Assembly: GCF_016584665.1 (NCBI RefSeq)
Contig: NZ_BBJB01000084.1
Span: forward strand, 1 to 64,000
From: Pseudanabaena sp. lw0831
GTDB lineage: Bacteria > Cyanobacteriota > Cyanobacteriia > Pseudanabaenales > Pseudanabaenaceae
Direction: 5' to 3'
DNA: 64,000 nucleotides
Both the position numbers and the translations under genes were made by a program. Below are positions 1 through 64,000 of the stretch, one piece after another (the first letter of the stretch is position 1; each line of letters opens with the position of its first letter). The notes below the pieces were generated by a model. The model was not told the origin of the DNA. It did not search any database and was given only the letters and a program-made list of their open reading frames with translations.

Positions 1-72
1 GGGCGACCCACGCTTCTAAGTTTTAAGATTACTTATGCATAGCTACTTAATGTGACAGAAAGTTGTTTTGTT

Positions 73-105
73 TGCTGAGTGAATTGATTGAATACGAAAT
101 AAAAC
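73..105 (-). promoter_or_regulatory. stress-island upstream motif, copy 1
   Basis: Copy of the recurrent island motif: read on the minus strand it contains CGTATTCAATCAATTCA, preceded by a TTTTATTT run. It lies downstream of the ion-channel gene, so it would serve a minus-strand gene lying left of the window. Seen directly as a sequence repeat; the promoter or operator role is inferred from the other copies. Confidence 0.5.
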
Positions 106-124
106 GTAATCGAACACACTCAAA

Positions 125-940
125 TCATGGATCTGATGAGCGTTTCGCTAGGATTTGAATCTCAGTTCGTAAGGCGCTAATTTCTACTTGCAGAGCCTTA
201 ATCGATTTTGCCCCCGCTAGTTCCGACTCATCATTCTCGGCATCCTGACCGACAAAGAATGTGGCAAGCGTTGCCGTCACATAACCACTTACGCCAAATG
301 CATACATAGCTAGCAAAAAACATAACACTCGCCCTTCTGCTGTCTTCGGAAAGAAGTCAGACCCGATCGTTGTCATCACCATCGCAGTCCACCACAGCGC
401 CGTACCATAGTCGGTGATAGTGCCATTAGGAAGTTCGCGCTCAAACACATAAATTCCAGATGCGCCAATTAAAGTGACGATTGTTGTTAATCCCAACACA
501 AAGCCAAACCCTCGGCGACCAATACTTGCTCCTAACACTCTCATTCCTTTATTGATTCTTGTCATCACTCGCAGCAACTGTAATCCTCGAACTGCATGAA
601 CTGATTGCAAAGAATAAATTACTCCCACAATCCGAAAAGTTCGCAGCGCTGGGATTAGCAGTGAGAAAGCGGTTAACCAATTGTGTTTGAGATAAAAAAG
701 TTTTTGAGGAGCGAGAAGAAATTGGATGCCAAAATCCACGATAAAGGCGATCCAAATGATGATGCCGATCGCTTCAAGGAGAGGATTAAGTCCCCAAACT
801 AGCTCAATGACAAATAGTCCTAACCAAGCAAAGCCTAGCACCAACATTGGAGTCTCTAACCAGTCTTCAAACTGTTGCAGCACTTGATTGCGCTCTTGAT
901 CTAAAGCTAGATTTAAGGCTGGCTTTTCCGATTTATTCAT
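125..940 (-). CDS. voltage-gated-like ion channel, six TM segments
   Basis: Integral inner-membrane cation channel subunit of the voltage-gated channel superfamily. Hydrophobic segments fall near residues 31-50, 55-75, 82-110, 145-165 and 200-228. An arginine-bearing S4-like helix is at about 98-140, and the pore loop is at 178-198. The selectivity filter reads TTIGSD (residues 190-195) instead of the TVGYGD of classical K+ channels, so ion selectivity cannot be assumed to be potassium. The C-terminal tail (230-271) is charged and probably helical, with no RCK or cyclic-nucleotide domain. The start is the ATG at 940. It is the first clear gene of a minus-strand stress island. Family membership is confident; the ion is unknown. 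Confidence 0.85.
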   Translation of the reverse strand: MNKSEKPALNLALDQERNQVLQQFEDWLETPMLVLGFAWLGLFVIELVWGLNPLLEAIGIIIWIAFIVDFGIQFLLAPQKLFYLKHNWLTAFSLLIPALRTFRIVGVIYSLQSVHAVRGLQLLRVMTRINKGMRVLGASIGRRGFGFVLGLTTIVTLIGASGIYVFERELPNGTITDYGTALWWTAMVMTTIGSDFFPKTAEGRVLCFLLAMYAFGVSGYVTATLATFFVGQDAENDESELAGAKSIKALQVEISALRTEIQILAKRSSDP

Positions 941-969
941 AGCGGATGAGAGTGATAGACCTTATTGAA

Positions 970-1242
970 TTAGAGACATTGTCTGACTGGAATGACTATA
1001 GTGCCGCTAAAGCCTGCCAAAACGAATATGGCAGAATAAAATACTGGTTCAGCCTGATCAGCAGATAAAAGACTTGAGCAAAAAGGGCATCTAGGTCTAC
1101 GATTTATAAATAGATCGCGTTTAATAGAACTAGATTGCCGACTTTCTTCGAGAAGCGGTTTTTGCGTTAATACTGTTAAAGGAGTCATTAAATTACGCAT
1201 CTTTATATAACCTAGATCAAATAAATTTTTTGCACTACTCAT
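970..1242 (-). CDS. hypothetical small protein with CxxC motif
   Basis: A 90-residue open frame that I do not recognise. It has a basic middle (residues 40-50), a CPFC pair at about 52-55 that could bind zinc or be redox-active, and one hydrophobic stretch (about 67-86) that could be a membrane segment. No strong Shine-Dalgarno is visible. The main support for it being a real gene is a copy of the recurrent island motif about 30-60 bases upstream of the start, at the distance seen for the stress genes. It is followed 29 bases later by the ion-channel start. It could be spurious. Confidence 0.4.
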   Translation of the reverse strand: MSSAKNLFDLGYIKMRNLMTPLTVLTQKPLLEESRQSSSIKRDLFINRRPRCPFCSSLLSADQAEPVFYSAIFVLAGFSGTIVIPVRQCL

Positions 1243-1269
1243 ACTCTGAACGGATACTATTTGATTTGG

Positions 1270-1300
1270 TGTGTGAGTTGATTGATTACGATATAAATTG
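1270..1300 (-). promoter_or_regulatory. stress-island upstream motif, copy 2
   Basis: Minus-strand reading gives TTTATATCGTAATCAATCAA followed by CTCACAC. It sits about 30-60 bases upstream of the 90-aa frame ending at 970. It is very close in sequence to the copies at 14237 and 14917. Confidence 0.55.
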
Positions 1301-1395
1301 TGATTACAGCGATCACATAAAAAGGGTTGCTTGGCTATTCAAAATAAGAAGAGGTCTAATATAGAAAGCGCAAAACTCCCGATGAACGTCAACAT

Positions 1396-1506
1396 TTACC
1401 AGTTGGAATCCTGAGTTTGATGCGCTTCTGGAATAATTTCTTCAGCGATCGCTACCATCAAAGCACCAGTTGTAAAGGCAAGCACAATCAACTTAGGAAG
1501 TTCATC
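1396..1506 (-). pseudogene. remnant of a ZIP-family metal transporter (C-terminal end)
   Basis: The minus-strand frame between a TGA (1507-1509) and a TAA (1396-1398) reads a 36-residue peptide containing LIVLAFTTGALMVAIAEE followed by IIPEAHQ. This is the typical last membrane helix and C-terminus of ZIP zinc/divalent-metal transporters (A-x-x-x-G-A-x-x-x-V-x-x-E-x-I-P-E-x-H). No start codon or upstream portion is present, so only the 3' tail of the gene survives. It lies next to another truncated gene (PepSY remnant) and a long hairpin, which suggests deletion in this interval. Confidence 0.6.
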
Positions 1507-1536
1507 TCACTATTATGGGTGGGTTCTGTCGCTTCA

Positions 1537-1734
1537 CTAACAATACAAGATTTGCTTAGGACATAAAGCCCAAATAAAGGCGGCGCTTCGCGCCGCCTTT
1601 ATTTGGGCTTTGATTTGATAAATTATGCCTGTAATAGTGGTTAGCAATAGAGGAAACAACATAATCGGGGCAAGAATGCGATGAAGATGGCGAATATATT
1701 TAAAATATTGGCTACGTTTTTTTGTGGTTTCCAT
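1537..1734 (-). pseudogene. truncated PepSY-associated membrane protein
   Basis: From an ATG at 1734 the frame reads a basic N-terminus and then LHRILAPIMLFPLLLTTITG, the first transmembrane segment typical of cyanobacterial PepSY-associated membrane proteins (HRxLxPIMLxPLLLTxITGxxYQ). The homology stops after IIYQI. The rest is translated from the long hairpin at 1565-1611 (residues rich in K, A, R), and the frame ends soon after. Family members continue for at least another 60-100 residues with a second membrane helix. I read this as a gene cut short when the hairpin formed or was inserted. A longer in-frame extension upstream of 1734 overlaps the NDH-2 gene and is unlikely to be the start. 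Confidence 0.55.
1565..1611. terminator. long perfect hairpin, GC core GGCGGCGC-TTCG
   Basis: Inverted repeat with 21-base arms (AAAGCCCAAATAAAGGCGGCG and its complement) around CTTCG. The arms are far longer than a usual terminator stem. It lies inside the 3' part of the truncated PepSY frame. Confidence 0.7.
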
Positions 1735-1759
1735 AAAAAATTTCCTTAATGTATATATC

Positions 1760-3052
1760 TCATAATCCAGCAATGCAATGGAACATCTCATCAGATAACC
1801 ATTCAACAGTTGCCTTAAAGTTGCGCGCAGGAGTTGGTAATAACTGAAGGTAGGCAGCCTGACGAATTAAATGACCGAGATTCCCCTTCACCTCATAGCG
1901 ATCGTATATTTCCGCGACACCATCGCTTAAGCCAAGTTTCATCAGAGTGCCTCGCATCCCAGCCTCAAACGCAATTGGTGAGTGACCTTCAGATAGCGCT
2001 TGTAAATTATGGGCGATTGCCACTCCTTGCTGATAAGCCACTTGTGCGGTGGCTGGTAAAGGCTGTTCCATTACAGTACAATCACCACCTGCAAATACTT
2101 CTGGGAAGTCGATAAGTTGTAAAGTATCGGTTAGTTTGAGTCGCCCTTGTTTGTCTCGACCACCTTCAGGAATGGATAAGGTATCTATGAGTGGATTTAT
2201 GACAATTCCCGTCGTCCAAATAATTGTCGCGGCAGCAAGTTCTTCAATTTGGTCATTTCGTTTGAGAACTACTACATTTGGGCGAATCTCAATTACCGCA
2301 GTTTCCAGCATCACCTCTACCGATATTGTGCGTTTTTTCAAGGCTTCTTGAGCGGTCTGACGTAAGCGATCGCTGTCACCTTTGAGAATCTGTTTACCCC
2401 GTTGAATTACGACTATCCGAATATCGGCAATGTCTCCACCTAATGGACTGTACCAAGCTGGCAATAAATCCGCAAGCGTGGCAGCTAGCTCCACACCAGT
2501 ACATCCTGCGCCGAGAATAGCAATGGTTAACAAGTTCTTTTTCTGCTGTGGTTCCAAAGTTTGGGTAGCTTGTTGCAGACAATCTCGTAGTTTCCAAGCT
2601 AAAGCGATCGCATCGTCACTGGTACGAAATGCTAAAGCATTTTCTCTAGCTCCTTTAACGCCGAAGTAACCCGCGACAGATCCGAGGGACAGCACTAAAT
2701 TACTATAGGTGTAATGCAAGCCAGAGTTTAAGCGAACCTGTCGCTGCTGTAGGTCAATCGATTGCACCTCATCACGAATGAAAGTAATGCCACTTTTATG
2801 TAAAAGAGCGTCATAGCGATGACGAATAAATTGCATGTTCATCTCACCACTGAGAAACTCATACAATAGCGGTTTAAAGATAAAATTCCATTCGCGATCG
2901 ATCAGAATTGTTGGAGTTGTGTATTGCTGATGACTCAAATGTAATGCGGTGAATAAGCCTGTGAATCCGCCGCCTAAAATTAAAGTTGGCAGTGGTTCGG
3001 GAGCAATTAATCGTTGAGGGACTTCAGCTATTTTGTTTACAGTATTCGACAT
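1760..3052 (-). CDS. type II NAD(P)H dehydrogenase (NDH-2 family)
   Basis: Single-subunit flavoprotein that would pass electrons from NAD(P)H to quinone at the membrane without pumping protons. The FAD-binding Rossmann motif GGGFTGL is at residues 27-33, and the second, NAD(P)H-binding, Rossmann motif GAGCTGVELA is near residue 180. The late FAD motif AGGDC is near 322, followed by the PATAQVAYQQG segment usual in NDH-2 proteins. Length (430 aa) is normal. The start is the ATG at 3052; the stop is at 1760. It is upstream of Dps on the other side of a MITE-like element. In cyanobacteria such enzymes are linked to redox sensing. The exact paralogue (NdbA/B/C) cannot be assigned. Confidence 0.85.
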   Translation of the reverse strand: MSNTVNKIAEVPQRLIAPEPLPTLILGGGFTGLFTALHLSHQQYTTPTILIDREWNFIFKPLLYEFLSGEMNMQFIRHRYDALLHKSGITFIRDEVQSIDLQQRQVRLNSGLHYTYSNLVLSLGSVAGYFGVKGARENALAFRTSDDAIALAWKLRDCLQQATQTLEPQQKKNLLTIAILGAGCTGVELAATLADLLPAWYSPLGGDIADIRIVVIQRGKQILKGDSDRLRQTAQEALKKRTISVEVMLETAVIEIRPNVVVLKRNDQIEELAAATIIWTTGIVINPLIDTLSIPEGGRDKQGRLKLTDTLQLIDFPEVFAGGDCTVMEQPLPATAQVAYQQGVAIAHNLQALSEGHSPIAFEAGMRGTLMKLGLSDGVAEIYDRYEVKGNLGHLIRQAAYLQLLPTPARNFKATVEWLSDEMFHCIAGL

Positions 3053-3065
3053 ATTCGTTATCTCG

Positions 3066-3171
3066 TATAGCGTTTTGCAAATGATTGCTTACTCATTTGC
3101 AAAACAAAAAATCAGTCCCAGTAAAGGTTTTGAGTTTTCATTTTGCCGTAGGCAAAATGAAAACCGCTATA
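3066..3171 (+). mobile_element. MITE-like element, family A (TATAGCGGTTTTCA ends), copy 1
   Basis: 106-bp element whose right end is TGAAAACCGCTATA and whose left end is the slightly diverged TATAGCGTTTTGCA. It has two internal palindromes (TTTGCAAATGA... and TTTCATTTTGCC...) joined by a spacer containing AAAACAAAAAATCAG. In reverse orientation it aligns over its whole length with 27484-27588. It ends one base before the dps stop codon. Confidence 0.75.
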
Positions 3172-3762
3172 TTAGCTGCGAACTAGCGGTGTATCAACTA
3201 GGTGTTCAGCTATAAACCATACCTGAGTTTCATTTGTTCGTAGAACATCACTAACTAGCAAGTCATTAGTTCCATCATCACGATTTGCCGCAGTTTGAGC
3301 AATTCCTTCTCGGACTTCACGCAGGATTAACTCATGACCTTCTAGCAAGCGCGACAACATGACGGGAATTTCTTCCACACCATTAGGAGGACGCTCAATC
3401 CTTGTCACTTCGGCAACATGGCGCGGATCGGCGATCGCTACACCACCTAAAGTTTGCACTCGTTCGCCCAACATATCAATCAGCGTAAGTTGCTCGTTTG
3501 CGTGTTTATCGAGTAAAAGATGCAATTGATAAAATGTGTTGCCACGCATTAGCCAATGATGCTTTTTGTAGAGGCTATAGAGAATGATGCTATCAGCAAG
3601 AATTTGGTTGATCTGCCCACAACTCTCTAAACGAATGTTGCAAGCTAAAGCGATCGGTAAGTTGCGAATAGTTCCAAACGACTGAATTTCTTGTCCTTGC
3701 TGATGTAAAACAGGTTGACTACAATCTATCGGAATATTTGAGAGGGAAGAATTGGTTGGCAT
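3172..3762 (-). CDS. Dps/ferritin-like DNA-binding stress protein
   Basis: Dps-family miniferritin that oxidises Fe(II) with peroxide and stores iron in a dodecamer, protecting DNA. The intersubunit ferroxidase residues are visible in KKHHW (His 68/69) and FYQLHLLLDKHANE (His 81, Asp 85, Glu 90). The four-helix bundle occupies about residues 50-190. Length (196 aa) includes a roughly 45-residue N-terminal extension. The start is the ATG at 3762. The gene lies between NDH-2 and HdeD in a run of stress proteins. The stop codon touches MITE-like element A1, so the element lies between dps and NDH-2. Confidence 0.9.
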   Translation of the reverse strand: MPTNSSLSNIPIDCSQPVLHQQGQEIQSFGTIRNLPIALACNIRLESCGQINQILADSIILYSLYKKHHWLMRGNTFYQLHLLLDKHANEQLTLIDMLGERVQTLGGVAIADPRHVAEVTRIERPPNGVEEIPVMLSRLLEGHELILREVREGIAQTAANRDDGTNDLLVSDVLRTNETQVWFIAEHLVDTPLVRS

Positions 3763-3789
3763 AAAATTGTAAATTGTTTTCGAGGGCTA

Positions 3790-3881
3790 TATAGCAATCC
3801 AAAATGATTTATAGATTTTTAAGAGTTGTAATAGCTGCGCCCGCAGGGCGCAACTATCACAACTCTTTTCGGATTGCTATA
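3790..3881. mobile_element. MITE-like element, family B (TATAGCAATCC ends), copy 1
   Basis: 92-bp element with terminal inverted repeats TATAGCAATCCAAAATGA / ...TTTTCGGATTGCTATA, a nested repeat TAAGAGTTGTRATAG and a GC core (GCGCCCGCAGGGCGC). A related copy is at 10778-10849. Its right end overlaps the stop codon of the hdeD gene (CTA at 3877-3879), so the element supplies the gene's termination codon. Confidence 0.65.
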
Positions 3882-4443
3882 TCTCACGTGAAATAGTAAT
3901 CTTCTCGCCTGAATGTAAAGTGAGCATCCAAACTCCATCAAACAAGAGATTTATTCCAATTAGAGTGCCAATGAACCAAACGGCGCGAAGCGGAGAGCTA
4001 GACCAAATAAAAATACCGAAAATGATGCCCATGAGTCCACTCGTAAGCATCCATCCCCAATTAAAAGAGATCCAACGCATTTGAAAAGCGAGCGATACCT
4101 GAATCATACCTTGCAAGAAGATGGTAATGCCCAACACTATGGTGAAAGCAACTGCTCCTTCGAGCGGATTTAACATTACGAAAATTCCAGACAGGAGATA
4201 CAATAAGCCTAAAATTATTTTCCAGACGAATTGACCTGTACCTCTTGACTGAAAGGCATAAGCGATTTGGGTAATTCCAGCAAGAATAAATAACCAACCG
4301 AATAGAACAGTTGAAGCGATGGTAGCGAAGAAGGGAAATATGATCGCAATAATACCCAACACGATCATCATGATCGCGATCGCTGTCATCCATTGAGAAC
4401 CAATAACTTGCTCGTCAGTATCGTCGTATTCAGTAACGCTCAT
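3877..4443 (-). CDS. HdeD-family membrane protein
   Basis: Small integral membrane protein of the HdeD (DUF308) family, known in enterobacteria from acid resistance at high cell density. The sequence has an acidic N-terminus (1-17) followed by six hydrophobic segments spaced over residues 20-175 in the three two-helix repeats typical of the family (GWLFILAGITQI, LGLLYLLSGIFVM, MLTSGLMGIIFGI). The start is the ATG at 4443. It lies 85 bases downstream of a BON gene on the same strand, with a hairpin between them. No recurrent island motif precedes it, so it may depend on read-through from the BON gene. Function in this organism is unknown. Confidence 0.85.
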   Translation of the reverse strand: MSVTEYDDTDEQVIGSQWMTAIAIMMIVLGIIAIIFPFFATIASTVLFGWLFILAGITQIAYAFQSRGTGQFVWKIILGLLYLLSGIFVMLNPLEGAVAFTIVLGITIFLQGMIQVSLAFQMRWISFNWGWMLTSGLMGIIFGIFIWSSSPLRAVWFIGTLIGINLLFDGVWMLTLHSGEKITISREI

Positions 4444-4500
4444 GTTGAATCTCTCTCGACTAGGTTATTCTATTCGTTAGTGCTAAGGATTTTAGGGTTA

Positions 4501-4524
4501 GGGGTAGCGCTTTGCGCTGCCCCT
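4501..4524. terminator. hairpin after BON gene
   Basis: GGGGTAGCGC-TTT-(G)CGCTGCCCC stem-loop just past the stop of the BON gene ending at 4529. It has one G-U pair in the stem and a GC core of the type repeated throughout the window. Confidence 0.55.
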
Positions 4525-4528
4525 AGCA

Positions 4529-5218
4529 TTACGATTCATATCTATACCATTCCACCTTGAGCTGATTGTCCACAGAATGCACTCCTTGTGCGCCCCAAGC
4601 AACTCGTTCGGCTTCGTCTAGCTCGGCATAGTTCCGAACCTTGCCATGCAATGTGACCTTATTTCCAGAGGTCTCAACACGAATCTTGTTCGCATCTAAC
4701 TGCGCATTCCGTTTGAAGGCATCTCTAATATCGTTGGTAATGTCGGTTGCCTTCAATCTGGACTTGACCGTGATCAGATTAGACACTCCTTTAACTCCCA
4801 AAAGATTATACAGGTAGTTTTCAGCAGAAGTCTTTAGGTATTGCCACTCGACTTCACCTTCAAGTGTGACCCAAGCATCACTAACCGTCACCTTAATGGT
4901 TCCCCTCGGAATTGATGTGAACCAGTCGATGTGGTGCGCAGCTGCCGTAGCGATGTCTCCATCTGTATGAAGCGAAGAACTTGGCAAATTAACTATGATG
5001 TTATCCGCGATCGCCTTTACGCCAGCAACCCGTCTAGTCGCTTGCACGGCTTGCCATTTCTCGTTAGAGCTAGTTGCATAGCCATTGAGAGTCACCGTTC
5101 CATCTTTGACTAAAACACCAATGTCTGTGACCTTGACACTCGGCTCATATTTGAGTTCAGCAAGCACATCAGTCTTGAGATCTGTGTCAGTTTTTTGGAC
5201 AGAGAGAAGTGTGGTCAT
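4529..5218 (-). CDS. three-BON-domain protein, paralogue 1
   Basis: Contains three BON (bacterial OsmY and nodulation) repeats at about residues 12-80, 87-152 and 158-226. Each carries the conserved pattern V-T-L-x-G-x-V/A followed by A-x-x-V-x-G-V-K/H-x-V/I. BON proteins associate with membrane surfaces or peptidoglycan and are often induced by osmotic or envelope stress. No signal peptide is visible, so it may be cytoplasmic. It is highly similar to the protein at 5972-6658; the two match in almost every block. The start is the ATG at 5218. The island motif lies 87-115 bases upstream. Confidence 0.85.
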   Translation of the reverse strand: MTTLLSVQKTDTDLKTDVLAELKYEPSVKVTDIGVLVKDGTVTLNGYATSSNEKWQAVQATRRVAGVKAIADNIIVNLPSSSLHTDGDIATAAAHHIDWFTSIPRGTIKVTVSDAWVTLEGEVEWQYLKTSAENYLYNLLGVKGVSNLITVKSRLKATDITNDIRDAFKRNAQLDANKIRVETSGNKVTLHGKVRNYAELDEAERVAWGAQGVHSVDNQLKVEWYRYES

Positions 5219-5304
5219 TTATTTCTCTTAACGTTATGCACGATCTATTTACAAGAACTAGCATCATATCTCAATGATTGATATCGTGATTAAGCAACGT
5301 ATAA

Positions 5305-5333
5305 ACTGAGTTGATTGCATGAATACAAAGCAA
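5305..5333 (-). promoter_or_regulatory. stress-island upstream motif, copy 3
   Basis: Minus-strand reading TTTGTATTCATGCAATCAAC then TCAGTTTATACG, upstream of BON gene 1. The GTTTATACGTT end is shared with copy 4 upstream of BON gene 2. Confidence 0.5.
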
Positions 5334-5393
5334 ATCTTTACTCAAAGACCTAGCTTATTGCGGTTTTCAAATAACCGCTGTACCGAAAACACA

Positions 5394-5435
5394 AAAAAAT
5401 GCATGGGAAATTTATAAATTTCCCATGCATTTTTT
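5394..5435. terminator. 42-bp perfect palindrome, no loop
   Basis: Uninterrupted palindrome centred on TTATAA between 5414 and 5415, with arms AAAAAATGCATGGGAAATT(TA). On the minus strand it is downstream of the coiled-coil gene ending at 5467 and ends in a T run, so it can act as its terminator. A perfect zero-loop palindrome of this length is unusual. Confidence 0.6.
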
Positions 5436-5466
5436 GGAGCCAAACTCAACAAAAAATCGCTATAGC

Positions 5467-5889
5467 CTAAGTCTTTGCAGCAGTTTCGGCATCTAGTCTA
5501 GCGGCGATTGCTGTCAAAGTTGCTTCTTCAGCTTCTTCTATCGTCGCTATAGACAAAGCGATCGCAGTAGCGGCATAGTCTTCAGCCTTATCAGCTCGAT
5601 GTTCAAGCTTTTTCACCTTCCGACTCGATTTCCATTCATCGACATCCGACTTCAACTCAGATTCTTTTTCCTCAAATTGAGTTTTGAGCTTGGCGCGGTA
5701 TTCATCAAATTCATGTTTCTTGGAGTTGAGTGTTGCTTTCGCCTCATCAAGTTTAGATTGAATCTCATCTTGAGTTTTTTTCGGCACAGATTGAAGGCTG
5801 TCTCTTATCGATTTCACTCGATCTTCAACCGCCTCCAAATTGTCATGAAGCTTTTTAGTGAAGTTGTCAACTGTAGTACTCATGGTCAT
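5467..5889 (-). CDS. coiled-coil stress-island protein, paralogue 1
   Basis: A 140-residue, highly charged helical protein. I do not recognise a named family. Residues 10-115 are rich in E/K/R with heptad-like spacing and no proline except one early (SVPKK), which indicates a long coiled coil. The C-terminal third is alanine-rich (ATAIALSIATIEEAEEATL). It is clearly paralogous to the protein at 14399-14815 (shared KLHDNLE, QFEEKESEL, RADKAEDYAA, AIAARLDAE). The start may be the ATG at 5889 or the second ATG (MSTT, as in the paralogue); a Shine-Dalgarno CAGGAA precedes the first. It sits between the two BON genes. Confidence 0.75.
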   Translation of the reverse strand: MTMSTTVDNFTKKLHDNLEAVEDRVKSIRDSLQSVPKKTQDEIQSKLDEAKATLNSKKHEFDEYRAKLKTQFEEKESELKSDVDEWKSSRKVKKLEHRADKAEDYAATAIALSIATIEEAEEATLTAIAARLDAETAAKT

Positions 5890-5928
5890 TTCCTGATTGA
5901 TTATTAATCGAGTTTTTCTAAACCCGTT

Positions 5929-5967
5929 GAATGAGATAAATGGCGCTTCGCGCCATTTATCTCATTC
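5929..5967. terminator. long hairpin after BON gene 2
   Basis: GAATGAGATAAATGGCG-CTTCG-CGCCATTTATCTCATTC, with 17-base perfect arms, immediately past the stop of the BON gene ending at 5972. Confidence 0.65.
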
Positions 5968-5971
5968 CGTT

Positions 5972-6658
5972 CTAAGCATCGTAACCAAACCACTGCACAG
6001 ATAGCTGATTATCAACTGTTAGTACACCCGATGCAGCCCAAACCGCTCGTTCTGCTTCTTCCAACTCGGCATAGTTGCGAACCTTACCCTTGAGGGTCAC
6101 CTTGCTTCCAGCAACATCGATTTGAATCTTATTGGCATCAAGCATGGCACTGCGCTTGAATGCTGATTTAATGTCCGTGGCGACTTCTGTTACCGACAAT
6201 CTAGGTTTGATCGAGATCTCGTTAGATACGCCTTTAACACCCGACAAGTGATGCAGAAAATGTCCAGCAGCAATCTTGAGATATTGCCACTCCACCTCAC
6301 CATCGAGAGTAATCCAACCATTCCGAACAGTTACTTTTACTGATCCTCTAGGAATTGTCGTGAACCAGTCAATGTGATGGATCGCGGCAGCAGCAATGTC
6401 TGAGTCGGTATTGATAAAGGTTTCGTGAAGCTTGATTTCAATGTCATCCGCGATCGCTTTCACGCCAACAACCCGTTTAGTTGCCTGAACAGCCTCCCAT
6501 TTTTCAGCAGCGCTAGTCGCGTAGCCATTGAGTGTCACGGTTCCATTTTTTACCAAGACACCGATATCGGTAACCTTTACGCTCGGCTCATATTTGAGTT
6601 CAGCAAATACGTCAGTTTTGATTTCAGTATCAGTCTTTTCTGCGATAAGAGTTGGCAT
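5972..6658 (-). CDS. three-BON-domain protein, paralogue 2
   Basis: Second copy of the three-BON architecture (about residues 12-80, 87-150, 157-226), 228 aa against 229 for its neighbour at 4529-5218. Diagnostic shared blocks are TDIGVLVK, GTVTLNGYATS, HHIDWFT, VKGVSN and VRNYAEL. The level of identity points to a local duplication that also took in, or flanked, the coiled-coil gene between them. The start is the ATG at 6658. An island motif is 76-104 bases upstream. A role in envelope or osmotic stress is inferred from the BON family and the neighbours. Confidence 0.85.
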   Translation of the reverse strand: MPTLIAEKTDTEIKTDVFAELKYEPSVKVTDIGVLVKNGTVTLNGYATSAAEKWEAVQATKRVVGVKAIADDIEIKLHETFINTDSDIAAAAIHHIDWFTTIPRGSVKVTVRNGWITLDGEVEWQYLKIAAGHFLHHLSGVKGVSNEISIKPRLSVTEVATDIKSAFKRSAMLDANKIQIDVAGSKVTLKGKVRNYAELEEAERAVWAASGVLTVDNQLSVQWFGYDA

Positions 6659-6733
6659 ATTGTTTTTCGTAACGTTTTAATCCGTTTACATTGACTACCA
6701 TCTCATTGGGCTGTTTGAGTTCCTGTACGTTTA

Positions 6734-6762
6734 ACGTATAAATTGAATGGATTGTACAAAGA
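6734..6762 (-). promoter_or_regulatory. stress-island upstream motif, copy 4 (diverged)
   Basis: Minus-strand reading CTTTGTACAATCCATTCAAT then TTATACGTT. It aligns with copy 3 except for a short deletion. It is upstream of BON gene 2. Confidence 0.45.
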
Positions 6763-6782
6763 TCTAATGAATCTTTACAAGA

Positions 6783-6875
6783 TAGGACTTACGCAAAAAT
6801 ACCCTGAGAGCCTGATTACATCGTAGGGGGAATTCATGAATTGCCCCTACATCTCGTTCTTTTGCGTAAGTCCTA
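6783..6875. mobile_element. MITE-like element with TAGGACTTACGCAAAA ends
   Basis: 93-bp sequence with terminal inverted repeats TAGGACTTACGCAAAA / TTTTGCGTAAGTCCTA. It encloses a 28-bp palindrome (6823-6850). These ends are of a kind common in cyanobacterial MITEs and insertion sequences. It ends one base before the stop codon of the gene at 6877. Confidence 0.75.
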
Positions 6876-6876
6876 A

Positions 6877-7422
6877 CTAGAACTTGTCAAAAGTTATCCA
6901 ATCTTGAATATTTTCAGTTTTCAGAACTGACTCAGCCAGATCGATTTCAGTATCAGTTCCTTCGATCGCTATTAGGTAATTTCCATGCGCCAAAAGATCG
7001 CTGTAGTGTTTAGATTGTTCATCGGAAATACCAGCGCCGATCGCACCTCCTAGCAATCCACCTGATAAAGCACCGTAAAAGGCTCCCGCTGCCATACCAA
7101 CTAATAAGACAGCACCTCCACCTGCGGGAAATGCTAGAGTTGAGAGTCCTGCAACGATACCACCGACAACGCTTCCCAAAGCACCAGCGTCTAAAGCACC
7201 ATGTCCGATTTGAGTGCTCGTGCGATCGCGGGCAAACTGTCTCTCAGACTCCACGACTGGCTCTATTAAACCTCCTATGGTTGTGTCTGTTGAATTAAGA
7301 TGCTCGACAACTACCGAAACTTTATTCATTGGAAACTCAGTCTCTCTGAGTTGTGCGATCGCTGACTCAACACTTTGGCGATCGGGAAATATACCGATCG
7401 CATTTGTATGTTTTAACGCCAT
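6877..7422 (-). CDS. general-stress-type glycine-zipper membrane protein
   Basis: 181 residues. The N-terminal part (8-50) resembles the general stress protein 17M-like domain (IGIFPDRQSVESAIAQL). The middle (75-135) is a long glycine/alanine-rich hydrophobic region with GxxxG spacing (GSVVGGIVAGL, GALSGGLLGGAIGAG) that should insert in a membrane. The C-terminus (140-181) is an alpha/beta segment resembling the first. Such proteins are found beside BON, CsbD and Dps genes in stress clusters. The start is the ATG at 7422. No clear island motif lies upstream; a decayed gene lies there instead. Confidence 0.75.
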   Translation of the reverse strand: MALKHTNAIGIFPDRQSVESAIAQLRETEFPMNKVSVVVEHLNSTDTTIGGLIEPVVESERQFARDRTSTQIGHGALDAGALGSVVGGIVAGLSTLAFPAGGGAVLLVGMAAGAFYGALSGGLLGGAIGAGISDEQSKHYSDLLAHGNYLIAIEGTDTEIDLAESVLKTENIQDWITFDKF

Positions 7423-7444
7423 CCTAAATTCCCTCTATTTAAAT

Positions 7445-7746
7445 ATTAAATAGGTTTAATATCCCATCCAGTTAATTCATCAACCGAAAAAATTTGACCT
7501 ACGGTAATTGCTTGCGTTCCTCTCTCTCATCTGCTCAATCTGCTTATTTCCGTGATCGTTTACCTCCGTAATTCTAAAAACTACTTTATCGGCATTTTCG
7601 ATTACTACTCCTTCAAAGGAGATGTTGGTAGTTAATTTCCCAATGGGATCGGGATGATCAGGAGACTGAGGAAATTCAGATCCTTTATGGATCTTGCCAA
7701 TAATTTTCCCGTCTAACTCAAATTTGTCTTAGGTATTGTTTTTCAT
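7445..7746 (-). pseudogene. decayed small gene with early stop and frameshift
   Basis: From ATG 7746 the minus strand reads M-K-N-N-T, then an in-frame TAA (7729-7731), then a coherent protein (FELDGKIIGKIHKG ... VVIENADKVVFRITEV). At the GAGAGAGAGG run near 7538-7550 the frame shifts. Continuing in the new frame gives TQAITVGQIFSVDELTGWDI up to a TAA at 7445. Together the pieces make a plausible protein of about 98 residues with two lesions: one nonsense codon and one indel in a dinucleotide run. I do not recognise the family. Sequencing error is possible for the second lesion but would not explain the first. Confidence 0.6.
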
Positions 7747-7766
7747 GTTGTTCTGGGGTTTATATG

Positions 7767-7868
7767 TAGCAATTTCCGATCAAACCAGAACCAAGAAATT
7801 TTGTGAAGATACTGCTTTGCATCACTTTTACAAAATTCCTTGTGGTTCGTTTGATCGAAAATTGCTGT
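7767..7868. mobile_element. MITE-like element, family C (TAGCAATTTYCGATCAAAC ends)
   Basis: About 102 bp with long imperfect terminal inverted repeats (about 38 bases each side): left TAGCAATTTCCGATCAAACC, right ending ...TTTGATCGAAAATTGCTG. It lies between the decayed gene and the 51-aa membrane peptide gene. Confidence 0.65.
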
Positions 7869-7880
7869 AAAAATGGAAAT

Positions 7881-8036
7881 TTAGATACTTCGTCCTCGGC
7901 CTATAAATAGGTTGTAGACAATCCCAATTACGGCTAAAACCAAGAGAATATGAATTAAACCACCACCAATGTTAATAGAGAATCCTAATACCCAGAGGAT
8001 AATAAGAACCCCAATACCAGTCCAGATTAGATTCAT
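7881..8036 (-). CDS. lmo0937-family small membrane protein (51 aa)
   Basis: A short gene encoding M-N-L-I-W-T-G-I-G-V followed by two hydrophobic segments (residues 3-19 and 24-42) and a basic tail GRGRS. The pattern LWVLGFSINIGGGLIHILLV matches the lmo0937 family of about 50-residue membrane peptides (L-W-x-L-G-x...G-G-x-I-H-x-L-L-V). A strong Shine-Dalgarno, AAAGGAGAT, lies 6-13 bases before the ATG at 8036. It sits directly downstream of csbD in the same direction, within the stress cluster. Function is unknown; association with stress operons is typical of the family. Confidence 0.85.
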   Translation of the reverse strand: MNLIWTGIGVLIILWVLGFSINIGGGLIHILLVLAVIGIVYNLFIGRGRSI

Positions 8037-8086
8037 AACGATCTCCTTTTCCTTTTATATTTAAGTCTTGAGAACCGCATTTCATC

Positions 8087-8114
8087 GTAGGGACAATTCA
8101 TGAATTGCCCCTAC
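8087..8114. repeat. 28-bp palindromic repeat GTAGGG(G/A)CAATTCA, copy
   Basis: One of four copies in this window of a 28-bp inverted repeat centred on CATG (half-site GTAGGGGCAATTCA; here with one A for G). The others are at 6823-6850, 42981-43008 (inside a gene) and 53206-53233. It lies 3' of csbD. Confidence 0.8.
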
Positions 8115-8122
8115 TCAACTAA

Positions 8123-8305
8123 TTAGTCAACAGCTTTTTTGACTTCATCTTTGACATCTTCAGCAGCATTACGCACTTTTGCCTCAGCTTGTTTTGCATT
8201 GCCCTGCATCTGATCTTTCGTATTCCCAGTCATATCACCGACTGTTTCTTGAACCTTGCCTTCGACGTTTTTAGTAGCAGCTTTAGCTCTATTTTCTAAA
8301 CTCAT
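8123..8305 (-). CDS. CsbD-family stress protein
   Basis: 60-residue hydrophilic protein. It matches the CsbD pattern: an N-terminal segment with K-N-V-E-G-K-V-Q-E-T-V-G-D-M-T-G-N, then an alanine/lysine/glutamate-rich helix. In Bacillus csbD is under the general stress sigma factor, and homologues are widespread stress-induced proteins of unknown mechanism. A Shine-Dalgarno AAGGAG precedes the ATG at 8305. The most extended copy of the island motif lies 96-150 bases upstream. It probably shares a transcript with the 51-aa membrane peptide downstream. Confidence 0.9.
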   Translation of the reverse strand: MSLENRAKAATKNVEGKVQETVGDMTGNTKDQMQGNAKQAEAKVRNAAEDVKDEVKKAVD

Positions 8306-8400
8306 GATGTACTCCTTAATTTGAGAATGATTTGAGAATATATACTAGAGATGAATTAACAACTCTGGCTTATGGAACTACTGTGACAGGCGATCGCTTG

Positions 8401-8455
8401 ATTTCCTGATTGAATTGATTGAATTGACTGAATAAGATACAAACCTTCACCAAAA
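8401..8455 (-). promoter_or_regulatory. stress-island upstream motif, copy 5 (extended)
   Basis: Minus-strand reading begins GTTTGTATCTTATTCAGTCA and continues into three tandem ATTCAATCA-like units ending CAGGAAAT. It is upstream of csbD. The tandem units suggest a direct-repeat operator. Confidence 0.6.
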
Positions 8456-8458
8456 GAT

Positions 8459-8495
8459 GTCAAGATTGGCGGCGCTTCGCGCCGCCAATCTTGAC
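8459..8495. terminator. hairpin, GGCGGCG-CTTCG core
   Basis: GTCAAGATTGGCGGCG-CTTCG-CGCCGCCAATCTTGAC, with 16-base perfect arms, two bases from the stop of the reductase gene at 8498. Confidence 0.75.
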
Positions 8496-8497
8496 TC

Positions 8498-9505
8498 TTA
8501 ATCTAACTTCACTACCATCTTGCCAATATTTTTGCCCGAAAAGAGTCCGATAAATGCACTCACAGCTTGTTCGATACCTACCGCTACGGTTTCTTTGTTC
8601 TTCAGTTTGCCTTCTCGGAAATAGCCGCCCACTTCCTTTTCAAATTCGTTCTGAAGATCGAGGAAATCACTAACGATTAGCCCTTTCATCGTCAATCGCT
8701 TAGTAATCATGTTAAAGAGATTAGAAGGGCCTGCCTGTGGACCTTCTTCGTTGTAGCCAGAAATACCACCACAAGCAATGATCCTGCCATGTATGCTTAA
8801 CGTGGAGAGGGCTGCTTCCAGAGTTTCACCACCGACATTATCGAAATAGACATCAATGCCATCGGGAACTGCTTCGTTTAATTGTTCGAGGATAGGCGCA
8901 GCTTTGTAATTGAAGGCGATATCAAAGCCACATTCTTCCTGTAGAAATTTGACCTTTTCCGTAGAGCCTGCTGCCCCAATCACATAACATCCGCGCAATT
9001 TCGCTAGTTGCCCAGCAACACTACCTACGGCTCCAGCCGCGCCCGAAATAAAAATCACGTCACCAGCTTTAACTTCTACTAAATTCAATCCAGCCCAAGC
9101 GGTCATACCCGTCATACCCAGTGCGCCGAGATAAGTTGAAAGTGGTTGGATCTGGCGACTGACCAGATGCAACGCTTTCGGCGCAGCAATAAAGTATTCT
9201 CGCCAGCCAAAGTTGGAAATGACAAAATCTCCCTGCTTAAATTCCTTAGCGCGGGACTCGATCACTTCTCCGACTGCTCCGCCATCAAGGGGTTTGCCTA
9301 ATACAAAGGGCGGAACATAGGATTTCCTGTCGCTCATGCGACCGCGCATATATGGATCGACTGACATATAGAGATTGCGAACCAACACCTGTCGATCTTG
9401 AAGCGGCTCTAGTTTGGTCTGCGCGATCGCAAAGTTAGCTGCGGTTGGCATCCCATTGGGGCGGGAAGCTAGACGGATCTCGTTGCTAATTATTTCATCT
9501 GTCAT
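8498..9505 (-). CDS. NADP-dependent MDR-family oxidoreductase (alkenal/quinone reductase type)
   Basis: Medium-chain dehydrogenase/reductase without zinc ligands, of the group including E. coli CurA/YncB and plant 2-alkenal reductases, which reduce the C=C bond of alpha,beta-unsaturated carbonyls with NADPH. Characteristic blocks are the early NLYMSVDPYMRGRM (residues 45-58), the nucleotide motif SGAAGAVGSVAGQLAK (about 154-169) and IDVYFDNVGGETLEA (about 218-232). The length (335 aa) is standard. Its position downstream of two alcohol dehydrogenases and oleate hydratase suggests work on lipid-derived carbonyls, which is inference. The start is the ATG at 9505. Confidence 0.85.
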   Translation of the reverse strand: MTDEIISNEIRLASRPNGMPTAANFAIAQTKLEPLQDRQVLVRNLYMSVDPYMRGRMSDRKSYVPPFVLGKPLDGGAVGEVIESRAKEFKQGDFVISNFGWREYFIAAPKALHLVSRQIQPLSTYLGALGMTGMTAWAGLNLVEVKAGDVIFISGAAGAVGSVAGQLAKLRGCYVIGAAGSTEKVKFLQEECGFDIAFNYKAAPILEQLNEAVPDGIDVYFDNVGGETLEAALSTLSIHGRIIACGGISGYNEEGPQAGPSNLFNMITKRLTMKGLIVSDFLDLQNEFEKEVGGYFREGKLKNKETVAVGIEQAVSAFIGLFSGKNIGKMVVKLD

Positions 9506-9537
9506 AATTTTTTCCTAATTATTCATTTAAACAAGAT

Positions 9538-9590
9538 TTATTTAAACGCTTTGACTAAAGCTTCAAACTGAACTAGCGATGGTTTATCAA
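9538..9590 (-). pseudogene. copy of the oleate hydratase 3' tail (tail C)
   Basis: The minus strand reads D-K-P-S-L-V-Q-F-E-A-L-V-K-A-F-K-stop, nearly identical to the genuine C-terminus of the oleate hydratase at 12053 (D-K-S-L-L-V-Q-F-E-A-L-V-K-A-F-K). No gene body is attached. It is a scar of the tandem duplication that also produced the two alcohol dehydrogenases, and it overlaps the end of the first one. Confidence 0.8.
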
Positions 9591-10708
9591 GCCTGTTTTA
9601 ATGAAGCCATATCAATGACAAAGCGATATTTCACGTCGCTCTTTACGAGGCGATCGTAGGCTTCATTGATATTTTGGATGGGGATAAGTTCGATATCGGC
9701 AGTAATATTGTGCTTACCGCAGAAATCCAGCATCTCTTGGGTTTCTTTAATGCCGCCAATCAGAGAGCCACTGAGACGTAAGCGGTTAAATGTCGTGGAT
9801 TTGATGAATCGAGTTTCTTTAATGCCGCCAATCAGAGAGCCGCTCATACTGCGCCGACCGAAAATTAAGCTACCCACTGAAAGCAAAAGCGGATCGGGGG
9901 GGACTCCGACTTGAGTGAGGTTGCCGTCTCGTCTCAACAGCAGGAGGTAAGCGTTGATATTATGTTGTGCAGACACAGTGTCGAGAATAAAGTGGAAACT
10001 ATTTAGGTGTTTCTGCATCTCGTCTTCATTTTTAGAATTGACAACTTCATCTGCTCCGAGCCGCAGCGCATCTTCAACTTTGTTCGCTGAGGTAGTGAAG
10101 ACTACGACGTATGCACCGAGAGCTTTCGCCAATTTCACCCCGATATGTCCTAGCCCACCGAGTCCAACAACGCCTACTTTCTGACCCTTGGTCACATTGT
10201 GATAGCGTAAGGGCGAATAAGTCGTAATCCCAGCGCACAGCAATGGCGCAGTGGCGGCGAGATCCAAATTTTTCGGAATCTTTAGCACAAATTCTTTATC
10301 CACCACAATGCTCTCGGAGTATCCACCGTAGGTTATTCCACCATTGTGTTTGTCGGGAGAGTTGTAAGTCCAAATCGTACCGTTCTCGCAGAACTGCTCT
10401 AGGTTTTCCTTACAGTTAGCACAGGTAAGGCAAGAATCGACCAAGCAACCCACCCCAACCGTATCGCCTTCTTTAAATTTATGGACTTTCGCACCAACGT
10501 TGGTAACCCGCCCGATGATTTCGTGACCAGGGACGCAGGGGTAGGTAGTACTGTTCCATTCGCTGCGGACGGTATGCAAATCGGATTGACACACGCCGCA
10601 ATATAGAATTTCGATCTGCACATCATGCTTGTCAAGTTCGCGGCGTTCAAAGATAAAGGGTGCAAGGGGAATAGTGACGTTTTGGGCAGCGTAGGCATTC
10701 GTTTTCAT
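9587..10708 (-). CDS. zinc alcohol dehydrogenase, tandem copy 1 (with internal insertion)
   Basis: NAD(P)-dependent zinc alcohol dehydrogenase of the AdhA/YahK type. The catalytic zinc ligands are Cys 37 and the GHE block (61-63), and the structural zinc cysteines are in CLTCANCKENLEQFC (about 93-107). The Rossmann motif GLGGLGHIGVKLAKALG starts at about 177. It is 24 residues longer than its neighbour at 10970: after GRRSMSGSLIGGIKET it carries a filler and a second SGSLIGGIKET, from a short duplication inside the gene. The usual His after the second Cys of CGVCHSD is Gln here (CGVCQSD). The insertion falls in the cofactor/dimer region, so activity is uncertain. The start is the ATG at 10708. 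Confidence 0.85.
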   Translation of the reverse strand: MKTNAYAAQNVTIPLAPFIFERRELDKHDVQIEILYCGVCQSDLHTVRSEWNSTTYPCVPGHEIIGRVTNVGAKVHKFKEGDTVGVGCLVDSCLTCANCKENLEQFCENGTIWTYNSPDKHNGGITYGGYSESIVVDKEFVLKIPKNLDLAATAPLLCAGITTYSPLRYHNVTKGQKVGVVGLGGLGHIGVKLAKALGAYVVVFTTSANKVEDALRLGADEVVNSKNEDEMQKHLNSFHFILDTVSAQHNINAYLLLLRRDGNLTQVGVPPDPLLLSVGSLIFGRRSMSGSLIGGIKETRFIKSTTFNRLRLSGSLIGGIKETQEMLDFCGKHNITADIELIPIQNINEAYDRLVKSDVKYRFVIDMASLKQA

Positions 10709-10741
10709 CGTTTTTTCTCCTGATTATTTGTGTGGATAAAC

Positions 10742-10777
10742 TCACTTAAACGCTTTCACTAAAGCTTCAAACTGAAC
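10742..10777 (-). pseudogene. copy of the oleate hydratase 3' tail (tail B)
   Basis: The minus strand reads V-Q-F-E-A-L-V-K-A-F-K-TGA, identical in residues to the genuine oleate hydratase tail. It is cut off on its upstream side by a family B MITE-like element starting at 10778, whereas tail C has the uninterrupted sequence. Confidence 0.8.
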
Positions 10778-10849
10778 TATAGCAATCCGAAATGAGTTAT
10801 GAGAGGCGCACCCTACGGGTGCGCTTCTCATAACTCTTAAAATGCTATA
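10778..10849. mobile_element. MITE-like element, family B, copy 2
   Basis: 72 bp, TATAGCAATCCGAAATGAGT at the left and a GCTATA end at the right, with a hairpin core GGCGCACCC-TAC-GGGTGCGC. It is related to 3790-3881. It lies in the spacer between the two alcohol dehydrogenases, at a site that is empty in the parallel spacer at 9571-9590. Confidence 0.65.
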
Positions 10850-10879
10850 GCAGTCCTAAATCATTTATGAGAAAAATAG

Positions 10880-10932
10880 GGCTTCGACTTCGCTCAGCCA
10901 ACGATATATGCTGGCTGAGCGAAGTCGAAGCC
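10880..10932. repeat. inverted repeat GGCTTCGACTTCGCTCAGCC
   Basis: 21-base arms (GGCTTCGACTTCGCTCAGCC+A and its complement) around an 11-base loop. It is flanked by sequence matching family B ends (CAGTCCTAAATCATTTATGA ... CTCACAACTCATTTCG). It is part of the composite insertion between the two dehydrogenase genes. Confidence 0.7.
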
Positions 10933-10969
10933 TCTCACAACTCATTTCGTTATCAGTCGTAAAGGTTTA

Positions 10970-12019
10970 TCAATCTTGTTTTAACGAAGCCATATCAATA
11001 ACAAAGCGATATTTCACGTCGCTTTTCACGAGGCGATCGTAGGCTTCATTGATATTTTGGATGGGGATAAGTTCGATATCGGCAGTAATATTGTGCTTAC
11101 CGCAGAAATCCAGCATCTCTTGGGTTTCTTTAATGCCGCCAATCAGAGAGCCACTGAGACTGCGCCGACCGAAAATTAGGCTGCCGACCGAAAGCAAAAG
11201 TGGATCGGGTGGTACTCCAACTTGAGTGAGGTTGCCGTCTCGTCTCAACATCAGGAGGTAAGCGTTAATATCATGCTTTGCAGACACGGTATCGAGAATG
11301 AAGTGGAAACTATTTAGGTGTTTCTGCATCTCGTCTTCATTTTTAGAATTGACAACTTCATCTGCTCCGAGCCGCAGCGCATCTTCAACTTTGTTCGCTG
11401 AGGTAGTGAAGACTACGACGTATGCACCGAGAGCTTTCGCCAATTTCACCCCGATATGTCCTAGCCCACCGAGTCCAACAACGCCTACTTTCTGACCCTT
11501 GGTCACATTGTGATAGCGTAAGGGCGAATAAGTCGTAATCCCAGCGCACAGCAATGGCGCAGTGGCGGCGAGATCCAAATTTTTCGGAATCTTTAGCACA
11601 AATTCTTTATCCACCACAATGCTCTCGGAGTATCCACCGTAGGTTATTCCACCATTGTGTTTGTCGGGAGAGTTGTAAGTCCAAATCGTACCTTTTTCGC
11701 AGAACTGCTCTAGGTTTTCCTTGCAGTTAGCACAGGTAAGGCAGGAATCGACCATACAACCCACCCCAACCGTATCGCCTTTTTTAAATTTATTGACTTT
11801 TGCACCAACGTTCTTGACCCGCCCGACGATTTCGTGACCGGGGACGCAAGGGTAGGTGGTACTGCTCCATTCGCTGCGGACGGTGTGCAAATCGGAGTGA
11901 CACACGCCGCAATATAGAATTTCGATCTGCACATCATGTTTGCCAAGTTCACGGCGTTCAAACATAAAGGGCGCAAGGGGAGTTGTGGCACTTTGGGCAG
12001 CGTAGGCATTCGTTTTCAT
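10970..12019 (-). CDS. zinc alcohol dehydrogenase, tandem copy 2
   Basis: NAD(P)-dependent zinc alcohol dehydrogenase of normal length (349 aa). The catalytic site is CGVCHSDLH (Cys 37, Cys 40, His 41) and GHE (61-63). Structural zinc cysteines are at about 93, 96, 99 and 107. Rossmann motif GLGGLGHIG begins near 177. It lacks the 24-residue insertion of copy 1 and is probably the functional copy. It is preceded by oleate hydratase 33 bases upstream on the same strand, so the two are likely co-transcribed. Oxidation of hydroxy fatty acid or other lipid alcohols is an inference from context. The start is the ATG at 12019. Confidence 0.9.
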   Translation of the reverse strand: MKTNAYAAQSATTPLAPFMFERRELGKHDVQIEILYCGVCHSDLHTVRSEWSSTTYPCVPGHEIVGRVKNVGAKVNKFKKGDTVGVGCMVDSCLTCANCKENLEQFCEKGTIWTYNSPDKHNGGITYGGYSESIVVDKEFVLKIPKNLDLAATAPLLCAGITTYSPLRYHNVTKGQKVGVVGLGGLGHIGVKLAKALGAYVVVFTTSANKVEDALRLGADEVVNSKNEDEMQKHLNSFHFILDTVSAKHDINAYLLMLRRDGNLTQVGVPPDPLLLSVGSLIFGRRSLSGSLIGGIKETQEMLDFCGKHNITADIELIPIQNINEAYDRLVKSDVKYRFVIDMASLKQD

Positions 12020-12052
12020 CGTTTTTTCTCCTAATAATTTGTATGGATAAAC

Positions 12053-13624
12053 TTACTTAAATGCTTTGACTAAAGCCTCAAACTGAACTAGCAAAGACTT
12101 GTCATGAGGTGTAACGGGTGGAATCTGGCGATCGATCTTTAGGAATTCATAGACCACCATTTGTGCAGCTCTTACTGAATACTCGACCGTAAAAACAACA
12201 TCATCAGGAATTTCGACAAACTGGCTGATGAAAGCGAGGTTTTTTGAGCTGTGAGGAATTGGTAATGGTCGATCGCTATGCGATCGCGGCATAAACATGC
12301 TGGTAATATATGGCATTCGGCAAGGGATGCAGTTTGCTGAAGCAACCACATCTAGATCGAATCGTAAATGACCGCACAGCTCTCGAAGAATTTCTTCACC
12401 ATTGCAATCGGACATTGGTTTGGGAACAAAATCCCCCACGCGATCGGGAAAGAGTGCATATCCCCAGAAAACCTGTACATTTGCAGGTTGATTGTTAAAA
12501 TGGGGTTGATTAGCAAGTACGATTGACATCAGCCAATTGGAGTCTTTAAAAGTGACAAGTCCTCCAGTTCCCGCTTGATTGCCACTAAATTCCAACATCT
12601 TATTGAAGAATGTAGGGGTCGATAGGGTGACTGTAAAAGATTCCCAAAGAGATTCGGCAATACTACTGTTGAAGACAGAAGGATTACCAAACCCTGGGTT
12701 ATTCATCGCCAGCTTTTCCCATAGGTTCCAACTGGTGCAGTCCTGTTTAATCAATTTTGGCGGCGCACTGGTCATCGAACCCAAACTGGAGGCATCGGTC
12801 ATAGAGCCATTTTGGAGAAAAACAAAATCGTTGCTGTTAACTTCAATTGTTTTGCGATCGCCATGTTGCTGATAATGGATGCTCGTGACGACAAATTTAT
12901 TCTCTTCCGTGCGGTGATCGAGATCTAATACTTTGGAATCTAGGACAAAGTTAACTCCTTGGGATACAAGCCAACTCTGCAAAGGACAAATTAATGAATC
13001 ATACTGATTGTAGATTGTCCGCTTCACTCCAGCGAGGGTTTCAATCCGAGAAAATTCGAGCATAAAGCGATGTAAATAACGCTTGAATTCAACAGCACTA
13101 TGCCAAGGTTGGAAAGCGAAGGTAGTAGACCACATATACCAGAATTCAGTCTCGAAGAATTCTGGAGAGAGCCAATCTGTAATTCGACTAGCAGCCAGCT
13201 CTTTTTCTTCAGTTTGGCTGAGCTTTAGTAGCTCTTGACGATCTTGCATCGAAAAGCCCATTGAACTGACAGGGACTTTCCCTCGACGACGATCGACGAG
13301 TCGCGCCATACAATTTGACTTGTGCTGCTCATTAAACTCCATCGTTTCGTCAAATACGGTTTTGTGTGGCGAATTTAGGGAAGGAATCGACTTGTAAAGA
13401 TCCCAAGTGCATTCATAATTGTCAGTCGTTACCATCCGACCTCCACGCATCGAATAGCCATCCACAGGATTCCCAATTCCATCCATACTCCCACCTAGAA
13501 GCGGCTTCACTTCTAAAACAAAAATATTTGCCCCAGAGAATCCACCATCACGAATCATAAAAGCAGCGGCGGCTAAAGAGCCAATCCCACCACCCAACAT
13601 ATATGCTTTAGATTCATTATTCAT
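12053..13624 (-). CDS. ohyA: oleate hydratase (myosin-cross-reactive antigen family)
   Basis: FAD-containing fatty-acid hydratase that adds water to the cis-9 double bond of oleate or palmitoleate to give 10-hydroxy fatty acid. The FAD motif GGGIGSLAAAAF lies close to the N-terminus. Family landmarks include the GGRM block, EFWYMWSTTFAFQPWHSA, and the C-terminal PYITSMFMPRS and FISQFVEIPDDVVFTVEYSV. I place the start at ATG 13624 (523 aa): an AGGAGTT Shine-Dalgarno precedes it, and the longer open frame runs into a hairpin at 13661-13711. The two downstream copies of its last codons show that this locus was tandemly duplicated. Rare in cyanobacteria as far as I know; possible horizontal origin is inferred only. 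Confidence 0.9.
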   Translation of the reverse strand: MNNESKAYMLGGGIGSLAAAAFMIRDGGFSGANIFVLEVKPLLGGSMDGIGNPVDGYSMRGGRMVTTDNYECTWDLYKSIPSLNSPHKTVFDETMEFNEQHKSNCMARLVDRRRGKVPVSSMGFSMQDRQELLKLSQTEEKELAASRITDWLSPEFFETEFWYMWSTTFAFQPWHSAVEFKRYLHRFMLEFSRIETLAGVKRTIYNQYDSLICPLQSWLVSQGVNFVLDSKVLDLDHRTEENKFVVTSIHYQQHGDRKTIEVNSNDFVFLQNGSMTDASSLGSMTSAPPKLIKQDCTSWNLWEKLAMNNPGFGNPSVFNSSIAESLWESFTVTLSTPTFFNKMLEFSGNQAGTGGLVTFKDSNWLMSIVLANQPHFNNQPANVQVFWGYALFPDRVGDFVPKPMSDCNGEEILRELCGHLRFDLDVVASANCIPCRMPYITSMFMPRSHSDRPLPIPHSSKNLAFISQFVEIPDDVVFTVEYSVRAAQMVVYEFLKIDRQIPPVTPHDKSLLVQFEALVKAFK

Positions 13625-13660
13625 GTTAATAGAACTCCTGAAAAAATTGGTTTGTCTGGC

Positions 13661-13711
13661 TAAAGAAGTGATAGTATGCTGCGCTGAGCGCAGCATACTA
13701 TCACTTCTTTA
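13661..13711. terminator. very long hairpin, 24-base arms, GCGC core
   Basis: TAAAGAAGTGATAGTATGCT(GCGC)-TGA-mirror. The right end is the stop codon of the DUF5335 gene (TTA at 13709-13711), so the stem includes the termination codon. It lies between the DUF5335 gene and oleate hydratase. Confidence 0.75.
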
Positions 13712-14059
13712 GGCCTCTAATTTGACCAGTGTTTTTCTCCCAGCAGCATCAGCGATCCAAATTGCAACAATGTCACCGCTAGCATTCTGTGCTGTTGAAA
13801 TTTCTGTTGGTGAATCGACTGTGTGAGCATAGTTCATTTGATCTTTACCCACTTCGATCGCCAAGCTATTGCCTTTGTCAGGGCGATCGTAAATCATCGC
13901 CAACAAAGGTGCATTCTTAATCAGCTCTTGGTCACCGAGTTCTGAATCAATAATTTCGATCGCAATATGTCGTCCACGGTTATCACCAGAAAACTGGTCG
14001 AAAAATTTCTCCCATTGCACAATGGGTAGAGATTTACTCAGGGCGATTGTATTCGTCAT
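13709..14059 (-). CDS. DUF5335 family protein
   Basis: 116-residue soluble protein. It matches the DUF5335 pattern: W-E-K-F-F-D-Q-F-S-G-D near residue 16, R-G-R-H-I-A-I-E-I-I-D, the block APLLAMIYDRPDKGNSLAI near residues 49-67, and a terminal GRKTLVKLE. Function of the family is unknown; members often sit with stress or photoprotection genes. An island motif lies 178-224 bases upstream, with a MITE-like element between the motif and the start at 14059. Confidence 0.75.
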   Translation of the reverse strand: MTNTIALSKSLPIVQWEKFFDQFSGDNRGRHIAIEIIDSELGDQELIKNAPLLAMIYDRPDKGNSLAIEVGKDQMNYAHTVDSPTEISTAQNASGDIVAIWIADAAGRKTLVKLEA

Positions 14060-14108
14060 AGGATTCCTCGCAAAAAAATTAGTAACTCAGAATTTGGTAT
14101 TGCCTTCT

Positions 14109-14214
14109 AAGTAGCTAGGCACAATTAAATATAAAACCCCAAAATCTGTACCGCCTGCTACACGGGCGGTACAGATTTTGGCTATGGGTTTTTAATAATT
14201 ATGTCGAGTTACTT
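14109..14214. mobile_element. MITE-like element, family D (AAGTAGCTAGGCACAATTAA ends), copy 1
   Basis: 106 bp. Left end AAGTAGCTAGGCACAATTAA+ATATAAAACC; right end, as complement, AAGTAACTCGACATAATTAT+TAAAAACC. The central hairpin has the GTACCGCC-TGCTACAC-GGGCGGTAC core flanked by CAAAATCT/AGATTTTG. Further copies are at 15154-15252, 37002-37104 and 41459-41561. Confidence 0.75.
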
Positions 14215-14236
14215 ATAGAGTTACAGAAGATCGATT

Positions 14237-14283
14237 GATTTCCTGAATGAATTAATTGAATTGATTGATTACGATACAAATTG
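14237..14283 (-). promoter_or_regulatory. stress-island upstream motif, copy 6
   Basis: Minus-strand reading starts CAATTTGTATCGTAATCAAT and continues through CAATTCAATTAATTCATTCAGGAAATC. It is nearly the same as copy 5, including the trailing CAGGAAATC. It is upstream of the DUF5335 gene. Confidence 0.6.
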
Positions 14284-14350
14284 CTACACTAATACCAATC
14301 ATCAAAAGTGTGACTACACTTTTGATGTGACTTCTTCTTGAATGTTTGTC

Positions 14351-14398
14351 TATAGCGGTTTTCAAATGAGTGCATACTCATTTGAAAACAAAAAACCT
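14351..14398. mobile_element. half-copy of MITE-like family A
   Basis: TATAGCGGTTTTCAAATGAG followed by the mirror-image arm and AAAACAAAAAACC. This is one palindromic half of the family A element; it stops exactly at the stop codon of the coiled-coil gene ending at 14399. Confidence 0.65.
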
Positions 14399-14815
14399 TT
14401 ATGGAGTTCCCGCAACTTCTGCATCTAGTCGGGCTGCGATCGCTTCCAATGTTGCTTTTTCGGCTTCTTCCATTGTCGCGATTGCCAAGTAGGTTGCTCT
14501 AGCTGCATAGTCCTCAGCTTTATCTGCACGCAGCTCAAGCCTGTTGATTTCGCGCCATGATTTCCATTCCTCGACATTGGAATTCAACTCAGATTCTTTT
14601 TCTTCAAATTGAATTCGCAGCTTGGCTCGATAGCCTTCAAATTCTACCTTCTTAGTACTTAGATTCGTCTTTGCTTCATCGAGTCTTGACTGAATTTCAA
14701 CATGAGGTTGCTTAGGCACAAACTGAATATGATCTCTTAGCGATTTCATCCGCTCTTCAACCATTTCTAAATTGTCATGGAGTTGTTTAGTGAATTTGTC
14801 AATTGTAGTACTCAC
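14399..14815 (-). CDS. coiled-coil stress-island protein, paralogue 2
   Basis: 138-residue charged helical protein, clearly paralogous to the one at 5467-5889. The conserved segments are TKQLHDNLE, IQSRLDEAK, QFEEKESELN, RADKAEDYAAR and AIAARLDAE. It has a coiled coil over most of its length and no membrane segment or signal peptide. The start (ATG-equivalent MSTT) is at 14815, and the island motif is 102-136 bases upstream. A helical apolipoprotein- or LEA-like protective role is conceivable from composition, but nothing in the sequence proves it. Confidence 0.75.
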   Translation of the reverse strand: MSTTIDKFTKQLHDNLEMVEERMKSLRDHIQFVPKQPHVEIQSRLDEAKTNLSTKKVEFEGYRAKLRIQFEEKESELNSNVEEWKSWREINRLELRADKAEDYAARATYLAIATMEEAEKATLEAIAARLDAEVAGTP

Positions 14816-14916
14816 GGTTATCTCTCTATTAATTTTATTGTGTTAGAAAAATGCTGAACCAAAATCGATTGAGCCTCCATAGTTTATGAAAACAATTTGA
14901 CAGGCGGGTGTTTTAC

Positions 14917-14951
14917 TTCATGAATGAATTGCTTGAATACGATATAAAACG
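14917..14951 (-). promoter_or_regulatory. stress-island upstream motif, copy 7
   Basis: Minus-strand reading GTTTTATATCGTATTCAAGC then AATTCATTCATGAAG, upstream of the coiled-coil gene at 14399-14815. Confidence 0.6.
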
Positions 14952-15153
14952 CAAACAAAGTAGCTCGTTTAGCATAAAGTGATAAACAAAGGCGTGTGAT
15001 GTTTTTGAATATAAATAATGCGATCGCGCATGATTATTTTTTTTAGGCTTTAACATGAATCAAATAATTTCTTAACCGCTAAAAGTCGTATAAATGGCTA
15101 TAATGAATTACAAGTCAACAATTAAGAGCATTTTTGATTAACTTCTATTAAGA

Positions 15154-15252
15154 AAGTACACATAATTAAATATAAAACCCCAAAATCTGTACTGCACGCT
15201 ACGCGGGCGGTACAGATTTTGGCTCTGTTTTTTCAATTATGCTGTGTTACTT
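15154..15252. mobile_element. MITE-like element, family D, copy 2
   Basis: 99 bp with ends AAGTACACATAATTAAATAT and (complement of the right end) AAGTAACACAGCATAATTGA. The hairpin core is CAAAATCTGTAC...GTACAGATTTTG. It lies just upstream of the methyltransferase gene. Confidence 0.75.
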
Positions 15253-15329
15253 AAAATCAAAGTGTTCTTAAGTCAATGGCTTTTAAGATTTCTTGTCTGT
15301 GATACCTTCTAAACTTAAGAGGAACCAAC

Positions 15330-16463
15330 ATGACTTCTACGGATTTATTTCCAAACATTCAACCTCATATCCCTCTTGTGGGAGATGCCACGATCAAAAG
15401 CCCGATCGCGTATAAAGCAACACGATTAATGTCCGGAGCTTTTAACGCGACGCAAATGGCTTTAGCCGAAGCCTATATTAACGGATTAGAAATACCAGAC
15501 TCCGTTTTTCGATCGCTATTGCATACATCGATGCCGATCTTGTTTAAGCACTTTCCTAGCCTACTGGCTCCTTACGAATGGGTGTTGCAGGAATCAGATC
15601 ATCTTGCCGAGTCTTCACGAGAACTGATGAAGGTGCAGTATGACCTGCCTCAAGCCATGCTGAATCCGATGTTGGGCGATTGGCAAGTCATCTATCCTAA
15701 GTACAGTATGGGACTTTGGGAGAATGGGGCGATCGATCTTGAAGAATCTCAAAAGCATATGATCGATCAAGTGATTGAACGTCTAGAGATCGTTGATGGA
15801 GACAATATTTTAGATTTTGGTTGTGGTTGGGGCTGTGTACCCAATTACATTATGTCGAAGTTCCCTAACGTCCGATTTACAGGGCTGAACTTGAGTCATC
15901 AACAATGTGAGTACATGCGTCATAAAATGCAAGATCCAGAGAGCTTCCTGAGTTCAGGTCGATTCACTTTGCATGAAGGCGATTTGAATGAAGCACAGTT
16001 CACCGAAAAATTTGACAAAATTCTCTCTATCGGAGTCTTTTGTCATGTTGGCAATCTCACCAATGCTTTCCAAAAGCTCGCTTCTTTTCTCAACAGTGAT
16101 GGCAAGGTATTCATTCACATCATTACTGTGCGTACTCCAAATCATATGTCGTCTGGATTCACGCACAAGTATATTTTCCCTCACGGTCGCTACTGGAATT
16201 ATGATGCAGTTCCCAATCATAACCGCGATCTTAAAACCATCGATCGCTGGTACATGAATGGCATCAATTATCATAAAACTTTAACAGCTTGGTTAGAGAG
16301 ATTTGATGCTTCTCAAGATATTGCTAAGTCTCTAGACTATGGCATGGACTACGCCAAGTTCCGTCGAATTTGGCGTTTCTATTTACTGTTGCTAGGTACA
16401 ATTTTTGCGACTTGCGATGGTGAATACAATGGCAATGGTCAATATCTGATGACTAAGGCATAA
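15330..16463 (+). CDS. cyclopropane-fatty-acid-synthase-like SAM methyltransferase
   Basis: Class I SAM-dependent methyltransferase of the CFA-synthase/Mycolic-acid-synthase superfamily. The SAM-binding motif I is NILDFGCGWGCVPNYI (about residues 159-174), the acidic loop at the end of strand 2 is FTGLNLSHQQCEYM (about 184-197), and the family-typical ILSIGVFCHVGN follows near 232. The N-terminal 100 residues form the helical lid (YDLPQAMLNPMLG; KYSMGLWENG). Length (377 aa) matches. Substrates in this group are double bonds of phospholipid acyl chains or small amines, so activity is not settled. Shine-Dalgarno GAGGA precedes the ATG. It converges with the next gene. Confidence 0.85.
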   Translation: MTSTDLFPNIQPHIPLVGDATIKSPIAYKATRLMSGAFNATQMALAEAYINGLEIPDSVFRSLLHTSMPILFKHFPSLLAPYEWVLQESDHLAESSRELMKVQYDLPQAMLNPMLGDWQVIYPKYSMGLWENGAIDLEESQKHMIDQVIERLEIVDGDNILDFGCGWGCVPNYIMSKFPNVRFTGLNLSHQQCEYMRHKMQDPESFLSSGRFTLHEGDLNEAQFTEKFDKILSIGVFCHVGNLTNAFQKLASFLNSDGKVFIHIITVRTPNHMSSGFTHKYIFPHGRYWNYDAVPNHNRDLKTIDRWYMNGINYHKTLTAWLERFDASQDIAKSLDYGMDYAKFRRIWRFYLLLLGTIFATCDGEYNGNGQYLMTKA

Positions 16464-16467
16464 TTTC

Positions 16468-16504
16468 AAAGAATTAGGTAGCGCTTCGCGCTACTTAATT
16501 CTTT
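16468..16504. terminator. bidirectional hairpin terminator
   Basis: AAAGAATTAGGTAGCG-CTTCG-CGCTACTTAATTCTTT between two convergent genes. It includes the stop codon region of the minus-strand oxidoreductase ending at 16503. Confidence 0.75.
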
Positions 16505-18062
16505 AGCTAAATTTAGTTAAAAACTTTAAAATTGACTGTGTACGTGGGGTCAGTAAAGTTTTCCGATAAGCATCAGCAGCTTTTTTGATCGCATCAGCTT
16601 GAGTGGGATAAGAATGAATCACACCAGAAAGTGCATTTAAGCCCTGCTTTGTCGCGATCGCAAAAGTAATTTCGCTAATCATTTCGCCAGCATGACGCGC
16701 CACAATTGTTGCCCCTAAAATCCGATCTGAGCCACGCTGATGCAGGATTTTAACAAATCCCTCCGTTTCTCCATCATAAATAGCCCGATCGACGGAAGAG
16801 AATGGAATTTTAATCTCATTGGTTTCTAAGCCTTTAACTTTAGCTTCTTCGGCATATAAACCCACATGGGCAATTTCGGGATCGGTATAAGTCACCCAAG
16901 GCATTACCAAATCACTCAGCTTACTCTTGCCTAAACCAAAGGGAGCAAATAACGTGTTTTTAATCACGATTCTGGCAGCAGCATCGGCAGCATGAGTAAA
17001 TTTCCAATCCATGCAGATATCTCCTGCGGCAAAAATGCGTGGGTTCGTAGTCTGGAGATAATCATTCACGATTACGCCGCGACGCTTGTCGTAGTCTACG
17101 CCCACAGCTTCCAGATTCAATCCCACATTTGGCGATCGCCCTGCACCAACCAGAATTTCATCAACTTCAATTTGGTTTGTAATTCCATTTTGTTGATAAT
17201 GGATGACTTTACCAGCGCTAGTTGTTTCGACTTCAGCGATCGCAGCGCCAAGAACTAAATTTAATCCTTCACGGATAAATTTTTGCTGGACAATTTCCGC
17301 CGCGTCAGCATCTTCGCGATCGAGTAAATGCGGATTTTTATGCAGTAATGTCACTTCACAGCCTAGGCGATGAAAAGCTTGGGCTAATTCACAACCAATT
17401 GGGCCACCACCGATCACCGCCAATCTTTTAGGGCGATCGGTCAGTGAGAATACAGTCTCATTGGTTAAATATCCAGCTTCGGCTAGTCCTGCAATTTTCG
17501 GATCGGCAGCCTTTGCACCTGTAGCGATTACGGCTTTTTTAAAGCGTAGTTGTATATTATTAACTGCGATCGCCTTCTCATTAATAAATTGTGCCGAACC
17601 AAGAAATACATCCACGCCGAGATTGCGAAATCGCTCAGCAGAGTCATGGTGACTAATCCCAGCACGGATTTTTCGCATTCGTTCCATGACGGCGGCAAAG
17701 TCAATATCAATATGGCTCGGAGGGTTAATTCCAAAGGGAGCCGCGTCAAGCATATCTGCAACAACCCTCGACGAACGAATCACACATTTAGAAGGAACGC
17801 AACCGACATTCAGGCAATCACCACCCATCAAGTTTTTCTCAATCAAGGCAACTTTTAATCCCAAGCCTAAACCTGCCGCCCCTGCCGCTACTACTAACCC
17901 TGCCGTTCCTGCACCAATCACGACCAGATCGTAAATAGCGGCTGGTTGAGGATTTACCCAATCAAGGGGATGTACATTTGCAATCAAATCACGATTATAG
18001 GCATCCACGGGCTGAATGAAATCTTCATAGCGATCGCTTGAATATGATTGGGATTGGGTCAT
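16503..18062 (-). CDS. pyridine nucleotide-disulfide oxidoreductase (mercuric-reductase-like)
   Basis: FAD/NAD(P)H disulfide oxidoreductase, 519 aa, with a FAD motif VVIGAGTAGLVVAAGAAGLG (about residues 46-65), redox-active disulfide GGDCLNVGCVPSKC (about 80-93), NAD(P) motif GGGPIGCELAQAF (about 216-228), second FAD motif IFAAGDIC, and a C-terminal dimerisation domain with HSYPTQADA. Cyanobacterial homologues are often labelled mercuric reductase. This protein has neither the N-terminal heavy-metal domain nor the C-terminal cysteine pair of MerA, so that label is not supported. The start is the ATG at 18062. Confidence 0.85.
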   Translation of the reverse strand: MTQSQSYSSDRYEDFIQPVDAYNRDLIANVHPLDWVNPQPAAIYDLVVIGAGTAGLVVAAGAAGLGLGLKVALIEKNLMGGDCLNVGCVPSKCVIRSSRVVADMLDAAPFGINPPSHIDIDFAAVMERMRKIRAGISHHDSAERFRNLGVDVFLGSAQFINEKAIAVNNIQLRFKKAVIATGAKAADPKIAGLAEAGYLTNETVFSLTDRPKRLAVIGGGPIGCELAQAFHRLGCEVTLLHKNPHLLDREDADAAEIVQQKFIREGLNLVLGAAIAEVETTSAGKVIHYQQNGITNQIEVDEILVGAGRSPNVGLNLEAVGVDYDKRRGVIVNDYLQTTNPRIFAAGDICMDWKFTHAADAAARIVIKNTLFAPFGLGKSKLSDLVMPWVTYTDPEIAHVGLYAEEAKVKGLETNEIKIPFSSVDRAIYDGETEGFVKILHQRGSDRILGATIVARHAGEMISEITFAIATKQGLNALSGVIHSYPTQADAIKKAADAYRKTLLTPRTQSILKFLTKFS

Positions 18063-18738
18063 GATTTGATACTGCTGATTAAATTAAGTAAAACGAATCA
18101 ATAAACTTGTGAAAAGTGTTACTTCGCGACACTTTTCACAAGTTTATTGATTCAGGTTTGAGCGCAAAACGCTGTAGTTCAAGTATAAGCACAGGATAAA
18201 AAATCAAAAATAGCTGCTAAATCAGCCTAAAAGTCTTATCCAGCAGCTATTTTGGGCTTGAAAGCTAAAATCGTTACTGGGAGGGTATTTCAAGTTTTTT
18301 GTCCTGTACTTAGATTTTTAATTTAAGAACAAAGCGCGTTGTAAAGTCAGTCCAGAACTAATCTGGATTTTAGTAGTATATTGAGAATAAATTGACGTGA
18401 GTAATGCGAATTGTGAAAATTTGTGACGCTGCTGGTAAAAGCAAGAGCTTAATATAGGTAAAATCATGAGGAATAAATTTTAAAATCTCGTATTTTAAAA
18501 TTTATTCAATAGATATAGGGTTTTGCGGTAGTTTGAGGTTAAATAGATGTTTTGTGCCGCATTAGCGTATGAATCATAAGTTATACCTACACCAATCAGA
18601 TTACCGTACATCACTGTATGTGAAAATAGGGATAATTTAGATGTATTAAAAGCTAAGCGTGCCTACAGTAAGTAAACTAACTCTTGAATTACTGGATTTA
18701 ATTTAGTCGAACCAGATTATTAATTGAAGGAACAAATT
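18063..18738. other. 676-bp gene-free interval
   Basis: Contains the hairpin 18095-18153; a short sequence TTCAGGTTTGAGCGCAAAAC (18152-18171) that resembles 26021-26040; an inverted repeat TTTAAAATCTCGTATTTTAA near 18478; the 7-mer GTTATAC at 18580-18586, which is the likely left border of the integron cassette array; and AT-rich sequence leading to the KTSC gene. No credible coding sequence. Confidence 0.6.
18095..18153. terminator. very long hairpin, orphan
   Basis: GAATCAATAAACTTGTGAAA+AGTGT-TACTTCGCG-ACACT+TTTCACAAGTTTATTGATTC, with arms of about 25 bases. It is upstream of the oxidoreductase start and has no gene ending beside it, so the gene it once terminated may be lost. Confidence 0.6.
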
Positions 18739-18939
18739 ATGGAAATGCAATCCGTTGACTCTAGTGCAATTCTTGAGATTGGATATAATGAGTCTACACA
18801 ACAAATGAAAATCAAATTCAAACAAGGTAAAGTCTATGATTTTTGTCAAGTTCCAAAACACATATTTCAAGGATTATTAGAATCGAGTTCTAAAGGAACT
18901 TATTACAATAATCACATAAGAGATAATTATCAATGCTGA
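18739..18939 (+). CDS. KTSC-domain small protein
   Basis: 66 residues from ATG 18739, with a GAAGGA Shine-Dalgarno 8 bases upstream. A TTG start 15 bases earlier is possible but would overlap the Shine-Dalgarno. The sequence fits the KTSC domain: the first strand with SSAILEIGYNESTQQMKIKF, then V-Y-D-F-C-Q-V-P, then F-Q-G-L-L-E-S-S-S-K-G-T-Y-Y-N-N-H-I-R. The fold also occurs at the C-terminus of some lysyl-tRNA synthetases; its role is unknown. It is 47 bases upstream of the OLD nuclease and inferred to lie in the same cassette. Confidence 0.8.
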   Translation: MEMQSVDSSAILEIGYNESTQQMKIKFKQGKVYDFCQVPKHIFQGLLESSSKGTYYNNHIRDNYQC

Positions 18940-18986
18940 AATATTGCCGTTAAATAATGTCAATCAAATAAATGTAAGGTAGGATT

Positions 18987-20723
18987 TTGAAAATAAAGCG
19001 TCTTAAAGTTGATGGATTTAGATCCTTAGTTGATTTTGAAATCACATTTGATGAGAATCTAACAATAATTGTTGGAGAAAACGATAGTGGAAAAACATCA
19101 TTAATTGACTGCCTCAAAGTTATTACCCAAGGGCGTTCAGTTACGCTTGATGATATAACCTATGGAAAAGACCAACTTACAATTTCTATTGAAATCGATG
19201 ATTCCATTTTTAATCGAGTTTACGAGCGTAGCAATAATAGTATAAGAGAGATCTCATTCCATGAATTGCCAACACCTGCTTCTCTTGATAAAATTCTGGA
19301 GCGCCTCAATAGCAATCAATCTAATGAACAAGATAAAGATTACATATTCGAGACAGCACGTAGATTTGGATCAACGGTAAGAGCAAATTCAAATCTTGAC
19401 AACTTAAAAAATGGGATCATAGAAAAGATTGGAAATCGCACTGAAAATTTGGTCATCCAAAATGCTACATTTCCACGTTTCAACAATATTCAATTAGATG
19501 GTCGTCAATTTGAAAATATTTCAGATTTCTTTAAAGAGGTATTCATAAAAGAGAAACAATCTAGTATTTGGCAGGAGCGTATCGATGAAAATTCTACGAT
19601 AGAGGATTTTGTAAAAGATCGAATAAGCGAATATTCAACAGAAATATCGCAGCAGTTAGAGGAGTTAGGAATACTTGACAAGATGCGAATATTCCTTCGA
19701 GATTTGACTGATGTGAAAATTGAGCTAATATGCCAACCGCGAAACCTAAATATAGAGGCAAAAGTAATATTTCTTGAGAATGGAAATGAAATCAACATTG
19801 ACAATAAAGGAGATGGCACAAAGCGAAGAATAACGATGGCTCTTCTTGAGTTTAAAAAAGAGAAATCGCTAGTTCCTGGTGATGATAAAACTGTTTACCT
19901 GCTCGATGAACCAGATACGCATTTACATGTCAAAGCTCAAATAGATCTTGTTAACACAGTCGAAGCTTTTGCTCTGTCTGGCAATCAGGTCATTTTGACT
20001 ACTCACTCTCCGTTTATTATGAATTCTGTAAAGCCGAGTCAGGTCAGATTGCTGAGCCGATATAGAAATAACACATCTGTTGTATTCTTAAAAGAAAATC
20101 CATTAGCGATAACACAATCGCTTAGATCATTAGGAGTTGAAAATACTCATTTATTCTTCTCTCGTCAAATTGTACTAGTTGAGGGCGAGACGGAAGAAAA
20201 TTTTATCTCATCATATTATTTGGCACGTACTCAACGCACAATTTCCTCTGGGCTAATCAAGGTTATAAACGCTCAAGGGATACAGAATATTCCAGGATTT
20301 GCAAAGGCAATACTTGAATTACATGGTTCAGAAAAAGTTTATGTTTTATATGATAATGATGCTTCAGAAGAACTTGTAAGTCTTATTAGATGTCTTAATC
20401 TTCCAGAATGTCAGAATTTCCAAATAGGGCATCGTGAGTTTGAAGATGCATTTGATTCCCTAGTTTTATATCGGTGTTGGGTTGAGTATCATAATGAATG
20501 TGGTCGAACCCATCCAAATACGTGGTGTGTTGATGCAATTGAGAATCTTAAAAGCGAATGCACTACTAGTGAAGATAAGAATAAATTTTCTAAAGCTCTA
20601 AAATCTCTGAATCAGGGGGGCAAAAAGATGACTAAGCCTCTATTCGGTCAGGCTCTCGGAACTTATATAACGTCAGAAGAGCTACCTCTAATCATAGGAA
20701 ATCTCTTCACACTTTTATGCTGA
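18987..20723 (+). CDS. OLD-family ATP-dependent endonuclease
   Basis: Overcoming-lysogenization-defect type nuclease: an N-terminal SMC-like ABC ATPase plus a C-terminal TOPRIM nuclease, a class used against phages. The Walker A is GENDSGKTS (about residues 31-39), the signature region is near NKGDGTKRRITMAL, and the Walker B is VYLLDEPDTHLH (about 302-313). The H-loop is TTHSPF. TOPRIM motifs are LVEGETEENF (about 396-405) and YVLYDNDAS (about 450-458). TTG start, with AAGGTAGGA just upstream. The length (578 aa) is within the class 1 range. There is no UvrD-like helicase beside it, so it is not a Gabija pair. The coding sequence is AT-rich relative to the flanks, consistent with acquisition as a cassette. 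Confidence 0.85.
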   Translation: MKIKRLKVDGFRSLVDFEITFDENLTIIVGENDSGKTSLIDCLKVITQGRSVTLDDITYGKDQLTISIEIDDSIFNRVYERSNNSIREISFHELPTPASLDKILERLNSNQSNEQDKDYIFETARRFGSTVRANSNLDNLKNGIIEKIGNRTENLVIQNATFPRFNNIQLDGRQFENISDFFKEVFIKEKQSSIWQERIDENSTIEDFVKDRISEYSTEISQQLEELGILDKMRIFLRDLTDVKIELICQPRNLNIEAKVIFLENGNEINIDNKGDGTKRRITMALLEFKKEKSLVPGDDKTVYLLDEPDTHLHVKAQIDLVNTVEAFALSGNQVILTTHSPFIMNSVKPSQVRLLSRYRNNTSVVFLKENPLAITQSLRSLGVENTHLFFSRQIVLVEGETEENFISSYYLARTQRTISSGLIKVINAQGIQNIPGFAKAILELHGSEKVYVLYDNDASEELVSLIRCLNLPECQNFQIGHREFEDAFDSLVLYRCWVEYHNECGRTHPNTWCVDAIENLKSECTTSEDKNKFSKALKSLNQGGKKMTKPLFGQALGTYITSEELPLIIGNLFTLLC

Positions 20724-20753
20724 TCGGCAATATTACTAAGCCAATACCGCAAT

Positions 20754-20839
20754 GTATAACAAATTACTGCACCCGACCGTATGCTAAACTTCCTATATTA
20801 CCCTAGATTATTGGCGGCGGGTGAGTTCAACCGTTATGC
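20754..20839 (+). other. attC: attC recombination site 1
   Basis: 86 bp. R'' box GTATAAC, L'' ACTGCACCCGAC, a variable central part, L' GGCGGGTGAGTTCAACC, R' box GTTATGC. CACCCG and CGGGTG pair, leaving the GTTCAA-type spacer seen in classical attC sites. It lies 30 bases after the OLD nuclease stop. Confidence 0.8.
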
Positions 20840-20928
20840 CGAAATCGATAAGTTCGTTAAGGTTGTTTGTTTCTAGCCAAATTAGGCAATTAATCAAATC
20901 TTTAAAATCTAAGGAGTGCTACTTACTC

Positions 20929-21297
20929 ATGACTGTTTCAACTTCTACAACAATGAGAAAGGCTTACCAAGTTATTCAGATTCGTGTTCAACTGCTAGGG
21001 CGTGGAATGACCAATGAGATTATGAACCTTTATGTGAACGGGAAGCGTCTTAAACCCAAAGTGAAGACTATACATGAATTTTTAAACTACTTAGGTGCTC
21101 AAGGTTTCTGTCTTGTAACCGCTGAGTTGGAAACTGAAGGAATCTACACACATTTTTACACTTTACAGCGTGAGATTCTAACTCAGCAACCTCCCGAAGG
21201 AGATATTTTTGATGAACTTGCCAAAGCAAAGGAAGGTGCTGATTTTGGAGACACAGTTAAAAATCTTCTTGAAGGTGGACTTGATCGTCTTGCTTAA
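20929..21297 (+). CDS. cassette-encoded protein of unknown function
   Basis: 122 residues from ATG 20929, with Shine-Dalgarno AAGGAG 12 bases upstream; a longer open frame from 20821 crosses attC1 and is not credible. I do not recognise the family. Visible features are a basic N-terminal half with alternating beta-type sequence (VIQIRVQLLGRG, NLYVNGKRLKPKVKT), then a helix HEFLNYLGAQGF and another strand VTAELETEG. The tail is acidic. The alternation suggests a small alpha/beta domain. It fills a whole integron cassette (20834-21395). Confidence 0.7.
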   Translation: MTVSTSTTMRKAYQVIQIRVQLLGRGMTNEIMNLYVNGKRLKPKVKTIHEFLNYLGAQGFCLVTAELETEGIYTHFYTLQREILTQQPPEGDIFDELAKAKEGADFGDTVKNLLEGGLDRLA

Positions 21298-21316
21298 TTA
21301 TTGATAAGTGATCGTA

Positions 21317-21401
21317 GCATAACAAATCGTTGCACCTGACTTAATGAGGCGATCGACGATAAGCCAAAACTATCGTGAGCAGGTGAACTCAGCCGTTAGC
21401 C
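21317..21401 (+). other. attC: attC recombination site 2
   Basis: 85 bp. R'' GCATAAC, L'' TTGCACCTGAC, L' GCAGGTGAACTCAG, R' GTTAGCC. The inner stem includes CGATA/TATCG. This is the most canonical of the three sites, close in form to classical 59-base elements. It lies 20 bases after the stop of the unknown cassette gene. Confidence 0.85.
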
Positions 21402-21439
21402 AGCAAGAATTAGGAGACTGATCAAATAGGAAATGAATC

Positions 21440-21865
21440 ATGAAATGCTTTAGTACTTCTACGATTATCCGAGCTTCGCCGGAAGCGATCTGGAACATTC
21501 TGGTTGACGGAAATAACTGGTTGCAGTGGAACCCCACTATTGCCAAAATCGAAGGAAATATTGCTCTCGGCGAGACGTTGAAGGTACACACAAAGATAAA
21601 TCCAAATCAAGCATTCCCAGTCAAAGTAAGCGAGTTCATTCCCTATGAACAGATGGTTTGGACGGGCGGGATGCCGTTTGGACTCTTTAAAGGCGAGCGT
21701 ACCTACAGTTTGTCTAAGCAGATGGATGGATTTGTGGAGTTTTCAATGCGAGAGATGTTTAGTGGGCTTATGGCACCATTGATAACCCAATCAATTCCTG
21801 ATCTTCAACCTTCGTTCGATGAGTTTGCCGCTTCACTGAAGAAACGGGCGGAAGAGACTCCTTGA
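21440..21865 (+). CDS. SRPBCC-family (polyketide cyclase/dehydrase-like) protein
   Basis: 141 residues with the START/SRPBCC helix-grip fold: first strand CFSTSTIIRASPEAIWNIL, then the classical W-x-x-W-N-P block (WLQWNPTIAKIEG), a glycine-rich GETLKVHTK segment, a mid-strand MVWTGGMPFGLFKGERTYSL, and a long C-terminal helix SFDEFAASLKKRAEE. Such proteins bind small hydrophobic ligands; the ligand cannot be read. SRPBCC proteins are frequent cargo of environmental integron cassettes. It occupies cassette 21396-21979. The start is the ATG at 21440. Confidence 0.85.
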   Translation: MKCFSTSTIIRASPEAIWNILVDGNNWLQWNPTIAKIEGNIALGETLKVHTKINPNQAFPVKVSEFIPYEQMVWTGGMPFGLFKGERTYSLSKQMDGFVEFSMREMFSGLMAPLITQSIPDLQPSFDEFAASLKKRAEETP

Positions 21866-21890
21866 TTAGGGAGCAATCGACTGGTATGCT

Positions 21891-21985
21891 GCCTAACAAT
21901 CCCGTTGCACACCGACCCGACCCGCCGAAAGGTTATCTGTTGGGAGTTTGAGGTTATCTCCGGCGAGTGAATGGGGGCGTTATAC
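21891..21985 (+). other. attC: attC recombination site 3 (last)
   Basis: 95 bp. R'' GCCTAAC, L'' GTTGCACACCGACC, GC-rich inner part, L' CCGGCGAGTGAATGG, R' GTTATAC. It begins 26 bases after the SRPBCC stop. The R' box is the same 7-mer as the inferred left border of the array at 18580. Confidence 0.75.
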
Positions 21986-22323
21986 CGAATCGACACGCCC
22001 GTTAAAGTTGTCTTTTTTTACGAAAATAGGCAAGCAAAAATGGTTGACTTCGTTGTTTAGTTCCGAAAGGTTATTGGCGATCGCAAAGTCAAATAATAGC
22101 ACTGTTGGATAATAACGACTAGAATCGCTGAAATCCTCACAGAGAATAGCTTTCAAGCCTTTTGATTAAATATCCTTGAAACTTTTGCCCAGACTAGGTT
22201 ACAAGACTTTTTGATTGCCCAACAGGGCTAATTATTAAGCAATCGCCAATAATTGATCACTTTTATTGCTAAGCACTAAGTACGAGCCAAGAAGATTTGA
22301 GAAGCGATATTTTGTATCGCTTC
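21986..22323. other. 338-bp gene-free interval right of the cassette array
   Basis: Its first 60 bases (CGAATCGACACGCCCGTTAA and on) resemble the first bases of cassette 2 after attC1 (CGAAATCGATAAGTTCGTTA and on). This suggests a decayed further cassette. The rest has short broken frames only, then the left arm of the hairpin at 22287-22337. Confidence 0.6.
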
Positions 22324-22337
22324 TCAAATCTTCTTGG
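22287..22337. terminator. long hairpin overlapping the DoxX stop codon
   Basis: CCAAGAAGATTTGAGAAGCG+ATA-TTTTG-mirror, with 23-base arms. The right arm is the last four codons and stop of the DoxX gene; the left arm is their inverted copy. Confidence 0.8.
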
Positions 22338-22698
22338 TGTACCACCAAGCCCATGCGATGAGTACTGCTTGCAGTGGCAACCGCCCCCAACGTAATAAGT
22401 CTGAGTCGGGAATTCCATCTATTTGAATACGATTAACTGCCATGTTGATATTGGCAGGAAATACAGCAATGAATAGGGCGATCAATCCCCATGCTGCGGC
22501 TTGACTGACTGGGGGAACTAACAAGCCAACTCCACCTAAAATTTCAAATACGCCACTAATGTAAACCAAAGCTAAAGGATAAGGTAAAAAAGAAGGAACG
22601 ATCTTCACAAAGGGATCGGGCGTTACCCAGTGAAGTGTCCCTGCGGTGATCATGAATATCGCAAGCAAGACCCGTAAAACTGATTTAATTGTGAGCAT
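22324..22698 (-). CDS. DoxX-family membrane protein
   Basis: 124-residue inner-membrane protein with four hydrophobic helices at about 5-22, 42-62, 66-85 and 104-120. Family landmarks are the first-helix RVLLAIFMITAGTLHWVTPDPF and GVFEILGGVGLLVP near residue 50-65. DoxX-like proteins have been tied to thiosulfate:quinone oxidoreductase and redox stress, but roles vary. The ATG at 22698 lies one base from the stop of the DUF72 gene, so the two are co-transcribed. The end of the gene is folded into a long hairpin. Confidence 0.85.
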   Translation of the reverse strand: MLTIKSVLRVLLAIFMITAGTLHWVTPDPFVKIVPSFLPYPLALVYISGVFEILGGVGLLVPPVSQAAAWGLIALFIAVFPANINMAVNRIQIDGIPDSDLLRWGRLPLQAVLIAWAWWYTKKI

Positions 22699-22699
22699 A

Positions 22700-23584
22700 T
22701 CAAAATAGTGTTAATTGTTGTGGCGGCGGAGTTAGATCATTCCAAGGCAAGGCTGGCACAGGAACATTTGCTTTTTCTAGCATTTCCTGAAAATATTTAG
22801 CATTATGCGGCGATCGCTCTTCGATAGGACAATGCATAAAAAAATAAATTTGGGTTCCATTAACTAACCAGTCTTGCAAATAAGTCACCCATTCTTGCCA
22901 AAAGCGAATATTTAAATCGCGATCGGGATGGCTAATGAAACGCACAATGCTAAAGGGTGCTGTCACTAAAGGTTGTAAAGGTAAATTTGGCTTACGACGT
23001 TCCTGCTGCACAGGGATTGACAGCGCGGGATCAATTTCATCACCTGAGGGCAGATCGTATATTGGTCGAGAATCGAGTAACACTCGACCAACACCTAGAT
23101 TTTGTAATAGCGTATTCAGGCGATCGCAATGGGGCGCTTTAAACCAATCCCCATGACGTACTTCCAGAGAAATTTGATAGTTTTTTGTCGGCAAAGCTCT
23201 GAGAAAACTTTCTAAATCAACAAAATTAACTGGGCTATAGCTCGGTGGCAGTTGGACAAATAGCACACCTAAGCGATCGCCAAACCCAGACATTAAACCT
23301 AAAAAATGTAACGCCCGATCGATATAAGGCAGTAACAAACCATTATGGGTTAATTGTTTTGGGAACTTAGGACAAAACTTAAAATTTGCGGGAGTATCCT
23401 TTGCCCAGCGCTCAACAGTCTGGCGATCGGGGATCACATAAAAAGTCGAATTTACCTCTACGGTTGCTAGGCGATCGCTATAGAGTTGCAAAAACTCCGT
23501 TGAACGGCTCCCTCTAGGATAAAAATCACCAACCCAACCTTTATAAGCCCAAACCGCACAACCCAAATAAAATTGAAAGTCCAT
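22700..23584 (-). CDS. DUF72 (YecE-like) TIM-barrel protein
   Basis: DUF72 family, predicted TIM-barrel of unknown activity. Landmarks are the opening YLGCAVWAYKGWVGDFYPRG, the block LATVEVNSTFYVIPDRQTVERW (about residues 32-53), FKFCPKFPKQLTH, LGVLFVQLPPSY, and the closing IYFFMHCPIEERSPHNA. The in-frame ATG at 23584 begins the conserved fold directly; an upstream extension to 23701 is hydrophobic and unlike the family. 294 aa with this start. It is followed by DoxX with a 1-base gap. Confidence 0.85.
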   Translation of the reverse strand: MDFQFYLGCAVWAYKGWVGDFYPRGSRSTEFLQLYSDRLATVEVNSTFYVIPDRQTVERWAKDTPANFKFCPKFPKQLTHNGLLLPYIDRALHFLGLMSGFGDRLGVLFVQLPPSYSPVNFVDLESFLRALPTKNYQISLEVRHGDWFKAPHCDRLNTLLQNLGVGRVLLDSRPIYDLPSGDEIDPALSIPVQQERRKPNLPLQPLVTAPFSIVRFISHPDRDLNIRFWQEWVTYLQDWLVNGTQIYFFMHCPIEERSPHNAKYFQEMLEKANVPVPALPWNDLTPPPQQLTLF

Positions 23585-23714
23585 AAAAACTCGCTCTTTA
23601 TTAAATCGCAGAACACTTGCGACAATTGCTATAGCATATATATGAATATCTGATAGAAATGTAATTGTTGTATAAGTCTCAACTATGTTACTTTGTGTCA
23701 AAGTTTCTTAGTAG

Positions 23715-24233
23715 ATGAAATCAAATATGCAGCACTTAGATGATCTAGCCAAAGATCAGCCAATCACTCCATGGGATGGCAAAGTTTTGCGAAGTCGAAT
23801 TGTCAAAACTTTAGAGTTGGTGCAAGACGCGATCGCTATCTCTCTTTGTATTGGGCTGTTTTGTGTCATGGTGTTGCAGCTTAAAGAGATTTTTCTATCT
23901 TTATTAACCACCCTGCACTTTCATGACATCACTGCAGATATTTTATTCATCCTCATTTTAGTGGAATTATTTCGGCTATTAATTATTTATCTACAAGAAC
24001 AGCGAGTTTCGATAGGAGTTTCCGTAGAAGTCACCATCGTTTCTGTATTGCGAGAAGTGATTGTTAAAGGATTGTTAGAAGTTGAATGGAAGCAAGTCAT
24101 GGCTACATGTGCTTTTTTAATTGCTCTAGCCCTACTATTAGTAGTCAGGGTTTGGTTGCCGCCCACATTTGAAGGCGTTGATCCTCAACAAATAGCCTCC
24201 GCACGACGCAAGGACAAAAAAATTACAGAATAA
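23715..24233 (+). CDS. PsiE-family (phosphate-starvation-inducible) membrane protein
   Basis: 172 residues with four predicted membrane helices (about 34-56, 68-92, 107-118, 126-146). It has the PsiE signature blocks ILFILILVELFRLLIIYL and VTIVSVLREVIVKGL. PsiE homologues are induced by phosphate starvation in E. coli; the mechanism is unknown. The C-terminus is polar and basic. The start is the ATG at 23715, with a second possible ATG four codons on. Its last codons are included in the hairpin 24224-24276. Confidence 0.8.
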   Translation: MKSNMQHLDDLAKDQPITPWDGKVLRSRIVKTLELVQDAIAISLCIGLFCVMVLQLKEIFLSLLTTLHFHDITADILFILILVELFRLLIIYLQEQRVSIGVSVEVTIVSVLREVIVKGLLEVEWKQVMATCAFLIALALLLVVRVWLPPTFEGVDPQQIASARRKDKKITE

Positions 24234-24276
24234 AACATAGAGGGGCGCGTTGCGCCCCTCTATGTTTTATTCTGTA
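24224..24276. terminator. long hairpin carrying the psiE gene end
   Basis: TACAGAATAAAACATAGAGG+GGCGC-GTT-mirror, with 25-base arms. The left arm contains the last codons and stop of the PsiE gene; the right arm is their inverted copy. Confidence 0.8.
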
Positions 24277-24316
24277 AAAGCAAAGAGGGGCGCATTGCGC
24301 CCCTCTTTGCTTTTAC
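24274..24316. terminator. long hairpin at the response regulator end
   Basis: GTAAAAGCAAAGAGGGGCGC-ATT-mirror, 20-base arms. It abuts the previous hairpin and includes the response regulator stop codon (24313-24315). Confidence 0.8.
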
Positions 24317-24684
24317 TTGATTTGGTTAAGTAACTGCTTAATTGTTTTGATTAATTCAGGTGGATGATAGGGCTTAGTTAAGTAAGCATCTGCCCCCTGC
24401 TTCATGCCCCAGTACTTATCAAATTCCTCACTTTTGGTTGTACACATAATTACGGGTACATTCTTCGTAGAGGCATTATTTTTTATCCAACGGCATAACT
24501 CATACCCATTCATTTGAGGCATGACCACATCGGTAACAACGAGATCGGGAGTAAAAGCTTTGAGCTTTTCAACTGCCTCAGCACCGTTATTGGCTTCCGT
24601 AACTTCTATACCGTGTTGTTTCAAATGTGCTGAGACCATCTCCAACACCATCGGACTATCGTCCACTACGAGGACTTTTACCAT
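24313..24684 (-). CDS. single-domain response regulator (CheY/PilH-like)
   Basis: 123-residue receiver domain with no output domain. The acidic pocket is Asp 8/Asp 9, the phospho-acceptor is Asp 52 (VVTDVVMPQMNGYE), the switch Thr is at 82-83 (MCTTKS) and the conserved Lys is 104 (LTKPY). It resembles the PilH/TaxP-type receivers that work with hybrid kinases in cyanobacterial motility and phototaxis. No kinase is nearby, so the pathway is unknown. The start is the ATG at 24684. Confidence 0.9.
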   Translation of the reverse strand: MVKVLVVDDSPMVLEMVSAHLKQHGIEVTEANNGAEAVEKLKAFTPDLVVTDVVMPQMNGYELCRWIKNNASTKNVPVIMCTTKSEEFDKYWGMKQGADAYLTKPYHPPELIKTIKQLLNQIK

Positions 24685-24973
24685 GACTGCTTTCCTTGTT
24701 TTCCAGTTGTGCGTTAGCGTAAATCGTCATCAAAACTCAATACTTTTGAGAATTAAGCCCATTTAAAACGATCAATTGCTAATGCAATCATAAAATTTCT
24801 AAAACCTTAAAAGTAGGATAAGGTTAAGAATATTGCCTAATCAACATTAACTGTTTATTGATCATGTGTGTTTACAGAATTGTTGATTCAACTCTATTTA
24901 ATCAATGAACAATATTAATGAAAGACATTGATATTGTTGACAGTATATCAGAATGCATCTTGGTTAGAGTGCT

Positions 24974-25966
24974 ATGGCAATGGTTACAGTTGATGGTTTA
25001 AGTAAAATTTATAACATTGCGGTCAAAGATGCGGGAATAGTTGGCACTCTTAGACACTTTTGGCATCGTCAATATCGGGCGATCGCAGCGGTTAAAGATA
25101 TTTCCTTCGCGATCGCATCGGGGGAAATGGTCGGCTTTTTGGGGCCAAATGGTGCGGGCAAGACTACGACGCTGAAAATGCTAACAGGCTTAATCCATCC
25201 ATCATCGGGGCATGTCCAAGTTGCAGGGCATATCCCCTTTGATCGAGACACGAGTTTTTTGCAAAAAATCACCTTAGTCATGGGGCAGAAACAACAATTA
25301 ATTTGGGATCTGCCAGCCCTTGACTCTTTAAAAATGAATGCGGCGGTGTATGACATCCCTGACAAAGTATTTAAGCACCGCCTTGGTGAGCTGACAGAGA
25401 TGCTATTGCTGGAAGGAAAGCTCTCGCAGCCCATGCGAAAACTCTCCCTCGGTGAGCGCATGAAGGCAGAATTATTGGCGGCTTTGATGCACCAGCCCCA
25501 AGTTTTGTTTTTAGATGAGCCAACTTTGGGCTTAGATGTGAATGCCCAAGCAAGTGTACGGGAATTTTTGCGGGAATATAATCAGCGATACCAAGCGACG
25601 ATTATCTTAACAAGTCACTATATGGCCGACATTACGGCTTTATGTAAACGGGTGTTGCTGATCCATGAAGGTGGTCTGATCTATGATGGCAGTCTCGAAG
25701 GGCTGCATAATAATTTTGCACCCTATCGAGAAGTGCGCGTGGAGCTATCCCAACCGATTACCGATCGCGAAGTTTTACAGAAATATGGTCAAATCTTAAA
25801 TATTGATGGTCAAGCAGTTTGTTTTTTAGTGCCGCGAGAAAACTTGACTAAGGCGGTTTCGCAGATTCTTGCCGAATTAGAAATTCTGGATCTCTCGGTA
25901 AATGAACCTGCGATCGAAGAAGTAATCGGGCGTGTTTTTCGTGCTGGTAGCGTCGAGCAGAACTAA
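24974..25966 (+). CDS. ABC transporter ATP-binding protein (ABC-2 exporter type)
   Basis: 330 residues. It resembles NatA/CcmA-like ATPases of ABC-2 exporters. Walker A GPNGAGKTTT is at 57-66, the signature LSLGERMKAELLAAL at about 156-170, Walker B VLFLDEPTLGLD at about 177-188, and the H-loop TSHYMAD at about 214. A C-terminal extension (240-330) is typical of the exporter group. The signature LSLGER differs from LSGGQ. The permease partner is not adjacent, since the next gene is convergent, so it must be encoded elsewhere. Start: ATG 24974 or the second Met two codons later. Confidence 0.85.
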   Translation: MAMVTVDGLSKIYNIAVKDAGIVGTLRHFWHRQYRAIAAVKDISFAIASGEMVGFLGPNGAGKTTTLKMLTGLIHPSSGHVQVAGHIPFDRDTSFLQKITLVMGQKQQLIWDLPALDSLKMNAAVYDIPDKVFKHRLGELTEMLLLEGKLSQPMRKLSLGERMKAELLAALMHQPQVLFLDEPTLGLDVNAQASVREFLREYNQRYQATIILTSHYMADITALCKRVLLIHEGGLIYDGSLEGLHNNFAPYREVRVELSQPITDREVLQKYGQILNIDGQAVCFLVPRENLTKAVSQILAELEILDLSVNEPAIEEVIGRVFRAGSVEQN

Positions 25967-25969
25967 CCC

Positions 25970-26020
25970 TAAGAGATTTTGTAAAAGCGTTGCTTCGCAA
26001 CGCTTTTACAAAATCTCTTA
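25970..26020. terminator. long hairpin between convergent genes
   Basis: TAAGAGATTTTGTAAAAGCG+TTGC-TTC-mirror, 24-base arms. The right end is the stop codon (26018-26020) of the minus-strand gene. Confidence 0.8.
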
Positions 26021-27433
26021 GTTCGGGTTTGAGCGCAAAGCGCTGGGGGCTAGATATTTAGCAACTTCAGCAATTGTCACTGGCTCATTCGATGGACTGG
26101 GGACATCAACAACGATTAAAAAGCCGTCGATTTTGCTCTTGCCCACAGTATTTAAAGCATTGAGAATTTTTGGCATATCGGCTTTGACCAAACTGCCTCG
26201 ATCATCATAAATTTCTAGCGCCGAGAGACAGCCAAGCGTGGCGTTCCAGTCAAAGTTTTTGGTGTTGACCACTGCGGGTTTGTTACGAAAAAAGTCGATC
26301 GCGGCGCCACTGCCATGAATCCGAAATAGCGATCGCCCCATAGTCCCCGCCAAATAAGCTTGCTGAATTGGCTCGTAATTGCGCCATGTGGGCGGTAAAA
26401 GCGTTTGATAGACTTGTAAATCCCCTGTGAATTTACCTTTTTGTTGTGGCAAAAAAGCATTCACGCCATCCTCAAAGGGTAAAAATAAATTTACCAGCGC
26501 AAACTGTCCATAGGCGTGAAACACTTCATCATCAGGTTGTCGAGTAAGCCCTTCCATGCGATAAATTCCTTGTGGAGTGCGCCCATTGCTAAAATTCCAA
26601 TCGAGATTATGGATGGACTGAAGCAGTAACGGTGCTGACCAAAATTGTTTGTTTTGTCTAACAAATTGCCCCTGACGATCCTTTAAAACTGCTAGACACA
26701 AAATATCGCGATTAGGACGACAAAGAACATACATATGCGCCTGTTGTGGCGCGATTTGCCATTTCAATAAATCTGTAAGATTGGGAATTGGTATTTTTTT
26801 TGCAAGTTGGCGATCGCTTTGAATATTTTTGATTGTAGTTAGCAGATGGAGATCCTGCTCCCAGTTAGGAAAGCGTTGTTGTACCTTGAGGCTCAGTTTA
26901 TCGATTTGGATTTGGGAAATATTTGCCGATGGATAACCCGCTGACTTGGCGATCGCGGCTAGGGAAATCGCCACCCATTGCGGGTCAGTACTATAGTCAA
27001 TGGTGCGCAAAAAATGCTGCTTAAGCTTGCCATAAACCGTAGGTTTGAGTGTATAAAGCTGTGTGGCAACTTGGATCGCTGTGTCAATAATCCCTTTTTG
27101 GGGATCGGTGAGGTTTGCGGCTGTCGTCATCTGCAAAACATTTTCTAAGGCTTGCAAGGCATAGTCTTTTTCGGGTGCTAAAACGCCGATCGCCCATAAA
27201 GATTCTTGCCAATGCGCGGCATTACTTTCAGTGAGAGGATATTTCTGAAGATCAAACCTGCTAGGATTCGATTTCTGCTGTTGGTCAAGTATCTGGGCAT
27301 CTCTAGCGCTCGTTGTAGCTTTAGGTTGGTAAGCGCGGATTGGTGGAGTTTGCGCTTTAACTGGTTGGGGCGGATTCGCAGCGACAAAAAAGGCGATCGC
27401 TGCCACAGCAGCACTTGACATGAATTGATACAT
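26018..27433 (-). CDS. secreted L,D-transpeptidase-like (YkuD-type) protein
   Basis: 471 residues with an N-terminal signal peptide (hydrophobic 5-20, cleavage after VKA-Q near 27-28). The C-terminal 200 residues show YkuD features: TPQGIYRMEG (286-295), the HGSG motif (373-376) and the catalytic-cysteine block LGCLSALEI (400-408, Cys 402). These fit the H-x-G...S/x-G-C-x-S pattern of L,D-transpeptidases, which crosslink peptidoglycan or anchor proteins. The spacing between segments is wider than in classical YkuD domains, so it is a divergent member. Residues 40-260 are helical, possibly a substrate or scaffold domain. The start may be the ATG at 27433 or the later Met 5. Confidence 0.65.
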   Translation of the reverse strand: MYQFMSSAAVAAIAFFVAANPPQPVKAQTPPIRAYQPKATTSARDAQILDQQQKSNPSRFDLQKYPLTESNAAHWQESLWAIGVLAPEKDYALQALENVLQMTTAANLTDPQKGIIDTAIQVATQLYTLKPTVYGKLKQHFLRTIDYSTDPQWVAISLAAIAKSAGYPSANISQIQIDKLSLKVQQRFPNWEQDLHLLTTIKNIQSDRQLAKKIPIPNLTDLLKWQIAPQQAHMYVLCRPNRDILCLAVLKDRQGQFVRQNKQFWSAPLLLQSIHNLDWNFSNGRTPQGIYRMEGLTRQPDDEVFHAYGQFALVNLFLPFEDGVNAFLPQQKGKFTGDLQVYQTLLPPTWRNYEPIQQAYLAGTMGRSLFRIHGSGAAIDFFRNKPAVVNTKNFDWNATLGCLSALEIYDDRGSLVKADMPKILNALNTVGKSKIDGFLIVVDVPSPSNEPVTIAEVAKYLAPSALRSNPN

Positions 27434-27483
27434 AATTTCTTAGCACAAAAAAATAGGGAAGGCGCAAAGTGCTTTCCCTATTT

Positions 27484-27588
27484 TATAGCGGTTTTCATTT
27501 TGCCTACGGCAAAATGAAAACTCAAAAATATTACTGAGATTGATTTTTTGTTTTCAAATGAGTATGCACTCATTTGAAAACCGCTATA
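27484..27588. mobile_element. MITE-like element, family A, copy 2
   Basis: 105 bp with perfect 14-base terminal inverted repeats TATAGCGGTTTTCA / TGAAAACCGCTATA. Its two internal palindromes are separated by TACTGAGATTGATTTTTTG. It matches 3066-3171 in opposite orientation and ends 3 bases from the tRNA gene. Confidence 0.8.
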
Positions 27589-27591
27589 GTA

Positions 27592-27664
27592 TGGAGCTAA
27601 GCGGATTCGAACCGCTGGCCCTCTCAATGCCATTGAGATGCGCTACCAACTGCGCTATAGCCCC
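27592..27664 (-). tRNA. tRNA-Ala (anticodon GGC)
   Basis: The minus strand folds as a standard cloverleaf: acceptor GGGGCTA / TAGCTCC, D-arm GCGC...GCGC, anticodon stem TCTCA/TGAGA with loop ATGGCAT giving anticodon GGC, and T-arm CAGCGGTTCGAATCCGCT. The discriminator base is A. CCA is not encoded. 73 nt. Confidence 0.95.
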
Positions 27665-27754
27665 AGAAATCAGCTAATTTATTAGCTTATCTATAATCGC
27701 GCAAATCGAGATTTATGTCAAATGCGATCGCCAAAAAATTAAACCAGCACAAGT

Positions 27755-28468
27755 TTATTGCGTGTACCAACTTTTGCGCCTTTGTTGCATTTGATCAATT
27801 TCAGCCTGTTGAGAACTGAGAATCTCTTGAGCCAGTTTTTGAATTTCAGGACGCTTTGACTTCGCGATCGCATCTTTTGCCATCACTAAAGCACCTTCAT
27901 GATGGGGAATCATCGCTTCTAGAAACCGTAAATCAAATTTATCGTCAGCACGTCCCAAGTCCACACTCATCATCATATTGCGACGAAATTCGGGAGTCAT
28001 TGCCATCATGTGATTAGATTCTGCGTGCCACTTCATCAACTTCTCATCAGCCTTGGGATACCATGTTTTGCGCCATTCTCCCATCTGCGCGATTTCCTTC
28101 TTTTGTGCTTGAATGATTTCTTGTGCTAACTTCTTTAATTCAGGACGCTGAGAATTTTTTAAGACATCCTCGGCCATAGCGATCGCGCCTTGATGATGTG
28201 GTGTCATTCCATCGATAAAGCGCAAGTCATAATCAGCATCGGCAACACCTAAATCCATTGAACTATGGGACATGTCATGGGACATCATGCCACTTGAATT
28301 CTGCACTGGCAATGGTTTGTCTACAGCTTTTGTAGGCTGAGCTGATGGAGTAGTAACAGGTACTGAGGCAGAATTATTCGCTGTACAAGCTGTCAATCCG
28401 CTACTTGCTGCCGCAGTGACTATTAGTATCAGTGAAGCAATTCGATGTTTTGCAATATGGAACAACAT
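27755..28468 (-). CDS. DUF305 lipoprotein with two DUF305 repeats
   Basis: 237 residues. The N-terminal signal ends in a lipobox (LTAC, Cys about 28), so it is probably a lipid-anchored periplasmic protein. Two DUF305 modules follow: DADYDLRFIDGMTPHHQGAIAM (about 76-97) with QAQKKEIAQMGEWR, and DDKFDLRFLEAMIPHHEGALVM (about 175-196) with SSQQAEIDQMQQRRKSWY. Each has the histidine pair (PHH) and methionines that suggest copper or other metal binding; DUF305 proteins often sit with copper genes. It is paired with a second tandem-DUF305 gene upstream on the same strand. Confidence 0.85.
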   Translation of the reverse strand: MLFHIAKHRIASLILIVTAAASSGLTACTANNSASVPVTTPSAQPTKAVDKPLPVQNSSGMMSHDMSHSSMDLGVADADYDLRFIDGMTPHHQGAIAMAEDVLKNSQRPELKKLAQEIIQAQKKEIAQMGEWRKTWYPKADEKLMKWHAESNHMMAMTPEFRRNMMMSVDLGRADDKFDLRFLEAMIPHHEGALVMAKDAIAKSKRPEIQKLAQEILSSQQAEIDQMQQRRKSWYTQ

Positions 28469-28510
28469 ATTTGAGACTCAGGAGCTAAGACAAAAAAATG
28501 ATTTGACAAT

Positions 28511-28549
28511 ACCAATTCTCAAAATGGCGTTGTCATTTTGAGAATTGGT
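28511..28549. terminator. hairpin between the DUF305 genes
   Basis: ACCAATTCTCAAAATG-GCGTTGT-CATTTTGAGAATTGGT. 16-base arms; it lies between the upstream DUF305 gene's stop (28580) and the downstream gene's start. Confidence 0.65.
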
Positions 28550-28579
28550 GTAAGAAAAGGTTTAATACAGCAACAAGTG

Positions 28580-29302
28580 CTATTTATACCAAGTTTGATG
28601 CCACTGACGCATCTGCTCAATTTCGGTGCTCTGAGCTTTAACGATCGCATAAGAGAGCGTTCTCATCTCATTGCGATCGCTGTCAATGATCATGCTGGAC
28701 ATCATCAGCGCCATTTTGTGATGGGGAATCATCTCTTCAATAAAGGCTTTGTCAAAATCAGGAGCATTTTTGAGGGCTTTAAGATCGATTGCCATCATAT
28801 TCTGTATTCCCATAGGCTTCTTGGTTAGTATTGGCTTTTTCATTCCCATCATGCCACTGTGATCCATGTTGCCATGATTCATGGTTGTAGCAGTCGGAAC
28901 TTCTGTGCCATACCATTGCTTATACCAAGATTTCATTTGCGCAATTTCGCGAGTTTGATCGATCTTGATTGATTCCGCAAGTTTTTTTATCTCAGGACGT
29001 TTAGACAGTTTGAGAGCGAGATCTGCCATTTGCACAGCGCCTTCATGGTGAGGAATCATCATTTCGATAAAATGGCGATCGGTTTGCTCTCCTGCCATCA
29101 TGCCATGCATCATCATGCCTTGCTGCGGCATCATCTGACTAATAACTAGACGTGACGTTTGTTCTGCTTGGACAACATTAGTAGCAGCGGCAACGGCAGT
29201 GCTACCGACCAAAATGCTAGCAATACCCAAGAGCAAAGCCTTATATTTTTTGGGACTGGTCTGATTCTCTCTGGCTGAGTTTTGAGCATCTTTAGAGTTC
29301 AT
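28580..29302 (-). CDS. second protein with two DUF305 repeats
   Basis: 240 residues. A single hydrophobic N-terminal segment (about 20-45: YKALLLGIASILVGSTAVAA) acts as a signal or anchor. DUF305 module 1 is TDRHFIEMMIPHHEGAVQM (about 94-112) and module 2 is FDKAFIEEMIPHHKMALMM (about 195-213), each followed by the E-I-x-Q-M-x-x-W motif. The segment before the first module and the linker are rich in Met and His (MMPQQGMMMHGMM; NHGNMDHSGMMGM), as in copper-binding proteins. Metal binding is inferred from composition. The start is the ATG at 29302. Confidence 0.8.
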   Translation of the reverse strand: MNSKDAQNSARENQTSPKKYKALLLGIASILVGSTAVAAATNVVQAEQTSRLVISQMMPQQGMMMHGMMAGEQTDRHFIEMMIPHHEGAVQMADLALKLSKRPEIKKLAESIKIDQTREIAQMKSWYKQWYGTEVPTATTMNHGNMDHSGMMGMKKPILTKKPMGIQNMMAIDLKALKNAPDFDKAFIEEMIPHHKMALMMSSMIIDSDRNEMRTLSYAIVKAQSTEIEQMRQWHQTWYK

Positions 29303-29511
29303 AGATTTTCCCTAACGTTCTATTTCTATTTTACTTCAAGAAAATGAAATCAGAATGAAACCCGATTTTTGCGATCGCATTGAACTCACGACTCACAGTA
29401 ATTGAGATCGACTGAACCTTACACTGACAAATAGGCAATCACCTATTTGTCAACCTCAAAAAATCAATAGTGATATGTTAAGGTTGAACCAATGGATCTC
29501 TCGGAATTACT

Positions 29512-30333
29512 ATGCAAAGCACCCAAGCACTGATTTTGCCCGATGCTCCCACTTCTCAACCTCCCACAAACAAAATTAGCCTCCCCGATCATACGCAACT
29601 ACCCGACTCAGACGGAACCTTTGTGAAAAATTTTCAGGAACATCCGCAAAGCGTCATTTTAACTAGTTCCATTGAGCCAGTCCTACAAAAACTACATCCT
29701 GATGGGCGCTACTGTATCGGACAGGATAGCGGTATCTACTGGCGGTTGACCGAACCAGCCGAAAAGGGAGCCGAGGCTCCAGACTGGTTTTATGTTCCCA
29801 ACGTACCACCACTTCTCGATGGAGAATATCGCCGTTCCTACGTGTTATGGAAAGAAGTTGTCGCGCCCTTAATTGCGATTGAGTTTGTTTCTGGTAATGG
29901 TTCCGAAGAACGTGATGCCACACCTCCTAGCAAAAACGACAAAGTGGGAAAGTTTTGGGTCTACGAACAAGCCATTCGCATTCCATTCTATGCCATTTTT
30001 GAAGCGAAGAAAGCCTCTGTTGAGGTTTATCATCTAGTTGATGGGCAGTATGAGAAGCTATCGCCCAATGATCGTGGACATTATCCGATCGCAGTGATGG
30101 GAGTCGAGCTTGGCATTAAAGAAGATGCCGGGCTACCTTGGTTACGTTGGTGGGATCAGACTGGTAATTTGTTATTAACTGGAGATGAAAGGGCTGTACG
30201 TTCGGATGCGATCGCAGACCAAGAACGTCTTGCTAAGCAACAGGCTGAGCAGAGACAACAACAAGCTGAGCAAAAAGCTGAACGACTTGCTGCAAAGCTT
30301 AGAGCGTTAGGAATTGACCCTGACGAAACATAA
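29512..30333 (+). CDS. Uma2-family (DUF820) putative nuclease
   Basis: 273 residues. It matches the Uma2/DUF820 proteins that are highly amplified in cyanobacteria and related to PD-(D/E)XK restriction folds. Visible blocks are RRSYVLWKEVVAPLIAIEFV, then GNGSEERDATPPSKNDKVGKFWVYEQ (residues about 125-150) and YYAIFEAKKASVEVYHL-like sequence, ending with PWLRWWDQTGNLLLTGDER. A glutamine-rich coiled-coil tail (235-265) and LRALGIDPDE close the protein, as in many cyanobacterial Uma2 members. DNA cleavage has not been shown for most of the family. The start is the ATG at 29512. Confidence 0.8.
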   Translation: MQSTQALILPDAPTSQPPTNKISLPDHTQLPDSDGTFVKNFQEHPQSVILTSSIEPVLQKLHPDGRYCIGQDSGIYWRLTEPAEKGAEAPDWFYVPNVPPLLDGEYRRSYVLWKEVVAPLIAIEFVSGNGSEERDATPPSKNDKVGKFWVYEQAIRIPFYAIFEAKKASVEVYHLVDGQYEKLSPNDRGHYPIAVMGVELGIKEDAGLPWLRWWDQTGNLLLTGDERAVRSDAIADQERLAKQQAEQRQQQAEQKAERLAAKLRALGIDPDET

Positions 30334-30392
30334 TACTAATTCTCGCAAATTTAGAACTTCTACTTACTCCTTAAATCAACAGAAGTTCAATT

Positions 30393-30749
30393 TTATTGAT
30401 TTGGATTCTGATCGTCTGTTTGATCGTTGTCTGGATCTTCGAGAAGTCCGAGTCTCAATAATTTTTTAGCGAGAACATATACGTCTTGCTTACTGCCATC
30501 TTTGCGAATCCCTAAAGCTACAACTATGACAGTGACTTGCATATGTTCGATCGCGTAAATTATGCGATATCTTTGTCCGACTGCTCGCACACTGTAATAA
30601 CCATCTAGCTCTCCTAGCAATGGGTTTCCTTGCATTTCAGGAGATTCTTGGAGCTTATCGATGCGATCGCTAATTTTTTGACGGATGCGGCGATCGCTGA
30701 TGTCTTTTAATAATTTGAGGGCTGTAGGCTGAATGACGATGCGATACAT
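30393..30749 (-). CDS. RelE/ParE-family toxin
   Basis: 118 residues. The RelE fold is read from YRIVIQPTALKLLKDI (1-17), KISDRIDKLQESPEM (25-40), the strand block NPLLGELDGYYSVRAVGQRYRIIYAI (42-67) and VIVVALGIRKDGSKQDVY. In RelE toxins the arginine/tyrosine set on these strands cleaves mRNA on the ribosome. A polar 25-residue tail is unusual for the family. The start ATG overlaps the antitoxin stop at 30749, as expected for a translationally coupled toxin-antitoxin pair. Confidence 0.85.
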   Translation of the reverse strand: MYRIVIQPTALKLLKDISDRRIRQKISDRIDKLQESPEMQGNPLLGELDGYYSVRAVGQRYRIIYAIEHMQVTVIVVALGIRKDGSKQDVYVLAKKLLRLGLLEDPDNDQTDDQNPNQ

Positions 30750-31018
30750 TACAGGTCTAATTCTTGTTTAGCTAATTCCCAATCTATTCCTTGTGCTGAT
30801 TTTACCTCAGCAATTCCTTGACGCAAGTTAGCTATGAGATTGGCATCACCATAGATTTCTAAGGTTTCGAGTATTGCTTCGTAATGCTGCCATGTCATCA
30901 CAGCCAAGACTGGTTTGCCTCTACGGGTAATGGCAAGCGTTCCGCCTTGTTGGGCAAGCTTTTCGGGTAATGAGGTTAGCTCGTGTCTTGCTTCGGTAAT
31001 TGGAATGTTAGATAACAT
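30749..31018 (-). CDS. Phd/YefM-family antitoxin
   Basis: 89 residues from ATG 31018 (a longer frame to 31063 repeats HLDVHLDVQ and is less likely). It opens with the Phd/YefM DNA-binding fold: IPITEARHELTSLPEKLAQ, GTLAITRRGKPVLAVMTWQHYEAILET. The C-terminal part (60-89) is the toxin-neutralising tail. It precedes and overlaps the RelE-like toxin by one base. Both proteins should autoregulate the operon. Confidence 0.85.
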   Translation of the reverse strand: MLSNIPITEARHELTSLPEKLAQQGGTLAITRRGKPVLAVMTWQHYEAILETLEIYGDANLIANLRQGIAEVKSAQGIDWELAKQELDL

Positions 31019-31113
31019 TGTCTTTAAGTCCATCTGTACATCTAAGTGTACATCTAAATGCAAAAAATGCGATCGCCTATCACTTCATCTATATTGCAAT
31101 CAAGCTTTTTGGA

Positions 31114-31180
31114 TGTATTTTGTATTGACAACGTAAATACATTTTGGCTAAAATACAAAACTATGGACGCGTATTTTGTA
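31114..31180 (+). promoter_or_regulatory. promoter and operator-like repeats of the BrnT remnant locus
   Basis: A good sigma-70 type promoter: TTGACA (31125-31130), an 18-base spacer, TAAAAT (31149-31154). It is overlapped by inverted GTATTTTGTA / TACAAAA-type repeats at about 31115, 31150 and 31170. Antitoxins of this type repress their own promoter, so these are likely operator half-sites. Confidence 0.6.
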
Positions 31181-31249
31181 CTAAACAGCATTAACTTCGT
31201 TTGGGAAGAAGAGAAGGCTCGAATTGATCCTGTTAATCATGAAAACTGA
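31163..31249 (+). pseudogene. truncated BrnT-type toxin
   Basis: 28 residues from ATG 31163 ending at TGA 31247. It contains F-V-W-E-E-E-K-A-R-I-D-P-V-N-H, the N-terminal signature of BrnT toxins (F-x-W-D-x-x-K-N-x-x-N-x-x-K-H). The remaining 60 or so residues of a BrnT are missing. The antitoxin start codon lies inside this fragment, which places the deletion endpoint right at the toxin-antitoxin junction. Confidence 0.6.
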
Positions 31250-31517
31250 AGCTTTAAAAAAACGACTGGATCGAGATCGTCCGATGACGACAGTGACAAT
31301 CCGTATTCCTGAAGATGTAATTGAAGACTTGAAAAAAGTCGCACCATTATTAGGCTTTTCTGGGTATCAGCCTCTAGTTCGCTCTTACATTGGTCAGGGA
31401 CTTCGTGCCGATCTTGAGAGGTTGGATGGAGATACCGTTTCTCTGCTTATCGCGAGTCTGAAACGTCATGGGGTAAGTGATGAGGTGATTCGTGAGGCGT
31501 TGAGTGAGGTTGCTTAA
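31239..31517 (+). CDS. CopG/BrnA-like orphan antitoxin
   Basis: 92 residues from ATG 31239; the longer frame from 31224 adds only five residues. It has the ribbon-helix-helix pattern PMTTVTIRIPEDVIEDLKKVA (about 15-35), then a helix-rich segment YQPLVRSYIGQGLRADLERL (about 43-62). This is typical of CopG-fold antitoxins paired with BrnT. The intact toxin is missing, leaving only a 28-residue fragment that overlaps the antitoxin start. It may still repress the promoter or act as an anti-addiction module. Confidence 0.8.
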   Translation: MKTEALKKRLDRDRPMTTVTIRIPEDVIEDLKKVAPLLGFSGYQPLVRSYIGQGLRADLERLDGDTVSLLIASLKRHGVSDEVIREALSEVA

Positions 31518-31723
31518 TAAGTGCTTATCGCCTATTAATTGTTTGATTTTATAGATTGCCAAGCCACTCTAAAGCAAAATCGCTAAATGCGATCGCAAAA
31601 ATGCGATCGCATAGCACTCACGACTCACACTAATTGCGATCGCTAATTTAGACCTTCCACTTACTGCCTAAATACACTTTTCTTAATATCTCAGAGTCGT
31701 TAATTTCTTGGCCATAGTTTTGC

Positions 31724-33700
31724 TCAGATGCGTCGAAACCAATCAAAAATAATCTGAAAGAGATTTTTGCGGTGGGTGCGTCTGTGGGGTTTAGGTTTAG
31801 GGTCTGGTAGAGACTTCTTATACCAGTCTGGCAATTCTTCTAGTTCATCTTTAATTTGGAAACGCTTGAGCTCTTTTGCCACAGTTTCTAGCGGTGCAAA
31901 GAATTTGTCTGAGCCCTGAATCTTATGATAAAGCCCCAATTCTTCAAATATTTTTCTCGAAGCATTGAGAACCTTTATAGACTCACCACTGCGACTGATT
32001 TTTTTTAGGACAAGTCCTAGCCCTTGGAGAGAAGATGCTTCAACATAGCGATTGCCGATTTCTCTGCAAATCACAAGAGACTGCTTATAAAACTGAACTG
32101 CTCGCTGATACTGTCCTAAACTTCGGTAGGCTTCGCCTAGATTGCTGAGAGCAATTGATTCACCATTGCGATCACCTATTTCTCTGTTGATTTTTCTCTG
32201 CTGCTGATGGAAATCAATCGCTTGCTGATACTTTCCTAGATTTTGGCTGACATTGCCTAGATTACCAAGAGAAGCTGCTTCACCATCGCGATCACCTATT
32301 TCTCTGTTAATTTCTAGAGACTGCTGATGGAATTCAATCGCTTGCTGGTACTGCCCTAGTGAATAGTAAGCACTGCCTAGATTACCAAGAGAAGCTGCTT
32401 CACCATCGCGATCACCTATTTCTCTGTTAATTTCTAGAGACTGCTGATGGAACTCAATCGCTTGCTGGTACTGCCCTAGTGAACCGTAAGCACTGCCTAG
32501 ATTACCAAGAGAAGCTGCTTCACCATCGCGATTGCCTATTTCTCTGTTAACTTCTAGAGACTGCTGATGGAACTCAATCGCTTGCTGGTACTGCCCTAGT
32601 GAATCGTAAGCAAGACCTAGATTGCCAAGAGAAGCTGCTTCACCATTGCGATTGCCTATTTCTCTGTTAATTTCTAGAGACTGCTGATGAAACTCAATCG
32701 CTTGCTGGTACTGCCCTAGTGAACCGTAAGCAAGACCTAGATTGCCAAGAGAAGCTGCTTCACCATTGCGATTGCCTATTTCTCTGTTAATTTTTAGAGA
32801 CTGCTGATGGAACTCAATCGCTTGCTGGTACTGCCCTAGTGAACCGTAAGCAAGACCTAGATTGCCAAGAGAATTTGCTTCAACGTTGAGATCTGCTATC
32901 CTTCGAGATATTTCTAATGCTTGTCGATCAAATTCAATTGCACGCTTGAATTCACTCAAACTACGGTAAGCAATCCCTAGCTCAAGCAAAATATTCATCT
33001 GCCTAGAGACATTGCGATTGGATTTTGGGTCAGAGCCAGATGGGTTATCTTCCATCAAGAGTCGATGCAATAAATCGATTCGTTCTTGTTTTTCAGGTTT
33101 GATATAATTGTCAATAATCCGACCTGAGCCAATTGTTTTTGCTTCAGCAAAATCTCTAGTTTCCTTTGTAGTCTGAAACTTAAACACACCAGATTTCCAA
33201 GCCCAAAAGTCGGGTGCAAAATTTGCTACACGGGTGATCGCATAGTCTGGCAACACAAACACCACAGGATGAGGAACCATGCGTGCATAAGCATCGCGTA
33301 CAAAATTCAAATCCACTAAAAACGGCGGATATTCCCCCACCACACCGATCGCATTTTCTAAGCCACTGAAGACCAACACCAACTTCTTCTCCTCTTGGCG
33401 CTGCAAAGTCTCTAAACGTTTTTCCAACTCGTCCAACAACCGCAACTTAGGCTCGATAAATTCCCATACCTCCAACTGCATCGGCTCTAGTTCAGGATCG
33501 TGATCCAAAATATCTGCGATCGCAGCCGCTAGTGCTACCCCATCCTGCCAAAAATTACATTCCGCAAAAGCAATTGTGAAACCCGAAGCCAAATCTAAGA
33601 GTGACGTTATGCTTCGTAACGCATCATGATTGAGCGTCATAAATTCACTTATATCTAGAGGAACTTCTGGACTATAACTTTCTAGATCAGTCGGATTCAT
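31724..33700 (-). CDS. TPR protein of the NTPase operon
   Basis: 658 residues. The N-terminal 220 residues look like a degenerate NTPase or STAND-associated domain: LASGFTIAFAECNFWQDGVALAAA, a possible Walker-B-like KKLVLVFSGLENAIG (about 105-119), and no Walker A. Then come about eight tetratricopeptide repeats of 40 residues (E-I-G-x-R-x-G-E-A-A-S-L-G-N-L-G-x-A-Y). Five are nearly identical in DNA as well as protein (120-bp units between about 32270 and 32880). The C-terminus is basic. It is last in an operon of three NTPase-type genes, 18 bases after the AAA-like gene. Homogenised repeats suggest recent expansion and copy-number change. Confidence 0.8.
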   Translation of the reverse strand: MNPTDLESYSPEVPLDISEFMTLNHDALRSITSLLDLASGFTIAFAECNFWQDGVALAAAIADILDHDPELEPMQLEVWEFIEPKLRLLDELEKRLETLQRQEEKKLVLVFSGLENAIGVVGEYPPFLVDLNFVRDAYARMVPHPVVFVLPDYAITRVANFAPDFWAWKSGVFKFQTTKETRDFAEAKTIGSGRIIDNYIKPEKQERIDLLHRLLMEDNPSGSDPKSNRNVSRQMNILLELGIAYRSLSEFKRAIEFDRQALEISRRIADLNVEANSLGNLGLAYGSLGQYQQAIEFHQQSLKINREIGNRNGEAASLGNLGLAYGSLGQYQQAIEFHQQSLEINREIGNRNGEAASLGNLGLAYDSLGQYQQAIEFHQQSLEVNREIGNRDGEAASLGNLGSAYGSLGQYQQAIEFHQQSLEINREIGDRDGEAASLGNLGSAYYSLGQYQQAIEFHQQSLEINREIGDRDGEAASLGNLGNVSQNLGKYQQAIDFHQQQRKINREIGDRNGESIALSNLGEAYRSLGQYQRAVQFYKQSLVICREIGNRYVEASSLQGLGLVLKKISRSGESIKVLNASRKIFEELGLYHKIQGSDKFFAPLETVAKELKRFQIKDELEELPDWYKKSLPDPKPKPHRRTHRKNLFQIIFDWFRRI

Positions 33701-33718
33701 AGGGATTTATCTAAACAA

Positions 33719-35116
33719 TTAGGGATTTTGTTGACGATAATCTTCGAGCGCTCTTTGGAAAATATGACTTCTAATCACCACAGGATTAGGATAATTCCAG
33801 CGACTCGTACCGTTATACTCTAATACCGAAATATTCGTCAGCATCAATTGTCCAATCTCATTCTTTGGTGCATTCTTATTCAAATATACCTGTACCAAAA
33901 TCGGATAATGCTCTGTCGGAATAATTCGCTCAAAATTAAACTGTTCCTGATTAATCGCATAGATCACATCTTCAGCCGTTACCTTTGTCCTGCGAACAGA
34001 TCCAGATCTCGCATTTTCGATCGCCTTTCGCACCATTTGCATCATCTGGCGCACATGCCCACCACTCGCCTTAGCTAACTCGATCAAGCCGTCACGCGAC
34101 TCAAATACTGCATTCACATCAACCCTTTTTTCTACTAAACTTGCGATCGCATCCAATCCTTTATCATCATAATCAGGCTCATTTCCACTGCGATCCCTCA
34201 CATCATACCGATAGATATTGATCATCGGAATAATATGATAGTTCTCAAAAGTATTATTCACATTTTGAGGAGAATAAACAACTGAGATTGGCACTGTGTA
34301 AATAATTGGGCAATGTAGCTCCTTTAGCTGTGAAGCATAGTCAAAGAACAAATGATTGGCAACATCTACAGGGCTACGGTCTAAGTTATCAAAAACGAAC
34401 AAAAATCCTTTGCATTGAGGAAACTTCTGTTTCCATTTACTAAAAGCGTCAGCCAACAGTAAATTTACATCCGACTGCAACCGCGAAATGTCCTTTGACA
34501 AGGTTTGCCGAATCGTTTTCTTTTCCTTTGCCGAGCCTCGGATTTGGGCAAGCAACTTTACAACCAATTTTGCTAAAAATGTTGGTAATACTGGTAATCC
34601 TTTGTCAGAAACTTCTGCATTGAGTGTTAGCTCTCCTTGTAAAGAAACTGACTGCTCAACCGACTCTTCCGTTTCATTGGTGACTTCCTTAAACCAATCC
34701 TCCACATTTTTCAATAGTTCTGCATCAAACTTTAATCGCTCCTGTCGCAATACATAGCCCACCCACTTAAGCACAATCAAATAGATATCTGTATAAGCCG
34801 CATCATTGACATCCGTATCAAGGGTTGCATCAATATAAATTATCTTATATTCCTTTTCCCACTGCCTTTGGATTTGCACCAATTCCGTACTCTTACCACA
34901 ACCACGATGTCCCGTAAATAAGATGGTGCAATGATCGCCCGATTCTAAATCTTCCAGAATTAAGCTAATACTGTTAATTGCATTAGTTTTACGCGATGCT
35001 GACAAATCCACGTAATATTGCCGTAATTCCTCACTCTGCATCACCGATGGTGCAAGATTGCACACGCGATAGGCATCTTTGAGGTTTGTTGCCAATAGGG
35101 TCGGTGATGTTGTCAT
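33719..35116 (-). CDS. AAA-like P-loop NTPase
   Basis: 465 residues from ATG 35116; a GTG at 35167 adds 17 residues. It has a Walker A FTGHRGCGKST near residue 67 (start at 35116), Walker B FLFVFDNLDRS (about 235-245), and sensor-like GGHVRQMMQMVRKA and ATAEDV-type C-terminal elements. The arrangement resembles ORC/Cdc6-like and STAND NTPases. A hydrophobic segment LPTFLAKLVVKLLAQI (about 170-190) may be membrane-facing or structural. It sits between the STAND and TPR genes with short spacers (18 and 21 bases). The TPR partner lacks a Walker A, so this is probably the energy-using subunit of the set. Confidence 0.75.
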   Translation of the reverse strand: MTTSPTLLATNLKDAYRVCNLAPSVMQSEELRQYYVDLSASRKTNAINSISLILEDLESGDHCTILFTGHRGCGKSTELVQIQRQWEKEYKIIYIDATLDTDVNDAAYTDIYLIVLKWVGYVLRQERLKFDAELLKNVEDWFKEVTNETEESVEQSVSLQGELTLNAEVSDKGLPVLPTFLAKLVVKLLAQIRGSAKEKKTIRQTLSKDISRLQSDVNLLLADAFSKWKQKFPQCKGFLFVFDNLDRSPVDVANHLFFDYASQLKELHCPIIYTVPISVVYSPQNVNNTFENYHIIPMINIYRYDVRDRSGNEPDYDDKGLDAIASLVEKRVDVNAVFESRDGLIELAKASGGHVRQMMQMVRKAIENARSGSVRRTKVTAEDVIYAINQEQFNFERIIPTEHYPILVQVYLNKNAPKNEIGQLMLTNISVLEYNGTSRWNYPNPVVIRSHIFQRALEDYRQQNP

Positions 35117-35188
35117 AGGTTTAGCATTCAGAATTTTAGGCTCAAGATTAGCAGCAATTCGCAACACTAATCATAACATTGCGATCAA

Positions 35189-36844
35189 CTACCACCATAA
35201 GCCGATCAGGGCGAGATTAACTTCGGTGTAACTTGTGCCTTCAGTTGGTTGTACTTGATGTTGACTAGCGAGAATCTCCCGTAGAGCTTCCAATTCAATA
35301 TTATTTTGCGCGATCGCTTTATTTAACTTGTCCTTAATAGGCTTCAGAACTAAGCGAATCTGCATCGCCCGAATCGAGTCAGGGGCACGATCTTCAACGA
35401 GGACATGGCTTTGTAGTAAATTAATTGATTTGAGATTTTGTTGCATAGCGATCGCGGTGATTTCTTTGCTCACTTCATCCACAAATTGACGATTGACATA
35501 TTTCAACACCACTGGCTCCAGCAAAAACATCACCTCATCCTGTTCTGAGACTTTCTCAATTAGCGATCGCCAGCGCAATGACTCCAGAGCATTGATTAAT
35601 TCAGAACCAGAAGTTTGCAAGTTCATCTCCGATCGCAAGGTTGAGAGGGACACTGGACGATGCTTAATTGCTAGCCAATACAGCACATCTTTTTCTAGTT
35701 TTGAGAGACGCTCAAACTGTTGATAGAGAAGAGTGCGTAATACATCACCTAGAGCTAGAGCCGTCTGTCTGAGAAACTCCGAAACATTACCATTAAATAA
35801 TTCCTGAATCGTCCCCGCCACGATCCTTAAAGCAGAAGGATTGCCACGATATTGTTGAACTAAAGCATCTAAACCATTTTCAGTCCCTTTAAAACCTCGC
35901 GCTCTTAATAATTCAAAAGCATCTTGTCGCTGTAATCCATTCACTTTGTAATAGCGAATCGGCTGATCTTCCCCTTGATGCATCGATATTTCCTTCGGCT
36001 GTTCCCGCCCAATCAAAATTACTGAGCTTTGATGTCGTTCCGAACCAACGCGCTGTAATAATTCCGAATGAGCTTCGCAACCTTGGCGATAGGCTCCCAC
36101 TAATTCCCCATCTTGGAGCGTTGCCTCAAAGTCATCTAGTACAACTAAACAACGCTTTTGGCGCAAAATTTCTAACAGATCGGAAATACCACAACCAGTT
36201 TGCTGCGAACTATTCAGAAATTGCAACAGATCGGCGATTAATTGTGCGGTCGGCTGTGCCCCACGCAGCGATCGCCAAATAAAACAATCAAACTCCGATT
36301 GGATATTTTCGACCAGTTTTACTGCCAGCGCCGTCTTGCCGATACCGCCCATGCCGCAAATTGCCAAAAGATGACAGCGATCGCGCACAACCCATTGTTC
36401 TAACTTGGCAAGCTCTTCAGTGCGTCCATAAAAAGTCTGAATATTTGGAGCCTCGCCCCAATCAGCCACATTTGTCCCAAAACTAACTTGAGAGTTTGCA
36501 GTTGTATTATGCAAACTTTGGCGTTGTGCTTTATATCCTTTAGCCTCCAACCACTCAGGCACTTTTTCCCAGCGTAGGGTATTGATTGGCTGATCCGCGA
36601 TCGCCTCAAGCGATCGATACAACCCCTTATTTAACTCAACTCGCAAAGCCCCTGAAGTCCAAGTCAGCTTAAACGCAAGCTGCCCTGGACGATAACGACA
36701 TAGCAACCCACGCAAGCAAGCCTTTTCAAATGGCTTAATTTCTTTGCCACTAGAAGCTTGTAAATCTGCATAAAGCCGATTTAAATCCCAATTTTGGGCA
36801 GCTTCGGGGAACAGCCCTTCAATGTGATCATTGTCAGATAACAT
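35189..36844 (-). CDS. NB-ARC (STAND) NTPase with N-terminal adaptor domain
   Basis: 551 residues. An N-terminal adaptor (about 1-110) precedes the FYGRTEEL block that usually begins the NB-ARC module of cyanobacterial STAND proteins. The Walker A is CGMGGIGKTALAV (about 164-176), the Walker B is RCLVVLDDFEATL (about 231-243), and GNPSALRIVAGTI is the GLPL-type motif. A winged-helix region follows (about 390-470). Relatives go on to WD40, TPR or pentapeptide sensor repeats, but this one ends at residue 551 soon after the helical segment (NLALIGLWW), so the sensor may be the separate TPR protein of the operon. It is first in the operon. Likely a signalling or defence NTPase. Confidence 0.8.
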   Translation of the reverse strand: MLSDNDHIEGLFPEAAQNWDLNRLYADLQASSGKEIKPFEKACLRGLLCRYRPGQLAFKLTWTSGALRVELNKGLYRSLEAIADQPINTLRWEKVPEWLEAKGYKAQRQSLHNTTANSQVSFGTNVADWGEAPNIQTFYGRTEELAKLEQWVVRDRCHLLAICGMGGIGKTALAVKLVENIQSEFDCFIWRSLRGAQPTAQLIADLLQFLNSSQQTGCGISDLLEILRQKRCLVVLDDFEATLQDGELVGAYRQGCEAHSELLQRVGSERHQSSVILIGREQPKEISMHQGEDQPIRYYKVNGLQRQDAFELLRARGFKGTENGLDALVQQYRGNPSALRIVAGTIQELFNGNVSEFLRQTALALGDVLRTLLYQQFERLSKLEKDVLYWLAIKHRPVSLSTLRSEMNLQTSGSELINALESLRWRSLIEKVSEQDEVMFLLEPVVLKYVNRQFVDEVSKEITAIAMQQNLKSINLLQSHVLVEDRAPDSIRAMQIRLVLKPIKDKLNKAIAQNNIELEALREILASQHQVQPTEGTSYTEVNLALIGLWW

Positions 36845-37001
36845 GACAGGATATGGCGGCGAGCGATCGCATAGATGTGTGTCGGAAATATCGATTATTT
36901 ATTTATCGATTTATCTGAATCGTAACAAAAAAATGGCGATCGCTAGAGATAATGCTTGAAGTGGCGGATTGTTTCAGACTCAAATTCATATAAAATCATG
37001 C

Positions 37002-37104
37002 AAGTACCTCAGCATAATTAAAAACCCAGAGCCAAAATCTGTACCGCCCGCTACGCGGGCAGTATAGATTTTTGGGTTTTATATTTAATTGTGCTTAGCT
37101 ATTT
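37002..37104. mobile_element. MITE-like element, family D, copy 3
   Basis: 103 bp. Ends are AAGTACCTCAGCATAATTAA and the complement AAATAGCTAAGCACAATTAA. Core hairpin: CAAAATCTGTACCGCCCGCT-ACGCG-GGC... It lies in the divergent intergenic region upstream of the phycobilisome-like gene. Confidence 0.75.
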
Positions 37105-37131
37105 ATACACAAACATCGAGTAAAGCCAGCA

Positions 37132-37617
37132 ATGTTAAGTAAGCTGCAAGAACTAGGAACAAATGCAGATGGTCGCTATGCCAGCGATGCAGAATTGCAG
37201 TTTATGGATACCTATATCAACTCCTTTGATTCACGAGTTGAGGCTTATCGCCGCATCAAAGAAGTAGAGAAAGAGATCGTCGAAACTGTTTTACAAAAAC
37301 TGCGCACATCCTATCCCAAATTGCTTTTACCAAAGGGAGAGGACTTGCAAGGTAAATGGAAACAAGACACTTTAAGGGTTTTACGTCATTCGGCAATGAC
37401 CGTTTTATTAGATGACCCAGAGCTTTTACGACAGCAGTTCTTGTATTGGTTTCAGACGATCATGCAAGCCTTTGGGGCACAAGAGGTTTGTAATATCACT
37501 TATTTGATCATGCAAGATGTGGTCAAAGATCTGCTGCCCAAAAATGTTGCCGATTTGTTATGTCCCATTTTGGAGATAAATCGACAGTTTCTGGGACCTC
37601 AGCCCAAAAGTTCGTAA
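37132..37617 (+). CDS. phycobilisome-family (globin-fold) protein lacking the bilin cysteine
   Basis: 161 residues with the phycobiliprotein-type alpha-helical pattern: NADGRYASDAELQFMDTYIN near the N-terminus corresponds to the allophycocyanin helix pair. Residues 85-125 correspond to helices E-F-G. The usual chromophore cysteine segment (C-L-R-D-x-x-Y-Y) is TLRVLRHSAMT here, so Thr replaces the bilin-binding Cys. It is therefore probably not pigmented, or binds non-covalently. Possible roles are structural or regulatory in the phycobilisome or its turnover, but this is not shown. The start is the ATG at 37132. Confidence 0.7.
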   Translation: MLSKLQELGTNADGRYASDAELQFMDTYINSFDSRVEAYRRIKEVEKEIVETVLQKLRTSYPKLLLPKGEDLQGKWKQDTLRVLRHSAMTVLLDDPELLRQQFLYWFQTIMQAFGAQEVCNITYLIMQDVVKDLLPKNVADLLCPILEINRQFLGPQPKSS

Positions 37618-37743
37618 ATAAAGATGCGATCGCTAAGTATCACTTCTACTTTTGTGTTTTTTTACATTGTTATACAATAAATTTACAAAAAAATTTGCAG
37701 ACTAAATGTGAGGAGTTAGAGCTTACCTAGCTCGTTAGTAATT

Positions 37744-39039
37744 ATGGGGAAAATCAATTCTGCCTCGTGGCGAACGCGCCTCCGTTTCCTAGTTTTAACG
37801 TTCTTAGGATTCGCGATCTCAATGATGATCAATTTTCCTTTTTGGGCGGTAGCTCAGACTCCTAACAGTGATACTGCTAGCAACAACATTAATCAATCCC
37901 CCCCACCTAACCAAGTTGATCAACCAGCGCCACCTAATCTACCGATAATCAGACCATCTAATGGCAATGAATTGCGCGGTATCTGGCTTACTAATGTCGA
38001 TAGTGATGTTTTGTTTTCGTCTCAGAGTCTTGAAAAGGCGATTAAAAGATTAAAGCGTTTAAAATTTAACACCATATATCCAACGGTTTGGAATCGAGGA
38101 TACACGCTATACCCTAGTAAAGTTGCCAAAGAGAGTTTTGGTGTACCTGTTTATCCCATACCTGAGCTTAAAGAGCGAGATATGCTTGCCGAAGCGATCA
38201 AGTTTGGACATGAACAAGATTTTGCGGTAATTCCTTGGTTTGAGTATGGCTTAATGACTGAGGAAGGCTCGGAGTTAATGCGCCAACATCCTGACTGGAT
38301 CACCCAGCGTAAAGATGGCTCCCATGTTTTCCTGCATGGCGAAAGAGATCAACATCGCCTTGCTTGGCTCAACCCCGCACGCCCTGAAGTCCAGAAATTG
38401 CTCACAGATTTGATCGTAGAAGTTGTTACCAAATATGATATTGACGGCATTCAGCTTGACGATCATTTTGGGATGCCAGCAGAACTTGGGTACGATGATT
38501 ACACGATCGCTTTGTATAAGAAAGATCACTTCGGTAGATTGCCACCAGAAGATATCAATGATCCTGCATGGATGAAATGGCGTGCTAAATACGTCACCAA
38601 TTTAATGAGAAAGATATCTAAATCAGTTAGAGCGATCAAACCTAACTGCTTAATTTCTCTTTCCCCCAATCCTAAAGAGTTCTCTTATAAGAAATACTTA
38701 CAAGATTGGTATAGCTGGGTTTATCTCAAATATATTGATGAATTAATTGTGCAGGTATATCGTGATGATATTGACAATTTTAAGCGGGAATTAGAACGCC
38801 CAGAGTTGCAAGAGATTCGCCTAAAAATCCCTGTAGCGGTGGGTATTTTGACGGGTTTAAGAGTCCAAAATATCGATATGAGGCAAATCAAGGGTCAAGT
38901 CAAAATCGTGCGTGAACTCACCCTTGACGGTTTCTCATTCTTCTTTTACGAAACTTTAGGTAATCGTGATGCTTCCTTTGAGACGCTCTTTTTTGCACCT
39001 GCGCCCCGTCCAGATTTAAGAAATATTGCTTCTAGCTAA
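37744..39039 (+). CDS. secreted glycosyl hydrolase-like protein (GHL10/DUF187)
   Basis: 431 residues. The signal peptide is at about 12-37 (FLVLTFLGFAISMMINFPFW, cleavage near AVAQT). A proline/asparagine-rich linker (40-70) precedes the catalytic-like domain of the GHL10 family (PF02638): RGIWLTNVDSDVL near 80, NTIYPTVWNRGYTLYPS (about 105-121), VIPWFEYGLMTEEGSE, IDGIQLDDHFGMP (about 236-248) and ISLSPNP. The acidic residues in these blocks match a TIM-barrel glycosidase. The substrate is unknown. The start is the ATG at 37744. Confidence 0.85.
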   Translation: MGKINSASWRTRLRFLVLTFLGFAISMMINFPFWAVAQTPNSDTASNNINQSPPPNQVDQPAPPNLPIIRPSNGNELRGIWLTNVDSDVLFSSQSLEKAIKRLKRLKFNTIYPTVWNRGYTLYPSKVAKESFGVPVYPIPELKERDMLAEAIKFGHEQDFAVIPWFEYGLMTEEGSELMRQHPDWITQRKDGSHVFLHGERDQHRLAWLNPARPEVQKLLTDLIVEVVTKYDIDGIQLDDHFGMPAELGYDDYTIALYKKDHFGRLPPEDINDPAWMKWRAKYVTNLMRKISKSVRAIKPNCLISLSPNPKEFSYKKYLQDWYSWVYLKYIDELIVQVYRDDIDNFKRELERPELQEIRLKIPVAVGILTGLRVQNIDMRQIKGQVKIVRELTLDGFSFFFYETLGNRDASFETLFFAPAPRPDLRNIASS

Positions 39040-39108
39040 AAACAAAAGCGGCGCGTTGCGCCGCTTTTGTTTTTGAGAGAGTTGCGGCGCTTCGCGCCGC
39101 AACTCTCT
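39038..39108. terminator. two adjacent GC-core hairpins between convergent genes
   Basis: First hairpin AAAAACAAAAGCGGCGC-GTT-mirror (39038-39074), second AGAGAGTTGCGGCG-CTTCG-mirror (39076-39108). They serve the plus-strand GHL10 gene and the minus-strand menH-like gene. Confidence 0.75.
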
Positions 39109-39140
39109 TTTGATTTTTGATACATTTAGAGAAGGCTATA

Positions 39141-47006: not shown

Positions 47007-49157
47007 TGCGATCGCTACAGCACAAGCCTTTAACTCTGGTTGCTTCGAGTCGGGATCGGCTTCAGAATGGGTGAGCGCATTCGCCTCCGCATTGTCTGCC
47101 CAGAGCGCTCCCCAATGCATGGGCACAAATAAAACGCCTCTGGAGATCGCCTCTGTTACCAGAGCAGGGAATTTGGAAGAACCACGACGCGATCGCACTT
47201 CTACGAGATCACCATTATTAATACCGAATTTGTTCGCATCCTTGGGATGAATCTCGACAAAGGGATTTGGGTGCATCTGACGGATTTTGTCGATGCGCCC
47301 TGTGCGGGTTTGCGTGTGCCAATGTCCATAAAGTCTTCCTGTTGTAAGGATAAATGGATATTGCTCATCAGGAATTTCAAATACACCTTTGGAATGATAA
47401 GCTCCAAATCTAGCTTTGAGATCGGGCGTATGGAATTGGAGATCGGTGTAGAGCCGCTTATTGTGAACTTGGTCTTGTTCAGGATTTTGATCGGAAGCTT
47501 GCCATTGCATTACGCCTATTTCCGCCAGCTTCGCGTGACTAATCCCTGTCATGTCACAGGGGCGATCGCGGGTTATCTGCACGAATTCAGAATGCACATC
47601 TGCCGAAGATTGGAAGTTGAACTTATCGGCAAAACCGAGGCGACGACCAACTTCAGCAAAAATCGACCAATCATCGCGGGCTTCTCCTAGAGGCGGCTGA
47701 AAGGCTTGGCAGAGTGTGACACAGCGTTCAGAATTGGTCATTGTGCCAGTCTTCTCGCTCCATTGTGTAGCTGGGAGCAGAACATGAGCAAAAGCAGAAG
47801 TTTCGATTGGGTAATATGCGTCTTGATAGACCGTAAAAGGCGATCGCTTTAAAGCGGCTTTAGTCCTCACCAGATCGGGAAAACTAACGACAGGATTTGT
47901 CGCCGCAACCCAGAGAAAGTCCACTTCATCGGCTTCTAAGCCGCGAATTATATCCCATGCAGTACGTCCGACTTGACTGGATATTTGACCATCAGGCAAT
48001 CCCCAAAATGTTTCTAGTTCAGCACGATGTTGAGGATTAGCAACAAATCTATATCCAGGCAATAAATGCGCTAAGCCACCAGCTTCTCTTCCGCCCATCG
48101 CATTGGGCTGACCAGTCAATGAGAAGGGCCCAGATCCAGCTTTACCAATTTGAGCAGTAAGCAAATGTAGATTAATGATGCATTGGACTTTTGCTGTGCC
48201 TTGAGTAGATTGATTGACACCCATTGACCAAATGGATAGAACTCGTGAAGATTCTGCCCAATATTTAGCAGCTAGTTCTAGATCGTTAACATCAATTCCA
48301 CAACGTCGCGCTACAAATTCTGGCGTATAGAGTTGCGTGATTTCAGCAAATTCAGCAAAACCTGTAGTGTGCTTCTCAATAAATTCGCGATCGCATTTTT
48401 CCCATTTCAATAACAAATGGGCGATACCATTTAATAAATCGATATCTGTACCTGGTTGAATCGCTAAATGCAAATCTGCCACTGCTGCGGTTTGGGTGCG
48501 GCGCGGATCAACGACGATGAGCTTAACGTGGGAATTCTTTTTGTGATGTTTCCGAAAGCGATTGAAAATAATGGGATGACATTCAGCCGTGTTTGTCCCG
48601 ATCGCAAATAGACAATCGGTAATATCTAAATCTTCATAGCAACAGGGTGGCCCATCGGAGCCGAAACTTTTGGCATAGCCTGAAACTGCTGATGACATGC
48701 AGAGCCGTGAGTTAGCATCAAAGTTATTAGTTCCTAAACAACCTTTAAATAACTTTTGAGCAGTGTAATAATCCTCGGTTTGGAATTGCCCTGAACCATA
48801 CATACAGAGAGCATCTGCGCCTTTGGTGGCGATCACCTGCTGCATCCGATTGACGATCTCATTTAGAGCTTCATCCCAACTAACTTGGCGAAACTCATCA
48901 TCAAGGCGATCACGCATCATCGGATGCAGGAGCCGATCTTTTTGAATTGATTCAGCAATAGTCGCGCCCTTGACACAGACCATGCCTTGACTGGAAGGAT
49001 GTGTGCGATCGCCTCGTACCTTAAAGCGATCGGGAAATTTGACTGTTGGTTGATTCGTTGTTTCCACGACTTCTAAGCCGCAACCAACACCACAGTAGGG
49101 ACATAGGGTTTTGACGATTTGCGGTATAGATTGAGTAGAAGGGCTAGATGCAGACAT
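46980..49157 (-). CDS. narB: ferredoxin-nitrate reductase
   Basis: 725-residue molybdopterin oxidoreductase that reduces nitrate to nitrite with ferredoxin electrons in the cytoplasm. The [4Fe-4S] cysteines are in CPYCGVGC (19, 22, 26) with the fourth in GMVCVKG (about 61). Cofactor-binding blocks [43 protein letters not shown] and [10 protein letters not shown] follow. The C-terminal molybdopterin-dinucleotide domain has [17 protein letters not shown]. It is last in the nirA-nrt-narB operon, 15 bases after nrtC. Its end overlaps the convergent hydrolase gene. Confidence 0.95.
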
Positions 49158-49171
49158 AGACGGTTATTTAG

Positions 49172-51193
49172 CTATTGGCGAACAGCTATTTTTTTGCTGG
49201 CGAAACCTTTGACAGAGTCAAAATAGCTGGTTTCAGTGAATTTAGAGTAGGGCATAGATTGTAAGGCTGCGATCGGATCGTTAGGATCAAACATAGAACC
49301 ATCAGCTAAAACAATTGGCGTTTTATCTTCCTCAATAATGGGAATTTCTAGCTCCTTCGCAGCTTGCTGATAGACATCAGTGGCAAGCAAGTTGTAAATC
49401 ACCTCTGCGTGATTCTCTGGGAAACTAATCAATCCCCAACGAGCCATTTGGGTCAACACCCATAGATGCTCCTTGCGTGAAGGCATATTGCCCACACCAA
49501 ATTGGCAGAAATCTTTCTCATATTTCGCTTCCATAGTGCTGACGCGGTAGGGCCCAGCAAAGCCTGGACGAATATAAACGGGATCGATATTGAGGTATTT
49601 CGGACTTGCCAAAGTCAGCACCACTTCATCACGATTTTCCAACGGTTCGCAGAACTGTGCTGCTTCCAATAGAGCCTTGACAAGTTCCAAATGTGTATTG
49701 GGATATTGCTCGGCCCAATCTTTACGTACACCAAGAACTTTCTCTGGGTGTCCCCGCCAAATATCTAAATCAGTAGCTACCACAAAACCAACGTTACTAT
49801 TGACAGCTCTCACATTCCAAGGTTCGCCTACACAGTAACCAATAATATTGTTTGCCATCAGGTTGGCAACCATCTGTGGTGGTGGAATCACAATCACATC
49901 TACGTCTTGATCGGGCTGAATCCCACCACTAGCTAACCAATGACGCAGCAGTAAGTTATGCATGGAAGCATGGTGTACCATACCGATCGCAGGATTATAC
50001 GCATCATCAGCAAATTTATCGATATATTCTTTGAGGGAAGCAAGATCATGCACACCTTCCTCATGAAGCTTATTGCTGAGGGTAATCGCATTACCATTAC
50101 GGCTCAAAGTTAAGGAAGTGACCACAGGTACAGGAATCTTATTCCCCATACCGAGGCTAATGGCGAGAGGCATTCCTGTGACCATTTGTGCTGCATCCAA
50201 ACGACCTTCACGGATTCCTTCAGCAAGATCGTTCCAGCTATTTTCCTTGGAGAGTGTAACATCTAGACCATATTTAGCAAATAACCCTTTCTCTTGGGCG
50301 ATCGCAAAGGGAGCGCAATCAGTAAGAGGAATGTATCCAATTGTGAGATTGGTTTTCTCGATATTGCCCATACTGATCGCTGCCGTGCTCTTATTCTTAG
50401 CACGTTCAATTTTGATTTGTTTCTGGCGATCGAGGAAGTTAACGACTTCGCCTCGGAGTCGATAATAGTTCGGGTGATTGACTGACTCCAGCCTTTTGCG
50501 TGGATGAGGTAAATCAACGGTGAGAACCTGACCAATTTTCGCTTCTGGCCCGTTGGTCATCATAATGATGCGATCGCTTAGTAACAGAGCTTCATCGACA
50601 TCATGGGTAATCATCACTGCCGAAATTTTGCTTTCGTCGCAAATCTGCATTAGCTTCTCTTGTAAGCGCCCTCTAGTCAGGGCATCTAACGCGCCAAAAG
50701 GTTCATCTAGCAATAAAATCTTTGGTTTAATCGACAAAGCACGAGCGATTCCCACCCGTTGCTTCATGCCGCCTGAAATTTCTCGAGGGTACTTATCTGC
50801 TGCGTGACTTAACCCAACTAAATCAATATTTTCTTGAATAATCCGACGACGCTCTTCTTTAGGTAAATCTCTTAAGACCCGATTTACCGCCAAACCAATA
50901 TTCTGCCTCACCGTTAACCAAGGCAATAGCGAATGGTTTTGGAAAACCAACATGCGATCGGGTCCAGGCTCACTAATTTCTCTCCCTTCTAAAACAATAC
51001 CGCCAGCACTAGCCTTATCTAAGCCTGACAAAATATTCAGAACTGTTGACTTACCGCAGCCCGAATGTCCAATAATCGAGACGAATTCGCCTTCTTTCAT
51101 CTCAAAATAGACATCTTTGACAGCAACATAGGGTTGCCCATTTTGGGTTTTAAAAACACGACTGACGTGATCGATTTCTAGGAATGCAGACAT
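49172..51193 (-). CDS. nrtC: nitrate ABC transporter ATP-binding subunit with sensor domain
   Basis: 673 residues. The N-terminal ATPase (about 1-260) has Walker A GHSGCGKST near 43, signature EISGGMKQRVGIARAL near 140 and Walker B LLLDEPFGALD. A linker leads to a C-terminal NrtA-like domain (about 280-660: IGYIPLTDCAPFAIAQEKGLF, PQMVANLMANNIIGYCVGEPWN), the regulatory domain that mediates ammonium inhibition of uptake in cyanobacterial NrtC. It lies downstream of the nrtD-type gene, the reverse of the order usual in the model strains. Full length. Confidence 0.95.
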   Translation of the reverse strand: MSAFLEIDHVSRVFKTQNGQPYVAVKDVYFEMKEGEFVSIIGHSGCGKSTVLNILSGLDKASAGGIVLEGREISEPGPDRMLVFQNHSLLPWLTVRQNIGLAVNRVLRDLPKEERRRIIQENIDLVGLSHAADKYPREISGGMKQRVGIARALSIKPKILLLDEPFGALDALTRGRLQEKLMQICDESKISAVMITHDVDEALLLSDRIIMMTNGPEAKIGQVLTVDLPHPRKRLESVNHPNYYRLRGEVVNFLDRQKQIKIERAKNKSTAAISMGNIEKTNLTIGYIPLTDCAPFAIAQEKGLFAKYGLDVTLSKENSWNDLAEGIREGRLDAAQMVTGMPLAISLGMGNKIPVPVVTSLTLSRNGNAITLSNKLHEEGVHDLASLKEYIDKFADDAYNPAIGMVHHASMHNLLLRHWLASGGIQPDQDVDVIVIPPPQMVANLMANNIIGYCVGEPWNVRAVNSNVGFVVATDLDIWRGHPEKVLGVRKDWAEQYPNTHLELVKALLEAAQFCEPLENRDEVVLTLASPKYLNIDPVYIRPGFAGPYRVSTMEAKYEKDFCQFGVGNMPSRKEHLWVLTQMARWGLISFPENHAEVIYNLLATDVYQQAAKELEIPIIEEDKTPIVLADGSMFDPNDPIAALQSMPYSKFTETSYFDSVKGFASKKIAVRQ

Positions 51194-51208
51194 AATGGTT
51201 TGTTGGTA

Positions 51209-51330
51209 AATTACGAATTGGGAATTACGAATTATTAATTACGAATTGGGAATTACGAATTACGAATTATGGATTGAGCGTTACCATTTAGCAGTTAAGA
51301 AATTATGTACTATTAATTCGTAATTCGTAA
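51209..51330. repeat. AT-rich AATTACGAATT repeat cluster
   Basis: Direct and inverted copies of AATTACGAATT/GGGAATTACGAATT between nrtD and nrtC (at least six units). Low-complexity short-sequence repeats of this kind occur in many cyanobacterial intergenic regions. No gene is present here. Confidence 0.75.
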
Positions 51331-52167
51331 TTATTCCGCCTCATCCGCAAGGGCAAAACGGCTATATAGAAATTCAAGAATGTAGTTACGAAGAGTGTAA
51401 TAGCGGGGATCATCAGCAATTGCTTTGCGATCGCGAGGTCGGGAGAAGGGAATGTCAATAACTTCAGCGATATGGGCGGCGGGACCGTTGCTCATCAGGA
51501 CAATGCGATCGGCTAAGAATAAGGCTTCATCGATGTCATGGGTGATCATCAGTGCGGTAACTCGATTGGCTCGCCAAATTGATAGTAGTTCTTCTTGCAA
51601 CTCTTCGCGAGTCATTACATCTAACGCGCCGAAGGGTTCATCAAGGATTAGCACTTCAGGGCGAATTGACAATGCACGCGCGATCGATACGCGCTGACGC
51701 ATCCCGCCAGAGAGTTCTTTCGGTCTTTTGTTCATTGCCTCAGCCAAACCCACCAGAGCCAGACTATCTTTGGCAATCTTCGTCTTTTCTTCTTTAGACT
51801 TGTCGGTATAAACTTGCTTTACTGCAAGATAGACATTCTCAAAAGCACTCATCCAAGGCAATAGCGAATAGTTTTGAAAAACCACCATGCGATCGGGCCC
51901 TGGACGCAGAATTGGTTTTGACTTTAAGCAAATCTCTCCAGCAGTTGGTCTATTAAAACCCGCCACCATATTTAGTAATGTCGATTTACCGCAACCAGAG
52001 TGACCGATCACACAAATAAATTCACCTTCATATACCGTTAAGTTCACGTTTTCAAGAACGGTATAGGGGCCTCTGGCAGTTTGGTAAACTTTGGAAACTC
52101 CATCTATTACTAAAAAAGGGTCTTGATTTTTTTTCTGGTTGTTATCTGTAAGATCGAGGGTCTGCAT
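51331..52167 (-). CDS. nrtD: nitrate ABC transporter ATP-binding subunit
   Basis: 278 residues from ATG 52167; the longer frame begins inside nrtB and is unlikely. Single ABC ATPase: Walker A GHSGCGKSTLL near 62 of this start, signature ELSGGMRQRVSIARAL, Walker B LILDEPFGALD, H-loop MITHDID. It has no C-terminal sensor domain, so it is the NrtD partner of NrtC. Located between nrtB and nrtC. The start codon follows a hairpin at 52197-52233. Confidence 0.95.
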   Translation of the reverse strand: MQTLDLTDNNQKKNQDPFLVIDGVSKVYQTARGPYTVLENVNLTVYEGEFICVIGHSGCGKSTLLNMVAGFNRPTAGEICLKSKPILRPGPDRMVVFQNYSLLPWMSAFENVYLAVKQVYTDKSKEEKTKIAKDSLALVGLAEAMNKRPKELSGGMRQRVSIARALSIRPEVLILDEPFGALDVMTREELQEELLSIWRANRVTALMITHDIDEALFLADRIVLMSNGPAAHIAEVIDIPFSRPRDRKAIADDPRYYTLRNYILEFLYSRFALADEAE

Positions 52168-52196
52168 ATTGCTATTTTGATTAATTTTAAAGATTT

Positions 52197-52233
52197 GGAG
52201 TTTTACTTGTGCCTTCGGCACAAGTAAAACTCC
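52197..52233. terminator. hairpin between nrtB and nrtD
   Basis: GGAGTTTTACTTGTGCC-TTC-GGCACAAGTAAAACTCC, 17-base arms. It could reduce read-through from nrtB to nrtD or stabilise the upstream mRNA end. Confidence 0.7.
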
Positions 52234-52240
52234 TATATGA

Positions 52241-53170
52241 TCACGAATCTGACTGAACGGCAAATTTACTAATGTAATAAACTAGTTTGTCAAGCAATAG
52301 CCCAACTAAGCCGATATATAACAATGCCAGAATCAATTCGCTCTGTTTGCCACTATTGTAGCTATCCCAAATAAAGAAGCCGATGCCACCACCTGCGGTC
52401 AACATTTCTGCCGCAACGATCGCTAACCAAGACAAACCAACAGCGATGCGTAAACCAGTGAAGATATAGGGGGCTGCCGAGGGCATCAAGATTGTAATAA
52501 AGTAATCAAATTTGCCGAGACGTAAAACCCTAGCTACGTTGCGATAGTCTTGGGGAACTTGCTGTACACCCACCGCCGTATTCATCAAGATCGGCCAAAT
52601 TGAAGTTACAAAAATTACGAATAGTCCCGCCGCTTCGTTAACGTTCAACCCGATAGTTTGGAGAGATTCATTCATACCACTAAATGCGGCTAAAGCGATC
52701 GGCAACCATGCTAGAGGAGGAATAGTTCGCAAGACTTGGAAGATTGGATCAAAGGCACGATATAGAAAAGCATTTGTGCCGATCGCAATGCCTAGTGAAA
52801 TACCGACAATCGCTGCGGCTGTATAACCGATCGCCACGCGGCGAACGCTAATCATGGTTTTGACACCTAAGCCCTGTTCGATTGTTACTTTTTCTTTGAG
52901 TTCTTTGCGGGCGGGGCTATCAACTTTTTCTTTGGAGTTGACATCGTAATATTCGCGATCGAAGAAGGGATGCCAAATGTATGGTTGAGTTTCTTCCCAA
53001 ACTTTACTTGGTGGTGGTAATGGTGGTTTTTTGCCAGAACAAATTACTTGCCAAGCCGTTAAAAGTAAGACTAGCGCTAACAATGGTGGAATAAAAGATT
53101 TTGCTTGCTGTTGTAACCATTCACCTATGTTATTAAGCGTGAATTTAGAAGTTATGCTACCTGCCGCCAT
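52241..53170 (-). CDS. nrtB: nitrate ABC transporter permease
   Basis: 309 residues, inner-membrane permease. Helices are at about 28-48, 121-142, 150-170, 182-200, 235-255 and 275-298. The permease EAA-type loop is in RVLRLGKFDYFITILMPSAAPYI (about 214-236). It follows nrtA and precedes nrtD on the minus strand. Full length for NrtB. Confidence 0.95.
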   Translation of the reverse strand: MAAGSITSKFTLNNIGEWLQQQAKSFIPPLLALVLLLTAWQVICSGKKPPLPPPSKVWEETQPYIWHPFFDREYYDVNSKEKVDSPARKELKEKVTIEQGLGVKTMISVRRVAIGYTAAAIVGISLGIAIGTNAFLYRAFDPIFQVLRTIPPLAWLPIALAAFSGMNESLQTIGLNVNEAAGLFVIFVTSIWPILMNTAVGVQQVPQDYRNVARVLRLGKFDYFITILMPSAAPYIFTGLRIAVGLSWLAIVAAEMLTAGGGIGFFIWDSYNSGKQSELILALLYIGLVGLLLDKLVYYISKFAVQSDS

Positions 53171-53205
53171 TTTTTTGTCTCCTAAATTGGAATTAATATT
53201 TTATG

Positions 53206-53233
53206 GTAGGGGCAATTCATGAATTGCCCCTAC
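53206..53233. repeat. 28-bp palindromic repeat (GTAGGGGCAATTCA half-site)
   Basis: Perfect copy between nrtA and nrtB, followed at 53251-53285 by a hairpin TCGCAAAAGGCGGCGC-TTT-mirror. Confidence 0.85.
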
Positions 53234-53250
53234 CTATATTTTTGTATTTG

Positions 53251-53285
53251 TCGCAAAAGGCGGCGCTTTGCGCCGCCTTTTGCGA
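53251..53285. terminator. GC-core hairpin after nrtA
   Basis: TCGCAAAAGGCGGCGC-TTT-GCGCCGCCTTTTGCGA, 16-base perfect arms, just after the nrtA stop. Confidence 0.75.
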
Positions 53286-53294
53286 TAGCCGATA

Positions 53295-54632
53295 TTATGC
53301 CTTCTTGATCTTGAGTCCGTCCAAATAGGCTTTAGGATTTTCAGGATCGAATTTGACTCCATCAAAGAAAGTCTCGATACCGCGAGAAGTACTCTTCGGA
53401 ATCGCCGCCTCTTGACCAATCATCTTCGCAGCTTCTTTCCAAATATCTTCGCGGTTAACCTTGTCAACCAACTTCTTGGCATCAGTGTCAGCATCAAAGT
53501 ATCCCCAACGCATATCTTCAGTCACAAACCAAATATCGTGGCTCTTGTATGGATAAGAAGCGCTATCTTTCCAGAACTTCATCGCGAGATCGGGATTGTC
53601 AAGATTTCTACCATCGCCATAGTCAACCTTACCTTGCTGTCTACCCAAAATCTCAGCCGCAGGCACTTTTAGCCACTTATCAGCTCCGATAATCTTACAC
53701 ATCTCTTCTTTGTTCTCAGGTTTATCACACCAAACTTGAGCTTCGAGAACGGCCGCAAGCATTGCCTTGGCAGCTTTAGGATTCTTGTCAACCCAATCAG
53801 CACGCATTGAGAAGGCTTTCTCTGGGTGATCTTTCCAAAGTTCGCCTGTAATCAGAGCACTGTAGCCAGTGTTTTGAGCAACTAGACGGGCATTCCAAGG
53901 TTCACCAACACAGAACGCTTGCATGTTGCCAGCTTTCATATTGGCGACCATTTGTGGAGGTGGCACTACGATTGTGCTGACATCATTGTTAGGATCAATG
54001 CCATTTGCGGCTAACCAATAGCGCATCCAAAGGTCATGGGTTCCACCAGGGAATGTCACCGCGCACTTGATTTCTTTACCGCCAGACTTGATTTTGGCAA
54101 AGCTTTCCTTGAGAGCCTCACTTTTGAGGGCAATTTTGAGATCTTTAAACTCATTAGCGATCGAAATGGCTTGACCGTTGGTGTTCAACCTAGCCAAGAT
54201 ATACATTGGCACTTTATTACCATTGGTGATTTTGCCTTCAGAAATCAAGTAAGGCATTGGAGAAAGGATGTGAGCGCCATCAATACCACCTGCCTCAGAG
54301 CCAAGGACGATATTGTCGCGAGTAGTTCCCCAAGAAGCTTGTTTGAGCACTTCGACATCCTTCATGCCGTATTTCTCAAATATCCCCTTCTCTTTAGCAA
54401 TGATGAGAGGTGCGGAGTCGGTCAGAGCGATAAAGCCAAGCTTAGCCTTAGTGGTTTCAGGAGTATCAGCCGCACTGACTTTAGGAGTGGAAGTTGCAGT
54501 AGAAGAAGGGCTTGCCTTGGTGGTAGCGTCCGTTTTAGGAGCTTCAGTGCTTGTACAGGCATTTAAAGCGATCGCGCCCACAGTAGAAAGTCCTGCGGTG
54601 GTCAAAAACTTGCGGCGAGAGAATGTACTCAT
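53295..54632 (-). CDS. nrtA: nitrate ABC transporter substrate-binding lipoprotein
   Basis: 445 residues. The N-terminus has a twin-arginine-like SRRKFLTT and a lipobox ALNAC (Cys 26), as in NrtA, which is anchored in the cytoplasmic membrane and binds nitrate and nitrite. A Ser/Thr/Pro/Ala linker (28-60) precedes the binding domain (LGFIALTDSAPLIIAKEKGIFEKYG; PPQMVANMKAGNMQAFCVGEPWNARL; EDMRWGYF). The tandem decamer repeat upstream separates it from nirA. Confidence 0.95.
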   Translation of the reverse strand: MSTFSRRKFLTTAGLSTVGAIALNACTSTEAPKTDATTKASPSSTATSTPKVSAADTPETTKAKLGFIALTDSAPLIIAKEKGIFEKYGMKDVEVLKQASWGTTRDNIVLGSEAGGIDGAHILSPMPYLISEGKITNGNKVPMYILARLNTNGQAISIANEFKDLKIALKSEALKESFAKIKSGGKEIKCAVTFPGGTHDLWMRYWLAANGIDPNNDVSTIVVPPPQMVANMKAGNMQAFCVGEPWNARLVAQNTGYSALITGELWKDHPEKAFSMRADWVDKNPKAAKAMLAAVLEAQVWCDKPENKEEMCKIIGADKWLKVPAAEILGRQQGKVDYGDGRNLDNPDLAMKFWKDSASYPYKSHDIWFVTEDMRWGYFDADTDAKKLVDKVNREDIWKEAAKMIGQEAAIPKSTSRGIETFFDGVKFDPENPKAYLDGLKIKKA

Positions 54633-54650
54633 TGATTTCCTTAATATAAA

Positions 54651-54687
54651 TTGAATTAGATTGAATTAGATTGAATTAGATTGAATT
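54651..54687. repeat. tandem decamer TTGAATTAGA
   Basis: 3.7 tandem copies of TTGAATTAGA in the short spacer between nirA and nrtA. It is likely to vary in copy number; no function is evident. Confidence 0.85.
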
Positions 54688-54696
54688 TGTAATTGG

Positions 54697-56268
54697 TTAA
54701 CTGACAGAAATAAGTTCTGCCGATGGTGTTGCGATCGCCTCGTTTGCAGAGTTCTCTTTAGGAATAGCCCCAAAGCGTTCGACTAGGAGCTTGCCGACCA
54801 CATCGCGCAAGTCCTCGCAAGGGACTTTTTCCATTACACAGGTTCCAAGATGGGCATCTTTACCCACTGTGCCGCCCATGTATATGTCCACGCCATCGAC
54901 AACTTTGCCATCTTTACGAGCTTTGCATCCCGTAAAGCCAATATCGGCAACTTGAGGCTGAGCGCAGGAATTAGGGCAACCACTCCAATGAATCCGCACA
55001 ACTTTAGGAAGAACATAGTCTTCGGAAAGTTGTTTGGTAAGTGCAAGGGAGCGATTTTTAGTTTCCACGATCGCTACAGGACAGAACTGGTTGCCAGTGC
55101 AGGAAACCAGCCCGCGCATAAGGTTGTCAGGATCAGCAGGAAACTTCTGAAGAAGGGGATCTTGCAGAAGCGCTGACACTTGCTCATCGCTCACATTAGT
55201 AATGAGCAGATTTTGCTCAACTGTAAGGCGCATATCGCCGTTGCCGTAAGTGTCAGCAACCCGCGCAAATTCATACATATCGTCGGCATACATCCGTCCG
55301 ACAGGAATTTGCAGCCCGACGTAGTTCATTCCTGCTTGCTTTTGTTTGTGAACCCCGATGTGATCGCGCTTTTCCCATTCGATCTCATCTTTGAGAGCTG
55401 CTGTGGCAAGTGGTTTACCCATTTGTTTTTCCACTTCAGCACGGAATTTTTCGATTCCCCACTCATCAATCAAAAACATCAAACGAGCTTTAGCGCGATT
55501 TTCACGCAGTCCGTTGTCTCGGAAAACGATGAGTAATGCTTCACAGAGTGCAACAACGTCTTCAGGTGGAACCCATACATTTAAAGGAATTGCAGCAGCA
55601 ATACGCTTAGCTGAGAAAAATCCACCGACTAATACGTTAAACCCAAATATTTCTTTGTTATCTTCGTTAAAAGCTGGCACAAAAGCTAAATCGTTTATCT
55701 CGGCATGGGTTGAGTTATCTCGACAACCCGCGATCGCGATATTAAACTTGCGAGGTAAATTAGTAAAATCTGAGTTGCCTTCACCATTACTTGTAAGCAG
55801 GTTTTGCACTTGAATGGCTAGCTCACGAGTATCGTAAAGCTCATTAGCATCAATACCAGCTACAGGTGAACCTGTAATATTACGGATGTTGTCCATCGCT
55901 GACTGCACGCTTGTCAGTCCCACCGATCTAAACTTCTCGAACATTTCAGGGACATCCTCAATGAGAATGCCGCGCATTTGAATATTTTGTCGGGTGGTGA
56001 TATCTGCAACACCATGCTCACCACACTTTTTAACCACAGAAGCAAGAACTCGCATCTGGTCACTACTCAATAAGCCATTGGGGATTCGCATCCGCACCAT
56101 AAACCGACCAGGGGTACTTTTGCGAAAGAATACGCCCAACCACTTCAAGCGATGTTGCAAATCGTCGTTATCGATCGCTTCCCAGCCAATTTCGGCGAAG
56201 CGGGCGATTTCGGCTTTTACAGCAAGACCATCTTTTGCAGATTTTAGGTCTTCTATTTTATTTGCCAT
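54697..56268 (-). CDS. nirA: ferredoxin-nitrite reductase
   Basis: 523 residues, ferredoxin-dependent nitrite reductase of the siroheme family, reducing nitrite to ammonium. The siroheme/[4Fe-4S] cysteines lie in SCTGNQFCPVAIVETK (about 385-400) and HWSGCPNSCAQPQVADIGF (about 424-442). The parvulin-like ferredoxin-type repeats include KSTPGRFMVRMRIPNG. It has the plant/cyanobacterial length, with no C-terminal ferredoxin extension. First gene of the nitrate operon, directly behind an NtcA promoter; Shine-Dalgarno AAGGATA precedes ATG 56268. Confidence 0.95.
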   Translation of the reverse strand: MANKIEDLKSAKDGLAVKAEIARFAEIGWEAIDNDDLQHRLKWLGVFFRKSTPGRFMVRMRIPNGLLSSDQMRVLASVVKKCGEHGVADITTRQNIQMRGILIEDVPEMFEKFRSVGLTSVQSAMDNIRNITGSPVAGIDANELYDTRELAIQVQNLLTSNGEGNSDFTNLPRKFNIAIAGCRDNSTHAEINDLAFVPAFNEDNKEIFGFNVLVGGFFSAKRIAAAIPLNVWVPPEDVVALCEALLIVFRDNGLRENRAKARLMFLIDEWGIEKFRAEVEKQMGKPLATAALKDEIEWEKRDHIGVHKQKQAGMNYVGLQIPVGRMYADDMYEFARVADTYGNGDMRLTVEQNLLITNVSDEQVSALLQDPLLQKFPADPDNLMRGLVSCTGNQFCPVAIVETKNRSLALTKQLSEDYVLPKVVRIHWSGCPNSCAQPQVADIGFTGCKARKDGKVVDGVDIYMGGTVGKDAHLGTCVMEKVPCEDLRDVVGKLLVERFGAIPKENSANEAIATPSAELISVS

Positions 56269-56381
56269 ATTACTTATCCTTGGCTAAGGGTTGAGACTTT
56301 ATGATTTTGGCGATCGCTACTTAAGCAAAATCTCAAAATTTCAAACTCTCAAGCGCTATTGAAACTTTTTATTCTGTGTTT

Positions 56382-56423
56382 ACACTACTTAACGTTTCGA
56401 TCCCGATTCGTATAAGAAACTAC
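56382..56423 (-). promoter_or_regulatory. NtcA-activated promoter of the nirA operon
   Basis: Perfect NtcA box GTA-N8-TAC at 56410-56423 (GTAGTTTCTTATAC on the minus strand). After 22 bases comes the -10 box TAGTGT (56387-56382). This geometry is the standard of NtcA-dependent promoters. The leader to nirA is about 110 bases. Confidence 0.9.
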
Positions 56424-56546
56424 ATATTTTTAAACTTTATTTAATAATTGCAAAACCTTAATGCATTTATTGCATGAAAACTTGCATCCTCATTTTTCTA
56501 AATGGTGGTCAAGGGACTTATGCTCTTTTTTTTACTTGATTGAACC

Positions 56547-59261
56547 CTATTTTTGAATAGTTCCCCAAGGTAAAGATAGTCGGTCAATTACATCTCGGCG
56601 TGATAGGACTCTGGCACAGAGTTCCCAGCGATCTTTATTAGGATCTATGGTTTGTTGGTAGCGAATCTCGAAGACATCACGGGCTTGATGGCGGAGATGG
56701 ATATACTCATCCATCATTTGTTCTAATTTTTCTTTGCTGTCGATCCAGTCGTCTTCGATCGTATCTGGTAGTCCGCCAAAAATATCGTAGCGGTCTTGCA
56801 TACGGCGTGATAGGACTTGGTAGATTTTTTCATCTTGAGTATCGTGATAGACAAGATTGAGCATATCAACGGTGCGTCTTGCTTGACCAAAGCGTTTGAT
56901 GCGTCCTAAACGTTGTTCTAGGCGTGAAGGATTCCAAGGAAGATCGACGTTGATTAGAGTACCGAGGGTTTGCAGGTTTAGACCTTCACAAGCGGCATCG
57001 GTAGCGATTACTAGTCTGATTTTTCGCTCTTTAACCGCCGTTTTAATTTCGTTGCGTTCCACAGAACTAAAGTCACGATCTTTGAATAGTCCACTTTTAC
57101 CTGCACCTGCATAGACACCGATCGCTTCATTAGGTAGGAGCTTTGCTAGTTCTGAGGCGATCGCAAAGGTGGTGTCGTAATACTGACTAAAGACGATGCA
57201 GCCATGCTCTAGCCATGTTTTGCCATCGGTAATATGTTGGGTGAGAAAGTACTGCACTGCTGCTAATTTAGGATCTCGCGCCTCTGTTCGTGATAGTTCG
57301 GTAACGATAGTTTTGAGGTGAGTTTCTTCTTCATAGGTCAAATTGTTAATTGTTTCTTCTAATAGGCGAGTTTGGTCTTCATCTTCGAGAATTTCGCGGC
57401 GCAACATTTTTTCGGCGGTGATGCGACCAGAAGCAAAGCTGGAACAAATTCTTTGTAAGAGCATAGTTTTCATGAAACCTGCTGACTTGGTGCGTTTCTG
57501 TAAAGCGCGGGTAAAGTCTTCGGCGGCTTCATAGGCTCGATCAAAGGGAGGATTGGTAATTAAGCCCTGATTGATAAAAACGATACCTTGATATTCATTA
57601 CTTGCAGCCTTAGGATTTGGATGAATATCCACACCGACTTTTTCTAGTAAGCCAGCTTCTTCGAGAGTTTGACGGCGGCGCAAAACGGTATGGCGCAAGA
57701 TTGGGTTATGTTCTTTGAAAAAATTTGGATCGAGGACGGGGGCGATCGCCTGTTGGTCTAGAAATTCTAACGAACCAAATCCCTTGTCACTGATAAATCT
57801 TTGATCTGGCACATCTAATGACAGTCTGAGATTAGCAAATAGGCTATCTTCTGCGGCAGGCGGTAAAGGATTGCGTAGCCATTCCCAAGCCTGTGCTTCT
57901 GTTTCCATGCCCTGCTCGCCTTTGACTATGGGCAGAGTGCGATCGCATTCACTCCAATTACTAAATCTTCCCAAAACAAACTCGGCTCCCCGATTGAGAA
58001 TATGTAACAAATCCCATAGCTCACTAACTTCGGTTTGGATCGGTGTGGCAGTACCGAGCAGCAAATTACGGGTGCGATCGGCGATATTCAACATGAAAGC
58101 AAGTAAATTATTCGGTTCGCCCTTGTTTTTACCTAAGCCCCCTCGTCGTCTTGCCTTGTGAGCTTCATCGAGAACCACAGTTCCATATTTGCGTTTGAGT
58201 AAATATTTGCATTCTTCAGAATCTTGGGAAATTAGTCCTGTGGAGATAATCGCAATGCGAAACGGGCAGTTGATGACATCTTCCGCCCCACGGGTTTTGA
58301 TGATATGTCCTTTGGCATCAATCCAAGTCTTTTTTGAAGATAGCCAGACAGCGCTGGGGATGCCTAGTTTGTCTTCTAGTTCGACTTGCCATTGCAGAGT
58401 CAGGGTAGAGGGACAGAGAATTAGCACAGCCCCGTCATCTAGTAACGCGGAAATCATCGCACTTGCAGCGAGAGAAAGGGTTTTGCCTACGCCCACTTCA
58501 TCGGCTAAGAGTAATCGCGCTTTGCCATAGGTTTCACGGTGTTGCAGGAATAGCGTGACAAACGATCGCTGCCAAGGTTGTAATTGTTCCCCGCCGCGAT
58601 AGATCGGGCTTTCGGCAAGGGCGGCGGCGGGTAGTTCTGTAGTGGTGACTTCGGGAAATTTAATCTCAACGCGATCGCCTATCCGTTTAATTTCTTCGAT
58701 AATCGCATCAGGTAAGGGATAGGCATCTGTCCAGAGTGCGGTAAATTCATCCTCAACCCATGCTACGCCTTCGGCTGAAGTATCTTCCCAGAGGATTTCG
58801 TAGTTGTTTGTAAAGGCACTTTTGGTTTCGTTGATCGAGCCAAGGAAGCTGGTTTTTGTGCCATTATCTGATTCGATTACCCCTGCTTTGCCATGAATAA
58901 AGACGCGATCTTTAGGGACAACGCGGATTTCGACTTTGCCACTGGTAAGTAATTCATAGAGATAACGGTAGCGATCGCGGTGTAGTAGTGCCTCAACTTC
59001 GCAGGGAACTTGGTTCCATTTTTCTTTGAGAGCAGATTCCCTCACGATTTTAGAGATGGCAATATCATTAACGTCTAATTCGCTGTTGCAAATAATTTGA
59101 ACTGTCGGAATATTGGCAATTTCTTCACCGACTAATTCAAAGATGGAGCTGCGGAAATAACCTGCGATGCGTTTGTAGGATTTGGCATTTTTTAGGCGAT
59201 CGCGTAGGAAGGCGTGGTCAAGGCGTTGTTGACGGGAAGAAAAGCGGTTGATTGTATTCAT
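56547..59261 (-). CDS. PLD-nuclease / SNF2 helicase fusion
   Basis: 904 residues. The N-terminal phospholipase-D-like nuclease domain (about 1-200) has one HKD motif: His 123, Lys 125 in FIHGKAGVI, then FLGSINETKSAF (139-150). The SNF2-type helicase has Walker A ADEVGVGKT (about 251-259), DEAH box VVLDEAHKAR (about 355-364), GTATPIQTE, and C-terminal motifs CIVFSQYY, NVDLPWNPSRLEQRLGRIKRFGQ split by the motif VI region. Such fusions occur in phage-defence islands. It is last in the operon with the DUF262 and DUF1156 genes, 26 bases from the former. Next to nirA but in no obvious relation to it. Confidence 0.85.
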   Translation of the reverse strand: MNTINRFSSRQQRLDHAFLRDRLKNAKSYKRIAGYFRSSIFELVGEEIANIPTVQIICNSELDVNDIAISKIVRESALKEKWNQVPCEVEALLHRDRYRYLYELLTSGKVEIRVVPKDRVFIHGKAGVIESDNGTKTSFLGSINETKSAFTNNYEILWEDTSAEGVAWVEDEFTALWTDAYPLPDAIIEEIKRIGDRVEIKFPEVTTTELPAAALAESPIYRGGEQLQPWQRSFVTLFLQHRETYGKARLLLADEVGVGKTLSLAASAMISALLDDGAVLILCPSTLTLQWQVELEDKLGIPSAVWLSSKKTWIDAKGHIIKTRGAEDVINCPFRIAIISTGLISQDSEECKYLLKRKYGTVVLDEAHKARRRGGLGKNKGEPNNLLAFMLNIADRTRNLLLGTATPIQTEVSELWDLLHILNRGAEFVLGRFSNWSECDRTLPIVKGEQGMETEAQAWEWLRNPLPPAAEDSLFANLRLSLDVPDQRFISDKGFGSLEFLDQQAIAPVLDPNFFKEHNPILRHTVLRRRQTLEEAGLLEKVGVDIHPNPKAASNEYQGIVFINQGLITNPPFDRAYEAAEDFTRALQKRTKSAGFMKTMLLQRICSSFASGRITAEKMLRREILEDEDQTRLLEETINNLTYEEETHLKTIVTELSRTEARDPKLAAVQYFLTQHITDGKTWLEHGCIVFSQYYDTTFAIASELAKLLPNEAIGVYAGAGKSGLFKDRDFSSVERNEIKTAVKERKIRLVIATDAACEGLNLQTLGTLINVDLPWNPSRLEQRLGRIKRFGQARRTVDMLNLVYHDTQDEKIYQVLSRRMQDRYDIFGGLPDTIEDDWIDSKEKLEQMMDEYIHLRHQARDVFEIRYQQTIDPNKDRWELCARVLSRRDVIDRLSLPWGTIQK

Positions 59262-59287
59262 ACGGCTAAATCCTATGTTTTAAAGCC

Positions 59288-60955
59288 TTAGCTTAGTGAG
59301 GCAGACCAGATTTTTAAGGCTCTGATTAGTAAGGATTTAGCTCTCTCTTCAATTTCGGCTGCACGCCAATTTGCTTGCTCAAGAACCCATTGATTTAGAT
59401 CGATATGAGATCTTTTAAGTTCATCTTTTTTATCGGTAAATGGGAGATTTGATAACTCTGAGTTGTAGGCAGTAAGAGTCAAATTACCAAACGTATGCAA
59501 CAAAGCGGCATGAATTTCTTCTGCCTCTGCTCCTAGTTCTTGTTGCCACTCTGGGCTGAGTTTTTGAGGTAGAACATGCTCGATTGTGACTCCTGCATTT
59601 GTAAGATCGATCATTTCTTTGTTATTAAACGATTTTTCTAGTCTGCATAGAATGAAACGAGTTGTGCTACGACCATACTGGGGTTGTTTTAGGAAAGCTT
59701 CCGTAAATTCTACATCTCTTGGGAAACGACGACCGCCACTACCTGATGACATAACATCATGTAACCATTGAACATGGGATGCACTTGGGAAGTTTTTAGC
59801 CCACTGAATAAATAGCTTGTTTAAGGTATTAGTGGGTACTCCACAAACTGTACGGCGCACGATATAAGACTCAATTAATCCTAGACACTTTTCTAAATCA
59901 ATATCGCTGAGTTTGTTGTTTTTGCGGTCATCAAAGAAACGGAGTAAGAGTGGATAAGAGGTTGTTACCTTGAGACTTTGAATGTTGTTTAAACGATCCT
60001 GCACTGCCTTGTTTGGTTCTTGTTGAGGGCATAAAATTGCAGCATAAAACTCACTAAACCTTTTTATAGAGTGCACTTCTGCTTCTACTGCTTCAGGTGT
60101 ATCTATACTTTTCAGCTTTTTCTTGATTGCTGCATAAATCCCACCCTGCTTAATATCGTCGCCATCTTTCATAGTGTAGTGACGCAGGAACTCTGTGAGG
60201 TTATCACCGAGCGATTTTTCTATCTTTTCCCAGTAGTCTTCATAAATCCTTTTTTGCTCGCCACCAGACCCAATCGAGTGACGGAATCTCATTAGCACAT
60301 AATTTCTTACTAAATCGGCTTGAGTGAGTGGCTCACCCTTGAAATTAAGACTTTCAAAAATCAAGTAGGGGTCATCGTCGTTGCCTAGATTGATCATGAC
60401 AACTTGAAGGCACTGTTGTAATGTGGTTAGCACCTTGGCAGGTAATACAGGCTCATCATTGGAATCAAGACCATTGAGAATTCGATCTTTGAAAAAATGA
60501 TAAGCTTTCCCCATTAAACTGTCTTTAGATGGAATTTGCCGATCGAGGGCAATCTCTCGATAAACCTCTCGATCTCCCTGTGTTGGCACAAATTTTAAGG
60601 TGTCTTCTAACTCACGAAAGGGATTGGTTAGATAAACTCCTTGAATAAGGGCAGCAGAGGGATCGTCTAAACAGTCACGCAAGGCACAAAGAATCAGGGA
60701 TACGGTTGTGAGACGCTGTTGCCCATCAATAATCAGAAATTTGCTGACTCCTACAGGTACGGCGAGAGCTGGAACAGAGACGATCGCACCCATGAAGTGT
60801 GTTCCAGACTCCCCTAATTCATACTGCACCATTAAGTCATCCCATAGCGATTTCCAATTATCCAGTTCCCAAGTGTAGCGGCGTTGAAATAGGGGAATAA
60901 GATTTTGTTTTTGACCGTCGAAATATTGAATGACTTTAGTTGGTGAGGCTTCCAT
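59288..60955 (-). CDS. DUF262/DUF1524 (GmrSD-like) nuclease
   Basis: 555 residues. N-terminal DUF262 with LIPLFQRRYTWELDNW (about 17-32) and the NTP-binding/ParB-like motif IDGQQRLTTVSLI (about 75-87). C-terminal DUF1524 with the His-Asn nuclease motif TIEHVLPQKLSPEW (about 458-471) and FGNLTLTAYNSELSN (about 488-502). The two domains in one chain match the GmrSD type IV enzymes that cut glucosylated or otherwise modified phage DNA. It lies between the methyltransferase and helicase genes, so it may be a subunit of that system or an inserted extra defence gene. Confidence 0.85.
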   Translation of the reverse strand: MEASPTKVIQYFDGQKQNLIPLFQRRYTWELDNWKSLWDDLMVQYELGESGTHFMGAIVSVPALAVPVGVSKFLIIDGQQRLTTVSLILCALRDCLDDPSAALIQGVYLTNPFRELEDTLKFVPTQGDREVYREIALDRQIPSKDSLMGKAYHFFKDRILNGLDSNDEPVLPAKVLTTLQQCLQVVMINLGNDDDPYLIFESLNFKGEPLTQADLVRNYVLMRFRHSIGSGGEQKRIYEDYWEKIEKSLGDNLTEFLRHYTMKDGDDIKQGGIYAAIKKKLKSIDTPEAVEAEVHSIKRFSEFYAAILCPQQEPNKAVQDRLNNIQSLKVTTSYPLLLRFFDDRKNNKLSDIDLEKCLGLIESYIVRRTVCGVPTNTLNKLFIQWAKNFPSASHVQWLHDVMSSGSGGRRFPRDVEFTEAFLKQPQYGRSTTRFILCRLEKSFNNKEMIDLTNAGVTIEHVLPQKLSPEWQQELGAEAEEIHAALLHTFGNLTLTAYNSELSNLPFTDKKDELKRSHIDLNQWVLEQANWRAAEIEERAKSLLIRALKIWSASLS

Positions 60956-61005
60956 ATATGCTCTGTGTATTTTTTTTGTATTTTTTTGTAATGAAAAGTT
61001 GTTGT

Positions 61006-63867
61006 TTATCCGAGTCGCTGATTTTTAATCATCTCGCATAATACCCTTGCGGCGCTATGTTCTTCGGGACGAATTGTGACTAATTGCTTGGAGAGATAAT
61101 CGGCAAGCTCGACAGCCAACTCTCTTTGGGTTTCATCGCCGTAATAGTTGGGGATGTTTAGCCGCAGGTGGGCGAGGACTTCATCGCTGTCTAGGTTTTT
61201 GGCGAGTTCCATGATGCCATAGAGGACGGCGCGGAGAACGGATTGATATAGCTCTGAGCCTTCACCCATTTCAGCGCGACCGAATTCGATAGCACTTTTT
61301 AGCCTTGCTTTGTTTGCCTTTTGGTCTGCCATGAAAATTTGGAAAGCTTTGACTTTAAAGGCTTTGGCGAAGTTTTGATAATTATCCAGAGTTTTGAAAC
61401 CCCGTGCTTCCATTTCGAGCATTTTTAGATAAAATCTTTCACCGCCTGATAGTTTGTCCCAATGGGTTTTAGGAATACCTTGGGGGACAAGGGCTTGATT
61501 GGCGGTATCGACGGCAAAGTTGATCAATCCATCGACAAAAGTAATTTCGCCTTTGATTCTGGGGCGGATGGCTTCGGCGGTCATGTCGCGCCCGTCGATG
61601 ATGGCGTAACGGGTGAGGACGCGCAGGGAAGCGGCGTAGCCTGCCATTTGGATGTCGGCATCTTCAAAGACGTTCTCATCTCGCCGATCGCCTTTGGCAA
61701 GTTGGTTGAGTCCTGTGAGTTCGTTTACTTGCGCTTCGACTTCTTCTTGGATTTCCCATGCGAGGTCGTCGCGGGTGGTTTTGTGTTGTCCGAGGCGTTT
61801 GCGACAGATGAGTAAGATCGTGCCTTTGACGTGGCTGCCTTCACGGAGGGCGCTATCGGTTTCGGTGACGACGTACCATGCGGCGGTGACTTGCAAGCCT
61901 GAAGCCCAGACGATGTTTGCCATGTCTGCCCAGATTGTGCCTGATTGGTGGGTAAACATGATCGTTTGCAGTCCGTTGTCGGGCATACATTTGGTCATGC
62001 GCTTGTAGGCGGCGACCATGTTACGCCGAAAGTTTTCGTCTTCGCCTTTGATGGCAAGCGATCGGCGACTATCCCAAACCCATTCGGCAAATTCGGGTGG
62101 TGGATTTTTGCGTAACCAAGCGATAAAAAATTCAAGTATTTCTTCGTATTTGACTGCATCACCATAGGGAGGATCAGTAACGTAAATATCACATTGATTT
62201 GTTGATTGTGAAGCTGGATTATTACTGATCACATATACTCTATTTTCGCAGAGAGAAGAAGCTGAGTATTTTTGAGTAAGTGCGGGAATTAAAAATAGGG
62301 TTGCGCGACATCCATAATTAAGTAGAGTGTTGAGTGCTTGATTATCAAAAGTTCCTTTTGTTGCAGCAGCACCACCTTCACTATTATCAAATCGACTTAA
62401 TCTAGAATTTAAGTTTAAAATTTGAGTAAAAGAATGCTTTAAATTAGCATTGCTGAAATGATTCACAAAACCTGCTATTAATAACTGTCTTGGATTAAAC
62501 AAATGATGCCAGTGCGTCCAACCTCTTGTTCGGATTGGCTCATCAGTTTTATCTCCAGCTTCAATTTTCATGTCTGGAATCCACCCTTTATCTTGCCAAT
62601 CTGCAATATTTATTGCAATAAAGTCCTCAACTATATGCTCTCTCCTTAAATCATCCTCAGTAATAGAACGAAATTCATACTCATCACCTTTACTATTTAG
62701 CTTCTTTCGTATCCACTGAATACAATACAAACGCTCTTGAAAAATGTCATCAGGTCTAGGCTTAAAATCTAGCTTTTCCCACATTCTCAAACGATTAGCG
62801 TTAGTTTTATCATCAGTGCGATAATCACCGCGTAAAGTAGAAATCTTAGTTTTATATTCCACTCCATCGACAGAATGTACTAGATAAGGATCTTTGCCTT
62901 TCCCATCCGTTCTAACAGTTCCACTTTTTGCTTCAATAAATTCTGCATCAGTTTTAACGGTCAAAATCTCTATATCGTAACGTTTGTTTTCAGGGTCAGG
63001 AATTAATCTAGCTATCACTTTGCGACTTGTACTAATCACCAAACTTGGAATCAAAGGAACCATCCAACCCGACTGCGGACAACGCACCTCCACACAATAG
63101 AGAAACACCTTCGCTCGCCATCCATTCCCATCCGTCTCCACACCCAAGCGATCGATCTCTGCCTGTACCTTCGCCACTAATTCTTTTTGATCAACAGCTA
63201 ACTTTTCTCGACTTTCTGCCGAACCACCGACAATATTAAACGCCCCCCAAGTCAGCATACAAGCCACAGGATTCAGATCCGAAGCATAGACATCACAACC
63301 CAACCGCGCCGCCTCAAACGGAATCTGACCCGAACCGCAAAAAGTATCCGCCAACCTCGGACGATGCCCAAACCGCATGATTCCCAACTGCTCCACCAAC
63401 TCAGGAAAAGAACTCGCCCTAGTTCCCAAATGCGCGTTTACCTGATCCCAAATATGACTAAACAAAGCATCATCACATTCCTCTGGACGAGATGCAGCCT
63501 TTACCCATTCCAGATAAGGAGCATGATAGCCAACTGTCCGTTCTTCATTGAGAATAAAGCGAGTTAATTTATCATTTTTATTTTCTAATCTCTTTTTTAG
63601 CGATTCTGAATCCATCGCCATCAACATCTCAAAAATCTCTAAATCCCGCTTACTGTCAGCCGTCGCAGGCAACAAACATCCCAAAATACAAGCCTTATTC
63701 AAAATCAAAGGCTTACGACCTTTCCAATAACTCCCCAAAGCCGTCAAGGTCTTACTCTGTCTTGCCTCTTGCTCCTTATACGCCTCCGCCGACAGCTTCT
63801 GCACAGGTAACAACCTCTCAATCAGCGCAGGCGTATCTTTTAGCGAAAACGGGACAACATCAGACAT
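61006..63867 (-). CDS. DUF1156 DNA methyltransferase
   Basis: 953 residues. The N-terminal DUF1156 region is read from IERLLPVQKLSAEAYKEQEA and GSYWKGRKPLILNKACILGCLLPA. SAM-binding motif: LADTFCGSGQIPFEAARLG (about 175-193). Catalytic motif: IYVTDPPYGDAVKYEEI (DPPY near 578). C-terminal region after residue 700 is helical with no further motif seen. DUF1156 methyltransferases occur in phage-defence loci, often with DUF499/DUF3780 proteins and a PLD-helicase, and are also annotated as antiphage-associated. The gene leads the three-gene operon; more members of the locus could lie just right of the window. Confidence 0.85.
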   Translation of the reverse strand: MSDVVPFSLKDTPALIERLLPVQKLSAEAYKEQEARQSKTLTALGSYWKGRKPLILNKACILGCLLPATADSKRDLEIFEMLMAMDSESLKKRLENKNDKLTRFILNEERTVGYHAPYLEWVKAASRPEECDDALFSHIWDQVNAHLGTRASSFPELVEQLGIMRFGHRPRLADTFCGSGQIPFEAARLGCDVYASDLNPVACMLTWGAFNIVGGSAESREKLAVDQKELVAKVQAEIDRLGVETDGNGWRAKVFLYCVEVRCPQSGWMVPLIPSLVISTSRKVIARLIPDPENKRYDIEILTVKTDAEFIEAKSGTVRTDGKGKDPYLVHSVDGVEYKTKISTLRGDYRTDDKTNANRLRMWEKLDFKPRPDDIFQERLYCIQWIRKKLNSKGDEYEFRSITEDDLRREHIVEDFIAINIADWQDKGWIPDMKIEAGDKTDEPIRTRGWTHWHHLFNPRQLLIAGFVNHFSNANLKHSFTQILNLNSRLSRFDNSEGGAAATKGTFDNQALNTLLNYGCRATLFLIPALTQKYSASSLCENRVYVISNNPASQSTNQCDIYVTDPPYGDAVKYEEILEFFIAWLRKNPPPEFAEWVWDSRRSLAIKGEDENFRRNMVAAYKRMTKCMPDNGLQTIMFTHQSGTIWADMANIVWASGLQVTAAWYVVTETDSALREGSHVKGTILLICRKRLGQHKTTRDDLAWEIQEEVEAQVNELTGLNQLAKGDRRDENVFEDADIQMAGYAASLRVLTRYAIIDGRDMTAEAIRPRIKGEITFVDGLINFAVDTANQALVPQGIPKTHWDKLSGGERFYLKMLEMEARGFKTLDNYQNFAKAFKVKAFQIFMADQKANKARLKSAIEFGRAEMGEGSELYQSVLRAVLYGIMELAKNLDSDEVLAHLRLNIPNYYGDETQRELAVELADYLSKQLVTIRPEEHSAARVLCEMIKNQRLG

Positions 63868-64000
63868 GGGCAGTTAAGTAATTAAGATAGTATCTAGATA
63901 ATAACCTCTAGAGAGCCAAGCGATATATGTGTGAAATGTATGCGTGAAATGAATAAATCTTATTTAAAATAAGTCTTGCCACTCAAACACCACATCATCA
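63868..64000. other. upstream region of the DUF1156 gene
   Basis: 133 bases, AT-rich, with the short palindromic ATCTAGAT (63893-63900). Nothing beyond a promoter region can be recognised. Confidence 0.4.

What the first reader, a model, noticed from the sequence alone, without database searches (positions are those of the whole stretch)
18581..21985. Integron-type cassette array without integrase carrying an OLD nuclease
Three sites with complete attC architecture (R'' RYYYAAC, paired L boxes, R' GTTRRRY, 85-95 bp) each lie 20-30 bases after a gene stop, all in one orientation. The first bases of each cassette pair with its own R'' box (TTATAC/GTATAAC, TTATGC/GCATAAC, TTAGCC/GCCTAAC with one mismatch), the test expected of excisable cassettes. 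Integron arrays lacking an integrase (CALINs) are known, and defence genes in cassettes have been reported; a cyanobacterial array whose first cassette is a two-gene KTSC + OLD nuclease unit is uncommon as far as I know.
Basis: partly seen in the sequence, partly recalled or inferred. Interest (0 to 1): 0.88.

Follow-up and report, generated by a model that had tools for sequence, protein, structure and literature searches.

The report
Integrase-less integron site swapping gene cassettes
A cyanobacterium keeps a chromosomal docking site for mobile gene cassettes (one of them a probable anti-virus nuclease) with no integrase gene beside it, yet close relatives hold completely different cassettes at the very same cut point, which suggests that an integrase encoded elsewhere serves several such sites.

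Summary
A covariance model of attC sites, trained only on other genomes of the genus, finds exactly three in the 64-kb window, at the stated places and in one orientation (73.6, 56.8, 40.5 bits; next 12.5). Two R'' boxes are RYRYAAC rather than RYYYAAC. "CALIN" is incomplete. The array starts at an attI-type site (18516-18584, cut 18580^18581) of a family that also lies beside the genome's one intact integron integrase, which is on another contig and has no attC near it. The window genome and three sister taxa share about 2.1 kb (90-93%) up to that cut and then have unrelated cassettes. Genus-wide (26 genomes) attI-type sites are scattered: of 58 sites of a second attI class, 9 have a near-full-length intI, 10 a partial gene or stub, 39 none detected. 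In 19 of 20 intI-less or stub pairs with homology running up to the cut, nothing aligns after it. My reading: integrase-shed attI platforms that keep exchanging cassettes in trans. The comparative pattern is shown; the trans reaction is inferred. KTSC + OLD nuclease is a real two-gene unit, also found outside a cassette in one relative. Precedents exist (Xanthomonas CALINs; a Shewanella prophage CALIN with its own attI): a new variant of a known kind.

The parts
18310..18515 (+). Conserved module upstream of the attI-type site (no gene recognised)
   Evidence: 275-bp query (module + attI): 8 places, the window included, in 6 of 26 genus genomes at E<=1e-5, besides four palindrome self-matches and one attI-only hit on C93; shared between loci without intI
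18471..18508 (.). AT-rich palindrome just before the attI-type site
   Evidence: Sequence; in paralogous copies both arms change together (read by eye from the alignment)
18516..18584 (+). attI-type site (P3 family); cut between G18580 and T18581
   Evidence: Model R3 built without this locus and its orthologues: 43.1 bits, E 2.3e-12 at 18519-18584, next 7.4 bits; same family beside the own intI on C55; sister taxa diverge right after this GTT
18581..20833 (+). Cassette 1: KTSC gene + OLD-family nuclease gene + attC A
   Evidence: Start pairs 7/7 with own R''; attC A
18739..18939 (+). KTSC-domain protein, 66 aa
   Evidence: Pfam PF13619, E 2.6e-22
18987..20723 (+). OLD-family ATPase-TOPRIM nuclease, 578 aa, TTG start
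   Evidence: Pfam AAA_15 1.2e-33 and OLD-like_TOPRIM 5e-10; PADLOC AriA/Old/GajA profiles
20754..20839 (+). attC A
   Evidence: R1 73.6 bits, E 4.6e-16
20834..21395 (+). Cassette 2: one gene + attC B
   Evidence: Start pairs 7/7 with own R''
20929..21297 (+). Gene of cassette 2, 122 aa from ATG, no Pfam match
   Evidence: the scanned ORF began upstream, at 20821
21317..21401 (+). attC B
   Evidence: R1 56.8 bits, E 7.5e-12
21396..21979 (+). Cassette 3: SRPBCC-type gene + attC C
   Evidence: Start pairs 6/7 with own R''; the same cassette, 88% over 443 bp from its GTT on, at a P1-type attI in G023
21440..21865 (+). Polyketide_cyc2/SRPBCC-type protein, 141 aa
   Evidence: Pfam PF10604, E 7.8e-9
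21891..21985 (+). attC C
   Evidence: R1 40.5 bits, E 8.8e-8
21980..22100 (+). Remnant of a gene-less cassette at the right border
   Evidence: Right border at 21978-21980 also in G012, G016 and G020; in G014 the unit is there twice and the outer copy aligns from 21992; the unit recurs in 213-217-bp gene-less cassettes in G007

Best explanation
The window holds an integron cassette platform that has no integrase gene of its own: an attI-type site (cut 18580^18581) followed by three cassettes (KTSC + OLD nuclease; a 122-aa protein of unknown family; an SRPBCC protein) and the remnant of a gene-less one. Cassettes were inserted at this attI by an integron integrase encoded elsewhere. The genome's own IntI on contig C55, beside an attI of the same family without attC, is the obvious candidate; an IntI lost since, or one in a donor cell, is possible too. 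The IntI pairs the folded bottom strand of a cassette's attC with attI and cuts at G^TT. Shown: attC sites, attI family, exact borders, different cassettes in sister taxa that share the same intI-less upstream DNA, and the same pattern at other loci of the genus. Inferred: that IntI acts in trans, that it is this IntI, and that the OLD unit defends against phages.
For: attC: model trained elsewhere, three hits only. attI: a profile without this locus and its orthologues gives 43.1 bits, E 2.3e-12, next 7.4; a profile of nine intI-less sites recovers, among six loci searched, the site next to the own intI (E 3.6e-12) and the one next to an intI stub in G021 (5.9e-9). Own intI: 450.7 bits for TIGR02249, aligned over residues 13-328 with the solved integrase IntI4, 2A3V, E 7.3e-88; no attC at E<=0.05 within the 19 kb fetched around it. 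Turnover: window, G012, G014 and G016 share 2.08-2.09 kb (90.4-93.4%) up to the cut, no intI found in any of the four stretches, and nothing aligns after it; identity in 10-bp bins 0.83-1.0 before the cut, 0.62 in the bin that holds GTT, 0.20-0.32 beyond. Cassette 3 sits behind another attI class in G023 from exactly its GTT. Genus: 58 P1-type sites against 1 for the reversed pattern; 54 of 58 attC hits downstream on the same strand, 4 upstream, none on the opposite strand; 19 of 20 intI-less/stub pairs change right after the cut.
Against: No recombination was observed; trans action is an inference. G016 has a cassette here but no IntI at E<=1e-20, so its integrase was lost, lies outside the assembly, or acted in a donor. 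As a bare pair the window attI and the own C55 attI are not convincingly alike: the local score of 27 is equalled elsewhere in the window; only the profile separates them. The profile members were found with a model (R2) that contained the window site, so R3 is not wholly independent. Across 17 non-orthologous P3 sites the drop at the cut is weaker (0.36-0.61 before, 0.48 in the GTT bin, 0.25-0.33 after; ungapped, and the script put the cut wrongly in at least G020:C133 and G015). 17 of 39 intI-less P1 sites and 9 of 18 intI-less P3 sites show no attC downstream in the stretch read, some of them at contig ends. Most genomes are drafts, and all are unnamed.
Confidence: 0.78

Rival explanations
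1. Plain CALIN: the fossil tail of an old integron that lost its integrase; the cassettes are inert leftovers.
For: Three attC and no intI in the window; [quoted passage not shown] Partial or stub intI beside 10 of 58 P1 sites shows that intI decay happens in this genus.
Against: A fossil inherited by sister taxa should show the same cassettes with gaps; instead the window genome and three sister taxa have unrelated DNA right after the cut, while 2.08 kb upstream stays 90-93% alike. An attI-type site heads the array.
Confidence: 0.13
2. Cassettes landed in an ordinary chromosomal site (attG type) by off-target insertion.
For: Insertion at sites that are neither attC nor attI is known experimentally (Loot et al. 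2024, seen only as cited in PMC12444791); more distant relatives G004, G010 and G022 have lpd and doxX nearly adjacent with no array.
Against: The left border fits a 68-position attI profile, not just GTT, and module + attI occur together at other places too.
Confidence: 0.05
3. The arrays differ between taxa because whole lpd-doxX segments were exchanged by homologous recombination with donors holding other arrays; no integrase worked at this site in these lineages.
For: Flanks of 90-94% identity would allow recombination; exchange between relatives is common (general knowledge).
Against: It needs donors in which the cassettes had already been put at this same attI, so it only moves the insertion elsewhere. 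Cassette 3 occurs behind another attI class at another locus from exactly its GTT, and other loci show the same pattern.
Confidence: 0.04

Closest known systems
CALIN (cluster of attC sites lacking an integron-integrase), IntegronFinder
   Same: Two or more attC sites, no intI nearby; 'can be mobilized in trans by a functional IntI' (PMC12444791, passage)
   Different: Headed by an attI-type site of a recurrent family; content differs between sister taxa at the same cut
CALINs of Xanthomonas (PMC12444791, passages)
   Same: About half of the genomes have CALINs away from the intI locus, at seven chromosomal loci among the better sampled species, at fairly conserved positions
   Different: The passages I read do not describe attI sites at those loci; here attI-type sites head intI-less arrays
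[quoted passage not shown]
   Same: An intI-less array that starts at an attI also found beside an intI in the same element
   Different: One prophage case; here several chromosomal sites per genome across a genus, with evidence of cassette replacement
Sedentary chromosomal integron (Vibrio type; description partly recalled)
   Same: attC architecture, G^TT cut, gene-less cassettes, attI family beside intI
   Different: The window platform has no intI; the attC found are spread over several loci (own genome: 11 on eight contigs); G007, with 68 attC, comes nearest to the classical form
OLD-family defence nucleases (Old, GajA of Gabija, AriA of PARIS, PtuA)
   Same: ATPase + OLD-type TOPRIM; PADLOC matches AriA 119.2, Old 115.8, GajA 107 bits
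   Different: Partner is a KTSC protein; no GajB, AriB or PtuB in the cassette; far below NCBIfam cut-offs (PtuA 63.7 of 500 bits)

Membership tests
[quoted passage not shown]
   Three; IntegronFinder's own model was not available
CALIN | No integron integrase nearby | tested here: met
   tblastn of the own IntI over the 64-kb window, E up to 1: nothing
Complete integron | intI next to attI and cassettes | tested here: not met
   intI is on contig C55, the array on C84
Complete integron | attI site at the head of the array | tested here: met
   By sequence: R3 43.1 bits, E 2.3e-12; use by an IntI not tested
Complete integron | Promoter Pc driving the cassettes | tested here: inconclusive
   Window: upstream of the array on the + strand only a 9/12 match at 18392-18420, and no excess over shuffles in the region (13 found, 13.7 expected). 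P1-type sites: a promoter-like pair of at least 10/12 in 9 of 9 full, 10 of 10 stub and 22 of 38 intI-less sites, against 1 of 171 control windows; one intI-less site near a contig end was left out
attC site (integron cassette) | R''/R' and L''/L' pairing with unpaired L'' bases, and own-end pairing | tested here: met
   on the training set 93.4% of cells paired, 26.9-38.8% when slid. Site C is the weakest
attG insertion | Insertion in unrelated chromosomal sequence with little beyond the core (definition partly recalled) | tested here: not met
Gabija / PARIS / Septu | Partner gene (GajB / AriB / PtuB) beside the ATPase (partners recalled) | tested here: not met
   Cassette 1 holds only KTSC and the OLD protein; the other three proteins of the array match no PADLOC model at E<=0.01
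OLD-family nuclease | ATPase domain followed by OLD-type TOPRIM domain | tested here: met
   activity not testable here

The most novel reading that the evidence does not exclude
Pseudanabaena runs a distributed integron. attI platforms are inherited as stand-alone landing pads at many chromosomal places (nine attI-type sites found in this genome, one with an integrase), and an integrase encoded at one place, or passing through the population, loads and empties them in trans, possibly across attI classes. The integrase gene is then a dispensable local part and the platform is the heritable unit.
Probability: 0.45. Interest if true: 0.8.

Novelty: new variant of a known kind. Interest (0 to 1): 0.62.

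Why it matters
CALINs are frequent and have been proposed to be degraded integrons (PMC9024848, passages). Here comparative data say that some intI-less arrays kept changing cassettes at a defined attI after the local integrase gene had gone, and that one genome can hold many such platforms. If an integrase really serves them in trans, cassette capture need not be tied to one array, and counts of 'complete integrons' understate the active ones. The genus offers natural replicates (one locus with full, stub and no intI) to test this. It also puts an OLD-family nuclease with a KTSC partner among the cassettes of a cyanobacterium.

Tried and rejected
A home-made attC scanner with strict R boxes missed the three sites, two R'' not being RYYYAAC. 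A looser one found A and C but not B, and several chance sites. The covariance model replaced both. Rfam, E up to 1 on 17000-24000: four microRNA-model matches to hairpins, all far below the gathering scores. An intI remnant in the window: none. 'G012 keeps attC C' (my note): the match from 21887 on is only similarity of attC type. Direct pairwise proof that the window attI equals the own C55 attI: not above background; replaced by a profile. A wide occurrence of the OLD protein: 1 of 386 cyanobacterial genomes at E<=1e-40, the own one (G004, which has an 80% copy, was not sampled or was missed). KTSC beside the nearest plasmid relative: a 96-aa protein with a sub-threshold WYL match instead. 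The P1 pattern hits G010:C116 and G019:C78 are probably not attI sites (3 mismatches; homology runs on for 1500 bp past the cut at 97.5%). Clustering sites into loci by distant flanks gave 50 groups of 66 sites, four with more than one member; it fails to join the four sites of the window's own locus, so I use it only for the group of eight. Literature searches: in the listings I saw no paper on integrons of Pseudanabaena (11 papers hold both words, none in title or abstract; I opened none of these) and no genus-wide account of attI-headed intI-less arrays; the library lacks most subscription journals.
Full report
WHAT IS THERE. The window is G000:C84:1-64000 of a 5.26-Mb draft genome in 118 contigs. 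The genus is Pseudanabaena by inference: intI loci of G020 and G021 agree in place or contig length with contigs titled Pseudanabaena. Between lpd (16503-18062, -) and doxX (22324-22698, -) lie three gene units on the + strand: KTSC (18739-18939) + OLD-family nuclease (18987-20723); a 122-aa protein without Pfam match (20929-21297); an SRPBCC-type protein (21440-21865).

ATTC SITES. I built a covariance model (R1) from 18 attC sites of G007, G011 and G014, picked with my own scanner, none from the window; one is from the G014 array at the orthologous locus, from a different cassette. On that set the named structure is paired in 93.4% of cells, with 27 cells changed on both sides; with partners slid by 1-3 columns 26.9-38.8%. 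With filters off R1 finds three sites in 64 kb, both strands: 20754-20839 (73.6 bits, E 4.6e-16), 21317-21401 (56.8, 7.5e-12), 21891-21985 (40.5, 8.8e-8); next 12.5 bits, E 0.91. In the array B has two non-standard pairs between R'' and the following R', C one in the L boxes. Cassette starts pair with the own R'' in 7/7, 7/7 and 6/7 positions. Two R'' are RYRYAAC.

THE LEFT END IS AN ATTI-TYPE SITE. Upstream of the first cassette lies a 70-bp sequence that recurs in the genus and is found beside the genome's own integrase gene. The bare pairwise comparison with that attI is not above background (score 27, equalled elsewhere in the window). A profile R3 of 11 sites, without this locus and its orthologues, gives 43.1 bits, E 2.3e-12 at 18519-18584, next 7.4 bits. 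A profile of nine intI-less sites alone, run on six loci, recovers the site next to the own intI (3.6e-12), the one next to an intI stub in G021 (5.9e-9), and the window (2.9e-10). A caution: those sites were first found with model R2, which contained the window and C55 sites.

THE INTEGRASE IS ELSEWHERE. TIGR02249 gives one full gene in G000, C55:21211-22152 (450.7 bits, cut-off 265), a C-terminal fragment on C101 (135.2 bits) and three matches under 35 bits. The 328-aa protein aligns from residue 13 to its end with the solved IntI4 (2A3V, 7.3e-88). Around it, 19 kb hold an attI-type site and a remnant of a gene-less cassette but no attC at E<=0.05. The genome has 11 attC at E<=1.5e-4 on eight contigs, and two weaker matches: three in the window, two on C117, one each on C108, C85, C7, C44, C90 and C37. 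Genome-wide attC counts are lower bounds: only 150 first-look candidates per genome were scored.

CASSETTES ARE REPLACED AT THIS SITE. G012, G014 and G016 have the same flanks. Upstream homology is continuous for 2.08-2.09 kb at 90.4-93.4% in all six pairs of the four genomes and stops at G^TT; no alignment (E<=1e-3) starts within 40 bp after it. Ten-base bins before the cut are 0.83-1.0 identical, the bin with GTT 0.62, the bins beyond 0.20-0.32. The right border lies at 21978-21980 in G012, G016 and G020 as well; in G014 the border unit occurs twice and the outer copy aligns from 21992. G020's contig starts just after the left cut. Contents: G012 a gene-less cassette, then a 264-aa and a 291-aa ORF; G016 one 225-aa ORF; G014 a 79-aa and a 108-aa ORF and a stretch with two ORFs; G020 the same gene-less first cassette as G012, then a 142-aa ORF. 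More distant relatives G004, G010 and G022 have lpd and doxX almost adjacent (36-164 bp between matches), with no array. Cassette 3 of the window occurs in G023 on another contig, 88% over 443 bp with one gap, from exactly its GTT, directly behind a P1-type attI; no intI on that 4450-bp contig.

HOW GENERAL IS IT. P3 family (the window's): R2 gives 31 matches in 18 of 26 genomes at E<=0.01. I read 20 of the 21 with E<=6.9e-4 (G020:C141 and the ten weaker ones were left out). One adjoins a full intI (C55), one a stub (G021:C7); for the other 18 no intI was found (17 with six IntI queries, E<=0.01, in the stretch fetched; the window with the own IntI). Sixteen of 20 keep GTT at the cut by my reading. 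Ten of 20 (nine of the 18 intI-less) have an attC downstream at E<=0.05; all 16 attC found in these loci lie downstream on the same strand. Among 17 non-orthologous P3 sites the fall of identity at the cut is weaker than among orthologues (0.36-0.61 before, 0.48 in the GTT bin, 0.25-0.33 after; ungapped, with the cut misplaced in at least two). Module + attI without intI occurs on three contigs of G014 alone (C59, C57, C5) and at other loci; flanks further out are mostly unrelated, though G014:C57 shares 315-454 bp with G015 and G022. So at least some platforms spread, or decayed, without their integrase.

P1 family: from attI sites next to other intI genes I derived a 25-base pattern; with up to 3 mismatches it has 58 matches in 24 of 26 genomes, its reversal 1. 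All 58 were fetched with up to 4.5 kb on each side, less at contig ends. intI aligned over 270 aa or more lies within 1.5 kb of 9 sites, a partial gene or stub of 10, nothing at E<=1e-3 of 39 (one of these, G000:C108, has a weak 43-aa match farther off); an attC (E<=0.05) follows in 7, 7 and 22 of these. Of 58 attC hits 54 are downstream on the same strand, 4 upstream on the same strand, none on the opposite strand; two of the four belong to the neighbouring G008 platform, whose two overlapping loci make two attC count twice. A promoter-like pair of at least 10/12 lies in the 130 bp before the cut in 9 of 9, 10 of 10 and 22 of 38, against 1 of 171 control windows. The own genome has five P1 sites, with no intI near, each followed by one attC. 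With C55, C84, C93 and C43 of the P3 family that makes nine attI-type sites, one with an integrase gene.

ONE LOCUS, THREE STATES. Eight genomes share one P1 locus by flank: intI is full in G010 and G014, partial or a stub in G004, G012 and G020, not found in G000, G005 and G019. One search took the 58 P1 sites and 8 of the 20 P3 sites. Among pairs without full intI whose homology runs at least 400 bp up to the cut there are 20, and 19 have nothing alignable after it; six of these are the pairs of the window's locus, and pairs within a locus are not independent. The exception, G010:C116/G019:C78, is probably not an attI. G005, G012, G019 and G020 are continuous there over 2.1-2.2 kb at 82-88%, so the loss of intI is older than their split, and yet all four differ after the cut. 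The same holds for G014:C42/G020:C155 (91.3% over 2.7 kb) and G001:C19/G019:C14 (78.6% over 2.1 kb). This is the core of the argument: replacement after loss of the local integrase, at the integrase's own cut point.

MECHANISM. Shown: sites, borders, different contents, family relations. Inferred from knowledge of integrons: bottom-strand folding of attC, recombination with attI at G^TT by IntI, and action in trans. Not known: which IntI; whether a P3 IntI uses P1 sites; whether the agent is resident. Nine of 26 genomes have no IntI at E<=1e-20, yet all nine have attC (2-11 each at E<=1e-3). So integrases come and go, or act in donors, or lie outside the drafts.

THE OLD CASSETTE. The 578-aa protein has the ATPase and OLD-type TOPRIM domains. 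Its best PADLOC matches are AriA, Old and GajA (119, 116, 107 bits), and it is far below NCBIfam cut-offs; no known partner gene is present in the array. G004 has the same KTSC + OLD pair at 79.8% over 1986 nt, not in a cassette (no attC in 11 kb), behind ORFs that I read as a toxin-antitoxin pair. So the pair is a unit that a cassette has taken up. Defence is likely from the family and untested.

LITERATURE. CALINs as proposed degraded integrons and their numbers: PMC9024848 (passages). Xanthomonas CALINs at seven loci apart from intI, and 'mobilized in trans': PMC12444791 (passages). [quoted passage not shown] A cyanobacterial attC model existed in 2021: PMC8352920 (passages). Partial attI sites in unusual cassettes: PMC12901181 (abstract and outline). 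Gene-less cassettes with promoter activity in Vibrionaceae: PMC11014356 (search listing only). OLD nucleases in defence: PMC10568477 (search listing only).

VERDICT. A true integron array; 'CALIN' is right by definition but misses the attI and the turnover. New variant of a known kind, of good interest because it makes the question 'are integrase-less arrays dead?' testable.

Noticed in passing
window 21978-22100; L157, L158 (G007:C1:3502000-3538000): A 120-130-bp unit is the body of gene-less 213-217-bp cassettes, many in tandem in G007, and also the 5' part of some gene cassettes. Of 34 distinct copies, 13 to 34 have a stop, depending on the frame (fewest in + frame 2); weak consensus fold. 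Function unknown.
   Followed up: partly
L147 (G012) and L150 (G020), first cassette: Both share a gene-less first cassette with TTGACA motifs, followed by different second cassettes right after the next cut.
   Followed up: partly
window 18095-18154 and 22274-22351: Long hairpins on both sides of the array, hit below threshold by miRNA models in Rfam; the left one has similar copies in other genomes of the genus.
   Followed up: no
L160 (G007:C1:2217000-2226000): An array headed by a third attI type (P2, nearly identical to the one beside G007's intI at 4.48 Mb), with two copies of an intI N-terminal stub.
   Followed up: partly
L015:8965-9174 (G000:C101, contig end): C-terminal fragment of a second intI next to a gltB-like gene and, at the contig end, a transposase-like ORF (gene names are my reading).
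   Followed up: no
L182/L257 (G014:C5): An attI-type site with a decayed cut (TTT for GTT), followed by a gene that looks foreign to me; no attC found.
   Followed up: partly
G000:C85:44266-44351 and G000:C117:642-968: attC sites of the own genome for which neither attI search (P3 model, P1 pattern) gave a hit on the same contig.
   Followed up: no
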